NCBI RefSeq assembly: GCF_004792515.1
Contig: NZ_CP038865.1
Span: 332,001 to 396,000, forward strand
DNA from: Vagococcus xieshaowenii
Lineage (GTDB): Bacteria; Bacillota; Bacilli; Lactobacillales; Vagococcaceae
Direction: 5' to 3'
DNA length: 64,000 nucleotides
Shown here: positions 1-64,000 of the stretch, piece by piece
How the letters are laid out: every line of letters starts with the position of its first letter
Numbering within the stretch: the first letter of the stretch is position 1
The notes under the pieces: generated by a model
Database searches by the model: none
Told to the model about the DNA's origin: nothing
Seen by the model: only the letters and a program-made list of their open reading frames with translations
Program-made: the position numbers and the translations under genes

Positions 1-159
1 GGGCTAGGTGATTTTATTTTTAGTGGTCTGAATAATTATTTACCTGCATTGATTATCGGCGGTACGATTCCAGTTACACTATTGGCCTTAATCACTGATT
101 ATTTTTTTGCTAAACTCGAAGAAAAACTAACACCTGTAATAGAAAATGAGGTGGTCTAA
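1..159 (+). CDS. Osmoprotectant ABC transporter permease, C-terminal end (partial)
   Basis: Only the last 52 codons lie in the window; the gene runs in from the left edge and stops at TAA 157-159. The visible part reads as a membrane protein tail ([20 protein letters not shown]) followed by a charged cytoplasmic end. It is followed with no gap by the OpuCC-like binding protein and then a second permease, so it is most simply the first permease (OpuCB type) of a glycine betaine/carnitine/choline importer. The identification rests mainly on operon order. Confidence 0.75.
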
Positions 160-1107
160 ATGAGGCCATTAAAAAAAGCCATAAGTGTATGCATCCTATT
201 AGGAAGTCTTCTTATATTTAGTAGTTGTCGTTTACCTGGATTGTCAGGTGGAAACGATAAGAATACATTATCTATTGCAAGCCTATCTACATCAGAATCA
301 CAAGTTTTAGCTCACATTGTGAAACAAATGATTGAATATCATAAAGAGGACGTACAAGTTGACTTGGTAAATAACTTAGGAACTTCTACCGTCGTACATC
401 AAGCAATGTTACGAGGTGACGTTTCAATATCTGCTGTACGTTATACAGGGACCGATTTGAGTGGTGCACTTCAGTTGCCGCCTGAAAAAAATCCTAAAAA
501 AGCTTTATCTATCGTTCAAAAAGAATTTAAAAATCGTTACAATCAAAAATGGTATCCTTCTTATGGTTTTGCTAATAGTTATGCCTTTATGGTAAGTCAG
601 GAAACCGCGAAAAAGTATAAATTGAAAAAAATTAGTGATTTAAAAAAAGTTGCGGGGAACTTAACAGCTGGAGTGGATACCTCTTGGCTAGACCGAAAAG
701 GTGATGGTTATAAGGGATTTGTTGATGAATATGATTTTGATTTTGGAAAAGTATATCCAATGCAAATAGGATTAGTATATGATGCGGTGAATGCAGGAAA
801 AATGGATGTGGTACTAGGTTACTCAACGGATGGAAGAATCGCAAGTTATGATTTAGTAGTACTAGAAGATGATTTGCAATTTTTCCCTCCTTACGATGCT
901 TCAATTGTTGTTGGGTTTGATTTGCTTGAGCAAGTTGAAGGGCTAGATGACATATTAAGTGCATTGAATGGGAAAATCGATACTAAAACAATGCAACAAC
1001 TTAATTTCCAAGTCGATGATCAATTACTCGAACCTGAGACAGTCGCCAAAAAATTTTTACGAGAAAATAATTACTTTGGTGAGAAAGGAAGTCTAACCCA
1101 TGAATAA
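160..1107 (+). CDS. opuCC: Osmoprotectant ABC transporter substrate-binding lipoprotein (OpuCC-like)
   Basis: Binds a quaternary-ammonium osmolyte such as glycine betaine, carnitine or choline outside the membrane and delivers it to the OpuC permeases. The 315-residue protein starts with a lipoprotein signal peptide ending in a lipobox (FSSC, Cys about residue 23), so it should be lipid-anchored to the outer face. The remainder fits the OpuAC/ProX-type periplasmic-binding fold. The ATG follows the stop of the upstream permease directly, with GAGGTGG inside that gene as its ribosome site. Its end overlaps the next permease by 8 bases. Substrate choice within the family cannot be read from sequence alone. 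Confidence 0.87.
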   Translation: MRPLKKAISVCILLGSLLIFSSCRLPGLSGGNDKNTLSIASLSTSESQVLAHIVKQMIEYHKEDVQVDLVNNLGTSTVVHQAMLRGDVSISAVRYTGTDLSGALQLPPEKNPKKALSIVQKEFKNRYNQKWYPSYGFANSYAFMVSQETAKKYKLKKISDLKKVAGNLTAGVDTSWLDRKGDGYKGFVDEYDFDFGKVYPMQIGLVYDAVNAGKMDVVLGYSTDGRIASYDLVVLEDDLQFFPPYDASIVVGFDLLEQVEGLDDILSALNGKIDTKTMQQLNFQVDDQLLEPETVAKKFLRENNYFGEKGSLTHE

Positions 1108-1759
1108 TTTAAATGTTTTAGAACAATTTTTATACTACTTTTCTCAAAATGGGAGCTATATTTTAGCTCAATTCTGGCGTCATTTTCTTATTTCTCTGTA
1201 TGGTGTAGTATTCGCCGCAATAATCGGTGTCCCAATAGGTATTATTCTTTCGCATAAGAAAAATTTAGCGAAATGGGTCATAGGAATAGCCAATGTGATT
1301 CAAACAGTTCCTTCTTTAGCAATGTTATCAATAATTATGTTGGGGTTAGGACTGGGAGTAAATACAGTGATTGTTACAGTATTTTTATACTCTTTGTTAC
1401 CTATCATTTCCAATACTTATACGGGTATGAGGCAAGTTGATAGCAATATATTAGATGTGGGAAAAGGGATGGGAATGACACGTTTACAATTACTTATACA
1501 AGTTGAATTACCTTTGTCAATATCGGTGATTATGGCAGGTATACGTAATGCTCTTGTGGTAGCAATAGGGATTACAGCCATTGGTTCTTTTGTAGGAGCT
1601 GGTGGACTTGGGGATATTATTACGCGCGGAACAAACGCTACGAATGGCACCGCTATTATTCTAGTAGGAGCATTGCCTACAGCGTTTATGGCAATTATGG
1701 TGGATGTTGTATTAGGATTTGTTGAACGACAACTAGATCCAGCTAGAAGAATAAAATAG
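1100..1759 (+). CDS. opuCD: Osmoprotectant ABC transporter permease (OpuCD-like)
   Basis: Second permease of the osmolyte importer, 219 residues, with about five to six hydrophobic segments and the usual binding-protein-dependent permease loop (GMGMTRLQLLIQVELPLS, about residues 123-140) that docks on the ATPase. It overlaps opuCC by 8 bases, so the two are translationally coupled. It is the last gene of the operon; a hairpin at 1938-1964 followed by TTTT lies downstream. The ATPase gene (OpuCA) would be expected just left of the window. Confidence 0.87.
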   Translation: MNNLNVLEQFLYYFSQNGSYILAQFWRHFLISLYGVVFAAIIGVPIGIILSHKKNLAKWVIGIANVIQTVPSLAMLSIIMLGLGLGVNTVIVTVFLYSLLPIISNTYTGMRQVDSNILDVGKGMGMTRLQLLIQVELPLSISVIMAGIRNALVVAIGITAIGSFVGAGGLGDIITRGTNATNGTAIILVGALPTAFMAIMVDVVLGFVERQLDPARRIK

Positions 1760-1886
1760 AACCAAAAATTTTTAACTCTATTACAAAGCTTTAAATAAAA
1801 ATGAAATTTTTACGTAATCTATGAATTATGCAGGAATTTTCAATAATATATTGATTTCAGTACAAACTGAAAAGACGAAGAGGATG

Positions 1887-1920
1887 TGAAGTGCTCCCCG
1901 TCAAGTGGACAGTAGAAAAA
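1887..1920. mobile_element. Possible solo terminus of an IS3-family (IS150-group) element
   Basis: The stretch beginning TGAAGTGCTCCCC and continuing to GTGGACAG has the form of IS150-group ends (TG, a short purine/pyrimidine stretch, CCCC, then a GGACA motif). No transposase is present nearby, so if real it is a relic. It is recognised from memory of the family; no second end was found within the gap. Confidence 0.3.
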
Positions 1921-1937
1921 ACAAAAAATATTTTATG

Positions 1938-1968
1938 ACAGGAATCGAAAATTTCGATTTCTGTTTTA
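1938..1968 (+). terminator. Terminator-like hairpin after opuCD
   Basis: Arms 1938-1950 and 1952-1964 pair (ACAGGAATCGAAA against TTTCGATTTCTGT) with one wobble, followed by TTTT. It lies 180 bases after the opuCD stop and is the first good terminator for that operon. Confidence 0.6.
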
Positions 1969-1972
1969 TTAA

Positions 1973-2025
1973 TTTATATGTTTTGAAAACCACCTGCTAT
2001 GCGGGTGGTTTTCAAAACATATAAA
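1973..2025. repeat. Long perfect inverted repeat (22-bp arms)
   Basis: Arms 1973-1994 and 2004-2025 are perfectly complementary and the stem extends inward to a 3-base loop with one wobble pair. The core ACCACC...GGTGGT with a GCTATGC-like loop resembles hairpins of IS200/IS605-type elements as well as strong bidirectional terminators. It is longer than needed for termination. With the IS3-like end just upstream it marks this gap as a site of past insertions. Confidence 0.55.
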
Positions 2026-2027
2026 TA

Positions 2028-2060
2028 AAAAATCGTCAACGCTTGATACGTCAACGATTT
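2028..2060 (-). terminator. Terminator of ssrA
   Basis: On the minus strand AAATCGT (2054-2060) pairs with ACGATTT (2030-2036) and is followed by a T-rich run read from 2030-2021. It lies about 30 bases beyond the tmRNA 3' end. Confidence 0.55.
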
Positions 2061-2092
2061 AACAGTTTTTGATACTTCCTGAATTCGAAAAA

Positions 2093-2457
2093 TGGAGGCG
2101 GCGGGAGTCGAACCCGCGTCCAAACATATTGCCACAAAAGCTTCTACGTTCGTAGTCATGCTATTGAAGTTTCGCTTGATAAACTGCCACATGACAGGCG
2201 TCTTATCTTGCTAGTCTGATGATCTCTTTTAACACTTACAGACGGAAAGGGTTAATGTATCCCACTAAATTTGAGACCCTGATCTGAGCACATGGGCGAT
2301 GCCAGGAGGATCTTCGCTAACAGGTTATTAAGCTGCTAAAGCGAAAGTATTGTTATTGTTTTTTGCAGTTATATTTAACTGTAACGTTTTATTGTAGACG
2401 TAACCTACAGAACGCTACTCAAGCTCAAACTATGCCTGTCGAATCCATAACGCCCCC
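2093..2457 (-). ncRNA. ssrA: tmRNA (transfer-messenger RNA)
   Basis: Rescues ribosomes stalled on broken mRNAs by acting first as an alanyl-tRNA and then as a short message for a degradation tag. Read on the minus strand, the 5' end is GGGGGCGTTATGGATTCGAC and the 3' end is the T-arm GGGTTCGACTCCCGCC followed by CTCCA, so CCA is encoded. The tag frame runs 2366-2328 and reads AKNNNNTFALAA followed by TAA, ending in the LAA that ClpXP recognises. The RNA is one-piece and about 365 nt, normal for Firmicutes. No integrase or prophage is attached to its 3' end here. Confidence 0.96.
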
Positions 2458-2518
2458 GTATTTAACGTTGCTCTTAATTATAGCATAAAAAGCTATCTTG
2501 TAAAAGACAACGTTATGT

Positions 2519-3289
2519 TTAAATCAAGTTGTAGTAGTTAAGCGCTTCGATAATACCATGTTCATTGTGATCGCCTGTAATGTAATCAGCTTGTCTTTTT
2601 AAATCTTCAACGGCATTACCCATGGCGATTTTATAATCACAGGCACGAAGAAGTTCCAAATCATTAGGCCCATCACCAAATGCAAAGGTGGTGACATTAT
2701 CATTAAGATGTCTCAATATTTCTTCTACACCAGTTCCTTTGCAGTGTCCTTCAGAAACAACATCGATAGAATAAGGTGTGTTACGATAAAATGTTAAATC
2801 AGGGAATGCTTCTTGATAGACATCGTCATACCCTTGTCCGAGAATAAGTAACATATTGTAGCTATCTTCTGTGTACGTTGGTGTGCTAATTGGTGGAACG
2901 GGTTGAGATAAATGTTCATAATGATGGTTAGCCATGTCAGAGTTTTCGGATAAAATAATACCTGAATGCTTGTAAAAGGCTACTTGATGTTGCAGTTCTT
3001 TTGCTTTTTCTTCTAGTTCTTTTACGTATCGATTAGGAATTTTGTGATTAAGTATTTCTTTTCCTTTAAAAGAGGCATATTGCCCATTCATAGTAATAAA
3101 TGAATCGATGCCAGTTTTTTCTAAAATCTCTTGGATTTCAGTATTTGTTCGACCGGTGGCAATGAACGGTATGACCCCGTTATCGGGCATACGATGGAGT
3201 GCTTCAATTACTTCATCGGTTAATTGTGATTGATCATTCAATAATGTACCGTCTAAATCGAAAAAAACGAGTGCTTTTACTGGTATCAT
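2519..3289 (-). CDS. Cof-type HAD-IIB sugar-phosphatase family protein
   Basis: A 256-residue haloacid-dehalogenase-superfamily hydrolase of the Cof/YidA type, expected to remove phosphate from small phosphorylated metabolites in the cytoplasm. Motif I is FFDLDGTLLND (about residues 9-19, nucleophile and acid Asp), motif II lies in FIATGRT, and motif IV is FGDGPNDLELL near residue 205. The cap domain between motifs II and III is of the C2 type. It stands alone on the minus strand between ssrA and a divergent two-component operon. The true substrate cannot be told from sequence. Confidence 0.85.
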   Translation of the reverse strand: MIPVKALVFFDLDGTLLNDQSQLTDEVIEALHRMPDNGVIPFIATGRTNTEIQEILEKTGIDSFITMNGQYASFKGKEILNHKIPNRYVKELEEKAKELQHQVAFYKHSGIILSENSDMANHHYEHLSQPVPPISTPTYTEDSYNMLLILGQGYDDVYQEAFPDLTFYRNTPYSIDVVSEGHCKGTGVEEILRHLNDNVTTFAFGDGPNDLELLRACDYKIAMGNAVEDLKRQADYITGDHNEHGIIEALNYYNLI

Positions 3290-3470
3290 CTACTAATTCA
3301 TCCTTTCTAGTAACCATTAGGTGTTACTACTATCATAACAAAATTCATAAACTGAGCATAATAAAATGTGTTATGATTAATTTAGCTATAGAGACTAAAT
3401 AAAAGTGATAATTTCATTGTGATTTTATAGTATAATATAAAAAGTGAAAAATGGAGGGAAGTGGGAGCTA

Positions 3471-4199
3471 ATGAAGATTTTAATGATTGAAGATAATGAA
3501 TCTGTATCAGAAATGATGAAAATATTTTTTATGAATGAAAATTGGGAAGCAACGTTCAAATTTGATGGTCAAGAAGGATTAGATGCTTTTTTGGAAGAGC
3601 CTAATAATTGGGATATGGTAACATTAGATTTAAATTTACCTACGCTTGATGGGATAACCGTTTGTCAGGAGATTAGAAAAGTATCAGCAAATGTGCCAAT
3701 TATTATTTTGTCTGCTAGAGATACTGAAAGTGATCAAGTCATTGGTTTAGAATTAGGCGCGGATGACTATGTCACGAAACCATTTAGTCCATTGACCTTA
3801 ATTGCTCGTATTAAAGCGCTCTATCGTCGTGCAGAACGTAGTGATTCACCTGTGGAAGAAAAAGCAGTTAAAGAGAAAAAAAGATACGATGTTGTGACTC
3901 CCCACTTCAAAATGGATGTTAATACACGAGAGGCTCGTTTTGATGGGCAACTTATCGAAGGGCTAACACCAAAAGAATTTGATTTATTATTAACACTTGC
4001 TGGAAAACCAAGACAAGTCTTTTCAAGAGAACAGTTATTAGAGCTGGTGTGGGATTATCAATTTTATGGCGATGAACGAACAGTGGATGCTCATATTAAA
4101 AAATTACGTCAAAAGATCGAAGTGTTTGGTCCAAAGGTGATTCAAACCGTCTGGGGTATTGGTTATAAGTTTGACGATAGCGGAGTACCTGGTGAATGA
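3471..4199 (+). CDS. OmpR/PhoB-family response regulator
   Basis: DNA-binding output half of a two-component system. Starting at ATG 3471 the protein is 242 residues: receiver domain 1-115 with acidic pocket E7/D8, phospho-acceptor D53 (VTLDLNLP) and K103 (VTKPF), then a winged-helix effector domain (TPKEFDLLL ... VWGIGYKF). I chose 3471 rather than an in-frame GTG at 3444 because the receiver fold begins with KILMIED and a GGAG-rich ribosome site lies just before 3471. A TATAAT at 3431-3436 is a likely -10. The stop overlaps the kinase start (ATGA), so the pair is co-translated. The signal is unknown. Confidence 0.9.
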   Translation: MKILMIEDNESVSEMMKIFFMNENWEATFKFDGQEGLDAFLEEPNNWDMVTLDLNLPTLDGITVCQEIRKVSANVPIIILSARDTESDQVIGLELGADDYVTKPFSPLTLIARIKALYRRAERSDSPVEEKAVKEKKRYDVVTPHFKMDVNTREARFDGQLIEGLTPKEFDLLLTLAGKPRQVFSREQLLELVWDYQFYGDERTVDAHIKKLRQKIEVFGPKVIQTVWGIGYKFDDSGVPGE

Positions 4200-5644
4200 A
4201 ATATTTACTACAACAGATGTTAGGCTTTTTTATTGTTATTTTAACCGTAATGATAGTGGTAGGTATATCATTTAAATCACTAACACGTCAAACACTGGTT
4301 GAAAACTATTATGATCAGATGTTTTCTTATGCCAGAAGTGTGGTAACCTTAACGAAAAATCGTGATGGAAAATTAATTGATAATATTAAAGATGCTGATG
4401 ATTTTTTAAAAAATCAAAAGGTGGGCATTATTTTATTTAATCAAAATAAAGAAGTTGTTTATCCTGAAAAAATTGAAAATGCTGAAATTTTGGCACATTC
4501 TTTAACTGAAGAAGAGTTGAGTGAATTAAAAAATGGACAAGCAATATCTTTTAGTAAAAAATATCGTATACACGAGCAAGAAAAAGATTTTGCAGTGATT
4601 GTACAACCGATTTTTACAGAAGAAATCGACAACTCTTTTGCAGGGGCCTTAGTGATGTATCATTCAGTCAGTTTAATTGATGCTAATATCAATGCCTTGA
4701 CGAAAAATTTATTAATGGCCTTCTTGCTATCTAGTTTATTAGCCATTGTTTTTAGTTTTATATTTTCACAATATCAAGTGAATCGTATTAATCGTATTAA
4801 AAATGGTACAAAAAAAATTGCTAACGGTGAATTAGATGTTCAAATTGATGTCACTTTCCATAAGAAATTTGATGAGTTAGATGAACTAGCCATTTCTTTT
4901 AATAAAATGGCTAAAAAATTACATGAATCTAATTTAGAAATTGAGCATCAGGAAGAACAGCGACGTCGATTTATGGCAGATGCTGCGCATGAGATGAGAA
5001 CACCACTTACGACGATTAATGGTCTTCTTGAAGGGGTTTCACACAATATGATTCCGGAAAGTCAAAAAGAGAAAACGGTCGAATTGTTGCGTAAAGAAAC
5101 CAATCGTTTAATTCGCTTAGTAAATGAAAATTTAGATTTTGAAAAAATAAGAACTAATCAGATTCAGATGGCTTTTTCACGATTTAACGCAGCAGAAGTA
5201 TTAAACGGAATTATGACGCAATTATCTCAAAAGGCGTCCGAGTTTGGCAATACTATCTACTTAGAGTCTGATGAAATTATTCCTATTGATGCTGATTATG
5301 ATCGTTTTATTCAAATTATTTTTAACATTACACAGAATGCTATTCAATTTACTCAAAACGGTCAGATTACGATAAAAGCAGTTCGTAAAAATAGTCAGAC
5401 AATGATTGAAATTCAAGATACAGGTATTGGTATGACAGATGAAGAGGTTCGTAATATTTGGGAACGTTATTACAAAGTAGATCCTTCAAGAAAACATACT
5501 AAATATGGCGAATCAGGATTAGGATTAGCAATCGTACAACAGTTGATTCGCTTACATGATGGGACAGTTGAAGTTAAGAGTCAAAAAGGCGAAGGAACAA
5601 CGTTTATGTTAATCTTTCCAGATCATTTAGATAAAAAAGAATAG
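4196..5644 (+). CDS. Sensor histidine kinase
   Basis: Membrane sensor of the two-component pair, 482 residues. Transmembrane helices lie at about 8-27 and 170-192 and enclose an extracellular sensing region of about 140 residues. A HAMP linker follows (about 193-245), then the HisKA domain with phospho-acceptor H265 (AAHEMRTPL) and the ATPase domain with N box (N377/N381), G1 box DTGIGM (408-413) and G2 box GESGLGLAI (438-446). The extracellular part shows no named sensor domain that I recognise. Start and regulator stop share ATGA. A strong terminator follows. Confidence 0.9.
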   Translation: MKYLLQQMLGFFIVILTVMIVVGISFKSLTRQTLVENYYDQMFSYARSVVTLTKNRDGKLIDNIKDADDFLKNQKVGIILFNQNKEVVYPEKIENAEILAHSLTEEELSELKNGQAISFSKKYRIHEQEKDFAVIVQPIFTEEIDNSFAGALVMYHSVSLIDANINALTKNLLMAFLLSSLLAIVFSFIFSQYQVNRINRIKNGTKKIANGELDVQIDVTFHKKFDELDELAISFNKMAKKLHESNLEIEHQEEQRRRFMADAAHEMRTPLTTINGLLEGVSHNMIPESQKEKTVELLRKETNRLIRLVNENLDFEKIRTNQIQMAFSRFNAAEVLNGIMTQLSQKASEFGNTIYLESDEIIPIDADYDRFIQIIFNITQNAIQFTQNGQITIKAVRKNSQTMIEIQDTGIGMTDEEVRNIWERYYKVDPSRKHTKYGESGLGLAIVQQLIRLHDGTVEVKSQKGEGTTFMLIFPDHLDKKE

Positions 5645-5645
5645 T

Positions 5646-5692
5646 AAAACGAAGAGAAAATGGTTTTGCCTCCATTATTCTCTTCGTTTTTG
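5646..5692 (+). terminator. Rho-independent terminator after the two-component operon
   Basis: AAAACGAAGAGAA (5646-5658) pairs with TTCTCTTCGTTTT (5678-5690), followed by further T residues. Confidence 0.85.
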
Positions 5693-5762
5693 TTTCTTTT
5701 AAGTGAAAAAGTGAATATAATGAGGGTAGTACGTTAGAAAAGAACAATGAAAAGGTGGAAAA

Positions 5763-6035
5763 ATGGCAGAAAATTATAGTTACCCAATGGATATGGATTG
5801 GACACATGATGAAATAACTAAAGTCATAGAAATGTGGGCATTAATAGAAGAAGTTTATGAGAAAGGGGTCGAAAAAGAACGCCTTATGTCAGTCTATGAA
5901 CAGTTCAAATCAGTTGTGAAAAGTATTGGTGAAGAACGCTCTTTAGGGAAAGAGTATGAAGAACTATCGGGTTATTCCCTATACCGTGTGATGCAAAAAG
6001 CCAGAGCTACTGACAAAGGGAAAGTCAAAATGTAA
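5763..6035 (+). CDS. UPF0223 family protein (YktA-like)
   Basis: Small acidic cytoplasmic protein of 90 residues, predicted all-helical, matching the UPF0223/YktA family of Firmicutes (YSYPMDMDWTHDEI at the N-terminus and LSGYSLYRVMQKA near the C-terminus are family hallmarks). Function is unknown. It lies 11 bases before an inositol-monophosphatase-family gene, the same pairing as yktA and yktC in Bacillus, which supports the family call but gives no role. Confidence 0.85.
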   Translation: MAENYSYPMDMDWTHDEITKVIEMWALIEEVYEKGVEKERLMSVYEQFKSVVKSIGEERSLGKEYEELSGYSLYRVMQKARATDKGKVKM

Positions 6036-6046
6036 GGAGTCACCCA

Positions 6047-6817
6047 ATGGAGATAAATAGGTTAAGTGATGTGGTGAAAAGTTGGTTATATGAAGCAGGT
6101 GAGATGGTTTTAGAAGCATTAAACGCGCCACTCAAGGCCGATGAGAAATCTAGTCGCAAAGATATCGTTACGAATGTGGATAAAGAAATCGAACAATTTT
6201 TTGTCAGTAAAATTATCGAACAGTTTCCAGAAGATCGTATTATAGGAGAAGAAGGCGCAAGTAGAAATCATGACAACGACACACAAAGAACGTGGTTGAT
6301 AGATCCTATTGATGGAACGTTAAATTTTTATAAACAAAAAGACTACTTTTGCTTGATGATTGCCATTGAGCAAGAGCAGGGGGATTCATTAGGTTTTATC
6401 TATGAGTTGATGCGTGATGAGATGCTATGGGGTGGACCTAAAGTTGGCGTATACTTAAATGATAAGCGAGTATCAATGGTGGTCGATCAACCGTTAAGAG
6501 ATGGGCTTATTAATATTAATTCAGGTATGGTGATAAACAACCGTTATAACGCGCAACAGATTATTAAACAATCACTTGGGATCAGAATGGTAGGGTGTGC
6601 TGGTATTGCTATTAAGGAAGTTGTTTTAGGCAAACAGGTCGCATATATGTCTTATTTACAGCCATGGGATTATGCGGCAGGACGTATTTTGGCCGAAAGT
6701 GTTGGAATTGTCGTTGCGGCTATAGATGAAGAACAATTAACATTAACTAAACGTCAAGTGGTCGTTTTTGCCACACCTGCTACCTATCAAGAAATCAGGA
6801 AAATTAAAGAACTGTAA
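6047..6817 (+). CDS. Inositol monophosphatase family protein (SuhB/YktC-like)
   Basis: Metal-dependent phosphatase of 256 residues. The metal-binding motifs are present in order: IGEEG (Glu ligand, near residue 67), WLIDPIDGTLNF (two Asp ligands, about residues 83-94) and PWDYAAG (final Asp, about residue 206). Family members hydrolyse inositol phosphates, related sugar phosphates or nucleotide phosphates (PAP, NADP). The exact substrate is open. It shares an operon with the UPF0223 gene and precedes typA, which has its own promoter. Confidence 0.87.
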   Translation: MEINRLSDVVKSWLYEAGEMVLEALNAPLKADEKSSRKDIVTNVDKEIEQFFVSKIIEQFPEDRIIGEEGASRNHDNDTQRTWLIDPIDGTLNFYKQKDYFCLMIAIEQEQGDSLGFIYELMRDEMLWGGPKVGVYLNDKRVSMVVDQPLRDGLININSGMVINNRYNAQQIIKQSLGIRMVGCAGIAIKEVVLGKQVAYMSYLQPWDYAAGRILAESVGIVVAAIDEEQLTLTKRQVVVFATPATYQEIRKIKEL

Positions 6818-6835
6818 TTTTCTGAAAGTTTTTTA

Positions 6836-6865
6836 TTGTAATGGAAGCCTCTTTCTTGTTATAAT
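6836..6865 (+). promoter_or_regulatory. typA promoter
   Basis: TTGTAA (6836-6841) and TATAAT (6860-6865) are separated by 18 bases, and a TG one base before the -10 makes it an extended -10 promoter. It lies 58 bases upstream of the typA start. Confidence 0.65.
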
Positions 6866-6922
6866 AGAAAGTCGAGTAAATTAGTCGTGAAAGAAAGACC
6901 TTAAAAAGTAAGGAGCAATCAA

Positions 6923-8767
6923 GTGAAATTAAGAGAAGATATTAGAAACGTAGCGATCATCGCCCACGTTGACCATGGTAAAACAACATTAGTAGACGAG
7001 TTATTACGTCAGTCACACACATTAGACGAGCGTAAAGAATTGCAAGAAAGAGCAATGGACTCAAACGATATCGAGCGTGAGCGTGGTATCACTATTTTAG
7101 CAAAAAACACAGCTATTCAATACAACGGAACACGTATTAACATTATGGACACACCTGGTCACTCGGACTTCGGTGGAGAAGTAGAACGTATTATGAAAAT
7201 GGTTGACGGAGTTGTCTTAGTCGTAGATGCTTACGAAGGTACAATGCCTCAAACACGTTTCGTATTGAAAAAAGCTTTAGAACAACGTATTACACCAATC
7301 GTGGTAGTAAACAAAATTGACAAGCCATCAGCACGTCCAGAAGAAGTTGTGGATGAAGTGTTAGAATTATTTATCGAATTAGGAGCAGATGACGATCAAT
7401 TAGATTTCCCAGTTGTTTATGCTTCAGCTATCAACGGAACATCTAGTTTATCTGATGATCCAGCAGATCAAGAACATACAATGAACCCAATTTATGATCA
7501 AATTATTGAACATATCCCAGCACCAGTTGATAATAGCGAAGAGCCATTACAGTTCCAAGTATCATTGTTAGACTACAGTGATTATGTTGGACGTATCGGT
7601 ATTGGTCGTGTGTTCCGTGGAACAATCAAAGTAGGAGATCAAGTATCATTAATGAAACTTGATGGTTCTGCTAAAAATTTCCGTGTCACAAAAATCTTTG
7701 GTTTCTTAGGATTAGATCGTGTTGAAATCCAAGAAGCAAAAGCTGGTGATTTAATTGCCGTTTCAGGTATGGAAGATATCTTCGTTGGTGAAACTGTTAC
7801 ACCAGTTGATCATCAAGATGCATTACCAATCTTACATATTGATGAACCAACATTACAAATGACATTTTTAGTAAATAATTCACCATTTGCTGGTCGTGAA
7901 GGTAAATTTGTCACATCAAGAAAAATTGAAGAGCGTTTAATGAGTGAATTACAAACAGACGTATCTTTACGTGTTGAAAATACTGATTCACCGGATGCTT
8001 GGATTGTTTCAGGACGTGGGGAATTACATTTATCTATCTTAATAGAAAACATGCGTCGTGAAGGATATGAGTTACAAGTATCACGTCCAAAAGTTATCGA
8101 AAAAGAAGTGGATGGTATTTTATGCGAACCATTCGAACGTGTACAAATTGACACACCTGAAGAATATATGGGTGGTGTAATTGAATCATTAGGTCAACGT
8201 AAAGGTGAAATGCTAGACATGATTAACTCAGGAAATGGTCAAGTAAGATTAATCTTCTTAGTGCCTGCTCGTGGTTTAATCGGTTATTCAACTGAATTCA
8301 TGTCAATGACACGTGGCTATGGAATCATGAACCACACATTCGATCAATACTTACCTAAGATCCAAACACAATTAGGTGGCCGTCGTAATGGTGCTTTAGT
8401 ATCTATTGATACAGGTAAAGCAACTACCTACTCAATTATGAGTATCGAAGAACGTGGAACTGTCTTTGTTGAACCAACTACTGAAGTATACGGTGGTATG
8501 ATTGTTGGTGAAAACAGTCGTGAAAATGACTTAACTGTTAATATTACACGCGCTAAACAAATGACTAACGTTCGTTCAGCTAATAAAGACCAAACATCAG
8601 TTATCAAAAAACCAAAAATTTTAACATTAGAAGAATCATTACAATTCTTAAATGATGATGAATATTGTGAAGTAACACCAGAAAGCGTTCGTCTACGTAA
8701 ACAATTGTTAGACAAAGGTGAGCGTGAACGTGCAGCAAAGAAAAAGAAAAATTCTGAACAAGAATAA
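6923..8767 (+). CDS. typA: Translational GTPase TypA/BipA
   Basis: Ribosome-associated GTPase of the EF-G family involved in 50S assembly and stress or cold adaptation. The 614-residue length is normal. The GTPase domain shows G1 AHVDHGKTT (about 14-22), switch II DTPGHSDFGG (about 76-85) and G4 NKIDKP (about 130-135). Domain II, a domain V-like fold and the TypA-specific C-terminal domain follow (MTRGYGIMNHTF, then NVRSANKDQ). Codon usage is strongly biased, as expected for a well-expressed gene. A terminator follows directly. Confidence 0.97.
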   Translation: MKLREDIRNVAIIAHVDHGKTTLVDELLRQSHTLDERKELQERAMDSNDIERERGITILAKNTAIQYNGTRINIMDTPGHSDFGGEVERIMKMVDGVVLVVDAYEGTMPQTRFVLKKALEQRITPIVVVNKIDKPSARPEEVVDEVLELFIELGADDDQLDFPVVYASAINGTSSLSDDPADQEHTMNPIYDQIIEHIPAPVDNSEEPLQFQVSLLDYSDYVGRIGIGRVFRGTIKVGDQVSLMKLDGSAKNFRVTKIFGFLGLDRVEIQEAKAGDLIAVSGMEDIFVGETVTPVDHQDALPILHIDEPTLQMTFLVNNSPFAGREGKFVTSRKIEERLMSELQTDVSLRVENTDSPDAWIVSGRGELHLSILIENMRREGYELQVSRPKVIEKEVDGILCEPFERVQIDTPEEYMGGVIESLGQRKGEMLDMINSGNGQVRLIFLVPARGLIGYSTEFMSMTRGYGIMNHTFDQYLPKIQTQLGGRRNGALVSIDTGKATTYSIMSIEERGTVFVEPTTEVYGGMIVGENSRENDLTVNITRAKQMTNVRSANKDQTSVIKKPKILTLEESLQFLNDDEYCEVTPESVRLRKQLLDKGERERAAKKKKNSEQE

Positions 8768-8771
8768 TTTG

Positions 8772-8818
8772 AAAATATCAGCCAGTAGTATTACTATCGG
8801 CTGATATTTTTTTTTTTT
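8772..8818 (+). terminator. Terminator of typA
   Basis: AAAATATCAGCC (8772-8783) pairs with GGCTGATATTTT (8799-8810), with an extra short inner stem and a long T run. Confidence 0.9.
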
Positions 8819-8955
8819 AAGAAACTAGAAAAAATTTACCATGGAAGGTTTCTTATTTATTGGTAGTATTTACTGTAATTTTCTGATAAAATGAAAGAGT
8901 CAGTTAAGTGTGAAAAGCTTAACCAAATCAATTTCCATTTAGGAGGAATTTACAA

Positions 8956-9825
8956 ATGGCATTAGTATCAGCAGCAGAAATGTTGAAAAAAGCACGTGAA
9001 GGTAAATACGCAGTAGGAGCTTTCAACACAAACAACTTAGAGTGGACTAAAGCAATCTTACAAGGTGCTCAAGAATCTAACGCACCAGTTATGATCCAAA
9101 CATCTATGGGTGCAGCTAAATACATGGGTGGTTACCAAGTATGTGTACACTTAGTAGAAGATTTAATTGAATCAATGGGAATCACTGTTCCTGTTGCATT
9201 GCATTTAGACCATGGTGAATACGAAGATGCATTAAAATGTATCGAAGTTGGATACACTTCAGTAATGTATGATGGTTCTCACTTAGACTTCGACAAAAAC
9301 ATCGAACAAGCTAAAGATGTAGTAGCTAAAGCTCACGCTAAAGGTGTTTCAGTTGAGTGTGAAGTTGGATCAATCGGTGGAGAAGAAGACGGAATCATTG
9401 GTTCTGGTGAATTAGCTGATCCTAAAGAATGTAAAGCTATGGCTGATACAGGAATTGACTTCTTAGCAGCTGGTATTGGTAACATTCATGGTTCATACCC
9501 AGAAAACTGGACTGGTTTATCATTTGAAACATTAGCTGAAATCGCTGAAATCACTGGTGGACACTTACCATTAGTATTACATGGTGGTTCAGGTATTCCT
9601 TTAGAACAAGTACAAAAAGCTATCTCTTTAGGCGTTTCAAAAATCAACGTTAACACTGAATGTCAAGAAGTATTTGCAGCTGCAACACGTAAATACATCG
9701 AAGAAGGTAAAGATTTAGAAGGTAAAGGTTTTGACCCTCGTAAATTATTAGCTCCTGGTACTGAAGCTGTTGTTAACTTAGTTAAAGAACGTATCGAATG
9801 GTTCGGTTCAAAAGATAAAGCTTAA
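8956..9825 (+). CDS. fba: Class II fructose-1,6-bisphosphate aldolase
   Basis: Glycolytic enzyme that splits fructose 1,6-bisphosphate into dihydroxyacetone phosphate and glyceraldehyde 3-phosphate using zinc. The 289-residue protein carries the class II signatures: HLDHGEYEDALKCIEVGYTS (catalytic Asp and zinc His near residues 83-86), VECEVGSIGGEEDG (about 130-143), LVLHGGSGIP (about 206-215) and INVNTECQ. Codon bias is strong and the AGGAGG ribosome site is near-perfect, both consistent with high expression. It is a single-gene unit with a TAAAAT extended -10 near 8887 and a very strong terminator. Confidence 0.97.
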   Translation: MALVSAAEMLKKAREGKYAVGAFNTNNLEWTKAILQGAQESNAPVMIQTSMGAAKYMGGYQVCVHLVEDLIESMGITVPVALHLDHGEYEDALKCIEVGYTSVMYDGSHLDFDKNIEQAKDVVAKAHAKGVSVECEVGSIGGEEDGIIGSGELADPKECKAMADTGIDFLAAGIGNIHGSYPENWTGLSFETLAEIAEITGGHLPLVLHGGSGIPLEQVQKAISLGVSKINVNTECQEVFAAATRKYIEEGKDLEGKGFDPRKLLAPGTEAVVNLVKERIEWFGSKDKA

Positions 9826-9861
9826 TTTTATCTTAGTTTGACTAAATTAAAGAAATAAATT

Positions 9862-9906
9862 AAAACTGCTTCAAAAGATGTTCAACATCTTTTGAAGCAG
9901 TTTTTT
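9862..9906 (+). terminator. Terminator of fba
   Basis: Perfect 19-bp stem (9862-9880 with 9886-9904), loop TTCAA, followed by T residues; one of the strongest terminators in the window. Confidence 0.93.
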
Positions 9907-9981
9907 CATAGGTTTAATATGTGTATATGACTGTAAGTACGATCGTCTTAGTTCATTAAATAGATCATTGGTGTTAGAAAA

Positions 9982-9995
9982 TGTAATCGTTTTAA
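9982..9995 (+). promoter_or_regulatory. cre-like site upstream of the GH1 gene
   Basis: TGTAATCGTTTTAA matches the catabolite-responsive element core (TGNNANCGNTNNCA) except in the last half-site positions. It lies about 80 bases before the glycosidase, just upstream of a TATAAA-like -10 near 10002, so CcpA repression is plausible. Recognition is by eye. Confidence 0.4.
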
Positions 9996-10007
9996 ATTTT
10001 AGTATAA

Positions 10008-11513
<1,506 letters not shown>

Positions 11514-11521
11514 TAACTAAT

Positions 11522-11553
11522 AAAAGGTGTGCCTTGATTAAGGCACACCTTTT
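11522..11553. terminator. Bidirectional terminator between the GH1 gene and the peptidase
   Basis: AAAAGGTGTGCCTT (11522-11535) pairs perfectly with AAGGCACACCTTTT (11540-11553). T runs occur on both strands, so it can serve both convergent genes. Confidence 0.88.
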
Positions 11554-11566
11554 ATTCATGAGTTAA

Positions 11567-13366
11567 TTAGATGTATTGCTCCGATAAGCTCATAAATTCT
11601 TCAATATCAGCTTTCAAGATATTAATACCATTTTGCCAGAAGTCTGGTTTGGTTAAATCAACATTTAAGTGTTTTTGCGCTAAGTTTTCAGTAGTCATTG
11701 AAGCAGTATCACGTAATAGAGAGATGTAATCTTCTTCAAAGTTTCCTTCCGCTTGTTGTGCATATGCATAGATACCTAGGCTAAATAAGTAACCGAATGT
11801 ATAAGGGAAATTATAAAACGGTACATCATCAATGTAGAAATGCAATTTGCTTGCCCAGAAATGTGGGTGATAAGATGCTAATGAGTCTTGGTAAGATTCT
11901 TTTTGCGCATCCAACATTAATTGCGTAATTTCTTCATCAGATAACACGTGTGATTGACGTGCTTCATGGAAGTTGTTTTCAAAAATAAAACGCGCATGGA
12001 TATTCATAAACATCGCAATGGCATTTTGCATTTTTACATCTAATAAATTGATTTTTTCTAAATCAGATTGTGCTTGCTTTAAGGTAGCGTCAGCTACGAT
12101 TAATTCAGCAAAGGTACTAGCTGTTTCGGCTACGTTCATTGTGTAGTCTTGGCTCATGCCTGGTAAATCCCACATTACGTGACTATGATAAGCATGCCCT
12201 AATTCATGGGCTAAGGTTGCCACCTCGTTGATTGAACCGCCATATGTCATGAAAATACGTGATTCTTGGCTTTCAGCTAAGGCTGTACAATAACCACCAG
12301 GACGTTTGCCAAGGCGATCTTCTGCTTCAATCCAACTCTTTTCAAACGCATCTTGAGCGAAATCGGCCATTTTAGGACTGAATTTAGCAAAGTTTTCAAT
12401 AATAAAGTTTGCTGCTTCATCAAAGGTATAACGTGTTTCTTCTAAGTCGCCAAGAACGATTGGGGCATCTTGGTCTTGCCATTCCATTTTTTCTTTCCCA
12501 AATAACTGTGCTTTTCGTGTTAAGAAGTCAATGAAAAGTTGTTTGTTTTCGGTAATCACTTGCCACATCATGTTTAGTGTTTCTTTTTGCATGCGATTAT
12601 ATTTTAATGGTGTTTCTAAGAAGTCAGTTGTGTTATGTAATTCATAATTAGCTAAACGAAATCCTTGTAAATGATTCAACGTATCGGCAAAAAGTGGTGC
12701 TTTTTCTGCCCATGTTTTTTCCCATATTTCAAATAGCTCCGCACGAACAATAGGATCGCTATCACCCATCATACGATTGAATGCTTGTCCAGCAGATAAC
12801 GTGTCACCGTTATAATCAATGGTTAGGCTAGCAACGATTGTATCGTAGTGAGAACTCCAAGCGTTAAAACCATCAATGGATAATTGATTAATAATCTTTT
12901 CTTCTGGTTTAGAGAGTAATTTTTTTCCTTTTTCGCGAACTTCGCTTAAATTAAACAAAACACCTTGTTGCTTAGCTAAAGAACTTTTTTCTAAATACTG
13001 CCATTCTTCGTCTGTTAAGCTTGAAATTTTTTCCATAAAGGTATTGTAAGCGTTCTGGAAAGTAGCGCTTAATTGTTGTAAGCTACCAAAAAGTGTGCCA
13101 GCTTTTTTATCATGAACATCAGCAGATTGAATCGCATTAATAAAGCTTCCTGTTTGGGAAAACCCATTGCTGATTGTATCTATTGCTGTAATGACTGTTG
13201 TTAGTTCGTTGAATGTGGGCGAATCTTGATGAATATCCCATCCTTCAACTAATTCAGTAAATGACTGAATTTCTGTTTCTAACTTATCTAAACGTGCTTG
13301 TAACTGTGGTGATGATGAACCTCCAGGGAAAATTGAGTCTAAATCCCAATTGATTGCATATGTCAT
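11567..13366 (-). CDS. M3 family oligoendopeptidase (PepF-type)
   Basis: Zinc metallopeptidase that cuts oligopeptides in the cytoplasm. The 599-residue protein has an N-terminal helical domain and the catalytic HExxH motif at H387-E388-H391 (TLAHELGHAYHSH), with the downstream Glu ligand expected near residue 415 (NVAETASTFAE). The length and C-terminal pattern fit the PepF/M3B subgroup and not thimet-type M3A enzymes. It is monocistronic on the minus strand, with AAAGGAGTG as ribosome site. Which PepF paralogue it represents cannot be said. Confidence 0.9.
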   Translation of the reverse strand: MTYAINWDLDSIFPGGSSSPQLQARLDKLETEIQSFTELVEGWDIHQDSPTFNELTTVITAIDTISNGFSQTGSFINAIQSADVHDKKAGTLFGSLQQLSATFQNAYNTFMEKISSLTDEEWQYLEKSSLAKQQGVLFNLSEVREKGKKLLSKPEEKIINQLSIDGFNAWSSHYDTIVASLTIDYNGDTLSAGQAFNRMMGDSDPIVRAELFEIWEKTWAEKAPLFADTLNHLQGFRLANYELHNTTDFLETPLKYNRMQKETLNMMWQVITENKQLFIDFLTRKAQLFGKEKMEWQDQDAPIVLGDLEETRYTFDEAANFIIENFAKFSPKMADFAQDAFEKSWIEAEDRLGKRPGGYCTALAESQESRIFMTYGGSINEVATLAHELGHAYHSHVMWDLPGMSQDYTMNVAETASTFAELIVADATLKQAQSDLEKINLLDVKMQNAIAMFMNIHARFIFENNFHEARQSHVLSDEEITQLMLDAQKESYQDSLASYHPHFWASKLHFYIDDVPFYNFPYTFGYLFSLGIYAYAQQAEGNFEEDYISLLRDTASMTTENLAQKHLNVDLTKPDFWQNGINILKADIEEFMSLSEQYI

Positions 13367-13499
13367 TCTAACACTCCTTTCATATTAACATAATTATAAA
13401 GCAAGAAAGCGTATTTGATAAATGAAATGGCTAAACTTTTTTATCAATAAAATTTATGAGATATGGTATGATGATAAAGAAAAAAAGTGAGGTGTTTTT

Positions 13500-13997
13500 T
13501 TGAAAGACTTAAAGAAGTCAGGCTATCTTTATTTACTACTAGCCGTTATTATTATGGCAGTATTATTTTTTAGTTCCTCTCAGACTTATGAACAACAATC
13601 ACAAGTGGGTTTGTTGTCAAAATTGTTGAAAAATGAACCGTTTAAAGAGTCATTAACAAAAGTGAAGTTTGTTTATGCAGGAAGTGATATTAGTATTGCG
13701 GCAAAAGGGTATGCAAGCTTTATAGAATTTTTTATCCGTAAAGGAGCACATTTTGTCACCTATTTTGCGTTGGGTATCAGTTGGTTGTTAATATTAAACA
13801 AGCAACTAAAGAGCGTCTTACTAGCAAGCGTGGTTAGTTGGTTATCCGCAACAGGTTATGCTGGGTTGGATGAGTTTCATCAAATGGTAACCGGAGGACG
13901 AACACCGTTGGTTGAAGATATTATGTTGGATAGTGTCGGAGCGTTAACAGGTGTGGTTATTTGTCTTCTTATATTAGCAATTCGCCAAAAGAAATAA
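13500..13997 (+). CDS. VanZ-like family membrane protein
   Basis: Small membrane protein of 165 residues with about four transmembrane helices, near residues 10-27, 80-100, 105-125 and 140-160. It has the VanZ-family signatures RKGAHFVTYFALG (about 78-90) and GLDEFHQMVTGGRTP (about 122-136), followed by a conserved acidic helix. VanZ itself gives low-level teicoplanin resistance, but most homologues are chromosomal proteins of unknown role. Translation starts at TTG 13500 after GAGGTG. It is followed by its own terminator and is not linked to any van genes. Confidence 0.85.
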   Translation: MKDLKKSGYLYLLLAVIIMAVLFFSSSQTYEQQSQVGLLSKLLKNEPFKESLTKVKFVYAGSDISIAAKGYASFIEFFIRKGAHFVTYFALGISWLLILNKQLKSVLLASVVSWLSATGYAGLDEFHQMVTGGRTPLVEDIMLDSVGALTGVVICLLILAIRQKK

Positions 13998-13999
13998 TC

Positions 14000-14039
14000 A
14001 AAAAAGCATGTGAAAATTTATTTTTCACATGCTTTTTTC
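14000..14039 (+). terminator. Terminator after the VanZ-like gene
   Basis: A 17-bp perfect stem (14000-14016 with 14022-14038) rich in A on the left and T on the right; the core is GCATGTGAAAA / TTTTCACATGC. Confidence 0.9.
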
Positions 14040-14078
14040 TTTTGTTTGCATATTTATTAAATGAAGGGAGGTTCAGAT

Positions 14079-14999
14079 GTGAAGCAGTTGATGAGAGAGT
14101 TATTTGATCAAGCATTGGCCCATCATGCAAGTGATTTATATATTTTTCCGACAGAAGAAAGTTATGAATGTACGCTAAGATATCAAAATAAAAAGAAAAT
14201 TATCAAGCAACTGCCTTTAGGTGAAGGAGAAAAGTTTATATTATTTTTGAAATATCTAGGAAATATGGATGTCGGAGAAAAGCGCAAGATTCAACTAGGT
14301 TCAGCAATCGTTGAACTCAAAGATAACAAAGAACTTGCCATCCGCTTGTCTTCTGTAGCAGACTATCAAAATCGTGAAACGTTAGTTATTAGGTTTATAG
14401 GAAATATAGAAAACCAGGATAGTTTTAATTTGATAAACACCTCATCCTATATTCAAATACAGGACAGCTTGACTCAAAAAGGTTTATTTATTTTTTCTGG
14501 TGCGACAGGTTCGGGTAAAACAACCATGATGTATCGATTAGCCAATCATTGTGCCAAAAAAGGTGAACAAATTATTACAATTGAAGATCCTGTAGAATTT
14601 TCTATGTCGAATTTTTTGCAGTTACAAGTGAACGAAAAAATTGATCTTAGTTATCAACGTCTCATTCAACTGTGTTTGCGACATCGGCCAGATGTTTTAG
14701 TCATTGGTGAAATACGAGATAGCGAAACAGCGCATGCTGTGGTTCGGGCAGCGTTAACGGGTCATACGGTGTTAACAACAGTACATGCGATGGACGCATT
14801 AAATGTTATTTCACGTCTGGTTGAACTGGGTGTTTCTATTCATGAGTTAAAGCAAGTTTTACAGATGGTTGCTTATTTGGATATGAGAGTGTTTGAAGGT
14901 AATGAACAGGTAGCCACTCACCATCAAGCAGTTCATATCGAAACATTACATATGACTAAAAGATTCTGGGATAAATGGGAAGGAGAGAGGTCCAATTGA
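14079..14999 (+). CDS. comGA: Competence type IV pilus assembly ATPase ComGA
   Basis: Cytoplasmic ATPase that powers assembly of the DNA-uptake pseudopilus. I take GTG 14079 as start (306 residues) because AGGGAGG ends 7 bases before it; the ATG at 14061 overlaps that ribosome site. Visible motifs are Walker A GATGSGKTT (about residue 146), the Asp box ITIEDPVEF, Walker B RPDVLVIGEIRD (about 205) and the His box HTVLTTVHAMD. First gene of a seven-gene comG operon with overlapping or nearly abutting genes. Upstream is T-rich DNA with TTTGCATATTTA; a competence sigma-factor site is possible but I cannot assert it. Confidence 0.95.
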   Translation: MKQLMRELFDQALAHHASDLYIFPTEESYECTLRYQNKKKIIKQLPLGEGEKFILFLKYLGNMDVGEKRKIQLGSAIVELKDNKELAIRLSSVADYQNRETLVIRFIGNIENQDSFNLINTSSYIQIQDSLTQKGLFIFSGATGSGKTTMMYRLANHCAKKGEQIITIEDPVEFSMSNFLQLQVNEKIDLSYQRLIQLCLRHRPDVLVIGEIRDSETAHAVVRAALTGHTVLTTVHAMDALNVISRLVELGVSIHELKQVLQMVAYLDMRVFEGNEQVATHHQAVHIETLHMTKRFWDKWEGERSN

Positions 15000-16018
15000 A
15001 ACTAAAACTTAAAAATAATCATAAGCTCTCTCTTCAACAACAAGTCAATGTCACACAATTAATGTCAGACATGTTAGAGAATGGTTTTTCTTTTCAAGAA
15101 AGTATGTCTTTTTTGTGCTTAATTTATGAATCAGATGCTGAATTATTTAAGCAAGCAAGTGAGAAGGTAATGGAATCGGGCAGTATAACACAAGGAGTGG
15201 CGTTGATTGGGTTGAAAAAGCAATACATTGCACAACTTTATTTAAGTGAACATCATGGCGATTTGGCTGGGGCATTTTTTAGAATTGCTAATCAACTAAC
15301 GGATTATCAGAAACAAAGAAAAAATTTAATTAAAGTCTTAGTTTATCCCATTATGTTATTAGTCTTTTTGATAGGGATATTGTTTCTAATGAAATTTGTG
15401 TTATTACCTTCTATGAATGTTGAAAAAGAAAATCAAACCTTAGCAATGGCTCTCATTAATAATTTTCCTTATGTTTTTCTTGTACTATTACTGATAGGTT
15501 TGTTGTGTTACGGAGTGATAGTTTCTCATCGAAGAAATCATACGGCAATCGCTCATTACAGCTTGTTAACGCGTCTACCGATAGTAGGAAAATTAATCAA
15601 GCTTTATTTAACTTCTTATATGGCCCACGAATGGGGGAAATTACTTGCTCATGGTATTGAGTTGACAGGTATTATTAGTATTATGGAAAACGAAGAAAAT
15701 ACGTTGTTAATGCAAGAAATGGGCAGTGCTTTTCAAAAATCGGCACTAAAGGGAGAAGCAATGTATGATGTATTAGCTGCTTGCCCTATTTTTTTACCAG
15801 GTTTTTCCTTAATGGTCAGACAAGGTGAGCGAAAAGGAAAACTATCTGAAGAATTGCTGATGTATAGTAATAAACTTTGGGAAGAGCTCTTAAATAAAAT
15901 CGAAAAACTAACTAATTATTTACAACCAACCATTTTTTTATTCGTCGCAGTGATGATTATTGCAGTTTATGCCGCATTGCTACTACCAATCTATGAAAAT
16001 ATCGAGGTGTTCACATGA
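14996..16018 (+). CDS. comGB: Competence type IV pilus inner-membrane protein ComGB
   Basis: Polytopic platform protein of the pseudopilus, a member of the GspF/PilC family. From TTG 14996 it has 340 residues; AGGAGAGAGG sits at 14981-14990 and the TTGA overlaps the comGA stop, which favours this start over an ATG at 14975 without a ribosome site. Hydrophobic segments lie near residues 108-136, 160-182 and 308-330, as usual for the family, and the second GspF repeat begins near residue 195 (LTRLPIVGKLIKLYLTSYMA). Its stop overlaps comGC by ATGA. Confidence 0.92.
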   Translation: MKLKLKNNHKLSLQQQVNVTQLMSDMLENGFSFQESMSFLCLIYESDAELFKQASEKVMESGSITQGVALIGLKKQYIAQLYLSEHHGDLAGAFFRIANQLTDYQKQRKNLIKVLVYPIMLLVFLIGILFLMKFVLLPSMNVEKENQTLAMALINNFPYVFLVLLLIGLLCYGVIVSHRRNHTAIAHYSLLTRLPIVGKLIKLYLTSYMAHEWGKLLAHGIELTGIISIMENEENTLLMQEMGSAFQKSALKGEAMYDVLAACPIFLPGFSLMVRQGERKGKLSEELLMYSNKLWEELLNKIEKLTNYLQPTIFLFVAVMIIAVYAALLLPIYENIEVFT

Positions 16019-16296
16019 AAAAGAAAAAATATCAAGCATTTACTTTAATTGAAATGATGGTCGTTTTATTTATAATTTCTGTGCTAATTTTATTGTTTGT
16101 CCCTAATTTAAGCAAACAAAAGAACAAAGTAGATGCTGAAGGGAAATCTGCCCTTCAGTCAGTTTTAACCTCACAAGTAACGCTTTATCAAATGAATGAG
16201 ACAGGAGATGTTACGCTTGATAACTTGGTATCAAAAGGTTACATAACCGAAAAACAAAAAGAACAAGCTGAAGGCTGGGGGATTGAGGTCCCATAA
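16015..16296 (+). CDS. comGC: Major pseudopilin ComGC
   Basis: Main structural subunit of the competence pseudopilus, 93 residues. It has a short basic leader, the prepilin-peptidase site and the N-methylated hydrophobic helix (AFTLIEMMVVLFIISVL, about residues 8-24) with Glu at mature position 5. The residue before the cleavage point is Ala in place of the usual Gly, which is tolerated but uncommon. The start overlaps comGB. The C-terminal part (KGYITEKQ) is typical of ComGC. Confidence 0.94.
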   Translation: MKKKKYQAFTLIEMMVVLFIISVLILLFVPNLSKQKNKVDAEGKSALQSVLTSQVTLYQMNETGDVTLDNLVSKGYITEKQKEQAEGWGIEVP

Positions 16297-16745
16297 AATC
16301 AACCAAATATAAGGGTATGACGTTATTGGAGTCATTGTTAGTCATATTGATTGTTAGTATGACTATGTTGTTACCCATTTTAGCTTACCGACGATGGGAG
16401 CATCAGTTGGTGAATAAACAATTTTTTAGTGATTTGGAAAACAGTTATCATCGAACCCAACTATCAGCTGTTCAAAATGCAAAAGGGACTTATTTATATA
16501 TTGACGCTCAAGAAGGTATTACCTGTCTGTATTATTCATTTGGTGAGAAAAAAATAGAAGAATTGATCCAAGTACCAGCCACCATTGAAAGTCCCTCAAA
16601 AGTATCCATTTCTTTTAAATCAATGAGTGGAAATGTTAGTCAAGCAAATAAATTTTATTTTATTGATCAATTGAATCAAGTGAAAGTAACGTATACAGTC
16701 CAAATAGGGAGTGGCAAACTTGTTAAAAAAATCGACGTATTATAG
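16293..16745 (+). CDS. comGD: Minor pseudopilin ComGD, probable ATA start
   Basis: Minor pilin-like protein needed to prime the pseudopilus. The hydrophobic helix GMTLLESLLVILIV is preceded in frame by a basic leader (KSTKYKG) that is encoded upstream of the first ATG (16317). A start at 16317 would remove the whole leader and the Gly needed for cleavage. The frame is open back to TGA 16284-16286 with no ATG, GTG or TTG; the best candidate is ATA at 16293, which overlaps the comGC stop and follows GAGGT (16285-16289). From there the protein has 150 residues. If the start is instead ATG 16317, the product is 142 residues without a leader. Confidence 0.8.
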   Translation: MKSTKYKGMTLLESLLVILIVSMTMLLPILAYRRWEHQLVNKQFFSDLENSYHRTQLSAVQNAKGTYLYIDAQEGITCLYYSFGEKKIEELIQVPATIESPSKVSISFKSMSGNVSQANKFYFIDQLNQVKVTYTVQIGSGKLVKKIDVL

Positions 16746-17055
16746 AGGTATTGTTTTGTTAGAAAGTTTGGTGTCATTAGGTCTAATAGTCGTCTTGACC
16801 ATGGTGATCCTTCCGTTATTAACACAATTAAAAAAAACCGAAGCGTCTCTTAATGATAGTTGGAAAAAAGAACGATACTTGTATGAAGTATCGCGTGATA
16901 AATGTTTGCTTCCTGATCTAAAAAAACAACGGTATATTGATAATCATCAGTCTTACTTGGTAAAAGTGAAAAGTAACGATGTTCTAATAACAGAGATGAG
17001 CATTCATCAAGAGAACAACGTAATAGAAACGGTGAATTTGATTGAGAAAAAATAA
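16720..17055 (+). CDS. comGE: Minor pseudopilin ComGE
   Basis: Minor pilin-like protein, 111 residues from TTG 16720, with GGGAG (16707-16711) 8 bases before; a GTG at 16711 overlaps that ribosome site. The basic leader LKKSTYYRG precedes the cleavage site and the hydrophobic helix IVLLESLVSLGLIVVL, with Glu at mature position 5. It overlaps the end of comGD by 26 bases. The rest is poorly conserved in this family, so the call rests on the leader, the size and the operon position. Confidence 0.85.
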   Translation: MLKKSTYYRGIVLLESLVSLGLIVVLTMVILPLLTQLKKTEASLNDSWKKERYLYEVSRDKCLLPDLKKQRYIDNHQSYLVKVKSNDVLITEMSIHQENNVIETVNLIEKK

Positions 17056-17494
17056 ATTTAAAGGCTTCACATTAATTGAAGGTTTGTACGGTTTATTCGT
17101 GACGGCAATAGTGTTATCTTTTTTTCATCCTTTTATTCATTATCTCTCTTTTTATCAAGAGCAACATTCTAATCAAGCCATGATGGAGTGGCAAACATTT
17201 ACGAGTCAATTAGAACGAGCTGTTACTGAAGGAACAATTAATACAATCACTCCTCAAACCATTGAGTACAATGATGCATCGGGGACTCATTATTGTGTTG
17301 AACACTATCAAAATATGATTAGACGAACGACTAGTCTTTCAGGGCATGAGCCTTTATTATTAAATGTTTCTTCATGGCAAGTTAGCCAGGTAAACGAGCA
17401 ACAATTATTTATTACCGTCTCATTTTTAGATGGATCTGTCCGTAGTCATTATCAAACGTTTAATCTATCGGGAGAAATAGAGAATGAAATCTAA
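17042..17494 (+). CDS. comGF: Minor pseudopilin ComGF
   Basis: Minor pilin-like protein of 150 residues beginning at TTG 17042 and overlapping comGE by 14 bases. Leader RKNKFKG, cleavage site and helix FTLIEGLYGLFVTAIVL are canonical. The C-terminal domain contains a Cys and a beta-rich pattern as seen in ComGF. No clear ribosome site precedes the start, so translation is probably coupled to comGE. Confidence 0.88.
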   Translation: MRKNKFKGFTLIEGLYGLFVTAIVLSFFHPFIHYLSFYQEQHSNQAMMEWQTFTSQLERAVTEGTINTITPQTIEYNDASGTHYCVEHYQNMIRRTTSLSGHEPLLLNVSSWQVSQVNEQQLFITVSFLDGSVRSHYQTFNLSGEIENEI

Positions 17495-17813
17495 AAATAT
17501 TTATTATAAGGGGAGCCTCCTAGCATCTACTATTGTTTTAACCTTTATGTATGTGACGACGTTAACCTTCATTTTTCATCGCTATGATGTTCAACAAGAA
17601 CTTATTTCAGTCAGTATTAAACGTTCAAGGATTGAGACCTTAGTCAATCTTGCAACTTTTTATTTAGAGCATACTGAAGAAAAGCAATCGGGTGAATTAG
17701 TGTATTCAACGGGTGTAATCCATTATACCTATGAAGCAACCGGACATTATCTGCTTGAGGTAAAACTTGTGACAGGAGAATCAATAAAACGCAGTATTAC
17801 AACAATAAAATGA
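17484..17813 (+). CDS. comGG: Competence protein ComGG
   Basis: Last gene of the comG operon, 109 residues, starting at ATG 17484 inside the end of comGF. It has a short leader with YYKG followed by a hydrophobic helix (SLLASTIVLTFMYVTTL) but no Glu at mature position 5, as usual for ComGG. The remainder is weakly conserved. The function is inferred from position and size. Confidence 0.82.
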   Translation: MKSKNIYYKGSLLASTIVLTFMYVTTLTFIFHRYDVQQELISVSIKRSRIETLVNLATFYLEHTEEKQSGELVYSTGVIHYTYEATGHYLLEVKLVTGESIKRSITTIK

Positions 17814-17836
17814 AGTCATTTGGTCAATAATATAAG

Positions 17837-17879
17837 AACCTTTTGACGTATTACCTAGGTAGTATGTCAAAAGGTTTTA
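17837..17879 (+). terminator. Terminator of the comG operon
   Basis: AACCTTTTGAC (17837-17847) pairs with GTCAAAAGGTT (17866-17876), with an inner TACC/GGTA stem and trailing T residues. Confidence 0.85.
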
Positions 17880-17979
17880 ATGGGTTGTTTACTAAAAAAT
17901 AAGGAAGTTTTGTTCGAAATATGATATACTAAGAGGAAAATTGAACTTTTATCTTAGGGATTATTTAGGAGGGTACACA

Positions 17980-19980
17980 ATGGCGGACAAAAAGCCTTTT
18001 TATATCACAACACCAATTTATTATCCAAGTGGCAGATTACATATCGGTAGTTCTTATACTACGCTATTTTGTGATGCAATGGCTCGCTATAAACGTTTAA
18101 CAGGTCATGAAGTGTTCTTTTTAACAGGTTTGGATGAACACGGACAAAAAATCGAACAAAAAGCAGAAGAAAATGGCATTTCTCCACAAGAATATGTGGA
18201 TAGCATGGCAGTCGATGTAAAAAAATTATGGAAACATTTAGAAATTAATTATGATCATTTTATTCGTACAACAGATAAACAACACGTAGAGGTAGTCCAA
18301 CGAACATTTGAACGCTTATTAGCGCAAGGTGACATTTATTTGGGTGAATATCAAGGATGGTATTCAGTATCAGATGAAGAGTATTTTACTGAAACACAAT
18401 TAATGGAAGTTTATAAAGATGAACAAGGTAATGTCATTGGTGGTAAAGCACCGAGTGGACATGAAGTAGAACTTGTAACTGAAGAATGTTATTTCTTTAG
18501 AATGGGTAAATATGCTGATCGTTTAATTGAACATTACTCATCGCACCCAGAATTCATTCAACCGGAGTCTCGTAAGACGGAAATGTTGAACAACTTTATT
18601 ATCCCAGGATTAGAAGATTTAGCATTAACGCGTACGACCTTTAAATGGGGAATTGAAGTGCCAAGTAATCCTAAACATGTGGTTTATGTGTGGATTGATG
18701 CGTTGATGAATTACCTATCCGCTTTAGGTTACTCAACTGAAGACGATGCTAATTTCCAAAAATTCTGGCCAGCCAGTGTTCAAGTCATTGGTAAAGAAAT
18801 CGTTCGTTTCCACACCATTTATTGGCCGATTATTTTGATGGCATTAGAGTTACCACTGCCTGAAAAAATTTATGCACATGGTTGGATCGTAATGAAAGAA
18901 GGCAAGATGTCTAAGTCTAAAGGAAATGTTGTTTATCCTGAAATGTTAGTAGAACGTTATGGACTTGATGCATTACGCTATTATTTATTACGCTCAATGC
19001 CCTTTGGAAATGACAGTGTCTTCACACCGGAGGATTTTGTGGCACGTGTGAATTATGATTTAGCTAATGATTTAGGCAACTTATTAAATCGAACAGTTGC
19101 GATGATTAATAAATATTGTGATGGTTTCGTTCCTAAGTATGCGTCACATGTGACGGAATTCGACAGTGGCTTATCTACAACAGCTGCTAACGTTATTGGT
19201 AACTACCGTAAAGCAATGGAAAATATGGAAGTCAGTGTAGCACTTCAAGAAATTTGGAGTTTGGTTTCTCGTGCAAATAAATATATTGATGAAACGGAGC
19301 CATGGGTATTAGCCAAAGATGAAGAACGTCGCGCTGAGTTAAATAGTGTCATGGTTCATTTAGCTGAATCATTACGTATTGTTGGGGTATTATTACAACC
19401 AATGTTGACACAAACTCCTGCTAAAATATTTAAACAACTAGGAATTGAACACGAAGAATATAATATGGAAAGTATCCGTTTTGGTGAATTTCCTAGTGAC
19501 TGTAAAGTCATCATTAAAGGAAAACCAATCTTCCCACGTCAAGATGCAGAAGAAGAAATTGCTTATATTCAAGAAAAAATGAATGAAAAAGCACCTACAA
19601 GTTCAGTTGTCTGGAATCCTGAAGACACAACGTTAATTTCTTCAAAAGAAAAAGCTGTTAAATTTGAAGATTTTGAAAAAGTTGAGTTAAAAGTAGCTGA
19701 AATTATTGATTGCCAAAAAGTAGAGGTTGCCGATAAATTATTACAATTCCGTTTAGATGCGGGTGATGAAGGTCATCGCCAAATCTTATCAGGAGTTGCG
19801 GAATTTTATCCTGACCCAAGTGAATTAGTTGGGAAAAAAGTAGCAATTGTTGCTAACTTGAAACCAAGAAAAATTCGTGGGCTAATTAGTCAAGGTATGA
19901 TTTTATCAGCTGAATACGATGGCAAGTTGAAAATGATTGAAGTACCAAAATCTATTCCAAATGGTTCAGAACTAGCCTAA
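17980..19980 (+). CDS. metG: Methionine--tRNA ligase
   Basis: Charges tRNA-Met with methionine. From ATG 17980, which is preceded by TTAGGAGGG, it has 666 residues; the frame extends upstream to TTG 17941 but that part is not conserved. Class I signatures are present: the HIGH-like motif HIGSSYTT (about residue 22) and KMSKSKGN (about 308-315). The zinc-knuckle cysteines of other subclasses are absent, as in Gram-positive MetRS. A C-terminal tRNA-binding EMAP/OB-fold domain ([14 protein letters not shown] onward, about residue 565) completes it. No T-box leader is visible in the 160 bases upstream. Confidence 0.97.
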
Positions 19981-20047
19981 GGATAAAAAATAAACAGACT
20001 TCATATGTTGCTAGCTTGTTATGATTAAGTAAATTAGATAAGTAATA

Positions 20048-20078
20048 GGGAGTGTGACAGACTCGTGTCATGCTCCCT
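20048..20078 (+). terminator. Terminator-like hairpin after metG
   Basis: GGGAGTGTGACA (20048-20059) pairs with TGTCATGCTCCC (20066-20077) with two wobble pairs. The T run is weak (TTACTTG). It belongs to a group of GTGAC-centred intergenic hairpins in the window. Confidence 0.6.
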
Positions 20079-20121
20079 TACTTGTAGTATGGGTAGTAAT
20101 TAAGAGAGGAAGCGTTTGAAG

Positions 20122-20892
20122 ATGATTTTTGATTCACATACTCATTTAAATGTTGAACAATTTAAAGATGATATTAATGAAACAGTTGAACGAGCCAATG
20201 AACAGGGCGTAACTGAGATGGCGGTAGTGGGATTTGATGAACCAACGATAGAAAAATCGTTAGAGTTGAGTCAACTTTATGATAATATTTATAGCATTAT
20301 AGGTTGGCATCCAACAGAAGCAGGAAGCTATACACCGAAAATTGAAGCAAAGTTACAGCAATTACTCAATACACCTAAAGTGGTGGCATTAGGTGAAATT
20401 GGATTAGATTATCATTGGATGGAAGATCCTAAAGATGTACAAGAAAAAGTATTTCGTCGTCAGTTAGCTATCTCTAGAGAAATGAAGTTGCCATTTAGCA
20501 TTCATACACGTGATGCTATGGAGGATACTTATAGAATTTTAAAAGAAGAACAAGTACATCTGACGGGTGGCATTATGCATAGTTTTAGTGGTGATAGTGA
20601 ATGGATGAAACGATTCTTAGACTTAGGGCTACATATTTCTTTAAGTGGGGTCGTGACATTTAAAAAAGCAACTGACTTACAAGAAGTAGCTAAAGTGGTG
20701 CCGCTAGACTCATTACTCGTAGAAACAGATGCACCATATTTAGCGCCTGTTCCATTTAGAGGTAAACGCAATGAACCAGCCTATACTCGTTATGTTGTTG
20801 AAAGAATTGCGGAGTTACGCGGTATGACATGGGAAGAAGTGGCTAAACAAACAACACAAAATGCTCATCGCTTGTTTAGAATAGGTGAGTAG
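20122..20892 (+). CDS. TatD family metal-dependent hydrolase (DNase)
   Basis: Metal-dependent nuclease-like enzyme with a TIM-barrel fold, 256 residues from ATG 20122 (a TTG at 20116 is equally placed behind GAGGAA). Metal ligands are visible: DSHTHLN at the N-terminus, GEIGLDYHW (about residue 92), SIHTRDA (about 129), MHSFSG (about 154) and [10 protein letters not shown] (about 202). In Firmicutes tatD, rnmV and ksgA commonly form one operon, as here. Confidence 0.92.
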
Positions 20893-20893
20893 T

Positions 20894-21484
20894 ATGGATA
20901 CGAATAAAAAAATAACCATTCAAGAAATTGTCGTTGTAGAAGGAAAAGATGATACTAAACGACTAAAACAATTTTTTGAAGTAGACACGATTGAAACAAT
21001 TGGCTCTGCCATTGATGAGGCAATTTTGGAACGTATTGAGCATGCACATGAAGTTCGGGGAGTGATTGTGTTTACTGACCCAGATTTTTCGGGTGAAAAA
21101 ATTCGTAAAACTATTAGCAATTATTTACCAGAAGTAAAGCATGCGTTCATTTCTAGAAAAGAAGGAACCCCTAGTAAACGAGGGAATAGCTTGGGCGTTG
21201 AACATGCTAGTGAGGAAGCGTTGAAAGAGGCTTTGGAAAATGTCATGACACCTAGTCAAGATGATATCCCAAGTATTAATCAACAAACCTTGTTATCACT
21301 TGGTTTATTAGCAGGTCCAGGTAGTCGTCAAAAACGTGAACAATTGGGTGATTATTTGAGAATCGGTTATACTAATGGTAAACAATTGCTAAAACGATTA
21401 AATATGTTTAGAATAACGGAAGAAGAGTTAATGGACGCAATACGTGTACTAGAAAGGAATAATGATGACAAAAGAAGTAGCTAA
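20894..21484 (+). CDS. rnmV: Ribonuclease M5
   Basis: Matures 5S rRNA by cutting the precursor in the presence of ribosomal protein L18. It is a TOPRIM-domain enzyme: [12 protein letters not shown] near residue 14 supplies the catalytic Glu and [15 protein letters not shown] near residue 58 the Asp residues. 196 residues from ATG 20894; an alternative GTG at 20885 overlaps tatD. Its end overlaps ksgA by about 20 bases, so the three genes form one operon. Confidence 0.94.
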
Positions 21485-22346
21485 TCCTACAAGAACAAAA
21501 GAATTATTAAAGAAATATGGTTTCTCATTTAAAAAGAGTTTAGGTCAAAATTTCTTGACAGATTTGAATATTTTAAGAAATATTGTGGAGGTTGCACAAT
21601 TAAATGATCAAACCAATGTTATTGAAGTAGGACCTGGTATGGGCTCATTAACGGAATTTTTAGCTAGAGAAGCTAATCAAGTATTGGCATTTGAAATTGA
21701 TCAACGGCTGATGGAAGTATTGGCTGAAACAATGGAGCCTTATCCAAATGTGACAGTGGTCAATGAGGATGTTTTAAAAGCAGATTTAGAAAAAATAACA
21801 TCTGAAGTATTTGAAAATCCAGAATTACCAATTAAAGTCGTAGCCAATTTGCCTTATTACGTTACAACGCCTATTATGATGCACTTTTTAGAAGCATCAC
21901 TTGAAATTGATGAAATGGTTGTTATGATGCAAAAAGAAGTCGCAGATCGTATTACAGCAGGTCCTGGGACTAAAGCTTATGGTTCGCTATCAGTAGCTGT
22001 TCAGTATTTTATGGAAGCTGAAACAGCGTTTATTGTTCCTAAAACAGCGTTTGTACCACAGCCTAATGTTGATTCAGCTATTTTACATTTAACCAAACGT
22101 GAAACGCCAGCAGTTGAAGTTAATAACGAAGACAAATTCTTTGCACTAGTTCGCGCCTCATTCCAACAAAGACGTAAAACATTATGGAATAATTTGATTA
22201 GTTATTTTGGAAAAGATGAAGCCACAAAAACACGCTTAGAAACAGCTTTAGCAGCATGTGAGATTGATCCTAAACGCCGTGGGGAAACATTATCTTTACA
22301 AGAGTTTGCGGATTTAACTAATTATTTATATCCTAATTCGAATTAA
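21465..22346 (+). CDS. rsmA: 16S rRNA dimethyladenosine transferase KsgA
   Basis: Dimethylates two adjacent adenines near the 3' end of 16S rRNA late in 30S assembly. 293 residues. The SAM-binding signature is [12 protein letters not shown] (about residues 50-61), the DNA/RNA methylase motif IV is [10 protein letters not shown] (about 125-134), and the C-terminal domain ends with the typical [14 protein letters not shown]. Two adjacent ATGs (21462, 21465) are possible; 21465 has the better spacing from AAAGGA. Loss of this gene gives kasugamycin resistance in other bacteria. Confidence 0.96.
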
Positions 22347-22377
22347 ATAATAAAAAAGAAAATATGTCTTGATTCCC

Positions 22378-22412
22378 TTACGTTAGACCAAAATCTGACG
22401 TAAGTTTTTTTA
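22378..22412 (+). terminator. Terminator of the tatD-rnmV-ksgA operon
   Basis: CTTACGTTAGA pairs with TCTGACGTAAG (one wobble), followed by seven T residues. Confidence 0.87.
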
Positions 22413-22490
22413 TCATCATTTACACATTGTTTATTTGTAAGGGTTTTCCATAACTATTAATTTTTCTAATAGTTATCATAATTTTCCTTA

Positions 22491-22504
22491 AGTATACGCT
22501 TTCA
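22491..22504 (+). promoter_or_regulatory. cre-like site before the first acyl-CoA dehydrogenase
   Basis: AGTATACGCTTTCA matches the CcpA box with two mismatches and sits about 55 bases before the gene, in an AT-rich promoter region. Repression by glucose would fit a catabolic role. Confidence 0.38.
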
Positions 22505-22556
22505 TTTTTGTGGTATATGATAAAGACATCAAAAACAACTAAAGGGGAGAAACAAA

Positions 22557-23759
22557 ATGGCAAGAAGCGAAAAATTAAAAGAAATGTATCCATTTGATAT
22601 GTATGCTTATGCAAACGGTTTAACTGAAGGAGAATTAACGGTCTTACAAAACTTACGTCACTTCCTTGAAACAGATGTTAAGCCAGTGGTCAATGAGTAT
22701 TGGGAAAAAGCTGATTTTCCTTTTGAAATCTTTAAAGGAATTGCAGAAACAGGCATTATGAATAGCCCACTATTGTTTGAAGGACGTGAAGGGGCTAGAA
22801 AACCTAGTGAGTTATACAATGCGTTTTTATACTTTGAATTAGCTAAATTGGATGCTTCTATCGCAACCTTTTATACTGTTCACGGTGGTTTATGTTATAA
22901 CACGATTCTATTAGGTGGTAGTGAAGCGCAAATTGAAAAATATGCACCTAAAATTGCTTCATGGGAATGGCAAGGGTGTTTTGGTTTAACCGAACCAGAT
23001 CACGGCTCTGATATTGCAGGCGGATTAGCAACAACCGCTGAAAAAGTTGGAGATAAATGGATCATTAATGGTGAAAAACGCTGGATTGGTGGTGCATCAA
23101 CCGCTGATATTTTACCAATTTTTGCTCGTGATAAAGAAGATGGAAAAATTAAATGCTTTATCGTTAAAGGCGGATCAAAAGGGTTAACTGTTGAAAATAT
23201 CAAACATAAAGTTTCTTTACGCTTAGTTCAAAATGGTCATATTACATTAGAAAATGTAGAAGTTTTGGATGAGGATCGTTTAGAAAACGTTAATGGCTTT
23301 AAAGATGTGGCAAGAATTTTACGTTCAACACGTGCTGATATTGCACATTTAGCAACAGGTATGACAATTGGTGCAACTGAAGCAGCGTTGAAATATATCA
23401 AAGATCGTGATCAATTTGGTCGTAAATTATCAGGTTTCCAATTAGTGCAAGAAAAAGTTGCACGCATGCAAGCGAATGTTGTATCAACAATGGCATATTC
23501 AGTACAATTAGCTAATATGCAAGAACAAGGTCACTTTTTAGAAGAAAATTCAGCTTTAGCCAAAATGCATAATGCGATGAGAATGCGTGAAACAGTTGCT
23601 TGGGGGCGTGAAGTTTGTGGAGGTAATGGTATTACTCTTGAAACAGATGTGGCAAGATTCTTTGCAGATGGTGAAGCGATTTATTCTTACGAGGGTACAC
23701 ATGAAATTAATGCGCTAATCGTTGGTCGTTTCTTAACAGGTGTAGGAGCTTTCGTTTAA
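22557..23759 (+). CDS. Acyl-CoA dehydrogenase (glutaryl-CoA dehydrogenase-like)
   Basis: FAD-dependent enzyme that forms the alpha-beta double bond of an acyl-CoA and passes electrons to ETF. 400 residues. The FAD/substrate signature GLTEPDHGSDIAG lies near residue 144 and the second, RWIGG, near 180. The catalytic Glu is present in YSYEGTHEINALIVGRFL near residue 380. The pattern around these motifs is closest to the glutaryl-CoA/short-chain group. It lies 206 bases before a LysR-type regulator and is separated from it by a terminator. ETF genes are not in the window. Confidence 0.88.
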   Translation: MARSEKLKEMYPFDMYAYANGLTEGELTVLQNLRHFLETDVKPVVNEYWEKADFPFEIFKGIAETGIMNSPLLFEGREGARKPSELYNAFLYFELAKLDASIATFYTVHGGLCYNTILLGGSEAQIEKYAPKIASWEWQGCFGLTEPDHGSDIAGGLATTAEKVGDKWIINGEKRWIGGASTADILPIFARDKEDGKIKCFIVKGGSKGLTVENIKHKVSLRLVQNGHITLENVEVLDEDRLENVNGFKDVARILRSTRADIAHLATGMTIGATEAALKYIKDRDQFGRKLSGFQLVQEKVARMQANVVSTMAYSVQLANMQEQGHFLEENSALAKMHNAMRMRETVAWGREVCGGNGITLETDVARFFADGEAIYSYEGTHEINALIVGRFLTGVGAFV

Positions 23760-23857
23760 TACTTAATCAATAGCAGTAGAAAACATTCATTCAAACATTA
23801 TAAAAAAAACAATCTCTTTTAGACATTTGTATGGAACATTTGACATTCACAGTTTAA

Positions 23858-23888
23858 AAGTCGCTGCCTAGTCAACAGCGGCTTTTTT
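23858..23888 (+). terminator. Terminator between acyl-CoA dehydrogenase and lysR
   Basis: AAGTCGCTG (23858-23866) pairs with CAGCGGCTT (23876-23884), followed by T residues. Confidence 0.82.
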
Positions 23889-23965
23889 TGTAGGCTCAAC
23901 TTTATGAAAACGAGTACATTTATAGTAAGATAAAGGTATCAAACGCTATAGGGGAGTTTTGTTAG

Positions 23966-24871
23966 ATGGATATTCAACAGTTATATTATTTTATGAACAT
24001 TGTAGAGTGCGGATGTAATTTGTCATTAGCAGCGAAAAAAATTCATATCACACAATCGGCATTAAGCCAGTTAATTATTAATTTTGAAGCAAATGAAGAA
24101 TTAACACTATTTTATCGTAAAAATGGTCGGTTAGAGTCATTAACCCCAAGTGGAGAAAAGTTATATACTTATGCACAAGAAATCACACAGTTGCATGAAC
24201 AGATGAATGAGATGGTTCGTAAAGAAGCCGCTAAACAAAAAGGGACCATTCGAATTGGTTTGCCATCCCTTATTTTAAGAATTTTTTTCTCATCATTTTT
24301 CCCAAAATTAATGATGGATAATCCTAATATTCAATTAGAGATTGTAGAAGGTGGTAGTAATTATTTAAGAAAAATGTTATTTCAAAATGATTTAGACTAT
24401 GCTATTTTAATTGAGCCAACTAGTCTTGATCCCAAAAGTTTTGAAGAACATGTCATTCAAATTGATGAAATGACGGCATTTGTCTATCATACACATCCAT
24501 TAGCGCATAAAAAACGCTTATCTTGGCGCGATTTGGAATCCTTTCCAGTTGCAACATTCAACGAAAGTTTTACTACCTATGAATTAGTAACTGAGAAACT
24601 AAAAAAAGAAAAAAGTAATGCCCAAATAAAGTTAACTTCTTCATCATGGGATTATTTAGTAGAGGCAACACAAGAATCAAATATTGTGGCAGTCTTGCCG
24701 TCACCAATCGAAAGAACCATGGATAAAAATTTATTTGTTGAAATACCATTTAAAGAACCAATTCCCTTTAATGTCTTATTATGTCGACCAATTAAAGGAA
24801 ATTATAATGATGTTGAAGGTTTAGTTTATGAGTCAATTTTAAGCTATTTCTATCAACCAATCGTAGAATAA
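23966..24871 (+). CDS. LysR-family transcriptional regulator
   Basis: 301 residues: an N-terminal winged helix-turn-helix (LSLAAKKIHITQSALSQLI, about residues 19-37) and a C-terminal effector-binding domain starting near residue 92 (GTIRIGLPSLI). It sits alone between the two halves of the acyl-CoA gene set, with its own promoter region and a strong terminator, and is the best candidate regulator of both. The inducer is unknown; an acyl-CoA or free acid is a guess from context. Confidence 0.88.
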   Translation: MDIQQLYYFMNIVECGCNLSLAAKKIHITQSALSQLIINFEANEELTLFYRKNGRLESLTPSGEKLYTYAQEITQLHEQMNEMVRKEAAKQKGTIRIGLPSLILRIFFSSFFPKLMMDNPNIQLEIVEGGSNYLRKMLFQNDLDYAILIEPTSLDPKSFEEHVIQIDEMTAFVYHTHPLAHKKRLSWRDLESFPVATFNESFTTYELVTEKLKKEKSNAQIKLTSSSWDYLVEATQESNIVAVLPSPIERTMDKNLFVEIPFKEPIPFNVLLCRPIKGNYNDVEGLVYESILSYFYQPIVE

Positions 24872-24915
24872 TAGTGTGCAAAAAATTCACAAACTTTTTT
24901 TAAGAAAATCATCCG

Positions 24916-24967
24916 CCTTGAGTTAGAAAACGTTTTCTTTCAAACGTTGCTAACTCAAGGTTTTTTT
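24916..24967 (+). terminator. Terminator of lysR, with a palindrome in its loop
   Basis: CCTTGAGTTAG (24916-24926) pairs with CTAACTCAAGG (24950-24960), then seven T residues. The 23-base loop contains the palindrome GAAAACGTTTTC (24926-24937), which resembles a cre. Confidence 0.85.
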
Positions 24968-25055
24968 GTATGTATTAAAATTACTAATAGAATTAATAAC
25001 ATTTACTTGTTAGATTTTTTGTGAAATCAGCCGTATGATAAGAGTGTCAAAAGAA

Positions 25056-25069
25056 ATAAAACGTTTTCA
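25056..25069 (+). promoter_or_regulatory. cre-like site upstream of the thiolase operon
   Basis: ATAAAACGTTTTCA has a perfect right half of the CcpA box and a degenerate left half. It lies 26 bases before the thiolase start, a position where binding would block transcription. Confidence 0.45.
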
Positions 25070-25094
25070 TTAATATATACAGGGGGAACATCAC

Positions 25095-26279
25095 ATGAAA
25101 GAAGTAGTTATCGTAGCAGCAAGAAGAAGTCCAATTGGTAGTTTTGGTGGAAGTTTAAAAAATTTATCTGCGGTTGAACTAGGACAAAAAGTAGTTGAAA
25201 AAACATTAGCAGATATTAACTTAGATCCTAACTTAGTGGATGAAGTGATTTTAGGGAATGTTTTATCAGCAGGATTAGGACAAAATGTCGCACGTCAAGT
25301 TGCGTTGAAATCAGGATTGCCACAATCTTCATCGGCGTTGACGATTAATAAAGTTTGTGGTTCTGGATTGAAAGCGGTTATATTAGCGGCTCAATCTATT
25401 ATGTTAGAAGAAAATGACATCGTTATCGCCGGTGGTACAGAAAGTATGAGCCAGGCAGCATATGTATTACCGAACCATCGTTGGGGTGGACGTATGGGAA
25501 ATGGTGAAATTGTTGATACATTATTAAAAGACGGTCTAACGGATGCATTTGATGGGATTCATATGGGGATAACAGCAGAAAATATTGCAGAAAAATTTGG
25601 CTTTACCCGTGAAGCACAAGATGCTTTTGCAGCTTCAAGTCAAAATAAAGCAGAGGCAGCTATCACCTCAGGACGTTTTACTGATGAGATTGTAGAGATT
25701 GAAATTCCAGTGAGAAAAGGTGAGCCCATTAAGTTTAATCAGGATGAGTTCCCAAGATTTGGCTCAACTGCAGATGGTTTAGGAAAACTTCGTGCAGCCT
25801 TTAAAAAAGATGGAACCGTGACTGCTGGAAATGCTTCAGGTGTCAATGATGGTGCAGCGATTCTTGTTTTAATGAGTCGTGATAAAGCCGAAGAATTAGG
25901 TATGGAAATTATGGGCTCAATTGCTTCTTATGCTACGGCGGGTGTTGATCCGACGATTATGGGAACAGGCCCGATTCCATCAACGAAGCGTGCCTTAACA
26001 AGAGCAGGGTTAGAGGTATCAGATTTAGATTTAGTAGAAGCTAATGAGGCCTTCGCTGCACAAGCAATGAGTGTTGTACAAGAATTAGGGCTAGATGAAG
26101 CAATTACTAACGTCAATGGTGGCGCGGTTGCCTTAGGACATCCTATTGGTGCAAGTGGTGCACGTGTTTTAGTAACGTTACTGCATGAAATGAAAAAACG
26201 TGAAGCTAAAAATGGTCTAGCAACATTATGTATCGGTGGCGGACAAGGTATTTCATTAATTATAAAACGTGATGAGTAA
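25095..26279 (+). CDS. Acetyl-CoA C-acetyltransferase (thiolase)
   Basis: Biosynthetic-type thiolase that condenses two acetyl-CoA or, in reverse, cleaves acetoacetyl-CoA. 394 residues. The acyl-accepting Cys is C88 ([12 protein letters not shown]), the conserved His lies in [19 protein letters not shown] (near residue 350) and the C-terminal Cys in CIGGGQG (near 380). First gene of a five- or six-gene run (thiolase, second acyl-CoA dehydrogenase, hydroxyacyl-CoA dehydrogenase, hydratase, CoA-transferase, MBL hydrolase). It is separate from the mevalonate-pathway fusion enzyme typical of enterococci. Confidence 0.94.
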
Positions 26280-26301
26280 TTAGTATCATTAAAGGGGATA
26301 G

Positions 26302-27405
26302 ATGATGATGAACGAGCTAGTAGAAAAAATTGAAAAGTATTCTAATGAGGTATTGGTGGGAGCTGCTAGGTATTATGACCAAGTAGAAGAGTTTCCAGAA
26401 GAACAAGTAAAGAAATTATTTGACCTAGGTTTTTTTCAATCATTATATGCTGAATCCAATACTCATTATCAACATTACTTATCAAATTTACGATTAGTGA
26501 GTCATCATTTTCCAGCTTTAGCAAGTATTATGTTAACGCAAGAAAGTCATGCATTATATCCGTTTACTAAATTTGGAACGTCAGAACAACAAGCACGTTA
26601 TCTTCCAGAGTTATTATTAGGCAATCAATTCGGTTCGTTTGCATTAAATGAGGAGCATTCTGGAAGTGATATAACGGAAATGTTGACGGTAGCAGAAAAA
26701 GTAGCAGGCGGTTGGCAATTAACTGGTGAAAAACAATATATTTCTAATGCACCTGTTGCTAGCCTATTTCTTATTGCAGCTCGTGTGATAAATAGAGGGC
26801 AAGAAGATACGTATGGTGTGTTTATTGTTAAACAAGGTGCAAAAGGATTTGAAGTAGGAAAACCAGAAGATAAGATGGGCATACGAGCATTACCTGTTGC
26901 GAACATAAAAATGACAAATGTTTTCGTTTCAGAAGATGAGGTGTTGGGTGGATGCTTAAATGGTGAAGAACAAGTTAATGCGATATTAAATCGTAATCGT
27001 TTAGCCGTTACAGCACAAGCTATTGGTATCTCTGAAGGAGCAATGAAGCGAGCGTTAGGCTATGTTTCACGTAAAAGAAATATTGGCAAACGATTAATTG
27101 ACTTGCAAAATACACAATTCAAATTAGCAGAAATAGAAACCAAATTATATGCGGATAATGCTTTGTTAAACCAAGTCGTTACGACACATCAAGATGATGA
27201 TCGTTTTATAGCTATGGCTAAATTGAGTGCTTCCAATCATGCTATTGATATAACGGAAACAATTATTAGTTTAGTAGGTGGCTATGGCTATATGAAGAAT
27301 AACGATATTGAACGTTTAATTAGAGATGCTAAAATAACAGCAATTTACGGCAGCTCATCTAATCGTCTAAGGAAAATTATCGCAGAACCTTGGACAGCGT
27401 GTTAA
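26302..27405 (+). CDS. Acyl-CoA dehydrogenase family protein, catalytic Glu not visible
   Basis: 367 residues with the acyl-CoA dehydrogenase fold: EEHSGSDITEM (about residues 116-126, FAD/substrate loop), GEKQYISNA, and a C-terminal helical domain with NIGKRLIDLQNTQFKLAE. In short- and medium-chain enzymes the catalytic Glu lies in the IYEGTSEI motif; here that segment reads AIYGSSSNRLRK. The alternative position used by isovaleryl-CoA-type enzymes is also not Glu (NRNRLAV). It may be a non-catalytic partner of the other dehydrogenase or use another base. Three successive ATGs (26302, 26305, 26308) could serve as start. Confidence 0.85.
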   Translation: MMMNELVEKIEKYSNEVLVGAARYYDQVEEFPEEQVKKLFDLGFFQSLYAESNTHYQHYLSNLRLVSHHFPALASIMLTQESHALYPFTKFGTSEQQARYLPELLLGNQFGSFALNEEHSGSDITEMLTVAEKVAGGWQLTGEKQYISNAPVASLFLIAARVINRGQEDTYGVFIVKQGAKGFEVGKPEDKMGIRALPVANIKMTNVFVSEDEVLGGCLNGEEQVNAILNRNRLAVTAQAIGISEGAMKRALGYVSRKRNIGKRLIDLQNTQFKLAEIETKLYADNALLNQVVTTHQDDDRFIAMAKLSASNHAIDITETIISLVGGYGYMKNNDIERLIRDAKITAIYGSSSNRLRKIIAEPWTAC

Positions 27406-27446
27406 GACGTTGAAGATGAAATGTAACAAAAGAAAGGTGAAATGAA

Positions 27447-28301
27447 ATGACAATTGAAAAAGTAATGGTAATTGGATCAGGACAAATGGGAAGTGGTATT
27501 GTTCAAGAATTAGCAACGGCAGGTTACCATGTCTACATGAATGATATTAAAGAAGAATTTGTGAATCGTGCTTACGATAAAATTGAAAGCGCATTAAATA
27601 GAAGCGTTGAAAAAGGTAAAAAAGCGCAAGAAGAGGTAGCGACTATTTTATCGAATATTCAAACCTCTACGTCTTATGAAGATGCTAAAGAAGTAGATCT
27701 AGTGGTAGAAGCAGCGACTGAAAATAAAGAGATTAAATTAGATATTTTCCGTCAATTAGATGAGATTACCCCTAAACATGCTATTTTAGCAACCAATACG
27801 TCATCACTATCGATTACCGAAATCGCTGCGGTAACAAAACGTCCTCATCAAGTAGTTGGGATGCATTTCTTTAACCCAGTGCCAGTGATGAAATTAGTTG
27901 AAATTAATCATGGATTAGCCACAGATGAAGCGACGATAGCCACAATCCGAGAAGTTGCTAATAACATGAATAAAGTGTCAATCGATATTAAGGATTCACC
28001 AGGATTTGCGGTTAATCGAATTTTGATTCCAATGTTAAACGAAGCCATCTTTGTATTAGGAGAAGGTGTGGCGACAGCTGAAGAAATTGATCAATCAATG
28101 AAGTTAGGTGCTAATCATCCTATGGGTCCATTGGCATTAGCAGATTATATAGGCTTAGACACAGTCTTGGCGATTATGAATGTATTATACGATGGTTTCA
28201 ATGACTCTAAATATCGTCCAGCCCCATTGCTAAAAAAATACGTAGAAGCAGGATGGTTAGGTAAGAAAACAGGAAAAGGTTTCTATAACTACGACAATTA
28301 A
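27447..28301 (+). CDS. 3-hydroxyacyl-CoA (3-hydroxybutyryl-CoA) dehydrogenase
   Basis: NAD(P)-dependent enzyme interconverting 3-hydroxybutyryl-CoA and acetoacetyl-CoA. 284 residues, the length of stand-alone bacterial Hbd. Rossmann motif GSGQMGSGI (about 10-18), catalytic H140 in [15 protein letters not shown] with the partner Glu in that same stretch, and the C-terminal substrate domain ([18 protein letters not shown]). The ribosome site AGAAAGGTG precedes the ATG. It lies 41 bases after the second dehydrogenase and 13 before the hydratase. Confidence 0.94.
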
Positions 28302-28314
28302 TAGGAGAATAATC

Positions 28315-29100
28315 ATGCAAACATATAATTATATTTCATTAACAATAGAACAAGGGATTGGGAGTTTAACGATTGAACGTCCTAAAGTGTTAAATGCATT
28401 AAGTACAGAAGTACTAGAAGAATTGGAACTAATGATTGATGATATTTCAATGATGGAGACAATCGATGTGTTACTTCTTACTGGAGCAGGCGAAAAAGCG
28501 TTCGTTGCCGGAGCGGATATTGCGGAGATGAAAGAAAAACGTGTATTTGAGGGACGTACATTCTCTGAAGTTGGGAATCGAGTGTTTAGTAAATTGGCTA
28601 ATTTGAGACAACCAACTATTGCTTGTGTGAACGGCTTTGCACTAGGTGGAGGCTGTGAATTAGCGCTAGCATGTGATATGCGTATTGGTGCAGAAAATGC
28701 GAAGTTTGGCCAACCAGAAGTTGGTTTAGGTATTATACCAGGATTTGGTGGGACACAACGATTAGCTCGCTTAGTAGGAACAGGCATGGCCAAAGAATTG
28801 ATTTTCACGGGCAATATCATCGACGCTAAAGAAGCACATCGCATTGGGTTACTAAATCGTGTGGTGCCTGCTGAAGAATTATTGATTGAAGCGCAAAACT
28901 TAGCTAATCAAATTCGTAAAAATGCCCCACTGGCAGTTGAATTGAGCAAAGAAGTGATTGATCGAGGGCTAGAAATGCCTATCGAACATGGATTACGTTT
29001 AGAAGCAGAAGTTTTTGGCTCATTATTTTCAACAGATGATCAAACAGAAGGTATGGATGCTTTCTTGAATCGTCGAAAAGCAGCATTTAATAAACAATAA
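28315..29100 (+). CDS. Enoyl-CoA hydratase (crotonase)
   Basis: Hydrates crotonyl-CoA-type enoyl-CoA to 3-hydroxyacyl-CoA. 261 residues with the crotonase oxyanion-hole segments AFVAGADIAEM (about 62-72) and NGFALGGGCELALACD (about 106-121). Both catalytic Glu residues are present: E115 (GGCEL) and E135 (GQPEVGLG). It is therefore a true hydratase and not one of the diverged family members. Same operon as the flanking genes. Confidence 0.93.
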   Translation: MQTYNYISLTIEQGIGSLTIERPKVLNALSTEVLEELELMIDDISMMETIDVLLLTGAGEKAFVAGADIAEMKEKRVFEGRTFSEVGNRVFSKLANLRQPTIACVNGFALGGGCELALACDMRIGAENAKFGQPEVGLGIIPGFGGTQRLARLVGTGMAKELIFTGNIIDAKEAHRIGLLNRVVPAEELLIEAQNLANQIRKNAPLAVELSKEVIDRGLEMPIEHGLRLEAEVFGSLFSTDDQTEGMDAFLNRRKAAFNKQ

Positions 29101-29136
29101 TCACGAGATAAAATAAAAATCTATTAAAGGAAGTGT

Positions 29137-30462
29137 ATGAACATGATGAATGCTACATTAGTTGCTGAAAAATTAGACTTACAAGGATTATATGAAGAGA
29201 AATTAACGACAGCTGAAGAGGCGGTTCGTTTAGTGAAACCAGGACAAGGAATTATTTTCCCAATAATGCCAGGTGAACCTAAAGCATTATTAGATGGTAT
29301 CCGTGAATTAGAAACATTAGAAGATAATCGTTTATATCGTATGTTACCAAGTTTTCCGGTGGTTGATGCACCAAAAGATAAACTACGTCAAATCTCAATT
29401 TTCTTATCGGGCATGGATCGTAAAGCAATGAATTCAGGAACTGTCGATTTGTTACCTAACCACTTTTCTGACATTCCTTCTATTTTGTTAGAGCGTGAAG
29501 AAGGACACATGGTTATCATGGCAACAGTTGCACCAATGGATGAAGAAGGCTACTTCTCATTAGGGACTAGTCCATCATATGTTGCTTCATTAATTGATAA
29601 AGCAGATACGATTATATTAGAAGTAAATGATCGTATGCCACGCACTTTTGGAATTAATAATGGGATTCATATTAGCCAAGTCGCTGCGTTGATTGAGCAT
29701 AATATTGATTTACCAGAGTTAGGAAGTCCATCATTAAATGAAAAAGATTTAGCGATTGGAAAAGAAATTGCAGCTAAGGTTAAAGATGGGGATACGCTAC
29801 AAATTGGTTTTGGTGCCATGCCAAATGCCGTAATGGAGTACTTAGTCGATAAACGTCACTTAGGCTTACATACAGAGATGTTACCGGAAAAATTAGTCGA
29901 TTTAGCTGAAAAAGGTGTGATTGATAATAGTCAAAAAGAAATTGATACAGGAAAATCGGTGGCTACATTTGCAATTGGCTCAAAACGTTTGTATGAGTTT
30001 ATGGATAATAATCCTGATATTTTAATGAATCCATGTGACTATACCAATAGTTTTGAGGTGATTAGTCGCTTAGATAATTTAGTTGCCATTAATTCATCGG
30101 TTGAAGTAGACTTTTTAGGTCAATGTAATTCAGAACGTGTGAAGAGTATGTACTATTCTTCAACGGGTGGCCAGTCTGACTTCATGAAAGGTGTTCGATT
30201 AACTAAGAATGGAACCGGTATCATTTGCTTGTATGCTACAGCCAAAAACGATGAGATTTCGACCATTGTTTCGCACTTATTTAGTGGCGCGCCAGTTGCC
30301 ACATCAAAAAATGATATCGATACGGTTGTCACAGAATATGGAAGTGCTAAACTAAAAGGGAAGACAATTTCAGAACGTACGGAAAGCTTAATCAATATTG
30401 CGCATCCTAAATTCCGTGAAGAGTTGATGGAGCAAGCAAAAGCAATGGGTTATCTAGCTTAA
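29137..30462 (+). CDS. Acetyl-CoA hydrolase/transferase family CoA-transferase
   Basis: Transfers CoA between acyl groups, for example butyryl-CoA and acetate or 4-hydroxybutyrate. 441 residues, matching the Cat2/ACH family. The glycine-rich loop GFGAMPNAV lies at 224-232 and the catalytic Glu is E323 in AINSSVEVDFLGQ. The domain order matches butyryl-CoA:acetate and 4-hydroxybutyrate CoA-transferases. In this operon it could activate an incoming short-chain acid using acetyl-CoA or release butyrate from butyryl-CoA. Direction cannot be read from sequence. Confidence 0.88.
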   Translation: MNMMNATLVAEKLDLQGLYEEKLTTAEEAVRLVKPGQGIIFPIMPGEPKALLDGIRELETLEDNRLYRMLPSFPVVDAPKDKLRQISIFLSGMDRKAMNSGTVDLLPNHFSDIPSILLEREEGHMVIMATVAPMDEEGYFSLGTSPSYVASLIDKADTIILEVNDRMPRTFGINNGIHISQVAALIEHNIDLPELGSPSLNEKDLAIGKEIAAKVKDGDTLQIGFGAMPNAVMEYLVDKRHLGLHTEMLPEKLVDLAEKGVIDNSQKEIDTGKSVATFAIGSKRLYEFMDNNPDILMNPCDYTNSFEVISRLDNLVAINSSVEVDFLGQCNSERVKSMYYSSTGGQSDFMKGVRLTKNGTGIICLYATAKNDEISTIVSHLFSGAPVATSKNDIDTVVTEYGSAKLKGKTISERTESLINIAHPKFREELMEQAKAMGYLA

Positions 30463-30489
30463 ATACGCATCTAGGAAAAGAGGGAAACC

Positions 30490-31359
30490 ATGACGTTAGA
30501 TCAATTAGTATTTGGAGAAATGACACTTACGTGGTTAGAAGGAGGGACAACCGCAATGGACGGTGGGGCAATGTTTGGTGTGGTGCCTAAACCATTGTGG
30601 AGTCGCAAATATCCTTTTAACGAAAACAATCAAATTGAGTTACCAACAGATCCAATATTAATTCAGTATCAAGGAAAGAATATTTTGATTGATGCAGGGA
30701 TTGGGAAAGGTAAGTTGACTGAAAAACAACGAAAGATTTTTGGTGTTTCAAGAGAATCAGAAGTAGAAGAAAGTTTGGCTTATTTGGGATTAACAACAGC
30801 CGATATTGATAGTGTACTAATGACTCATTTACATTTTGATCACGCGTCTGGTTTAACGAAACAAGTCGCTCAAGGAGAGTATGTACCAGTTTTTGAACGG
30901 GCTGAAATCATTGTGAATGCTATAGAATGGGAAGAAATGCAATCACCTAATATTCGCTCTAAGAGCACTTACTGGGACTATAACTGGCAACCAATCATTC
31001 ACCAAGTAAAAACATATGAAGAAGTTTATGATGACTTACCAGGTATTCAACTTATTCACTCTGGAGGACATAGTAAGGGACATGCCGTAGTGAAGCTTCA
31101 GCAAGAGGACCGAGTGTTACTTCATATGGCTGATATTATGCCAACGCATGCTCATCAAAATCCATTATGGGTATTAGCTTACGATGATTATCCGATGACT
31201 TCGATTTTTGCCAAAGAGAAGTGGATGAACGAAGCAAAAGAGAATGACTACGGCTTTATTTTTTATCATGATGCCTTTTATCGTATGGTAAAATGGGATG
31301 CTGAGGGAAAAGAAATAGTCACAAGCTTAAAGAGAAGTAGAACAAGAGAAATAAAATAA
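30490..31359 (+). CDS. Metallo-beta-lactamase-fold hydrolase (YtnP-like)
   Basis: 289-residue cytoplasmic metallohydrolase. The zinc motif HLHFDHASG (about residues 113-121) is followed by a His in SGGHSKGHA (about 197-205), an Asp in LLHMADIMP and a final His in FYHDAFY near residue 258, a complete dinuclear site. The best family match is YtnP, reported as a lactonase acting on signalling lactones, but the same family includes other esterases and thioesterase-like enzymes. It lies 27 bases after the CoA-transferase, so it is probably co-transcribed; a thioester or lactone substrate from the same pathway is plausible. Confidence 0.82.
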
Positions 31360-31365
31360 TGGTTG

Positions 31366-31397
31366 AAGAGGCATGACCGTAAGGGATGCCTCTTTGT
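31366..31397 (+). terminator. Terminator of the acyl-CoA operon
   Basis: AAGAGGCAT (31366-31374) pairs with ATGCCTCTT (31386-31394), followed by TTTG. Confidence 0.8.
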
Positions 31398-31408
31398 TGT
31401 GTCGTTAT

Positions 31409-31439
31409 GTTAGTAAATAATATGTAAAAATTTACTAAA
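31409..31439 (+). promoter_or_regulatory. Paired TTTANTAAA-type operators upstream of msmK
   Basis: GTTAGTAAA (31409-31417) and TTTACTAAA (31431-31439) form two odd-length palindromes whose centres are 22 bases apart. The same pair, with centres 23 bases apart, flanks the galK -10. This suggests that the galactose regulator (GalR-like, 54059-55039) also binds here. Confidence 0.5.
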
Positions 31440-31474
31440 TAAAGAGAAATAAAAAATAAAAAAATGAAATTTTA

Positions 31475-31503
31475 TATACACATTTATGAAAACGTTTTAT
31501 AAT
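31475..31503 (+). promoter_or_regulatory. Probable msmK promoter with overlapping cre
   Basis: TATACA (31475-31480) and TATAAT (31498-31503) are 17 bases apart. The cre-like TGAAAACGTTTTAT (31487-31500) overlaps the -10. A second cre-like sequence, TGTAAGCGTATTAT, lies at 31694-31707. The 414-base gap between 31360 and 31773 thus holds a terminator, paired operators, a promoter and a leader of about 260 bases with no convincing reading frame. Confidence 0.5.
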
Positions 31504-31773
31504 TGGTTTATCAATTATTTAATTATTTGTTTTTATTGAAATAACACGATGTTTAAAGGGGTTTCGGGTGTTATCATCGCTTATGAACGAACGTGTTAGT
31601 TATTTTTATTTGTTGTCTTCAAGGAATATAGCGATACAGTAAGGAAAATAAATAGGTCAATTAAGGATAAAAGACTTATGATTTCATAAAAAATGTAAGC
31701 GTATTATTTGTGGGGATAATGAGATCGTTAACTGATAATTAAGTAAAAAAATATGAAATAGGAGACGTTAAAC

Positions 31774-32877
31774 ATGGTAGATATTAATTTGAAACATATC
31801 CAAAAGAAATATGAAGGTAACGACAAATATTCAGTAACAGATTTTAATTTAGATATTAAAGATAAAGAATTTATAGTTTTTGTTGGTCCTTCTGGTTGTG
31901 GTAAATCAACAACATTACGTATGGTAGCTGGCTTAGAAGATATCACAGAAGGGGAATTATGGATTGGGGATACATTGATGAACGATGTAGCACCTAAAGA
32001 CCGCGATATCGCAATGGTATTCCAGAACTACGCGTTATATCCGCATATGACGGTTTATGATAATATGGCGTTTGGCTTGAAATTACGTAAATATGATAAA
32101 GCGGAAATTGATCGCCGAGTGAAAGATGCAGGGGAAATTTTAGGATTAACAGAATACTTACAACGTAAACCAGCAGCGCTATCTGGTGGACAACGTCAGC
32201 GTGTAGCCTTAGGTCGTGCGATTGTACGTGATGCTAAAGTATTCTTAATGGATGAGCCATTATCAAACTTAGATGCTAAATTACGTGTAGCAATGCGTGC
32301 TGAGATTGCTAAATTACACCAACGTTTAGAAACTACAACTATTTATGTAACACATGATCAAACAGAAGCGATGACAATGGCTGATCGTATTGTTATTATG
32401 AAAGATGGTTTTGTACAACAAATTGGTACGCCTAAAGAAGTTTATGATACACCAAATAATGTGTTCGTCGCAGGCTTCATTGGTTCTCCAGCAATGAACT
32501 TCTTTGATGCACGAATTGAGAATGGTTTTGTAGTCAATGATGAAGGATTAAACTTACATATTCCTGAAGGTCAATATAACATGCTAAAAGAAAAAGGTTA
32601 TGAAGGGAAAGCTATTACGTTTGGTATTCGTCCTGAAGATATCCATACTGAGCCAATTGCATTGGATACTTACAATGAGTCTATTGTGGACTCTAAAGTA
32701 GTCGTATCAGAACTATTAGGAGCAGAAACAATGCTTTATACAACGTTAGGTAATACAGAATTTATTTCTCGGGTAGATGCACGCTCAAGTTATTCTCCAG
32801 GACAAAATGTGCAATTAGGATTTAATTTAGCTAAAGCGCATTATTTTGATAAAGAAACAGAACAAGTTATTCGTTAA
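31774..32877 (+). CDS. msmK: Sugar ABC transporter ATP-binding protein (MsmK/UgpC type)
   Basis: ATPase shared by carbohydrate importers of the CUT1 class. 367 residues: Walker A GPSGCGKST (about 37-45), Q loop FQNYALYPHMT, signature LSGGQRQRV (about 135-143), Walker B VFLMDEP (about 154-160) and switch His in YVTHDQTEAMT. The C-terminal TOBE-type regulatory domain is complete. No permease is adjacent, so it probably energises MdxFG at 50-52 kb, which lacks an ATPase of its own, and possibly other sugar importers, as MsmK does in streptococci. Confidence 0.93.
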   Translation: MVDINLKHIQKKYEGNDKYSVTDFNLDIKDKEFIVFVGPSGCGKSTTLRMVAGLEDITEGELWIGDTLMNDVAPKDRDIAMVFQNYALYPHMTVYDNMAFGLKLRKYDKAEIDRRVKDAGEILGLTEYLQRKPAALSGGQRQRVALGRAIVRDAKVFLMDEPLSNLDAKLRVAMRAEIAKLHQRLETTTIYVTHDQTEAMTMADRIVIMKDGFVQQIGTPKEVYDTPNNVFVAGFIGSPAMNFFDARIENGFVVNDEGLNLHIPEGQYNMLKEKGYEGKAITFGIRPEDIHTEPIALDTYNESIVDSKVVVSELLGAETMLYTTLGNTEFISRVDARSSYSPGQNVQLGFNLAKAHYFDKETEQVIR

Positions 32878-32891
32878 AGTGGTTGATAATG

Positions 32892-32926
32892 AATCCTCTC
32901 TTATATAATGATAAGAGGGGATTTTT
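32892..32926 (+). terminator. Terminator of msmK
   Basis: AATCCTCTCTTAT (32892-32904) pairs with ATAAGAGGGGATT (32911-32923) with one wobble, then T residues. Confidence 0.83.
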
Positions 32927-32946
32927 AGTTAAGAGGAGGCAATAAG

Positions 32947-33489
32947 TTGATCACGATTATCACAGGCGAAACACACGTTGGAAAGACAGCGCTTGCACAA
33001 CGTCTATTAGAAATAGAACAAATACCTTATCTATCAATTGATCATTTGAAAATGGGCTTAATTCGTACGAAACAGACAGCGTTAACTCCGATGTCTTCAG
33101 ATGAGTCGTTAACAGAGTATTTATGGCCGATTGTAGCTGAAATGATAAAAACAGCTATCGAAAACCAGCAATCATTGATTGTTGAAGGGTGTTACGTCCC
33201 AGAAAATTGGAAAACATATTTTTCGAAGGCCTATTTAAAAGAAATACGTTATCTTTGTTTAATTTTTTCAGAGGCGTATATCAGACAATCTTTTGAAGAA
33301 ATAGTGAAGTATAGTTCTGTAATTGAAAGACGTTTAGACGATGGGTGGTTAACCTCTGAAAATTTAATAAAGGGGAATAGACATCTACTTGAACAGTGTC
33401 AACGTAATAAGTTACCATATGTTTTGATTGATCAAGTGTATGATCAAGACGAACTATTGAAGAGTATACAAAAACAGGATAAGCATTAG
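32947..33489 (+). CDS. P-loop NTPase/kinase-like protein of unknown function
   Basis: 180-residue cytoplasmic protein starting at TTG 32947 behind AAGAGGAGG. It begins with a beta strand and Walker A (IITGETHVGKTAL, about residues 3-15), followed by an LSIDHLKMG segment and a second strand SLIVEGCYVPENW (about 78-90). This is the layout of small-molecule kinases of the adenylate/zeta-toxin superfamily. A lid-like helical region with IERRLDDGW is consistent. I do not recognise a characterised family and give no substrate. No antitoxin-like gene is next to it, which argues against a zeta-type toxin. Confidence 0.72.
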   Translation: MITIITGETHVGKTALAQRLLEIEQIPYLSIDHLKMGLIRTKQTALTPMSSDESLTEYLWPIVAEMIKTAIENQQSLIVEGCYVPENWKTYFSKAYLKEIRYLCLIFSEAYIRQSFEEIVKYSSVIERRLDDGWLTSENLIKGNRHLLEQCQRNKLPYVLIDQVYDQDELLKSIQKQDKH

Positions 33490-33504
33490 CTTATCCTGTT
33501 TTAA
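33471..33504. terminator. Bidirectional terminator between convergent genes
   Basis: AAAACAGGATAAGC (33471-33484) pairs perfectly with GCTTATCCTGTTTT (33489-33502); it overlaps the stop codon of the P-loop gene and also ends the antiporter gene on the other strand. Confidence 0.87.
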
Positions 33505-33512
33505 ATGACGCA

Positions 33513-34997
33513 TTATTTTTGTTTGTTTTCATATCTTGAGAATAACCACCAAGCTACGCCACCAAAGAAAATTGGACCGACGATTGACCAGACAGTTGTC
33601 ATAATGTCACCGTCAATAGCTGGAGAAATAATCGTAAAGACATTTGCGAAACCTACGACTAAAATAACCATGTAAGTTGCAAGTTTTGCTTTGCTTTTTG
33701 ATTTGTACATTTCAAAAGGTTTTTTGATAGAATCTTTGTTTTTGAATCCCATAAATGCTAATGCGATGAAAATATAAGGGATTGTCATAGAGACATTAGT
33801 CATAGCTGTTAAGATTTCGAAGAATTTAGCAGCACTATCACCACCAAATGATACTAAGGCGATAATCACGATAACGATAGCTCCTTGGATCTTCATTGCA
33901 TAAGTAGGTAAGCCATTTACAGTTTTTGTCCATTTAGAAGGCCAAATTTCTTTTGGTGTTCCTTCGATTAATTGTTTTAATGGAGAGAAACTTAGTGTAA
34001 AGAAGGCACCTGATAATGATAAGAACATTGAAATTCCCATGTATCGACTGAACCAGTTACCCATTGTTACAGCAGCAGCATCTGTTAAGTTCATTGCTAA
34101 TCCAAGTTGATATCCCATGTTGTTCATTGTAATGTAGGCAACGTTACCTAACGTTGTTTCTGCTGAGCTAAATTGAGTATAAGCAAAGTCCCAATTTGTG
34201 AATGCCCCCATAACGAAAATTCCGATAGCGTATCCGATAGCAATGACTAACGCTGAAATTGTTACAGCTTTAGGGAAAGTAACTTCAGCATTTTCAGTTT
34301 CATCTACTAAACCACCAATAACTTCGATACCACCATAAGCAAAAATAGCGAATACTAAGAAGCTAAAGATAGAAATGATTGATTGATAACTTGCATTTGG
34401 TGAAGAAGTGAAGGCACCACCTGAAAGTGGTTGAGCCATTTCACCACCGTTTAATACTAAGATAAGTAATCCAACGACAATTAGGATAACGTTTAATAAG
34501 GCAACGGCAGTCCCACCAGCAGAAGTAATTTTTTTGATTTTGTCTAATCCTTTAGAAGAGACAACAGTGATAAAGATAATCCAAATAATAGCCAGAATCC
34601 CAAGTGTTTGAACACTATTTAAACCAAAAATGCTCCAAGATTGTGTTTTATCAACCCCAAATATGAAGTTTGATAAAGGAATCCAAATACCTGATCCAAC
34701 GTTTACCATCCAAATAATGTAAGAAGCGTACCACATGAAAGTTCCGATAAAGGCGAATTTTGGATTGATTGATTCCGCCATCCAAGAATAAATTCCCCCT
34801 TTTGAGTCTTTGAAGGCAGCTCCAAACTCAGCTAACATAAAAGCAAAAGGTAAGAAGAATGTCAGTGCCGCTAAAATATACCATGGAATCGACGCATATC
34901 CCATTAAGAAGAACGCTCTGGGCATGTTAGTGAATCCAAATACTGACGTGAAAATCATTAAAATAAGCGCGGTAAGTGTTAATTTTTTCTTTGTCAT
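33513..34997 (-). CDS. yjeM: APC-superfamily amino-acid permease (YjeM-like, glutamate/GABA antiporter family)
   Basis: Polytopic membrane transporter of 494 residues with about 12 transmembrane helices. It matches YjeM-type proteins throughout: LILMIFTSVFGFTNMPRAF at the N-terminus, GGIYSWM (about 67-73), IGTFMWYASYIIWMVN, FAIFAYGGIEVIGGLVD and SLSGAFFTLSFSPLKQLI. The family is related to the glutamate:GABA antiporter GadC. No decarboxylase gene is nearby, so an acid-resistance role is not supported here and the substrate is unknown. Monocistronic on the minus strand, with a GGAGGATT ribosome site. Confidence 0.85.
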   Translation of the reverse strand: MTKKKLTLTALILMIFTSVFGFTNMPRAFFLMGYASIPWYILAALTFFLPFAFMLAEFGAAFKDSKGGIYSWMAESINPKFAFIGTFMWYASYIIWMVNVGSGIWIPLSNFIFGVDKTQSWSIFGLNSVQTLGILAIIWIIFITVVSSKGLDKIKKITSAGGTAVALLNVILIVVGLLILVLNGGEMAQPLSGGAFTSSPNASYQSIISIFSFLVFAIFAYGGIEVIGGLVDETENAEVTFPKAVTISALVIAIGYAIGIFVMGAFTNWDFAYTQFSSAETTLGNVAYITMNNMGYQLGLAMNLTDAAAVTMGNWFSRYMGISMFLSLSGAFFTLSFSPLKQLIEGTPKEIWPSKWTKTVNGLPTYAMKIQGAIVIVIIALVSFGGDSAAKFFEILTAMTNVSMTIPYIFIALAFMGFKNKDSIKKPFEMYKSKSKAKLATYMVILVVGFANVFTIISPAIDGDIMTTVWSIVGPIFFGGVAWWLFSRYENKQK

Positions 34998-35102
34998 AAT
35001 AATCCTCCATTTCTATTTGATAATTTGAGTATATAAAATATATTTTTTAAATAGAGGATTATTAAAATAAATTAATCTAAATATTGCGATTCTAATGAAA
35101 TT

Positions 35103-35933
35103 CTATAAAAATGTAAGCGCACTCTCTATACCAAAATGATCACTTATGATAGAAGTGTCTATTCCATTAAACTTTATACGATAAGTTTCAAAAAATACCC
35201 CGCGGCCAAAAATATAGTCGATACGTAGTTGTTGCGTATTTTCTTCCCATCCATCAATTGTTTTTTCTACTGTAAACTCACCAACTGTTTCTTTTGCGTC
35301 AAGGAAAGCATCTGTCAATTCCAAAGAAGAACGCATGACTAATTCATAGCCTTCTCTAGGTAAGTGTGCAGGATTGTTGAAATCTCCAGCTAAAATGAGT
35401 GGTTGTTCAGGTGGTAAATGTTCGATAAGACGTTGCCATTCATAAGCAAATCCTTCTTCTGAATTAATCCACCAAGAATAATGCCCGCTAACAATCGTCA
35501 ATGATTGATGATCTAGTTGTGTTTCTCCGATTAAGACTGTTCTTGTACGATAATCAGTAGGGTCTTGACGTTGGGAGATGGTGTGAGCAGAAGTTACTAG
35601 AGGTGTTTTTGAAAGTAGTGCTACTCCCTCTTCGTATTTGTCATAGCCAATGTGATTATATGCCCATCCCCAATAGTAATGACTGCCTAATTCTTTTAGA
35701 CGATTAATAAGTAATAAGGCGAAATTATCTTGTTTAATCGCGTGTTGCTGAGGTGTAGCACAGAAGAAGTCATCGGTTGTGGTAGTAGGAGATGTTATTA
35801 GTTGATTGATTTCTTGGAGAGCAATCATTGAATAATCTTGTTTAATAATTTCCTGTGCGAGTATGTCTAGTTTGAGTAAAGGTTGTTCTTCCATCCAACT
35901 GTGAAGATTTAATGTTAGTAGTTTATATGTCAT
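35103..35933 (-). CDS. mapP: Maltose 6'-phosphate phosphatase (endonuclease/exonuclease/phosphatase family)
   Basis: Removes phosphate from maltose 6'-phosphate made by the PTS so that maltose phosphorylase can use it; this was established for MapP of Enterococcus faecalis. From ATG 35933 (behind GGAGCC) it has 276 residues; the frame extends upstream to 35981 without a ribosome site. EEP-family motifs: ALQEIN (Glu metal ligand, about residue 38), GHYSWW (about 143), LAGDFNN (about 176-182), RIDYIFGRG and a final SDHFGI (Asp-His pair). It lies directly downstream of the maltose PTS gene, the same order as in E. faecalis. Confidence 0.88.
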   Translation of the reverse strand: MTYKLLTLNLHSWMEEQPLLKLDILAQEIIKQDYSMIALQEINQLITSPTTTTDDFFCATPQQHAIKQDNFALLLINRLKELGSHYYWGWAYNHIGYDKYEEGVALLSKTPLVTSAHTISQRQDPTDYRTRTVLIGETQLDHQSLTIVSGHYSWWINSEEGFAYEWQRLIEHLPPEQPLILAGDFNNPAHLPREGYELVMRSSLELTDAFLDAKETVGEFTVEKTIDGWEENTQQLRIDYIFGRGVFFETYRIKFNGIDTSIISDHFGIESALTFL

Positions 35934-35975
35934 GATGAGGCTCCTTTTTAAGATAGTGGGGATATTATAGCAAGA

Positions 35976-36009
35976 AAACAAGCTGTGACGAAAGTGTCAC
36001 AGCTTGTTT
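35976..36009 (-). terminator. Hairpin between malT and mapP
   Basis: Perfect 14-bp stem (35976-35989 with 35996-36009), core AGCTGTGAC/GTCACAGCT, followed on the minus strand by TTCTTG. It could reduce read-through from malT into mapP. Confidence 0.7.
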
Positions 36010-36016
36010 ACACAAA

Positions 36017-38191
36017 TTAAATAGATAATTGACCGACTGGTTGACCAGCAATCACTTGTTGATTGTTTTCAATATGAATGCTGTTTACTTTATCGCTGTT
36101 TGTGAAGACAACGATCATGGTCACTTGTTTGCCTTCAGATTTAATAGAAGTTAAATCTGCAAGTGCGATACTTTCCCCTGCTAACACTTGTTGTCCTTCT
36201 TTCACGGTGATGCCAAATGCTTTATTTTTTAACGAGACAGTATCAATTCCCATGTGAATCAGAACTTCAATGCCGTCATCTGTTAATAAGCCAATAGCAT
36301 GTTGTGTTGGAAAAATACTGGTTACTGTTCCTGCGACAGGCGCCACAATTTTACCACTAACAGGTTCAATGGCAAAACCTTGGCCCATCATTTTTGCTGA
36401 AAAAACAGGGTCATTTACTTGCTCAAGCGACAAAACTTCTCCTTCGGCAACAGCGACTAAAGGTAATTGCTTGTTCAAAAAGTTTGTGTTACTTTCTTTG
36501 GTTGTATTATTATCAATAGCTGATACATTCGTGACAGGAATATCGATATTAGCATCCAGTGCATCTTGAATATCAGATTTCAAGATATCTGCTTTTGGTC
36601 CGTAAACGGCTTGTACGCCGTTGTCTTTAACAATTAAACCAAGCGCTCCAGCTGATTTCCAAGCCTCTTCATTGCCAACTTTTGATTTGTCTTTAACTGA
36701 AACGCGTAGACGTGTCATGCACGCATCAACATCTTCAATATTTTCTTTACCGCCTAATAGATTGATGATTGAAACTACTTGATTACTTAATGAATTAGCA
36801 TCACCAGAGTCGTTGTCTACTGAATCGCCACCATTATCATAGTTACCATTACGACCAGGTGTTGCAAAGTTGAATTTTTTAATTAAGAAGTTTGCTAATA
36901 AATAGGTAACAACTGCAAATGCTAGTGTCACTAGGATAAAGTTTAATACATCGCCCCCTAAACCAGCTTTAAAAGAAATAGGCAGACGAGTTGCTAATTC
37001 AATGTTACCAAATGAATGCAAACGTAATGGTAAAATATCAGCCATTGCAAAAGCAGCGCCTTGAAGAACGGCATAAATTCCGTATAAAGGAATAGCAGCA
37101 AACATGAACATGAACTCTAAAGGTTCTGTTACACCTGTTAGGAAAACTGCTAAAGCTGCAGAGATGTACATTGATTTGTATTGTGAACGTTTGTCAGCAT
37201 CAACATTACGGTACATGGCTAATGCCATTCCCATTAAAATACCAGAAGCACCGATCATTTGCCCAACTTTAAAACGAGCAGGAGTCCAACCGCTTAAGAC
37301 GTTATTGTATTGAGTTAAATCGCCAGAGCCTTTAAAGTTAACTAAGTCTGTTGCCCAAGCTAACCACAATGGGTCTTGCCCAAATACTTGTGTCCCAGCT
37401 TGTGCGCCAGACAAAATAGTATAAGAACCACCTAATTGTGTGTAGTTAATAGGAATGGTTAACATATGATGTAAACCAAATGGTAACAATAGACGTTCCA
37501 AAGTTCCATATAAGAAAGGAGCTAAGATAGGTGCAGTATCTTGAGACTCAGCTATCCATAAACCAAAATTATTGATTCCTGCTTGGATGTAAGGCCATAC
37601 AAGTGCTAATGCGATAGAAACCACTGCAGACCATAAAATAACTACGAAAGGTACGAAGCGTTTACCATTAAAGAAAGATAACGCTTCAGGTAATTTACGG
37701 AAATTGTAATATTTGTTATAAGCATTAGCACCGACAAAACCTGCGATGATTCCGACGAATACGCCCATGTTTAAAGCTGGAGCTTCTAAAACACTGGTGA
37801 AGAAGCCGTTAATCATAATTTTTGTGCCAAATAATGTATGAGTGAATGCTTCAGGATCGTTTAACATATCCCCAGTAACCCCAAAGATTGACCCAGTAAT
37901 ACGGTTGATTAAAACAAAAGCAATCCCTGCTGCAAATGCTCCGCCCGCACGTTCCTTGGCCCAGCTGCCACCAATCGCTAGTGCAAATAATAAATGAAGA
38001 TTACCAATAATGGCCCAACCAATATTTTCGATAACGCCGCCAGTTGTTACTAACGCCGCCATGTCGGGGTTGATTAAAGGAAGTGATTTTCCAATACTAA
38101 CCATTAAACCCGCAGCAGGCATTACGGCGATTACTACCATTAAGGCTTTACCGAATTTTTGCCAAAACTCGAAACTAAATAATTTTTTCAT
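36017..38191 (-). CDS. malT: Maltose-specific PTS EIICBA (MalT)
   Basis: Membrane PTS permease that imports and phosphorylates maltose. 724 residues with all three domains fused: EIIC about 1-440 with roughly ten membrane segments, EIIB about 470-550 with phospho-Cys C491 (DACMTRLRV), and EIIA about 590-724 with H631 (TQHAIGLL) and phospho-His H646 (LIHMGIDTV). It could be read as a glucose-type permease, but its position divergent from maltose phosphorylase and next to mapP strongly supports maltose. Promoter on the minus strand: TTTACA (38277-38282), 17 bases, TATACT (38254-38259), with a MalR-type operator just downstream. Confidence 0.92.
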   Translation of the reverse strand: MKKLFSFEFWQKFGKALMVVIAVMPAAGLMVSIGKSLPLINPDMAALVTTGGVIENIGWAIIGNLHLLFALAIGGSWAKERAGGAFAAGIAFVLINRITGSIFGVTGDMLNDPEAFTHTLFGTKIMINGFFTSVLEAPALNMGVFVGIIAGFVGANAYNKYYNFRKLPEALSFFNGKRFVPFVVILWSAVVSIALALVWPYIQAGINNFGLWIAESQDTAPILAPFLYGTLERLLLPFGLHHMLTIPINYTQLGGSYTILSGAQAGTQVFGQDPLWLAWATDLVNFKGSGDLTQYNNVLSGWTPARFKVGQMIGASGILMGMALAMYRNVDADKRSQYKSMYISAALAVFLTGVTEPLEFMFMFAAIPLYGIYAVLQGAAFAMADILPLRLHSFGNIELATRLPISFKAGLGGDVLNFILVTLAFAVVTYLLANFLIKKFNFATPGRNGNYDNGGDSVDNDSGDANSLSNQVVSIINLLGGKENIEDVDACMTRLRVSVKDKSKVGNEEAWKSAGALGLIVKDNGVQAVYGPKADILKSDIQDALDANIDIPVTNVSAIDNNTTKESNTNFLNKQLPLVAVAEGEVLSLEQVNDPVFSAKMMGQGFAIEPVSGKIVAPVAGTVTSIFPTQHAIGLLTDDGIEVLIHMGIDTVSLKNKAFGITVKEGQQVLAGESIALADLTSIKSEGKQVTMIVVFTNSDKVNSIHIENNQQVIAGQPVGQLSI

Positions 38192-38232
38192 GATGATTCC
38201 TCCTAAATAATTGCTGAATCGAATAAATCAAT

Positions 38233-38244
38233 GCAATCGATTTC
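38233..38244 (-). promoter_or_regulatory. MalR-type operator downstream of the malT promoter
   Basis: GCAATCGATTTC is an imperfect version of the GCAANCGNTTGC palindrome found at three other promoters of the regulon. It lies about 10 bases after the malT -10 (38254-38259), where a bound LacI-family repressor would block elongation. Confidence 0.55.
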
Positions 38245-38370
38245 GTTGATTGAAGTATAATATAAATATATTTTTTTGTAAACCATTTATTTTGAATAAG
38301 TTGATATGACGGGTGTATATAGTAGATGTAATGATTTAGTAGGTCTGTTTATTTTTTTTAATTAAAAAGA

Positions 38371-38400
38371 TTGACTTTCGCAACCGATTGCGTTTATTAT
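38371..38400 (+). promoter_or_regulatory. malP promoter with MalR operator in the spacer
   Basis: TTGACT (38371-38376) and TATTAT (38395-38400) are 18 bases apart. The near-perfect palindrome CGCAACCGATTGCG (38379-38392) fills the spacer. Confidence 0.68.
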
Positions 38401-38434
38401 TAATGCAACAAGATATTTACTTTAGGAGGACGTT

Positions 38435-40711
38435 ATGCAAAATATAAAACGATTATTCGATATTAACCCTTGGAAAATTAGTACAACACATTTACACAAA
38501 GAAGAGTTACGCTTACAAGAATCACTAACATCTATTGGTAATGGTTATATGGGAATGCGTGGTAATTTTGAGGAAGATTATTCAGGAGATCACCATGCTG
38601 GTTCTTATTTAGCGGGTGTTTGGTATCCAGACAAAACACGTGTTGGTTGGTGGAAAAATGGTTACCCTGAATATTTTGGTAAAGTAATTAATGCGGTTAA
38701 CTTTATCGCGATGGATATATATGTAGACGGCGAAAAAGTTGATTTAGCTAAACAAGAGCCAAAGGATTTTTATTTAGAGTTAGATATGAAAAACGGTTTA
38801 TTGACACGTCAATATACGCTAGAAACTGCAAATGCGACGTTAGTATTTGCGTTTAAACGCTTCTTAAGTGTAGCAACAAAAGAATTAGGTGTAATGTCAT
38901 TAGAGGTAAAGGCAACAGCGGGTGAAGCTGTGGTGAAAGTGGTCTCTAAATTAGACGGAGATGTACGTAATGAAGACAGTAACTATGACGAAATGTTCTG
39001 GGAACACAAAGCAAGTTCAGTTGAAGAAGGTCTAGGGTTATTGACAACAGAAACTATTCCTAATAATTTTGGGATTGAGCGTTTTGCCGTAACTTCAGTG
39101 ATGAAAAATGAAACGAATGCCTCGTTGATGGCTGAAGAAGTGACAGATTTCCTGGTTACACAAACGTTTGAAGCACATGTTTCAACTACTGAAAGCTTAT
39201 CGTTAACTAAAAAAGTGGTCATTTTAACGAGTCGCGATGTTGCGCAAGCGCAGCAAGCGTCTGAGGCAAAAGAGTTATTAAAGAGTGTGACGGATGATTT
39301 TACGACATTACTAGAGGTTCAAACATCTGAATGGGCAAAACGTTGGGCATTAGCTGATGTGGTGATTGATGGCGATGATGAGGCGCAACAAGGCATTCGT
39401 TTTAACTTATTCCAATTATTCTCTACTTATTACGGAGAAGATGCACGCTTGAATATCGGCCCTAAAGGCTTCACTGGTGAAAAATATGGAGGTGCTACAT
39501 ATTGGGATACAGAAGCTTACGCGGTACCGTTGTACTTAGCCTTAGCTGATCCAGAAGTGACAAAAAACTTATTAACTTACCGTCACAATCAATTACCACA
39601 AGCACAACACAATGCACGCCAACAAGGACTAGCAGGTGCATTATATCCGATGGTAACATTTACTGGTGTTGAATGTCATAATGAATGGGAAATTACATTT
39701 GAAGAAATTCATCGTAATGGGGCGATTGCTTACGCTATCTATAATTACACGAACTATACAGGTGACGAAAGTTATGTGAAGGAAGAAGGGCTAGAAGTAT
39801 TAACGGAAATTGCGCGTTTCTGGGCCGATCGTGTGCACTATTCTAAACGACAAGATGCTTACATGATGCATGGTGTGACTGGTCCGAATGAATATGAAAA
39901 TAATGTGAATAATAACTGGTATACGAACTATATTGCTGCTTGGGTATTGAAGTATACAGCTGAGATGTTTGAAAAATTCCGCAGTGAAGCAACTGTTTCA
40001 ATATCAGACGAAGAATTAGCAAAATGGGCAGAAATTGTTGAGAAAATGTATTATCCAAAAGATGAGACGTTAGGTGTTTTTGTTCAACACGACACGTTCT
40101 TAGATAAAGATTTGATGCCTGTTTCAGATTTAGAAGCACAACATTTACCGTTGAATCAAAACTGGTCTTGGGATCGTATTTTACGTTCATGCTTTATTAA
40201 GCAAGCAGATGTTTTACAAGGTATTTATTTCTTCAATGATGAATTTACACGTGAAGAAAAACAAAAGAATTTCGAATTTTATGAGCCAATGACTGTTCAT
40301 GAATCATCATTATCACCATGTATTCACGCTATTTTAGCAGCGGAATTAGGCATGGAAGAAAAGGCAGTTGAAATGTACCAACGTACGGCACGCTTAGACT
40401 TAGATAACTATAATAACGATACAGAAGATGGATTACATATTACGTCAATGACGGGTAGTTGGTTAGCGATTGTGCAAGGATTTGCGCAAATGAAAACAGC
40501 TAACGATACACTAAGTTTCTCACCGTTCTTACCATCGATTTGGAACGGTTATGCTTTCCATATTAACTACCGTGGTAGCTTATTAGAAATTAAGGTGTCA
40601 AAAGTAGGTGTGGTGATGAACTTAGTATCTGGACCTAGTCTAGAAGTAACAGTTTATGACCAAGTGTATAACTTAGCGGATACGTTAACTGTTGCATTGA
40701 AGGAGGCATAA
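38435..40711 (+). CDS. malP: Maltose phosphorylase (GH65)
   Basis: Phosphorolyses maltose to glucose and beta-glucose 1-phosphate in the cytoplasm. 758 residues, the normal size of GH65 maltose phosphorylases: an N-terminal beta-sandwich (1-270), linker, and an (alpha/alpha)6 barrel. The general acid Glu lies in [15 protein letters not shown] near residue 415-430, and the phosphate-binding loop in [12 protein letters not shown] (about 620-631). First gene of malP-pgmB-galM-malR, divergent from malT. An inverting reaction explains the beta-phosphoglucomutase and mutarotase that follow. Confidence 0.95.
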
Positions 40712-40712
40712 C

Positions 40713-41384
40713 ATGTTTAAAGCAGTCTTATTTGATTTGGATGGTGTTATTACGGATACAGCCGAGTACCATTATCGTGCGTGGAAAAAATTAGGTGAAG
40801 AATTAGGGATTTCGATTGATCGTGAATTTAATGAACGCTTAAAAGGGGTCAGTCGAGAAGATTCTTTGCGATTGATTTTAGAGCATGGCAGACGTGGAGC
40901 AGATTTTTCAGCTGAAGAATTTGCAGCGCTAGCTAAAAAGAAGAACGATAACTATGTACAAATGATTGAAGAAGTGTCACCTAGAGATGTCTATCCAGGA
41001 ATTCTTGAGTTGTTGAAAACCTTGAAAGCACATGAGGTTAAAATCGCGTTAGCATCAGCGAGTAAAAATGGTCCTAGTTTATTAGATAAAATGGCGTTAA
41101 CTGACTACTTTGATGCGATTGCCGATCCAGCAAAAGTTGCTCAAGGTAAGCCAGCACCTGATATTTTTGAACTAGCTGCTAAAGAGGTTGGTGTAGCGAT
41201 TACGGAATCTATTGGAATTGAAGATGCGCAAGCTGGTATCGCAGCTATTAAAGCTAGTGGTGCTTTACCAATAGGTGTCGGACAAGCTGAAGATTTAGGT
41301 GATGATATTGCGTTGGTGACGACAACAGCAGCGTTAACTTACGAGTATTTATTAGAGAAATGGCAAGAAAAACATGAGAATTAA
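40713..41384 (+). CDS. pgmB: Beta-phosphoglucomutase
   Basis: Converts beta-glucose 1-phosphate from maltose phosphorylase to glucose 6-phosphate. HAD-superfamily enzyme of 223 residues: motif [19 protein letters not shown] (nucleophile D8, acid/base D10), a cap domain with [10 protein letters not shown] (about 44-53), motif [10 protein letters not shown] (about 111-118) and motif [11 protein letters not shown] (about 167-175). It starts one base after the malP stop and overlaps galM by 11 bases, so it is tightly coupled. Confidence 0.95.
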
Positions 41385-42351
41385 AGAGCAAAAAGATGGC
41401 AAACTAAACGTTATTACCCTAGAAAATGGGGTAATAACGGCTAGTTTTGTTAATTATGGGGCACGTATGCACACGCTGTATGCCCCTGATAAAAAGGGAA
41501 AAAAAGAAAACGTTTTACTTTCGTTTGACTCGTTAGAAGCTTTACAAGCGGACACGAGTTTTTTTGGGGCAACAGTAGGGCCTGTAGCAGGACGTATCCG
41601 ACAAGCAAGATGGGGTGAGTTGTGCCTAGATAAGAATAATGGTGATCACCATATTCATGGTGGAGATAATGGTTGGAGTTACCGTTATTGGGAAACACAG
41701 GTAGAGGATGAAGGAGAAATCCTAAGTGTCATCTTTACGTTACATGATGATAGCTCTGGTTATCCTGGTCCGATAGATGCTCGAGTGGTTTATCGCTTAA
41801 TTGGCAATTGTTTAGAGATGGAAATAACAGGAAGCTCTGAACGATTGACGTTGTTTAATCCAACGAGTCATACGTATTTTAATTTATCTGGGGATGGCAA
41901 GCGTGATTTAGACAGTCACATCTTGCAGGTTCAATCACATCAACAGTTAATCTTAGATGAGGATAAATTACCCACGGGTGAAAGTATATTACCGAAACTG
42001 GATGTTGCTTATCCCCAAGACTTTAATGATATTTTTCAAGTTTATCCACAAGGGTTAGATGATTACTTTGTTTTTGATAAAAAAAATGAAGCGACTGAGC
42101 AATTAGTATTATCGGAAAAGATTTCAGGAAGACAACTTGAGATAGTCACTGAGCGTCAAGGTGTGGTATTATTTTCTACGACAGGGTTTGATGCAGACAT
42201 TCAATTGAATGGGCGTAAGATGCATTCCAATTATGGTTTAGCCATTGAGCCTCAAGAAGCACCCGACAGTGTTCATTTTGATGGATGGCCATCAATAGAA
42301 CTAAGTGCTAATGAAGAAAAAAAATTAACAACTCGCTACTATTTTAATTAG
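41374..42351 (+). CDS. galM: Aldose 1-epimerase (mutarotase)
   Basis: Interconverts alpha and beta anomers of glucose, galactose or maltose. 325 residues with the family's catalytic residues: His in [11 protein letters not shown] (near residue 92), His in [12 protein letters not shown] (near 167) and a general base Glu in [11 protein letters not shown] (near residue 290). Located in the malP operon, it probably equilibrates the glucose released by phosphorolysis or dephosphorylation. It starts inside the end of pgmB. Confidence 0.92.
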
Positions 42352-42372
42352 ACGAGTAGAAAGGATGATACG

Positions 42373-43386
42373 ATGACTGTTACAGTAAAAGATGTTGCCA
42401 AAAAAGCGGGTGTTGCGACGTCTACTGTGTCGCGCGTAATCAATGATCATCCAAGTATTTCAGACGCTACTAAGAAACGTGTGATGAAAGTGATGGACGA
42501 ATTAGGTTATGTTCCTAATATTGCGGCGCAAAATTTAGGGAAAAGAAAATCAAATGCGATAGGGGTTATTTTACCACCCCTAGATTCTAAAGAACGTATG
42601 GGTAATCCTTTCTTCTTAGAAATTATTGAAGCAATTAATGAAGAAGCCCTTGCTAATAATTTAACAACGGCTGTAGCGACAGCGACAAATTATGAGAAAT
42701 TATTAGAAAATGTAAAAAAAATGCATTCACAACGACAAGTAGATGGTTTCGTGTTAGTTTATTCTGATAAAGATGATCCTGTAATTGCTTACTTATGTGA
42801 GAAGGACATACCGTTTTCGTTGATTGGTCAACCTTATCAGCAAGAAGACAATATTGTGTACGTTGATAATGATAATCAATTGTTAGGTAAACATGCGACA
42901 GATTTTTTAATTGAAAATGGACACAAAGATATCTTGTTTATTACTAATACTATTCACGAGAATATTTTCTTTGAACGTTATTTTGGCTATCAAAAATCGT
43001 TGATGATGAATAATTTGCCTCACCATACATCGATAAATTTAATTAATGCGGAAGATTATGAAGCCTTCGGTGAATTGTTAGCAGAGAAAAAATATAGTGC
43101 GGCAGTAGTAATTGATGATATGTTTGCAGTGAAGGTTATTCAATTAGTGCAAATGTATGGGTATAAAGTTCCAGAAGATTTTTCAATTGTGAGTTTTAAT
43201 AACTCCATAATTGCGACAATGGTTCATCCATATTTAACGAGCATGGATATCTCTGTTCAAGAATTAGGGAAACTTGGTTTACGCCAATTAGTGAAATCTC
43301 TAGGAGATGAAGAAGCGTCTAGTTTACGTATGGTAATTCCTCATAAACTGATTCGTCGTGAAACAGTCATTGATTTGAATCAATAG
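42373..43386 (+). CDS. malR: LacI-family maltose regulator MalR
   Basis: 337-residue repressor. The N-terminal DNA-binding domain VTVKDVAKKAGVATSTVSRV (residues 2-21) has the LacI helix-turn-helix, with the hinge helix NIAAQNLGKRKSN near residue 50. The C-terminal part is a periplasmic-binding-like effector domain. It closes the malP-pgmB-galM operon, and GCAANCGNTTGC-like palindromes occur at the malT, malP, nplT and mdxE promoters, so it is the obvious regulator of all four units. The effector (maltose or derivative) is inferred. Confidence 0.9.
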   Translation: MTVTVKDVAKKAGVATSTVSRVINDHPSISDATKKRVMKVMDELGYVPNIAAQNLGKRKSNAIGVILPPLDSKERMGNPFFLEIIEAINEEALANNLTTAVATATNYEKLLENVKKMHSQRQVDGFVLVYSDKDDPVIAYLCEKDIPFSLIGQPYQQEDNIVYVDNDNQLLGKHATDFLIENGHKDILFITNTIHENIFFERYFGYQKSLMMNNLPHHTSINLINAEDYEAFGELLAEKKYSAAVVIDDMFAVKVIQLVQMYGYKVPEDFSIVSFNNSIIATMVHPYLTSMDISVQELGKLGLRQLVKSLGDEEASSLRMVIPHKLIRRETVIDLNQ

Positions 43387-43430
43387 ACACATAAAAGAGG
43401 CTGTGAACAAAGCGTTTAGTTTTAAAGTGT

Positions 43431-43465
43431 AAAGAGCTATGACAAATTTTTGTCATAGCTCTTTT

Positions 43466-43467
<2 letters not shown>
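43431..43467. terminator. Bidirectional terminator between malR and the GH13 operon
   Basis: AAAGAGCTATGACAAA (43431-43446) pairs perfectly with TTTGTCATAGCTCTTT (43449-43464), with T runs on both strands. It belongs to the GTGAC/ATGAC-centred hairpin group. Confidence 0.88.
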
Positions 43468-48545
<5,078 letters not shown>

Positions 48546-48604
48546 CGTATGATTCCTCCTGTATAAAATATTTCTTCATGATAGTTTATTTTAAGTTACT
48601 TACT

Positions 48605-48656
48605 ATTATGGCATAATATAAAAACGGTTTCAATCGTTATTTCGCAATCGGTTGCA
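48605..48656 (-). promoter_or_regulatory. Promoter and MalR operator of the GH13 operon
   Basis: On the minus strand TTGAAA (48628-48633) and CATAAT (48605-48610) are 17 bases apart. A near-perfect operator CGCAATCGGTTGCA lies just upstream (48643-48656), and a second half-site CGATTGAAAC overlaps the -35. The 347-base gap 48546-48892 otherwise holds only AT-rich divergent promoter DNA. Confidence 0.62.
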
Positions 48657-48820
48657 TTTAGACGTTTTTATTTGTAACAGGTGTGATTATCGACGACTAT
48701 TATAATTATTCGGTCATGCTTAGTTCGTTAAAACGTTGTTTTATCAACTTTTTAAGCATTTTTATTTTGTTTTTTGTCAATCGAACATTCTAATTTTTTG
48801 TAGTGGTTGATAAATAATAG

Positions 48821-48849
48821 TTGACTTTTTAGACAAACGGTTGCACAAT
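48821..48849 (+). promoter_or_regulatory. mdxE promoter with MalR operator in the spacer
   Basis: TTGACT (48821-48826) and CACAAT (48844-48849) are 17 bases apart. The operator-like CAAACGGTTGCA (48834-48845) covers the spacer, the same layout as at malP. Confidence 0.62.
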
Positions 48850-48892
48850 GGGGTTATAGAAATTAATAACTAAAGGTTTAGGGGAGGAAAAT

Positions 48893-50128
48893 ATGAAAAA
48901 GCAAACAAAAAGAGTTTTAGGGGTCGGTGCAACGTTAGGTTTATCAGCGATGTTATTGGCAGGTTGTGGCAGTGATAAAGAAACGGAACAAGCGACAGAT
49001 ACTTCAAAAACAAATGAAAACGCTTCTATTAAGTTGTGGGTAGATGCAGCACAAGTAGAGACATATCAAGGAATTGTTGATGACTTCCAAAAAGAAAATC
49101 CAAATTGGAAAGTAACCATTAAGCCAAGTGAGTCTGCTACAGCTCAAGAAAACATTAAAAAAGACCCAAGTGCAGCAGCAGATGTTTTCATGTTCCCACA
49201 TGATCATATAGGTCAAATGGTAGAAGCTGGAATGATTTATCCTAATACTAAATATGAAGAAACAGTTAAAGAAAATAATATTGAAAGCGCTGTAGATGCT
49301 GCAACTTATGATGGTAAATTATATGGCTATCCATATGGTGTTGAAACACAAATTCTTTATTATAACAAAGCTAAACTTAGAGCCGAGGATGTTACATCTT
49401 GGAATACATTAACTGCGAAAGGAAAATTAGGGACTAACTTTGGAGAAGCAGGTGCTAACTACATCTTTACACCGTTATTTATGTCTAATGGCAATGTGTT
49501 ATATGGTGAAAATGGAGAAGATTTAAAAGGAACTAACTTTAATAATGATAAAGGGGTTCAAGTATTAGAATGGATTCGCGCTCAAAAAGATAACAAAGGT
49601 GTGATTCAATCGAATGCTGAAGCCTTATCAAATCTAGAAAGTGGTAAAGTAGATGCGTTCTTATCAGGTCCATGGTCTAAGAACGACGTTGAAAAAGCTT
49701 TAGGTGATAATTTCGCTGCAGCTCCTTATCCAACCGTTGATTTTGGTGATGGTGAAGTGCAACAAAAAGCGTTCTTAGGGGTTAAATTATTCGGTGTGAA
49801 TGCCGCAACTAAGAGTCCAGTTGCAGCAATGGCTTTAGCAGACTATATTACGAATAAAGAGAGTCAATTAACAGTCTTTGAAGGGCACGGAACAGTTCCT
49901 TCAAATATTGAAGCCCAAACAGCTGAAAACGTTCAAGCTGATGAAGTAACACAAGCAGTAATGACAATGAGTGATGCAGAACATTCATTTGTAATGCCTA
50001 AATTACCAGCAATGGTAACATTCTGGGGACCATCAGATGCGGTTATCAATGATACATTTAATGATAAAATTTCAGCTGATGATTACAAAGCTAAACTAGA
50101 CAAATTAGTAGAAGATACAAGTAAATAA
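48893..50128 (+). CDS. mdxE: Maltodextrin ABC transporter substrate-binding lipoprotein
   Basis: Extracellular lipoprotein that captures maltodextrins. 411 residues with a signal peptide ending in the lipobox LLAGC (Cys about residue 25), then a Ser/Thr/Glu-rich linker and a type I/II solute-binding fold beginning IKLWVDAAQVETYQG. The sugar-binding pattern (PYGVETQILYYNKA, AFLSGPWSKNDV) matches MdxE/MalX proteins. First gene of mdxEFG; strong GGGGAGGAAA ribosome site. A small hairpin (GGAAGGAATTAGTCATTCCTTCC, 50144-50166 region) after the gene may stabilise its mRNA relative to mdxF. Confidence 0.93.
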   Translation: MKKQTKRVLGVGATLGLSAMLLAGCGSDKETEQATDTSKTNENASIKLWVDAAQVETYQGIVDDFQKENPNWKVTIKPSESATAQENIKKDPSAAADVFMFPHDHIGQMVEAGMIYPNTKYEETVKENNIESAVDAATYDGKLYGYPYGVETQILYYNKAKLRAEDVTSWNTLTAKGKLGTNFGEAGANYIFTPLFMSNGNVLYGENGEDLKGTNFNNDKGVQVLEWIRAQKDNKGVIQSNAEALSNLESGKVDAFLSGPWSKNDVEKALGDNFAAAPYPTVDFGDGEVQQKAFLGVKLFGVNAATKSPVAAMALADYITNKESQLTVFEGHGTVPSNIEAQTAENVQADEVTQAVMTMSDAEHSFVMPKLPAMVTFWGPSDAVINDTFNDKISADDYKAKLDKLVEDTSK

Positions 50129-50143
50129 AACGTCAATTAAAGT

Positions 50144-50174
50144 AGGAAGGAATTAGTCATTCCTTCCTATTTTC
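50144..50174 (+). other. Hairpin between mdxE and mdxF
   Basis: AGGAAGGAAT pairs with ATTCCTTCCT around a short loop (TAGTC), followed by ATTTTC. Such hairpins after binding-protein genes commonly allow partial termination or protect the upstream message, giving more binding protein than permease. Confidence 0.6.
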
Positions 50175-50217
50175 TACATTGAGAAGGACGTAAGAATAGA
50201 ATGGGATGTGAAAAGTT

Positions 50218-51570
50218 ATGGATACGACTCAAGTAAAAGGAAAACTGTCATTTAGGCAATTGTTTAAAGAAGGCGACCTCGCAACGAAACTTTCTTATTT
50301 GGTGATGGGAAGTGCCAACTTTGCTAATAAACAGTTTATCAAGGGCTTATTATTTTTAGTATTAGAAGTAGGCTTTATTGCCTGGTTAGTATCAAATGGT
50401 GTTAAGGCACTATCAATGTTACAAACATTAGGAACTAAAACACAAGGCTGGATATTGGATGAAGAATTAGGAATTGAAATTCAACAACCTGGTGATAATT
50501 CAATGTTATTATTATTGTTTGGGATTGCTGCTCTTATTATTATTGTGATGTTCCTAGTGATGTATATAATGAATTTAAAAAGTGCTCGAAACATTCATTT
50601 ATTAAAACAAGAAGGTAAACCACTCCCAACAATGAAGGAAGATTTACACACATTACTAAATGAAAATTTCCACATAACGTTGATGACTATTCCATTGTTC
50701 GGAGTCTTAATGTTTACTGTATTACCACTACTTTATATGGTATCAATCGCTTTTACTAATTATGATCATAATCATTTGCCACCAAAAAATCTTTTCCATT
50801 GGGTAGGGTTTGAAAACTTTGGTAAAGTAATCACTGGTGATATTGCGAGTACCTTTTTCCCTGTTTTTGCGTGGACGATGGTATGGGCTGTTTTAGCAAC
50901 AATCACGACTTTTTTCTTTGGTATTCTATTAGCATTATTAATTAATGCAAAAGGAGTTAAAGGTAAGAAAGTTTGGCGTACAATTTTTGTTATTACAATG
51001 GCTGTGCCACAATTTGTTAGTTTATTATTAATGGCTAATATGTTTAATGGAGCAGGACCAGTCAATGCCTTGTTGCAAAACTGGGGATTGATTAGTCAAC
51101 CCATTCCATTCTTAACAGATGGTTTAATGGCGAAAATTACGATTATTTTTGTCAACATGTGGGTAGGGATTCCCGTTACTATGTTAGTTGCAACAGGTAT
51201 TATTACCAATTTACCTACCGATCAAATTGAGGCAGCTGAAATTGATGGTGCTACGAAATTTCAAGTGTTTAAGAACATTACTTTTCCACAAATTTTATTC
51301 GTTATGGCACCGAGTTTGATTCAACAGTTTATTGGCAATATTAATAACTTTAACGTTATTTTCTTATTAACAGGTGGTCAACCAGCTAATAGTAACTACT
51401 ATAACGCGGGAGAAACCGATCTGTTGGTGACATGGTTATACAAATTAACGGTATCTGCAGCTGATTATAATTTAGCTTCGGTTATCGGGATTTTAATCTT
51501 TGTCTTATCGGCAGTCTTCTCATTAATTGCCTATACTCGAAGTGGTTCATATAAAACGGAAGGAGCGTAA
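50218..51570 (+). CDS. mdxF: Maltodextrin ABC transporter permease
   Basis: Membrane permease of the CUT1 maltodextrin importer, 450 residues. An N-terminal extension with three hydrophobic segments (about 20-130) typical of MalF/MdxF precedes the core six-helix permease domain. The ATPase-docking loop EAAEIDGATKFQVFKNITFP lies near residue 340-359. Works with MdxG and an ATPase that is not in this operon, presumably MsmK. Confidence 0.93.
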   Translation: MDTTQVKGKLSFRQLFKEGDLATKLSYLVMGSANFANKQFIKGLLFLVLEVGFIAWLVSNGVKALSMLQTLGTKTQGWILDEELGIEIQQPGDNSMLLLLFGIAALIIIVMFLVMYIMNLKSARNIHLLKQEGKPLPTMKEDLHTLLNENFHITLMTIPLFGVLMFTVLPLLYMVSIAFTNYDHNHLPPKNLFHWVGFENFGKVITGDIASTFFPVFAWTMVWAVLATITTFFFGILLALLINAKGVKGKKVWRTIFVITMAVPQFVSLLLMANMFNGAGPVNALLQNWGLISQPIPFLTDGLMAKITIIFVNMWVGIPVTMLVATGIITNLPTDQIEAAEIDGATKFQVFKNITFPQILFVMAPSLIQQFIGNINNFNVIFLLTGGQPANSNYYNAGETDLLVTWLYKLTVSAADYNLASVIGILIFVLSAVFSLIAYTRSGSYKTEGA

Positions 51571-51575
51571 TCATT

Positions 51576-52415
51576 ATGCAAAAACAAAAAAGAAAGACGG
51601 CTATATGGCAACATGCGTTACTAACTGTTTTAGCAATCGTTTGGTTATTTCCGATAGTATGGATTGTTTTAACTAGTTTTAGAGGTGAAGGTGGAGCGTT
51701 TGTTACTTATTTTATGCCCAAAAACTTTACATTAGAAAATTATAAAATGTTATTAACAAGTAATACCTATCCGTTTATTAGATGGTTCTTTAATACGTTA
51801 TTTGTGGCGATTTGTAGTTGTATTTTATCAACATTGATTACCATCGCGATGGCTTATTCATTAAGTCGTTTACGTTTTAAAATGAGAAAACCATTTTTGA
51901 AGGTTGCGTTAGTATTGAACATGTTTCCAGGATTCATGAGCATGATTGCTGTTTATTATATTTTAAAAGCAATGAATTTAACGGGTAGTTTATTAGCATT
52001 GATTATCGTGTACTCATCTGGGGCGGCGTTAGGTTTTTATATTGCTAAAGGTTTCTTTGATACAATTCCTATGGCACTTGATGAATCAGCCATGATCGAT
52101 GGAGCTAGTAAATTTGAGATTTTCACAAAAATCACTTTACCATTAAGTAAACCTATTATTGTTTATACAGCCTTAATGGCATTTATGGCACCTTGGATGG
52201 ATTTTATTTTTGCTAAAATTATTTTAGGTGACAATGTTGAAAAATATACAGTCGCGATTGGTTTATTCACGATGCAAACGAAGGATAAAATTAACGAATA
52301 CTTTATGGCCTTTACGGCGGGATGTGTGTTAATTGCTATTCCGATTACGTTATTATTTATTTTCATGCAAAAATATTACGTTGAGGGTGTAACAAATGGA
52401 TCGGTAAAAGGTTAA
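51576..52415 (+). CDS. mdxG: Maltodextrin ABC transporter permease
   Basis: Second permease, 279 residues with six transmembrane helices and the EAA docking loop DESAMIDGASKFEIFTKITL (about 169-188). It starts 5 bases after mdxF. Its last six codons and stop are duplicated immediately downstream as part of a 36-bp tandem repeat; the extra copy lies after the stop and does not change the protein. Confidence 0.93.
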   Translation: MQKQKRKTAIWQHALLTVLAIVWLFPIVWIVLTSFRGEGGAFVTYFMPKNFTLENYKMLLTSNTYPFIRWFFNTLFVAICSCILSTLITIAMAYSLSRLRFKMRKPFLKVALVLNMFPGFMSMIAVYYILKAMNLTGSLLALIIVYSSGAALGFYIAKGFFDTIPMALDESAMIDGASKFEIFTKITLPLSKPIIVYTALMAFMAPWMDFIFAKIILGDNVEKYTVAIGLFTMQTKDKINEYFMAFTAGCVLIAIPITLLFIFMQKYYVEGVTNGSVKG

Positions 52416-52467
52416 AAAGTAGGATTAATACATGGATCGGTAAAAGGTTAAAAAGTAGGATTAATAC
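52396..52467 (+). repeat. Perfect 36-bp tandem duplication at the end of mdxG
   Basis: Copy 1 (52396-52431) and copy 2 (52432-52467) are identical. The unit begins ATGGATCGGTAAAAGG and includes the mdxG stop codon. Perfect identity suggests a recent event. Confidence 0.93.
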
Positions 52468-52507
52468 AAGGTTGTGACAAACTTTTGTCACCACCTTGTT
52501 TTTTTGT
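52466..52507 (+). terminator. Terminator of mdxEFG
   Basis: ACAAGGTTGTGACAAA (52466-52481) pairs with TTTGTCACCACCTTGT (52484-52499) with one mismatch, then seven T residues. A member of the GTGAC-centred hairpin group. Confidence 0.87.
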
Positions 52508-52588
52508 TTTCAATAAGTGGTTAACAATCAACTTTTGAGTGATTTTTTTGATTTTGTACTATAATAATGGCAAAGGGGGGATAGCGAG

Positions 52589-53641
52589 ATGGCGAGTTTT
52601 TTTCGTAGATACATATTAGGAATATTTCGTTATCGTTACCGTTTGACAGTAAAAGAAAATCAACTGCTGGAGCATTATCATCTGATAATCCAGAAAATAG
52701 TATGTGAACAGCGTGGATGGGATGAAAAGGCAAGAGCGTATTTTGTTAAAAATTGTGTAAAAAAATATTTGACAGCAAATGAGACTTTATCTTTAGATAA
52801 GGTAATCCAAACAGAATTGAATCAAAGTTTACGTGTGGGAACAACACTTTATTATAAAATGTATAAGAAATCTAGCTTATCAACAGAAAAAAAGATTGCG
52901 CTACTATTAAATCAGATGGGTGCTGAGATAGATAATCATGGCATGTTACAATTAACGGGGACGCATACGTTTGACGTTAAAATGGCGCCGCATGGGAAAT
53001 TTTTACATTATTTTTCCAAATTAGTGCAACGTGCGTATGGACGAGAAGGGTTGAAGGATAAGCGTCTACATCAGTTTAGAATCTATATTGATGAGCATAA
53101 TATTCGTTATATTCGTTCATATTTTAAATTACCAAGCATGAATGATGAACAAGCACTTCAATTATATGTGACAAACCCTAAAAAGTCTGGTGGTTTAGGC
53201 GGTCGCAAGTTGATTGCTGAGAGAGGACGTTTTCATAATAAATCAAAACGTAATGCTCCTAGAACAAGTGAGAATCGTAAACGTTTATGTCCTAATTTTC
53301 ACGGTGAATTTATAATAGATGATGAAGGAGAATTTGTTAGCCAATGGAATGTTTTACATAGGGATTTTAACCATCGTGTGGTAAGTGATTGGCAATATTA
53401 TCAGACTGTCTATCGAGATAAACTCGATTATTTTGAAGAACAGATTATTAATGGTGAGTCTTTTAATTATGCTAGTTGGAATGGTAAGATTCATCGTCAG
53501 TTAGATGTTTATCCTACTAGGCGATTAGATTATCCGATAAGAAGGAAAATAGCTAAAAAATGGCGCAGTCCAGGACTTAAAGAATATAAATGGCGTCAAA
53601 AAGATCGTGCAAAGACAAAGTATTATCGACGAGGTTTTTAG
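52589..53641 (+). CDS. Uncharacterised basic protein (possibly DUF3114-like)
   Basis: 350-residue protein that I do not recognise with confidence; it may belong to a family described only in enterococci and streptococci (DUF3114). No signal peptide or membrane helix is evident. The N-terminus (RRYILGIFRYRYR) and the C-terminus (KWRSPGLKEYKWRQKDRAKTKYYRR) are strongly basic. The middle contains a KSGGLGGRKL segment and a compact HGEFIIDDEGEFVSQWNVL stretch. A nucleic-acid contact is suggested by charge only. It has its own GGGGGG-containing ribosome site and sits before a HesB-like gene, 26 bases away. Confidence 0.6.
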   Translation: MASFFRRYILGIFRYRYRLTVKENQLLEHYHLIIQKIVCEQRGWDEKARAYFVKNCVKKYLTANETLSLDKVIQTELNQSLRVGTTLYYKMYKKSSLSTEKKIALLLNQMGAEIDNHGMLQLTGTHTFDVKMAPHGKFLHYFSKLVQRAYGREGLKDKRLHQFRIYIDEHNIRYIRSYFKLPSMNDEQALQLYVTNPKKSGGLGGRKLIAERGRFHNKSKRNAPRTSENRKRLCPNFHGEFIIDDEGEFVSQWNVLHRDFNHRVVSDWQYYQTVYRDKLDYFEEQIINGESFNYASWNGKIHRQLDVYPTRRLDYPIRRKIAKKWRSPGLKEYKWRQKDRAKTKYYRRGF

Positions 53642-53667
53642 CCAAGCGATGAGAAGGAGTGGGATAT

Positions 53668-54024
53668 ATGAAATTAACAGTAACAAACGCAGCTTTAGAA
53701 AAATTACAAGATAAATTAGTCGACGGAGTAGATGTCTATTTGGATTTTATCGATGGAGATAGTCCGGGTTATGAAGGAGCAATCAGTTGTACATTAGCCG
53801 TTGCGTATCGTTTATTAATTGTCTCAACAGATAAAAAATTAAAGGCATTTGATTTATATCAAACAAAAGTAGAAAGTAATATGGGGAATATTGGGATAAA
53901 AGAGAGTTCAATAAGATATTTAGAAGAAGAAATGACTTTGGATTTTAATGCAAGTCTCTTTCGCTTTCAATTAAAAGGGAATAGCGGTATTTTGTCTGAG
54001 AATGTATTAATTGAAAGCATGTAA
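53668..54024 (+). CDS. HesB/IscA-like iron-sulfur biosynthesis family protein
   Basis: 118-residue protein that fits the Firmicutes branch of the HesB-like fold (N-terminus MKLTVTNAALEKLQ, then a beta-rich core). Only one Cys is present (AISCTLAVA); the C-terminal Cys-x-Cys of true A-type Fe-S carriers is missing, so cluster transfer is doubtful. I take ATG 53668 as start because AAGGAG ends 8 bases before; a GTG at 53659 overlaps that site. It probably forms a transcription unit with the preceding unknown gene. Confidence 0.7.
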   Translation: MKLTVTNAALEKLQDKLVDGVDVYLDFIDGDSPGYEGAISCTLAVAYRLLIVSTDKKLKAFDLYQTKVESNMGNIGIKESSIRYLEEEMTLDFNASLFRFQLKGNSGILSENVLIESM

Positions 54025-54058
54025 CTAAAAAGCCGTTCCTTTAGGAACGGCTTTTTAG

Positions 54059-54060
<2 letters not shown>
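54023..54060. terminator. Bidirectional terminator between the HesB-like gene and galR
   Basis: Perfect 17-bp stem (54023-54039 with 54044-54060), loop TTTA, with A and T runs at the two bases of the stem serving each strand. Confidence 0.92.
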
Positions 54061-55057
<997 letters not shown>

Positions 55058-56535
55058 TTAACTAAGTGTTTGAATAAAACGGTCAAATCCAGCTAAACCA
55101 TCCGCTGTTTGTTTAAAGACGCCTGCATCTTCTAGAACATGTAGGAATATATTACCTACCCCTTGTTCAACTATTTGATTAACCGTTTCTTTGGTGATAG
55201 TAGTTGTTTCTTTTAATTGATTTGCCCAATCTAAATGATACTCGGCAATAGCGTGTGTGTCATCTAAAAGGTATGATTTGACATCTTCTAATTCTTCTTT
55301 TAAGCGTGGCGGTAAGATAGCTAAGCCCATCACTTCTATTAAGCCAATATTTTCTTTTTTAATATGATGTAATTCTTTATGTGGATGGAAAATACCATCA
55401 GGATGTTCTTCCGACACATTATTATCGCGTAAGACAATATCTAATTGGAAGCTGTCACCATTTTTTCGAGCGATTGGTGTAATCGTGTGGTGAGGGGTGC
55501 CATCTTTTGAAAAAGCACGAATATCTAAAGATGTATCAGAGTACTGTTGCCAAGCAGCTAAAATAAATTCAGCGCTACGAACTAGGTCTGCTTTATTAGA
55601 ACTTTCTAAACGAATGACCGACATTGGCCACTTGACGATCCCAGCCTTGACATTTGGAAAGCCTAATAAGTCAAATGACTTCATGATAGGTGCTTTGGCC
55701 ATTGGGAATTCATGACGTCCACCTTGATAGTGATCGTGGCTTAAGATTGAACCGCCAACAATTGGCAAATCAGCATTTGAACCAACAAAATAGTGTGGGA
55801 AAATCTCAACAATACGTAGTAGATTCTCAAACAATTGGCGGTTGATTTTCATTGGACGGTGTTCTGCTGACAAGAAAATACAATGTTCATTATAGTAAGC
55901 GTAAGGTGAATACTGTAAGCCCCACGCTTGATTATCTAAATTCAAACGAATAATACGATGATTAGAACGGACGGGATGGTTAATACGACCACGATAGCCT
56001 TCATTTTCCATACATAATAAACAAGCAGGATAATTTGTTTCGGGGCATTTTTTTCTGCTGCAATTTGTTTAGGATCTTTTTCTGGTTTAGATAAATTGAT
56101 GGTAATTTCTAATTCTCCGTATTCTGTCGGAGTAGTGAACTCAATATTTTTAGCAATATCTCGTGTTTTGATATAGTCGTTCATTTTAGAAAGTTCATAA
56201 AAATAATCTGTTGCCAGTTTTGGCTCTTTGTCATAATATTTGGCAAAAAACGCGTTAATGACTGATGGCGGAGGAGTGATTAAATCCATCAATTGTGTCG
56301 CTAATATTTCTTTTTCATAGTTGTTTGAAGCCGCTGTTGCATTTGCGACTAGTGTATCGACTAGTTCGATTGCGGGTAATGGTTGTTGTGTTGTATTAGG
56401 ATCGTTTTTTTCTAGCGTATCTGATCCAATTAAAGATAAAACACGATTTTCTAAGTAGATACGATCTAATTCTGTCCAGCCACCATGTTGGATAGCAATG
56501 GTTACAAAATCTTTGATAGTGTTTGTTAATGTCAT
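55058..56535 (-). pseudogene. galT: UDP-glucose--hexose-1-phosphate uridylyltransferase, frameshifted
   Basis: Leloir-pathway enzyme that exchanges UMP between UDP-glucose and galactose 1-phosphate, in the Firmicutes (type 2) form of about 490 residues. The N-terminal part is read from 56535 (MTLTNTIKDFVTIAI) to about 56045 and the remainder in another frame to 55058. Both halves are well conserved: the second begins around [17 protein letters not shown] and holds the HHTITP active-site segment (written [12 protein letters not shown]). One base is missing between about 56035 and 56060, next to a run of seven A (T7 at 56048-56054 on the plus strand). It could be a real mutation, a slippage-corrected frame or a sequencing error. 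Confidence 0.9.
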
Positions 56536-56549
56536 GTATTTAACCTCTT

Positions 56550-57716
56550 TTAATTTAGTTGACGAGCGCCGTCATCGACTGAAGCAATGTAGAAATCAGC
56601 TGGATAGCCGGTTGTTTGGGTGTAGACACTATTTACTTGTTCTTTAAATGCCTCTACCATATCTTTGTTAACTAAGGCAATCGCACAACCACCAAACCCA
56701 GCACCGGTCATTCTAGCACCTAAGACGCCTGGCTGTTTTTGCGCTGTTGCGACTAAAGTATCTAGTTCGATTCCTGTGACTTCGTAATCAAATTGAAGCG
56801 ATTCGTGAGAAGCATTTAATAATCGACCAAACGTTTCAAGATCATTTCTGACTAAGGCTTCTTTGGCTTTTAGTGTGCGTTGGTTTTCAGTGACAGCGTG
56901 TTTGGCACGTCGTTCTAGTGTGTCATCGTTAATTAAGTGTCGGCTTTTCTCGAATGCTTCTTCATCTAAATCGCCAAGTGCATGGATAGGTAAGTCTGTT
57001 TGAAGTCTTCTCAATGCTTCTTCACATTCGCTACGACGTTCGTTGTATTTAGAATCAGCTAATTCACGTCGTTTATTGGTATTCATAATGACGATTACAT
57101 TGTCACCGAATGCAGCAGGCACTAGCTCATATTTTAAGGTATTAGTATCTAGCAACATCGCTTGATCTTTTTTCCCCATACCAATAGCAAATTGGTCCAT
57201 GATGCCTGAGTTTACACCGATGAAGTCATTTTCAGTTTTTTTACCATATTTTACTAATTCAAGTTGTGGAATATCTAATTGGAATTCATTATTAATAATC
57301 ACACCTGTTAATAATTCAATAGAAGCAGAAGAAGACAGACCGGCTCCATTTGGAATATTACCATAGAAAAAGATATCTAGTCCATAAGGGATTTGATGGC
57401 CGTCTTCTTTCATATAGTGAATCATGCCTTTTGGATAATTCGTCCAATTGTCTTCTTTCTTATAGTTTAAATCATCTAATGAGACAGTGATGATACCTAA
57501 TTCTGGGAAGTTAGCAGAATAAAAACGTAATAGTTGATCTTCACGCTTCTTAATTAATCCGTAGGTTCCAATCGTGATAGCTGCTGGGAAAACATGTCCG
57601 CCGTTATAATCGGTATGTTCACCAATTAAGTTGATTCGTCCTGGAGAAAAGTAAACGCCTTCATTTTTCGTTCCAAAGATAGTTTCAAATTGCTGAGTCA
57701 ATTGTTCTGTGTTCAT
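56550..57716 (-). CDS. galK: Galactokinase
   Basis: Phosphorylates galactose to galactose 1-phosphate. GHMP-kinase family, 388 residues: the galactokinase signature [15 protein letters not shown] (about residues 26-40), the ATP-binding motif [13 protein letters not shown] (about 121-133) and the third motif [16 protein letters not shown] (about 335-350). First gene of galK-galT-galR on the minus strand and intact, unlike galT. Preceded by a promoter with two symmetrical operators. Confidence 0.95.
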
Positions 57717-57732
57717 GATAGTGCCTCCTAAT

Positions 57733-57779
57733 AAATAGTTTAGTAAATATATTGTAAAATATTTACTAAACTATTTCAA
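57733..57779 (-). promoter_or_regulatory. galK promoter with paired GalR-type operators
   Basis: On the minus strand TTGAAA (57774-57779) and TACAAT (57751-57756) are 17 bases apart. An 18-bp perfect inverted repeat (57733-57750 with 57759-57776) surrounds the -10. Each arm contains an odd palindrome TTTANTAAA, centred at 57743 and 57766, so one lies in the spacer and the other just downstream of the -10. Confidence 0.75.
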
Positions 57780-57812
57780 TAGGAATAAGAAATTTTTTTA
57801 ACTAAAGAAAAG

Positions 57813-57838
57813 AGCTGTGACAAAAGTTTGTCACAGCT
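57813..57838 (-). terminator. Terminator of the phosphogluconolactonase gene
   Basis: AGCTGTGACAAA (57813-57824) pairs perfectly with TTTGTCACAGCT (57827-57838), followed on the minus strand by CTTTTCTTT. Same hairpin group as at 36 kb, 43 kb and 52 kb. Confidence 0.83.
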
Positions 57839-57853
57839 TCTCGTATGATGGAT

Positions 57854-58876
57854 TTAGTTAATATACGTGCAGACGCATTCAGGTGCTAATGTGTCACGAC
57901 TAATTAAGCTCAACTTACCTGTTTCTTTTGAACGTTCAAATAAAGCAAGATTATCCGATTCTTGGTGAGAGCAAATTAAGAAATCTTCTGTTTTATTTAA
58001 AGTGAAGTCACGAGGGAAATCGCCTTCTGATGAAACGATGTCTATTAATGCTAATGTTTCGCCATTGTCACTTACAGAGAAGATAGCAAGTGAGTCATGT
58101 CCACGGTTTGAAGCATAAAGGAAGCGACCATCACTTGAGATACGAATCGCACCGCCACTACTTTGAGTAGTATTATTTTCAGGTAAAGTAGAAATTGTTT
58201 GCAATTCGGTCATTGAACCATCTGTTCGTTGATAGTCAACCACTGTAATGGTATTGTTTAATTCCCCAATAATATAAGCTAAATCAAGCGTTGGATGAAA
58301 TACGATATGACGTGGACCAGCACCAGGCGTTGTTCTGAAAACTGAGGCTTCAGTTAATTTTCCTTCGTCGTTTATATCATATACATGAACGTCATCTGTT
58401 CCTAAGTCACAAGAGACTAAACGGTTATCAGGTGTTAAATCTGCATAGTGAGCGTGAGGAGCTGTTTGATTAGCATGAGGTCCGTTACCTGTATGAATGG
58501 CTGTGTCACGTAGTTCTAGTGTGCCATCTTCTAATATTTTATATACGTGAATTAACCCACGGTGGTAATTAGCATCGAAAACGAAACCACGCACGTTGTC
58601 CACTCCAATATAGCATGGTGGAGCGCCTTCTTCTAATAATTGTTGACGTAAAACATATTCGCCATCTACTAATTCATAAACAGCTACACCACCAAAGGCT
58701 TCATCTTTTGAAACCACATATAAAAAGTTTTGTTTGCTTGTTCCTAAGTAAGTTGGGGAATCAGCAACCGCTATCAATTTTAGGTTTTCTAATGTTTTAT
58801 TTTCTGTATCAAGTGATAGTTGGTAAATCCCTTGGCTAGTTTTTTTTGTATAAGTTCCTAATAAAATAGTTTCCAT
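57854..58876 (-). CDS. pgl: 6-phosphogluconolactonase, beta-propeller (YbhE/YkgB) type
   Basis: Hydrolyses 6-phosphogluconolactone in the oxidative pentose phosphate pathway. 340 residues of the seven-bladed beta-propeller lactonase family; repeated blade motifs such as NRGHDSLAIFSV and PRHIVFHPTLDLAYI (about 190-205) are clear, and the N-terminus LLGTYTKKTSQGIY is the usual first blade. No catalytic residues of the unrelated NagB-type Pgl are expected. Monocistronic, with an AGGCAGG-like ribosome site. Confidence 0.88.
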   Translation of the reverse strand: METILLGTYTKKTSQGIYQLSLDTENKTLENLKLIAVADSPTYLGTSKQNFLYVVSKDEAFGGVAVYELVDGEYVLRQQLLEEGAPPCYIGVDNVRGFVFDANYHRGLIHVYKILEDGTLELRDTAIHTGNGPHANQTAPHAHYADLTPDNRLVSCDLGTDDVHVYDINDEGKLTEASVFRTTPGAGPRHIVFHPTLDLAYIIGELNNTITVVDYQRTDGSMTELQTISTLPENNTTQSSGGAIRISSDGRFLYASNRGHDSLAIFSVSDNGETLALIDIVSSEGDFPRDFTLNKTEDFLICSHQESDNLALFERSKETGKLSLISRDTLAPECVCTYIN

Positions 58877-59003
58877 TAATAATACCTGCCTTTCGTTTCA
58901 TGATAATATTATAACATAGAGCTTATTGAGTAGAGAGGTATTATTAATATAAGGTTATGTGATACAATAGAAACAAGTAATTTTTATATGAAAGAGGGAT
59001 TTT

Positions 59004-59360
59004 ATGAAAGAAAATACGATTATATCAGTGGGAGAAAATGCTGTTTCTAGTAAAGATAATATGATTATTTTATTTGATGAAACAGCAACAGATGACATTA
59101 AGAACGTTGCTGTGATACATCAACCAATCAATCAAGAAGTGACATATCAATTATCAGTCGGTACAACGATTAAATTTGGTGAGCAATGTTACGCTATAGA
59201 AGAAATGGGTGAAAGGGTTAACGGATCGTTAACCATGATGGGGCATGCTACGTTACTCTTTAAAGAACGATCTGATGAAGATTTATTACCAAATGCACTC
59301 TATCTATCACCATATAATCTTCCTGAAATTAAAACAGGTATGTCATTAATCTTTGACTAA
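59004..59360 (+). CDS. Orphan PTS glucitol/sorbitol-type EIIA
   Basis: 118-residue protein of the EIIA-Gut family. The phosphorylatable His aligns as H39 (AVIHQP), corresponding to the His of SrlB, and the GHATLLF segment (about 83-89) matches the conserved GHVTLRF. No EIIB, EIIC or sorbitol dehydrogenase gene is nearby, so it may serve a distant PTS or act as a regulatory phosphocarrier. Its end is 20 bases before the AI-2E permease start, so the two are probably co-transcribed. Confidence 0.85.
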   Translation: MKENTIISVGENAVSSKDNMIILFDETATDDIKNVAVIHQPINQEVTYQLSVGTTIKFGEQCYAIEEMGERVNGSLTMMGHATLLFKERSDEDLLPNALYLSPYNLPEIKTGMSLIFD

Positions 59361-59379
59361 TAAAGGAGGAGTGAATGGT

Positions 59380-60552
59380 ATGGAAAAATTTAAACGCCCA
59401 AGCCCGTCATGGTTTTGGAAATTATTTTTAAATAGTAAAACAGTGACAGGGTTGATTATTTTAATTCTCGTATTACTCGCTATTTTCTTATTTAATAAGG
59501 TCTCGTATTTGTTTACGCCGATTTTCCAATTTATTGGTATTATTGGGGCACCGTTAGTGTTTGCAGGGATACTGTATTACCTGCTAGAGCCTGTTGTGTC
59601 GTTCCTAGAAAAAAAAGGTTTATCAAGAGTTTGGAGCATATCGTTGATTTTCGTTGCAATTGTAGCGTTATTGGTATGGGGAATTGTCATTTTATTCCCG
59701 ATGTTACAAGAACAGATTATCAGCTTTAGTAACAATTGGCCGGACTATTGGGAAACGATTCAAAATAAAGGAAGCGATATTTTGAAGCATCCATTGCTTG
59801 CACAATATGCGGATCAAATTGAAAAAGTTAGTAAGAACTTCTTCGATTCTTTCGGTTCAATGATTCAAAAATTTTCTAAAAACACAGTATCAGGTATTGG
59901 TAGCTTGATTGGTGTGATGACCACTATTTTCTTAACAATAGCAACAGGACCAATTATCCTGTTTTATCTATTAAAAGATGGTAAGCAATTAAGCCTTTAT
60001 ATTGAGAAGTTTTTGCCAAGTAAATCAAAAAAGCCGATTATGCAAGTCTTGACTGATATTAACGAAAAAGTTTCAAGTTATATTAGAGGGCAATTGGTTG
60101 TAGCGTTTGTTGTTGCTATCTTATTTATGATTGGTTTTAAAATAGTCGGTCTTGAGTATGGTGTGACATTAGGGATACTGGCTGGATTTATGAATCTTAT
60201 ACCTTATTTAGGTTCATTTTTAGCGATGATTCCTGCCATTATTTTGGCAATTGTCGCTGGACCGATGATGATAGTTAAGGTGTTAATTGTCTTTTCAGTT
60301 GAGCAGTTTATTGAGGGGCGATTTGTGTCTCCTTTAATTTTAGGTAATCAGTTAGAGATTCATCCAATTACGATTATTTTCGTTTTACTTACTTCAGGAA
60401 AAGTATTTGGTGTTGCAGGAGTTATTTTAGGAGTTCCTGGTTATGCTGCTATTAAAGTTATTGTGACACATGCCTTTAGCTGGTATATTGCACATTCAAG
60501 GTTGTATGATGTAGAAGACAAAGAACGTCTAATAAAAAAACCAGAAGCTTAG
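59380..60552 (+). CDS. AI-2E family transporter (PerM/YtvI-like)
   Basis: Polytopic membrane protein of 390 residues with about eight hydrophobic segments and the family signature near the C-terminus (GFMNLIPYLGSFLAMIPA and the EGRFVSPLILG stretch). The family includes the putative autoinducer-2 exporter TqsA, but most members have other or unknown substrates, including sodium/proton exchange. ATG 59380 is preceded by AAAGGAGGAG at good distance; the frame extends upstream into the IIA gene without a better start. Export of autoinducer is not shown by sequence. Confidence 0.87.
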   Translation: MEKFKRPSPSWFWKLFLNSKTVTGLIILILVLLAIFLFNKVSYLFTPIFQFIGIIGAPLVFAGILYYLLEPVVSFLEKKGLSRVWSISLIFVAIVALLVWGIVILFPMLQEQIISFSNNWPDYWETIQNKGSDILKHPLLAQYADQIEKVSKNFFDSFGSMIQKFSKNTVSGIGSLIGVMTTIFLTIATGPIILFYLLKDGKQLSLYIEKFLPSKSKKPIMQVLTDINEKVSSYIRGQLVVAFVVAILFMIGFKIVGLEYGVTLGILAGFMNLIPYLGSFLAMIPAIILAIVAGPMMIVKVLIVFSVEQFIEGRFVSPLILGNQLEIHPITIIFVLLTSGKVFGVAGVILGVPGYAAIKVIVTHAFSWYIAHSRLYDVEDKERLIKKPEA

Positions 60553-60566
60553 CTTCTGGTTTTTTG
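60535..60566. terminator. Bidirectional terminator between the AI-2E gene and azoR
   Basis: AAAAAACCAGAAGC (60535-60548) pairs perfectly with GCTTCTGGTTTTTT (60552-60565) and overlaps the stop codon of the permease gene. Confidence 0.9.
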
Positions 60567-60580
60567 CATTGTCTGTTTAA

Positions 60581-61201
60581 TTAGAAAGTTTCTGCAACTT
60601 TTTCTGCATGAGCTTTAGCTGCTGCCATAATGTCTTCTTTTTGTTCTGGATGATGATCAATTCCTTCGATAGGAACCAATGTGTGCTCCATTACACCAAC
60701 GAAGTTCATCATTGCTTTAACGTATTGGCTAGAGAAGTCAGCACCATCGTAGTTACCGCCACCTGATTGAATATGAACAACTTTTTTACCTTCAGTCATA
60801 GGTACTGGCCCATTTTCAGTGTAACGGAAAGTTTTACCAGCAACGTTAATAGCGTCGAACCAAGCCTTAAGCTTAGTAGGGATATTTAAGTTCCATAAAG
60901 CATTTGCGATAACAATTTTATCAGCAGCTAGGAACTGTTCAGTTAATTCACTGAAGCCGGCCATTGCTTTTTGTTGTTCAGCTGTTAATGCTGAAAATTC
61001 AGTACCGCCACCTAAAGCGTACATTGCTGATAATAATGTACCATCTAATTCTGGGATATATGAATCAAATAAATCCAATACTTCGATTGTATCTGTAGGA
61101 TTTACTTCTTTGTATTTATTGAAGAATACATCTGTTACTGCTAAAGTCTTTGATTGCTCTCCTGTTAATGGATGAGCTTTTACAAATAAAACATTTGCCA
61201 T
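60581..61201 (-). CDS. azoR: FMN-dependent NADH:azoreductase
   Basis: Flavodoxin-like quinone/azo-compound reductase, 206 residues. FMN-binding loops are visible: KAHPLTGEQSKTLAV (about residues 9-23), NALWNLNIPTKLKAWFD (about 99-115) and HIQSGGGNYDGADF (about 148-161). The family gives protection against quinones and reduces azo dyes. Monocistronic and divergent from the recombinase-like gene, with an AAGGTGG-type ribosome site. Confidence 0.92.
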   Translation of the reverse strand: MANVLFVKAHPLTGEQSKTLAVTDVFFNKYKEVNPTDTIEVLDLFDSYIPELDGTLLSAMYALGGGTEFSALTAEQQKAMAGFSELTEQFLAADKIVIANALWNLNIPTKLKAWFDAINVAGKTFRYTENGPVPMTEGKKVVHIQSGGGNYDGADFSSQYVKAMMNFVGVMEHTLVPIEGIDHHPEQKEDIMAAAKAHAEKVAETF

Positions 61202-61381
61202 AATTTATTTTACCACCTTACTTTTTGATAGTTATTATTATACATAAAAAAAGTAAGTAAAACAATTGAAAAATATTTTTGTTTTTTAAAGAGGGAATAA
61301 TAGTCGTATATAGAGTGCTATTATAGTATTCTTTATTAGTTAACGTAAGTTTTTTTCATATTTTTCACATCAAGGTGCAAT

Positions 61382-61459
61382 TAGTGAACTAGTCTTTTTA
61401 TCATACATTAATTATAATTTAAGTATAATAAAAGAAACGTTAATTGTACGTTCACTAAA
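61382..61459. promoter_or_regulatory. Inverted 9-mers flanking the promoter of the recombinase-like gene
   Basis: TTAGTGAAC (61382-61390) and its exact reverse complement GTTCACTAA (61451-61459) bracket a TATAAT (61425-61430). Inside the right arm AACGT...ACGTT (61437-61453) forms a smaller palindrome. The right 9-mer ends 15 bases before the start codon and overlaps the leader. These could be binding sites for the recombinase-like protein itself. Confidence 0.45.
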
Positions 61460-61473
61460 AGGAGAAGATTGGT

Positions 61474-62028
61474 ATGACAAAATATGGGTATGCTTATTCA
61501 GCTACGGGAGATAGCCTAGAAAAGCAAGTAGAAACATTGAAAAAATATGGGGTAGAAAACATTATCATTGAAAGTTCTATGGAAAGTGTGGATAATGTTC
61601 ATGCGGACTTAAATGATTTAGTGGCTTCATTGGAAACTGGTGATCAGTTAGTCGTACAACGTTTAATTTGTATTGGAAAATCAATTATTCAATTAGCAGA
61701 CTTTTTAACCGTATTAGAAGAAAAAGGCGCAAGTTTAGTCGTTGTAGAAAAAGCAACAGAATTAAGTGAATTATCTGATGAAGATTATGCACGAGCAATT
61801 AGAAGCTTTGCTAAGATGGAAAAAGATATCATTCGCGAACGTACGTCTCGTGGCTTAGAGTTTGCCCGTAAAAACGGCCGTATTGGTGGACGTCCAAAAA
61901 TTTCACAAGAGACAGTAGAAAAAATTCAATTCTTATATAACAATAATAAATATACATTGAGACAAATTGCTGAAGAATGTCAAATTTCTTTAGGGACAGC
62001 ATACAAATATACACAAGAACAAAAATAA
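61474..62028 (+). CDS. Serine recombinase (resolvase/invertase)-like protein, catalytically dead
   Basis: 184 residues with the small-resolvase layout: N-terminal fold 1-110, long E helix MEKDIIRERTSRGLEFARKN (115-134) and a C-terminal helix-turn-helix (KYTLRQIAEECQISLGTAYK, 159-178). Compared with gamma-delta resolvase the catalytic residues are gone: the R8-V-S10 triplet reads Y8-S9-A10, Arg45 has no counterpart, and LDRLGR (D67, R68, R71) reads LICIGK. The DNA-binding half is intact and the frame is undamaged, so it is more likely a domesticated DNA-binding protein than a decaying gene. No transposon or invertible segment is visible. It precedes the autolysin gene. Confidence 0.88.
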   Translation: MTKYGYAYSATGDSLEKQVETLKKYGVENIIIESSMESVDNVHADLNDLVASLETGDQLVVQRLICIGKSIIQLADFLTVLEEKGASLVVVEKATELSELSDEDYARAIRSFAKMEKDIIRERTSRGLEFARKNGRIGGRPKISQETVEKIQFLYNNNKYTLRQIAEECQISLGTAYKYTQEQK

Positions 62029-62105
62029 TTTTTTAATAGTTATTTAAAGTATCGCTAGATAAGTAATCTTCAAATATGTGATACTGAATAGTTAATCAAT
62101 AAGAT

Positions 62106-62149
62106 GACATAAGGTCTAAGAGAATATCTTAGGTCTTATGTCTTTTTTG
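62106..62149 (+). terminator. Terminator of the recombinase-like gene
   Basis: GACATAAGGTCTAAGA (62106-62121) pairs with TCTTAGGTCTTATGTC (62127-62142) with two wobble pairs, followed by six T residues. Confidence 0.87.
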
Positions 62150-62200
62150 TTATATAATGATATTAAAAAGTTATTGTGGATACATTTCATTAAAATGGTG

Positions 62201-62206
62201 TATAAT
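62201..62206 (+). promoter_or_regulatory. Probable -10 of the autolysin gene
   Basis: A perfect TATAAT preceded by GGTG, with no clear -35 at the usual distance. It would give a leader of about 190 bases. The gap 62029-62403 holds the terminator above, this promoter and AT-rich leader; no other gene is seen in it. Confidence 0.45.
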
Positions 62207-62403
62207 ATTAAATGTACGTATTGTATGAAGTAGAGTGAGTTTTGTTTAGTATTTGTGACGTTGTTTTTTTGGGAGAATATTCGTCTTTAATTAATTGAAT
62301 GACGTAATTAGTGTTAGGACACGAATATAAACAAATTCATAATTAAATTGTGACTATAATAAATAAGGAGAAGTATTATAGTTTGATAAAGGAGGAATTT
62401 AGT

Positions 62404-64000
62404 ATGAAAAAACCAATGAACACTTTTTTAGTGTTTACGGTGGGGATGTATAGTACCTTTACACTAGGCGGGCCTATTATTCCATTAGTAGCGGCACAAC
62501 AAAATGAAACAGAAATGACCGAAATAACAGAAAATTCAAGTGCACAAACTAGTTCTGAAACCGAAGAATCTGTTGTTGAGACAACAGATCAAGTGACTAC
62601 GGAAACAACAGAAATGACTGAAACAACGGAAGAAAATATTCCAGAATCAACAACTGATTCTAGTCAGACATTACCTGAGGAATCTCAAACAACCGAAGAA
62701 ACTACTACTTCTGACACTCAAGAAAGTACAGAGGAGACGGTGTCATCTACTGAATCAGAAGGTTCTGTGACTAATACAACCACTGAAACAAGTGAAAATT
62801 CGACAGAAACAACTGAGACAAGTAAAGAGTCGCCTAATAAAGTAGATAGTTCATCATCCGTAGACAAAGGTGAACAGCCAGTAGCTAATCAAAAACCCGG
62901 CAAAGATAATAATCCGGGGAAGAAGCCAGTGAATAATTTAAAACCAGGTAAAGCCGAAATAAAACCTCATAAAGAAGGAAATAATCAACCAGTAGCAGCT
63001 TCTAAAACGAAACAAAATAATAAGCAATCAACAACGGATAATCGAGTAAGCACAAAAGCAGCCACTTCAGGTCCGTCATTTAATACGCAGATCGACTTAG
63101 GTGAACAGTCTGAAGAATTTGCAACGTCTAATCTATTAAATTACCGTTTACCTTTATTATCTGAACTAAAGTCAGAGCAAGAAGCTGTTCTTATTTATGG
63201 TAGTTTATTGTTGGTAGGCAAAGAGCAGTTTGAAGAACCTTCAACAAAAGACAAAAAAAATGAACAACATAAAAAGCATGAAGAAAATAAAGAAAATAAG
63301 GTTAAGCCTACTCCTATTACCTCAAGAGCTTTAATGACATGGTTAGGTAATGAATATTTTGACCAAGATTTATTGACCAAACAAACTAAGCCATTATCTG
63401 CTTCAGAAACAATTGCTGTAGGCGATATTGTTGTTTGGACAAATTATATGAATCAAACGCAGTATGGTTTATATATCGGCGATGATTTGTTAATCACGGT
63501 AGAAAAAGATGGTGATGATCACTATGAAGTGGTAACTCAGTACTATGTCGAAAGTGATGATCAAACTATCTATCGAAATGAAAAGCTAACTTTAAATAAA
63601 GAAGGGGAAAAATTATTAAAACAATACCCTGCTTCTTTAAATTTTCAAACCAATCCGTTAACAGAAAAATTTGTAAAATCTATTGGAGAAGGAGCGCGTG
63701 AATTAGGTTTAAAATATGATGTTTTTGCCTCTGTTATGATTGCACAAGCATTGTTAGAAAGTGCCTCTGGAACAAGTGGTTTAGCACAAGCACCTAACCA
63801 TAATTTATTTGGCATAAAAGGACAATACCAAAGTCAGAGCGTTTCAATGGCAACAAATGAAGACGATGGTAAAGGAAATCTTTATGCTATCCAATCAGCG
63901 TTTAGAAAATATCCTAGTTATCAAGAATCTCTTAAAGATTATGTGTCATTAATCAAGAGTGGTACAGGATGGCAATCAGATTTTTATAAAGAAGCATGGC
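62404..64000 (+). CDS. AtlA-like secreted N-acetylglucosaminidase autolysin (partial, 3' end missing)
   Basis: Peptidoglycan hydrolase cut by the right window edge after 532 codons. Signal peptide about 1-31 (cleavage after PLVAA), then a Thr/Glu/Ser-rich low-complexity region (about 32-140) as in AtlA of E. faecalis, and a Pro/Lys/Asn region with PGK repeats (about 160-215). A segment of about 300-395 resembles an NlpC/P60 fold without its Cys and His. The GH73 glucosaminidase domain begins near 415, with catalytic E452 in AQALLESASGTSG and the NLFGIKG motif. LysM repeats would be expected beyond the edge. Ribosome site AAAGGAGGAATTT. Confidence 0.9.
   Translation, partial: MKKPMNTFLVFTVGMYSTFTLGGPIIPLVAAQQNETEMTEITENSSAQTSSETEESVVETTDQVTTETTEMTETTEENIPESTTDSSQTLPEESQTTEETTTSDTQESTEETVSSTESEGSVTNTTTETSENSTETTETSKESPNKVDSSSSVDKGEQPVANQKPGKDNNPGKKPVNNLKPGKAEIKPHKEGNNQPVAASKTKQNNKQSTTDNRVSTKAATSGPSFNTQIDLGEQSEEFATSNLLNYRLPLLSELKSEQEAVLIYGSLLLVGKEQFEEPSTKDKKNEQHKKHEENKENKVKPTPITSRALMTWLGNEYFDQDLLTKQTKPLSASETIAVGDIVVWTNYMNQTQYGLYIGDDLLITVEKDGDDHYEVVTQYYVESDDQTIYRNEKLTLNKEGEKLLKQYPASLNFQTNPLTEKFVKSIGEGARELGLKYDVFASVMIAQALLESASGTSGLAQAPNHNLFGIKGQYQSQSVSMATNEDDGKGNLYAIQSAFRKYPSYQESLKDYVSLIKSGTGWQSDFYKEAW

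Follow-up and report, generated by a model that had tools for sequence, protein, structure and literature searches.

RES, a 184-residue protein encoded at positions 61474–62028 (forward strand) of the window, the 64,000-nucleotide stretch of Vagococcus xieshaowenii DNA analysed here, has a predicted serine-recombinase fold and lacks the catalytic arginines. Judging from sequence comparisons, we consider that RES is probably a transcription factor derived from a resolvase/invertase-type recombinase, which would bind a dyad in its own promoter and activate its own gene and, in relatives, further targets. A sequence-only reading of the same DNA had suggested a recombinase turned into a regulator or nucleoid-type protein. 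RES does appear to be a chromosomal DNA-binding regulator, and from our evidence it is more likely a sequence-specific promoter activator than a nucleoid-type protein.

Fold, catalytic residues and selection

The RES open reading frame is intact, as the sequence-only reading had it, with an ATG start and a Shine-Dalgarno-like AGGAG at 61460–61464 (+). Pfam (Resolvase, 1.2e-17; HTH_7, 6.6e-05, slightly below the HTH_7 cut-off), a PDB sequence search (best match Gin, with gamma-delta/Tn3 resolvase and Sin as further relatives), AlphaFold2 (pLDDT 87.7) and Foldseek (top matches 5cy1, a DNA-bound Tn3 resolvase, and 1gdt, in which gamma-delta resolvase occupies a 34-bp site) concur on a predicted small serine recombinase fold of the resolvase/invertase type. 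RES has the architecture of these enzymes, in which the resolvase N-terminal fold is followed by the E helix and then by a C-terminal helix-turn-helix. The N-terminal, former catalytic domain (residues 1–100; 61474–61773, +), delimited by alignment and dN/dS, diverges within the family yet is under purifying selection, and it contains an invariant GKS-x-IQL. The E helix, GGRP arm and C-terminal helix-turn-helix (residues 101–184; 61774–62025, +) are nearly invariant in the family, in line with the preservation noted earlier.

Small serine recombinases use Ser10 as nucleophile together with R8, R45, R68 and R71, and RES has none of these. In a single alignment with intact recombinases of related genomes, R8 is replaced by Y, S10 by A, R45 by H, D67 by I, R68 by C and R71 by K, confirming the earlier description of a recombinase fold with its catalytic residues replaced; the E-helix Arg is retained. 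The expectation that homologues share these substitutions is borne out for the arginines and fails for the serine. R8, R45, R68 and R71 are absent from all 26 family orthologues compared (Y, F, N or H replaces R8, C or S replaces R68, and K invariably replaces R71), and no orthologue with the four intact was found among the 26 aligned. Position 10 is variable, with Ser in 10, Thr in 10 and other residues in 6, and loss of S10, Ala in the window protein, is not a family trait. As far as the aligned sequences tell, the inactive family is defined by its lost arginines and not by the serine.

Relative to the nearest relative, dN/dS is 0.08 for residues 1–100 and 0.03 for residues 101–184, with zero amino-acid changes in residues 140–184, and it is below 0.3 in every measurable orthologue pair. 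Values are low for the two domains alike, with the minimum in the helix-turn-helix, and point to purifying selection on both. On these values RES is not a decaying pseudogene.

A RES homologue is present at E ≤ 1e-30 in 29 of 29 family genomes, 28 of them with clear orthologues. Family genome G010, which is of lower completeness, has divergent homologues only; it carries an f3-type gene beside gpmA (L062) and is missing the usual f1-type gene. Two recombinase-like copies occur in G020 (L048, L059), each with a dyad upstream, and further recombinase-like genes of family genomes, with most catalytic residues missing, form a clade of their own (L086, L087, L090, L091). An azoR-like flavodoxin-fold gene (PF02525; 60581–61201, −) is the divergent neighbour of the RES gene in many family genomes; we report it as genomic context, which does not imply control by RES. 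One family group has azoR, an AI-2E-type permease (named from sequence, without a family search) and two more genes upstream of the RES gene, and another has different upstream neighbours, with udk, a peptidyl-prolyl isomerase and an S1 gene downstream. Synteny on the azoR side is often kept. On the other side, the glucosaminidase-domain gene (PF01832; 62404–64000, +, extending past the window end) adjoins RES in the window genome and its nearest relative (G003) only, and the downstream genes elsewhere differ. The proposed link to this autolysin gene did not hold up, as the arrangement is common to G003 alone and a scan of the 64-kb window predicted no dyad site upstream of the gene, between it and RES.

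Own-promoter dyad and promoter geometry

The proposed RES binding site is a 34-bp dyad, TTCATATTTTTCACATCAAGGTGCAATTAGTGAA, at 61355–61388 (no strand assigned), which is the window's sole strong match and the best one in the whole genome. It belongs to a conserved 32–34 bp palindrome, TCA-N4-TT-N-C-N-TA-N4-TA-N-G-N-AA-N4-TGA, which lies upstream of the RES gene in 26/26 orthologues (dyad symmetry p = 0.002; the L046 copy is degenerate) and is kept there although the neighbouring genes vary. Such an element in the own promoter of every orthologue compared is the pattern of an autoregulated transcription factor, and the palindrome is as long as the site that a resolvase dimer occupies; from this position and size we infer that the dyad is a putative binding site of RES. 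Two regions had been singled out earlier as places to look for binding: 61370–61480 overlaps the predicted site, which lies only partly inside it, and 62150–62410 contains no predicted dyad site. Seven own promoters (L043, L048, L059, L037, L042, L044 and L045) have a second strong dyad 90–100 bp upstream of the first, a spacing at which bridging might occur, and an eighth (L053) has a weak second dyad at 82 bp.

In the window, a −10 box, TATAAT, at 61413–61418 (+) lies 24 bp past the dyad, with no −35 consensus, and a TATA-type −10 box is found 23–25 bp past the dyad in all 26 own promoters. The register recurs at other genes. Exact TATAAT stands 22–24 bp downstream of the site in 17 of 122 oriented flanks (61 fetched non-self sites in both orientations), versus 0.85 expected from other offsets; 9 of the 17 hits are rpoB in related genomes, so a binomial p overstates their independence. 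The phased box spans at least five unrelated gene families; among the hits are rpoB, flgB, the gene of a secreted WGGE-motif protein and three or more distinct surface-protein genes. The −35 match is 2.9/6 in dyad promoters versus 2.8/6 in other TATAAT controls, a comparison that gives activation no added support; zero dyad promoters reach 5/6 or better, and their basal activity is therefore probably weak. A fixed register to the −10 box is expected of an activator that touches RNA polymerase, and a fixed site-to-−10 distance, as for an activator replacing the −35 contact, is seen with the exception of the walR, sortase and rex/ABC-F sites. At walR, TATAAT follows about 90 bp after the site, in a different register.

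We propose that a RES dimer would engage the 32–34 bp dyad in a manner similar to gamma-delta resolvase on its own site, with the arms in the minor groove and the helix-turn-helix motifs on the outer TCA/TGA. The promoter-proximal subunit would touch RNA polymerase and substitute for the −35 contact, leading to activation; the role of activator is suggested because the dyad centre lies approximately 52–53 bp upstream of the inferred start point and TATAAT is fixed at 22–24 bp. Acting on its own gene, RES would provide positive feedback. In relatives it would activate surface adhesins/pilins, the secreted WGGE coiled-coil protein, flgB and rpoB, and a different mode is likely at walR because the site there is shifted upstream by about 67 bp.

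Further sites in relatives

A site model, R1, was trained on own-promoter sites only and does not include the −10 box. At E ≤ 0.005, R1 yields 16 non-self sites across the 29 genomes of the family versus 2 in 29 controls, as tallied manually among the hits listed, where controls are genomes of the same order without an f1-type gene or with divergent homologues only. R1 also recovers the walR and rpoB sites across the family, as pattern searches did. Sites are intergenic at 39 of 47 fetched loci versus 3 of 15 chance-level hits. In the window genome the top R1 hit is the self site and there is no other strong site; matches to the core motif with one mismatch there were dismissed as chance (16 versus 15 in the control). 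Sites above background upstream of other genes are thus found in the family and not in the window's own genome.

The walR site is present in 12 of 14 genomes of genus g3, and in 11 of the 12 its dyad is a conserved island between diverged flanks; the rpoB site is present in 10 g3 genomes, and both are restricted to this genus. A flgB/motA site occurs in three genomes, sortase-like gene sites in two and rex/ABC-F sites in two. The secreted coiled-coil protein with the WGGE motif has a dyad upstream of its gene in five genomes, which represent four genera (L133, L265, L267, L269 and L276), and the two copies tested (L133 and L269) have no Pfam match. Surface-protein sites precede several SpaA, collagen-binding, VWA or LPXTG proteins (adhesins/pilins). 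The names walR, walK, rpoB, flgB, motA and rex were assigned from sequence; Pfam identified the surface proteins and one sortase. The wider regulon suggested by these predicted sites applies to relatives, chiefly those in genera g3 and g5; in the window genome, putative self-regulation alone is visible.

Alternative readings and known systems

The same protein and sites could instead serve repression, with RES occupying the −35 region and blocking polymerase, as Tn3 TnpR does on tnpA/tnpR from res. Active Tn3 resolvase represses transcription from res, binding near promoters (PMC7157771), and the RES dyad likewise adjoins the −35 region, with looping a fit for the paired dyads of the seven own promoters. 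We nevertheless regard repression as unlikely: a strict TATAAT register over unrelated genes is typical of polymerase contact, the dyad promoters lack good −35 matches, and, unlike Tn3 TnpR repression, the site geometry suggests activation. Another objection to our proposed explanation is that some other regulator, with the RES gene under its control, could recognise the dyad; that gene would then be one target among others and RES would have a different function. RES is linked to the dyad by motif position. Counting against the link, G033 has an f6 homologue whose recognition helix is nearly identical and whose synteny is shared, yet no dyad precedes this gene and the G033 genome contains no strong site. 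However, the RES gene is the sole target common to 26/26 orthologues, the pattern of autoregulation; 32–34 bp is long for an ordinary helix-turn-helix dimer and right for a resolvase dimer; and G010, without an f1-type gene, is also without a dyad when 2 mismatches are allowed. A separate reader of the dyad therefore seems quite improbable to us.

Recombinase ancestry implies an ability for synapsis and some sites are paired about 90 bp apart, which would suit a protein of chromosome architecture that links sites far apart and for which promoter positions are secondary; since each genome has few sites, and these are intergenic and in register with −10 boxes, we give this reading very little credence. 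Hardly credible at all is a recombinase still active by altered chemistry, or a decaying remnant: 20 of 26 orthologues still have Ser or Thr at position 10, but R8, R45 and R68 are lost, R71 is always K, dN/dS is far below 1 and the gene is in nearly every family genome.

RES, read as an activator, shares with gamma-delta/Tn3 resolvase its fold, domain order and a dimer site of approximately 28–34 bp, and differs in lacking the catalytic arginines and in being chromosomal and vertically kept; no res array or transposon was found. Gin and Hin have a similar GGRP arm and helix-turn-helix, Gin being the best PDB sequence match, but are catalytically active and invert DNA with the help of Fis, whereas RES lacks the catalytic residues. 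The Enterococcus-type (f3) chromosomal homologue resembles RES in occurring once per f3 genome examined, with a conserved helix-turn-helix and R45 lost, and differs in keeping R8 and mostly R68, in its locus and in its separate tree clade. In f3 genomes (L064–L081; for example, L065:7392–7988), this recombinase-like gene lies between rpiA and gpmA, with S10 replaced by T in 18/18, and is perhaps a second domestication; f3 homologues have no matching dyad upstream, with weak symmetry at most. A single domestication for f1 and f3 is doubtful, as the tree (rooted for drawing only) separates them and places f3 closer to active enzymes. The catalytic losses may be separate because the tree sets f1 apart from the f3 homologues.

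A further parallel is MrpR (YopR), the master repressor of the SPbeta prophage, a recombinase fold that has lost catalysis and acts as a regulator binding repeated sites (PMC10516654). MrpR is phage-encoded, a repressor and of the tyrosine-recombinase fold, whereas RES has the serine-recombinase fold; no description of an inactive serine-recombinase regulator or activator was found in the literature searched, which excluded most subscription papers. We tentatively suggest that RES may represent a family of serine-recombinase-fold activators that would be the first of its kind. As a positive-feedback regulator encoded in the core genome, it would coordinate adhesins, motility, WalRK and RNA polymerase supply without DNA rearrangement. 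Recombinases of the invertase type control surface genes by flipping DNA. RES seems to be a recombinase domesticated into a promoter-bound regulator of genes similar to those that invertases flip. If so, it would define a new transcription-factor family that annotation pipelines would label ‘recombinase’, with defined sites and promoters supplied for testing.
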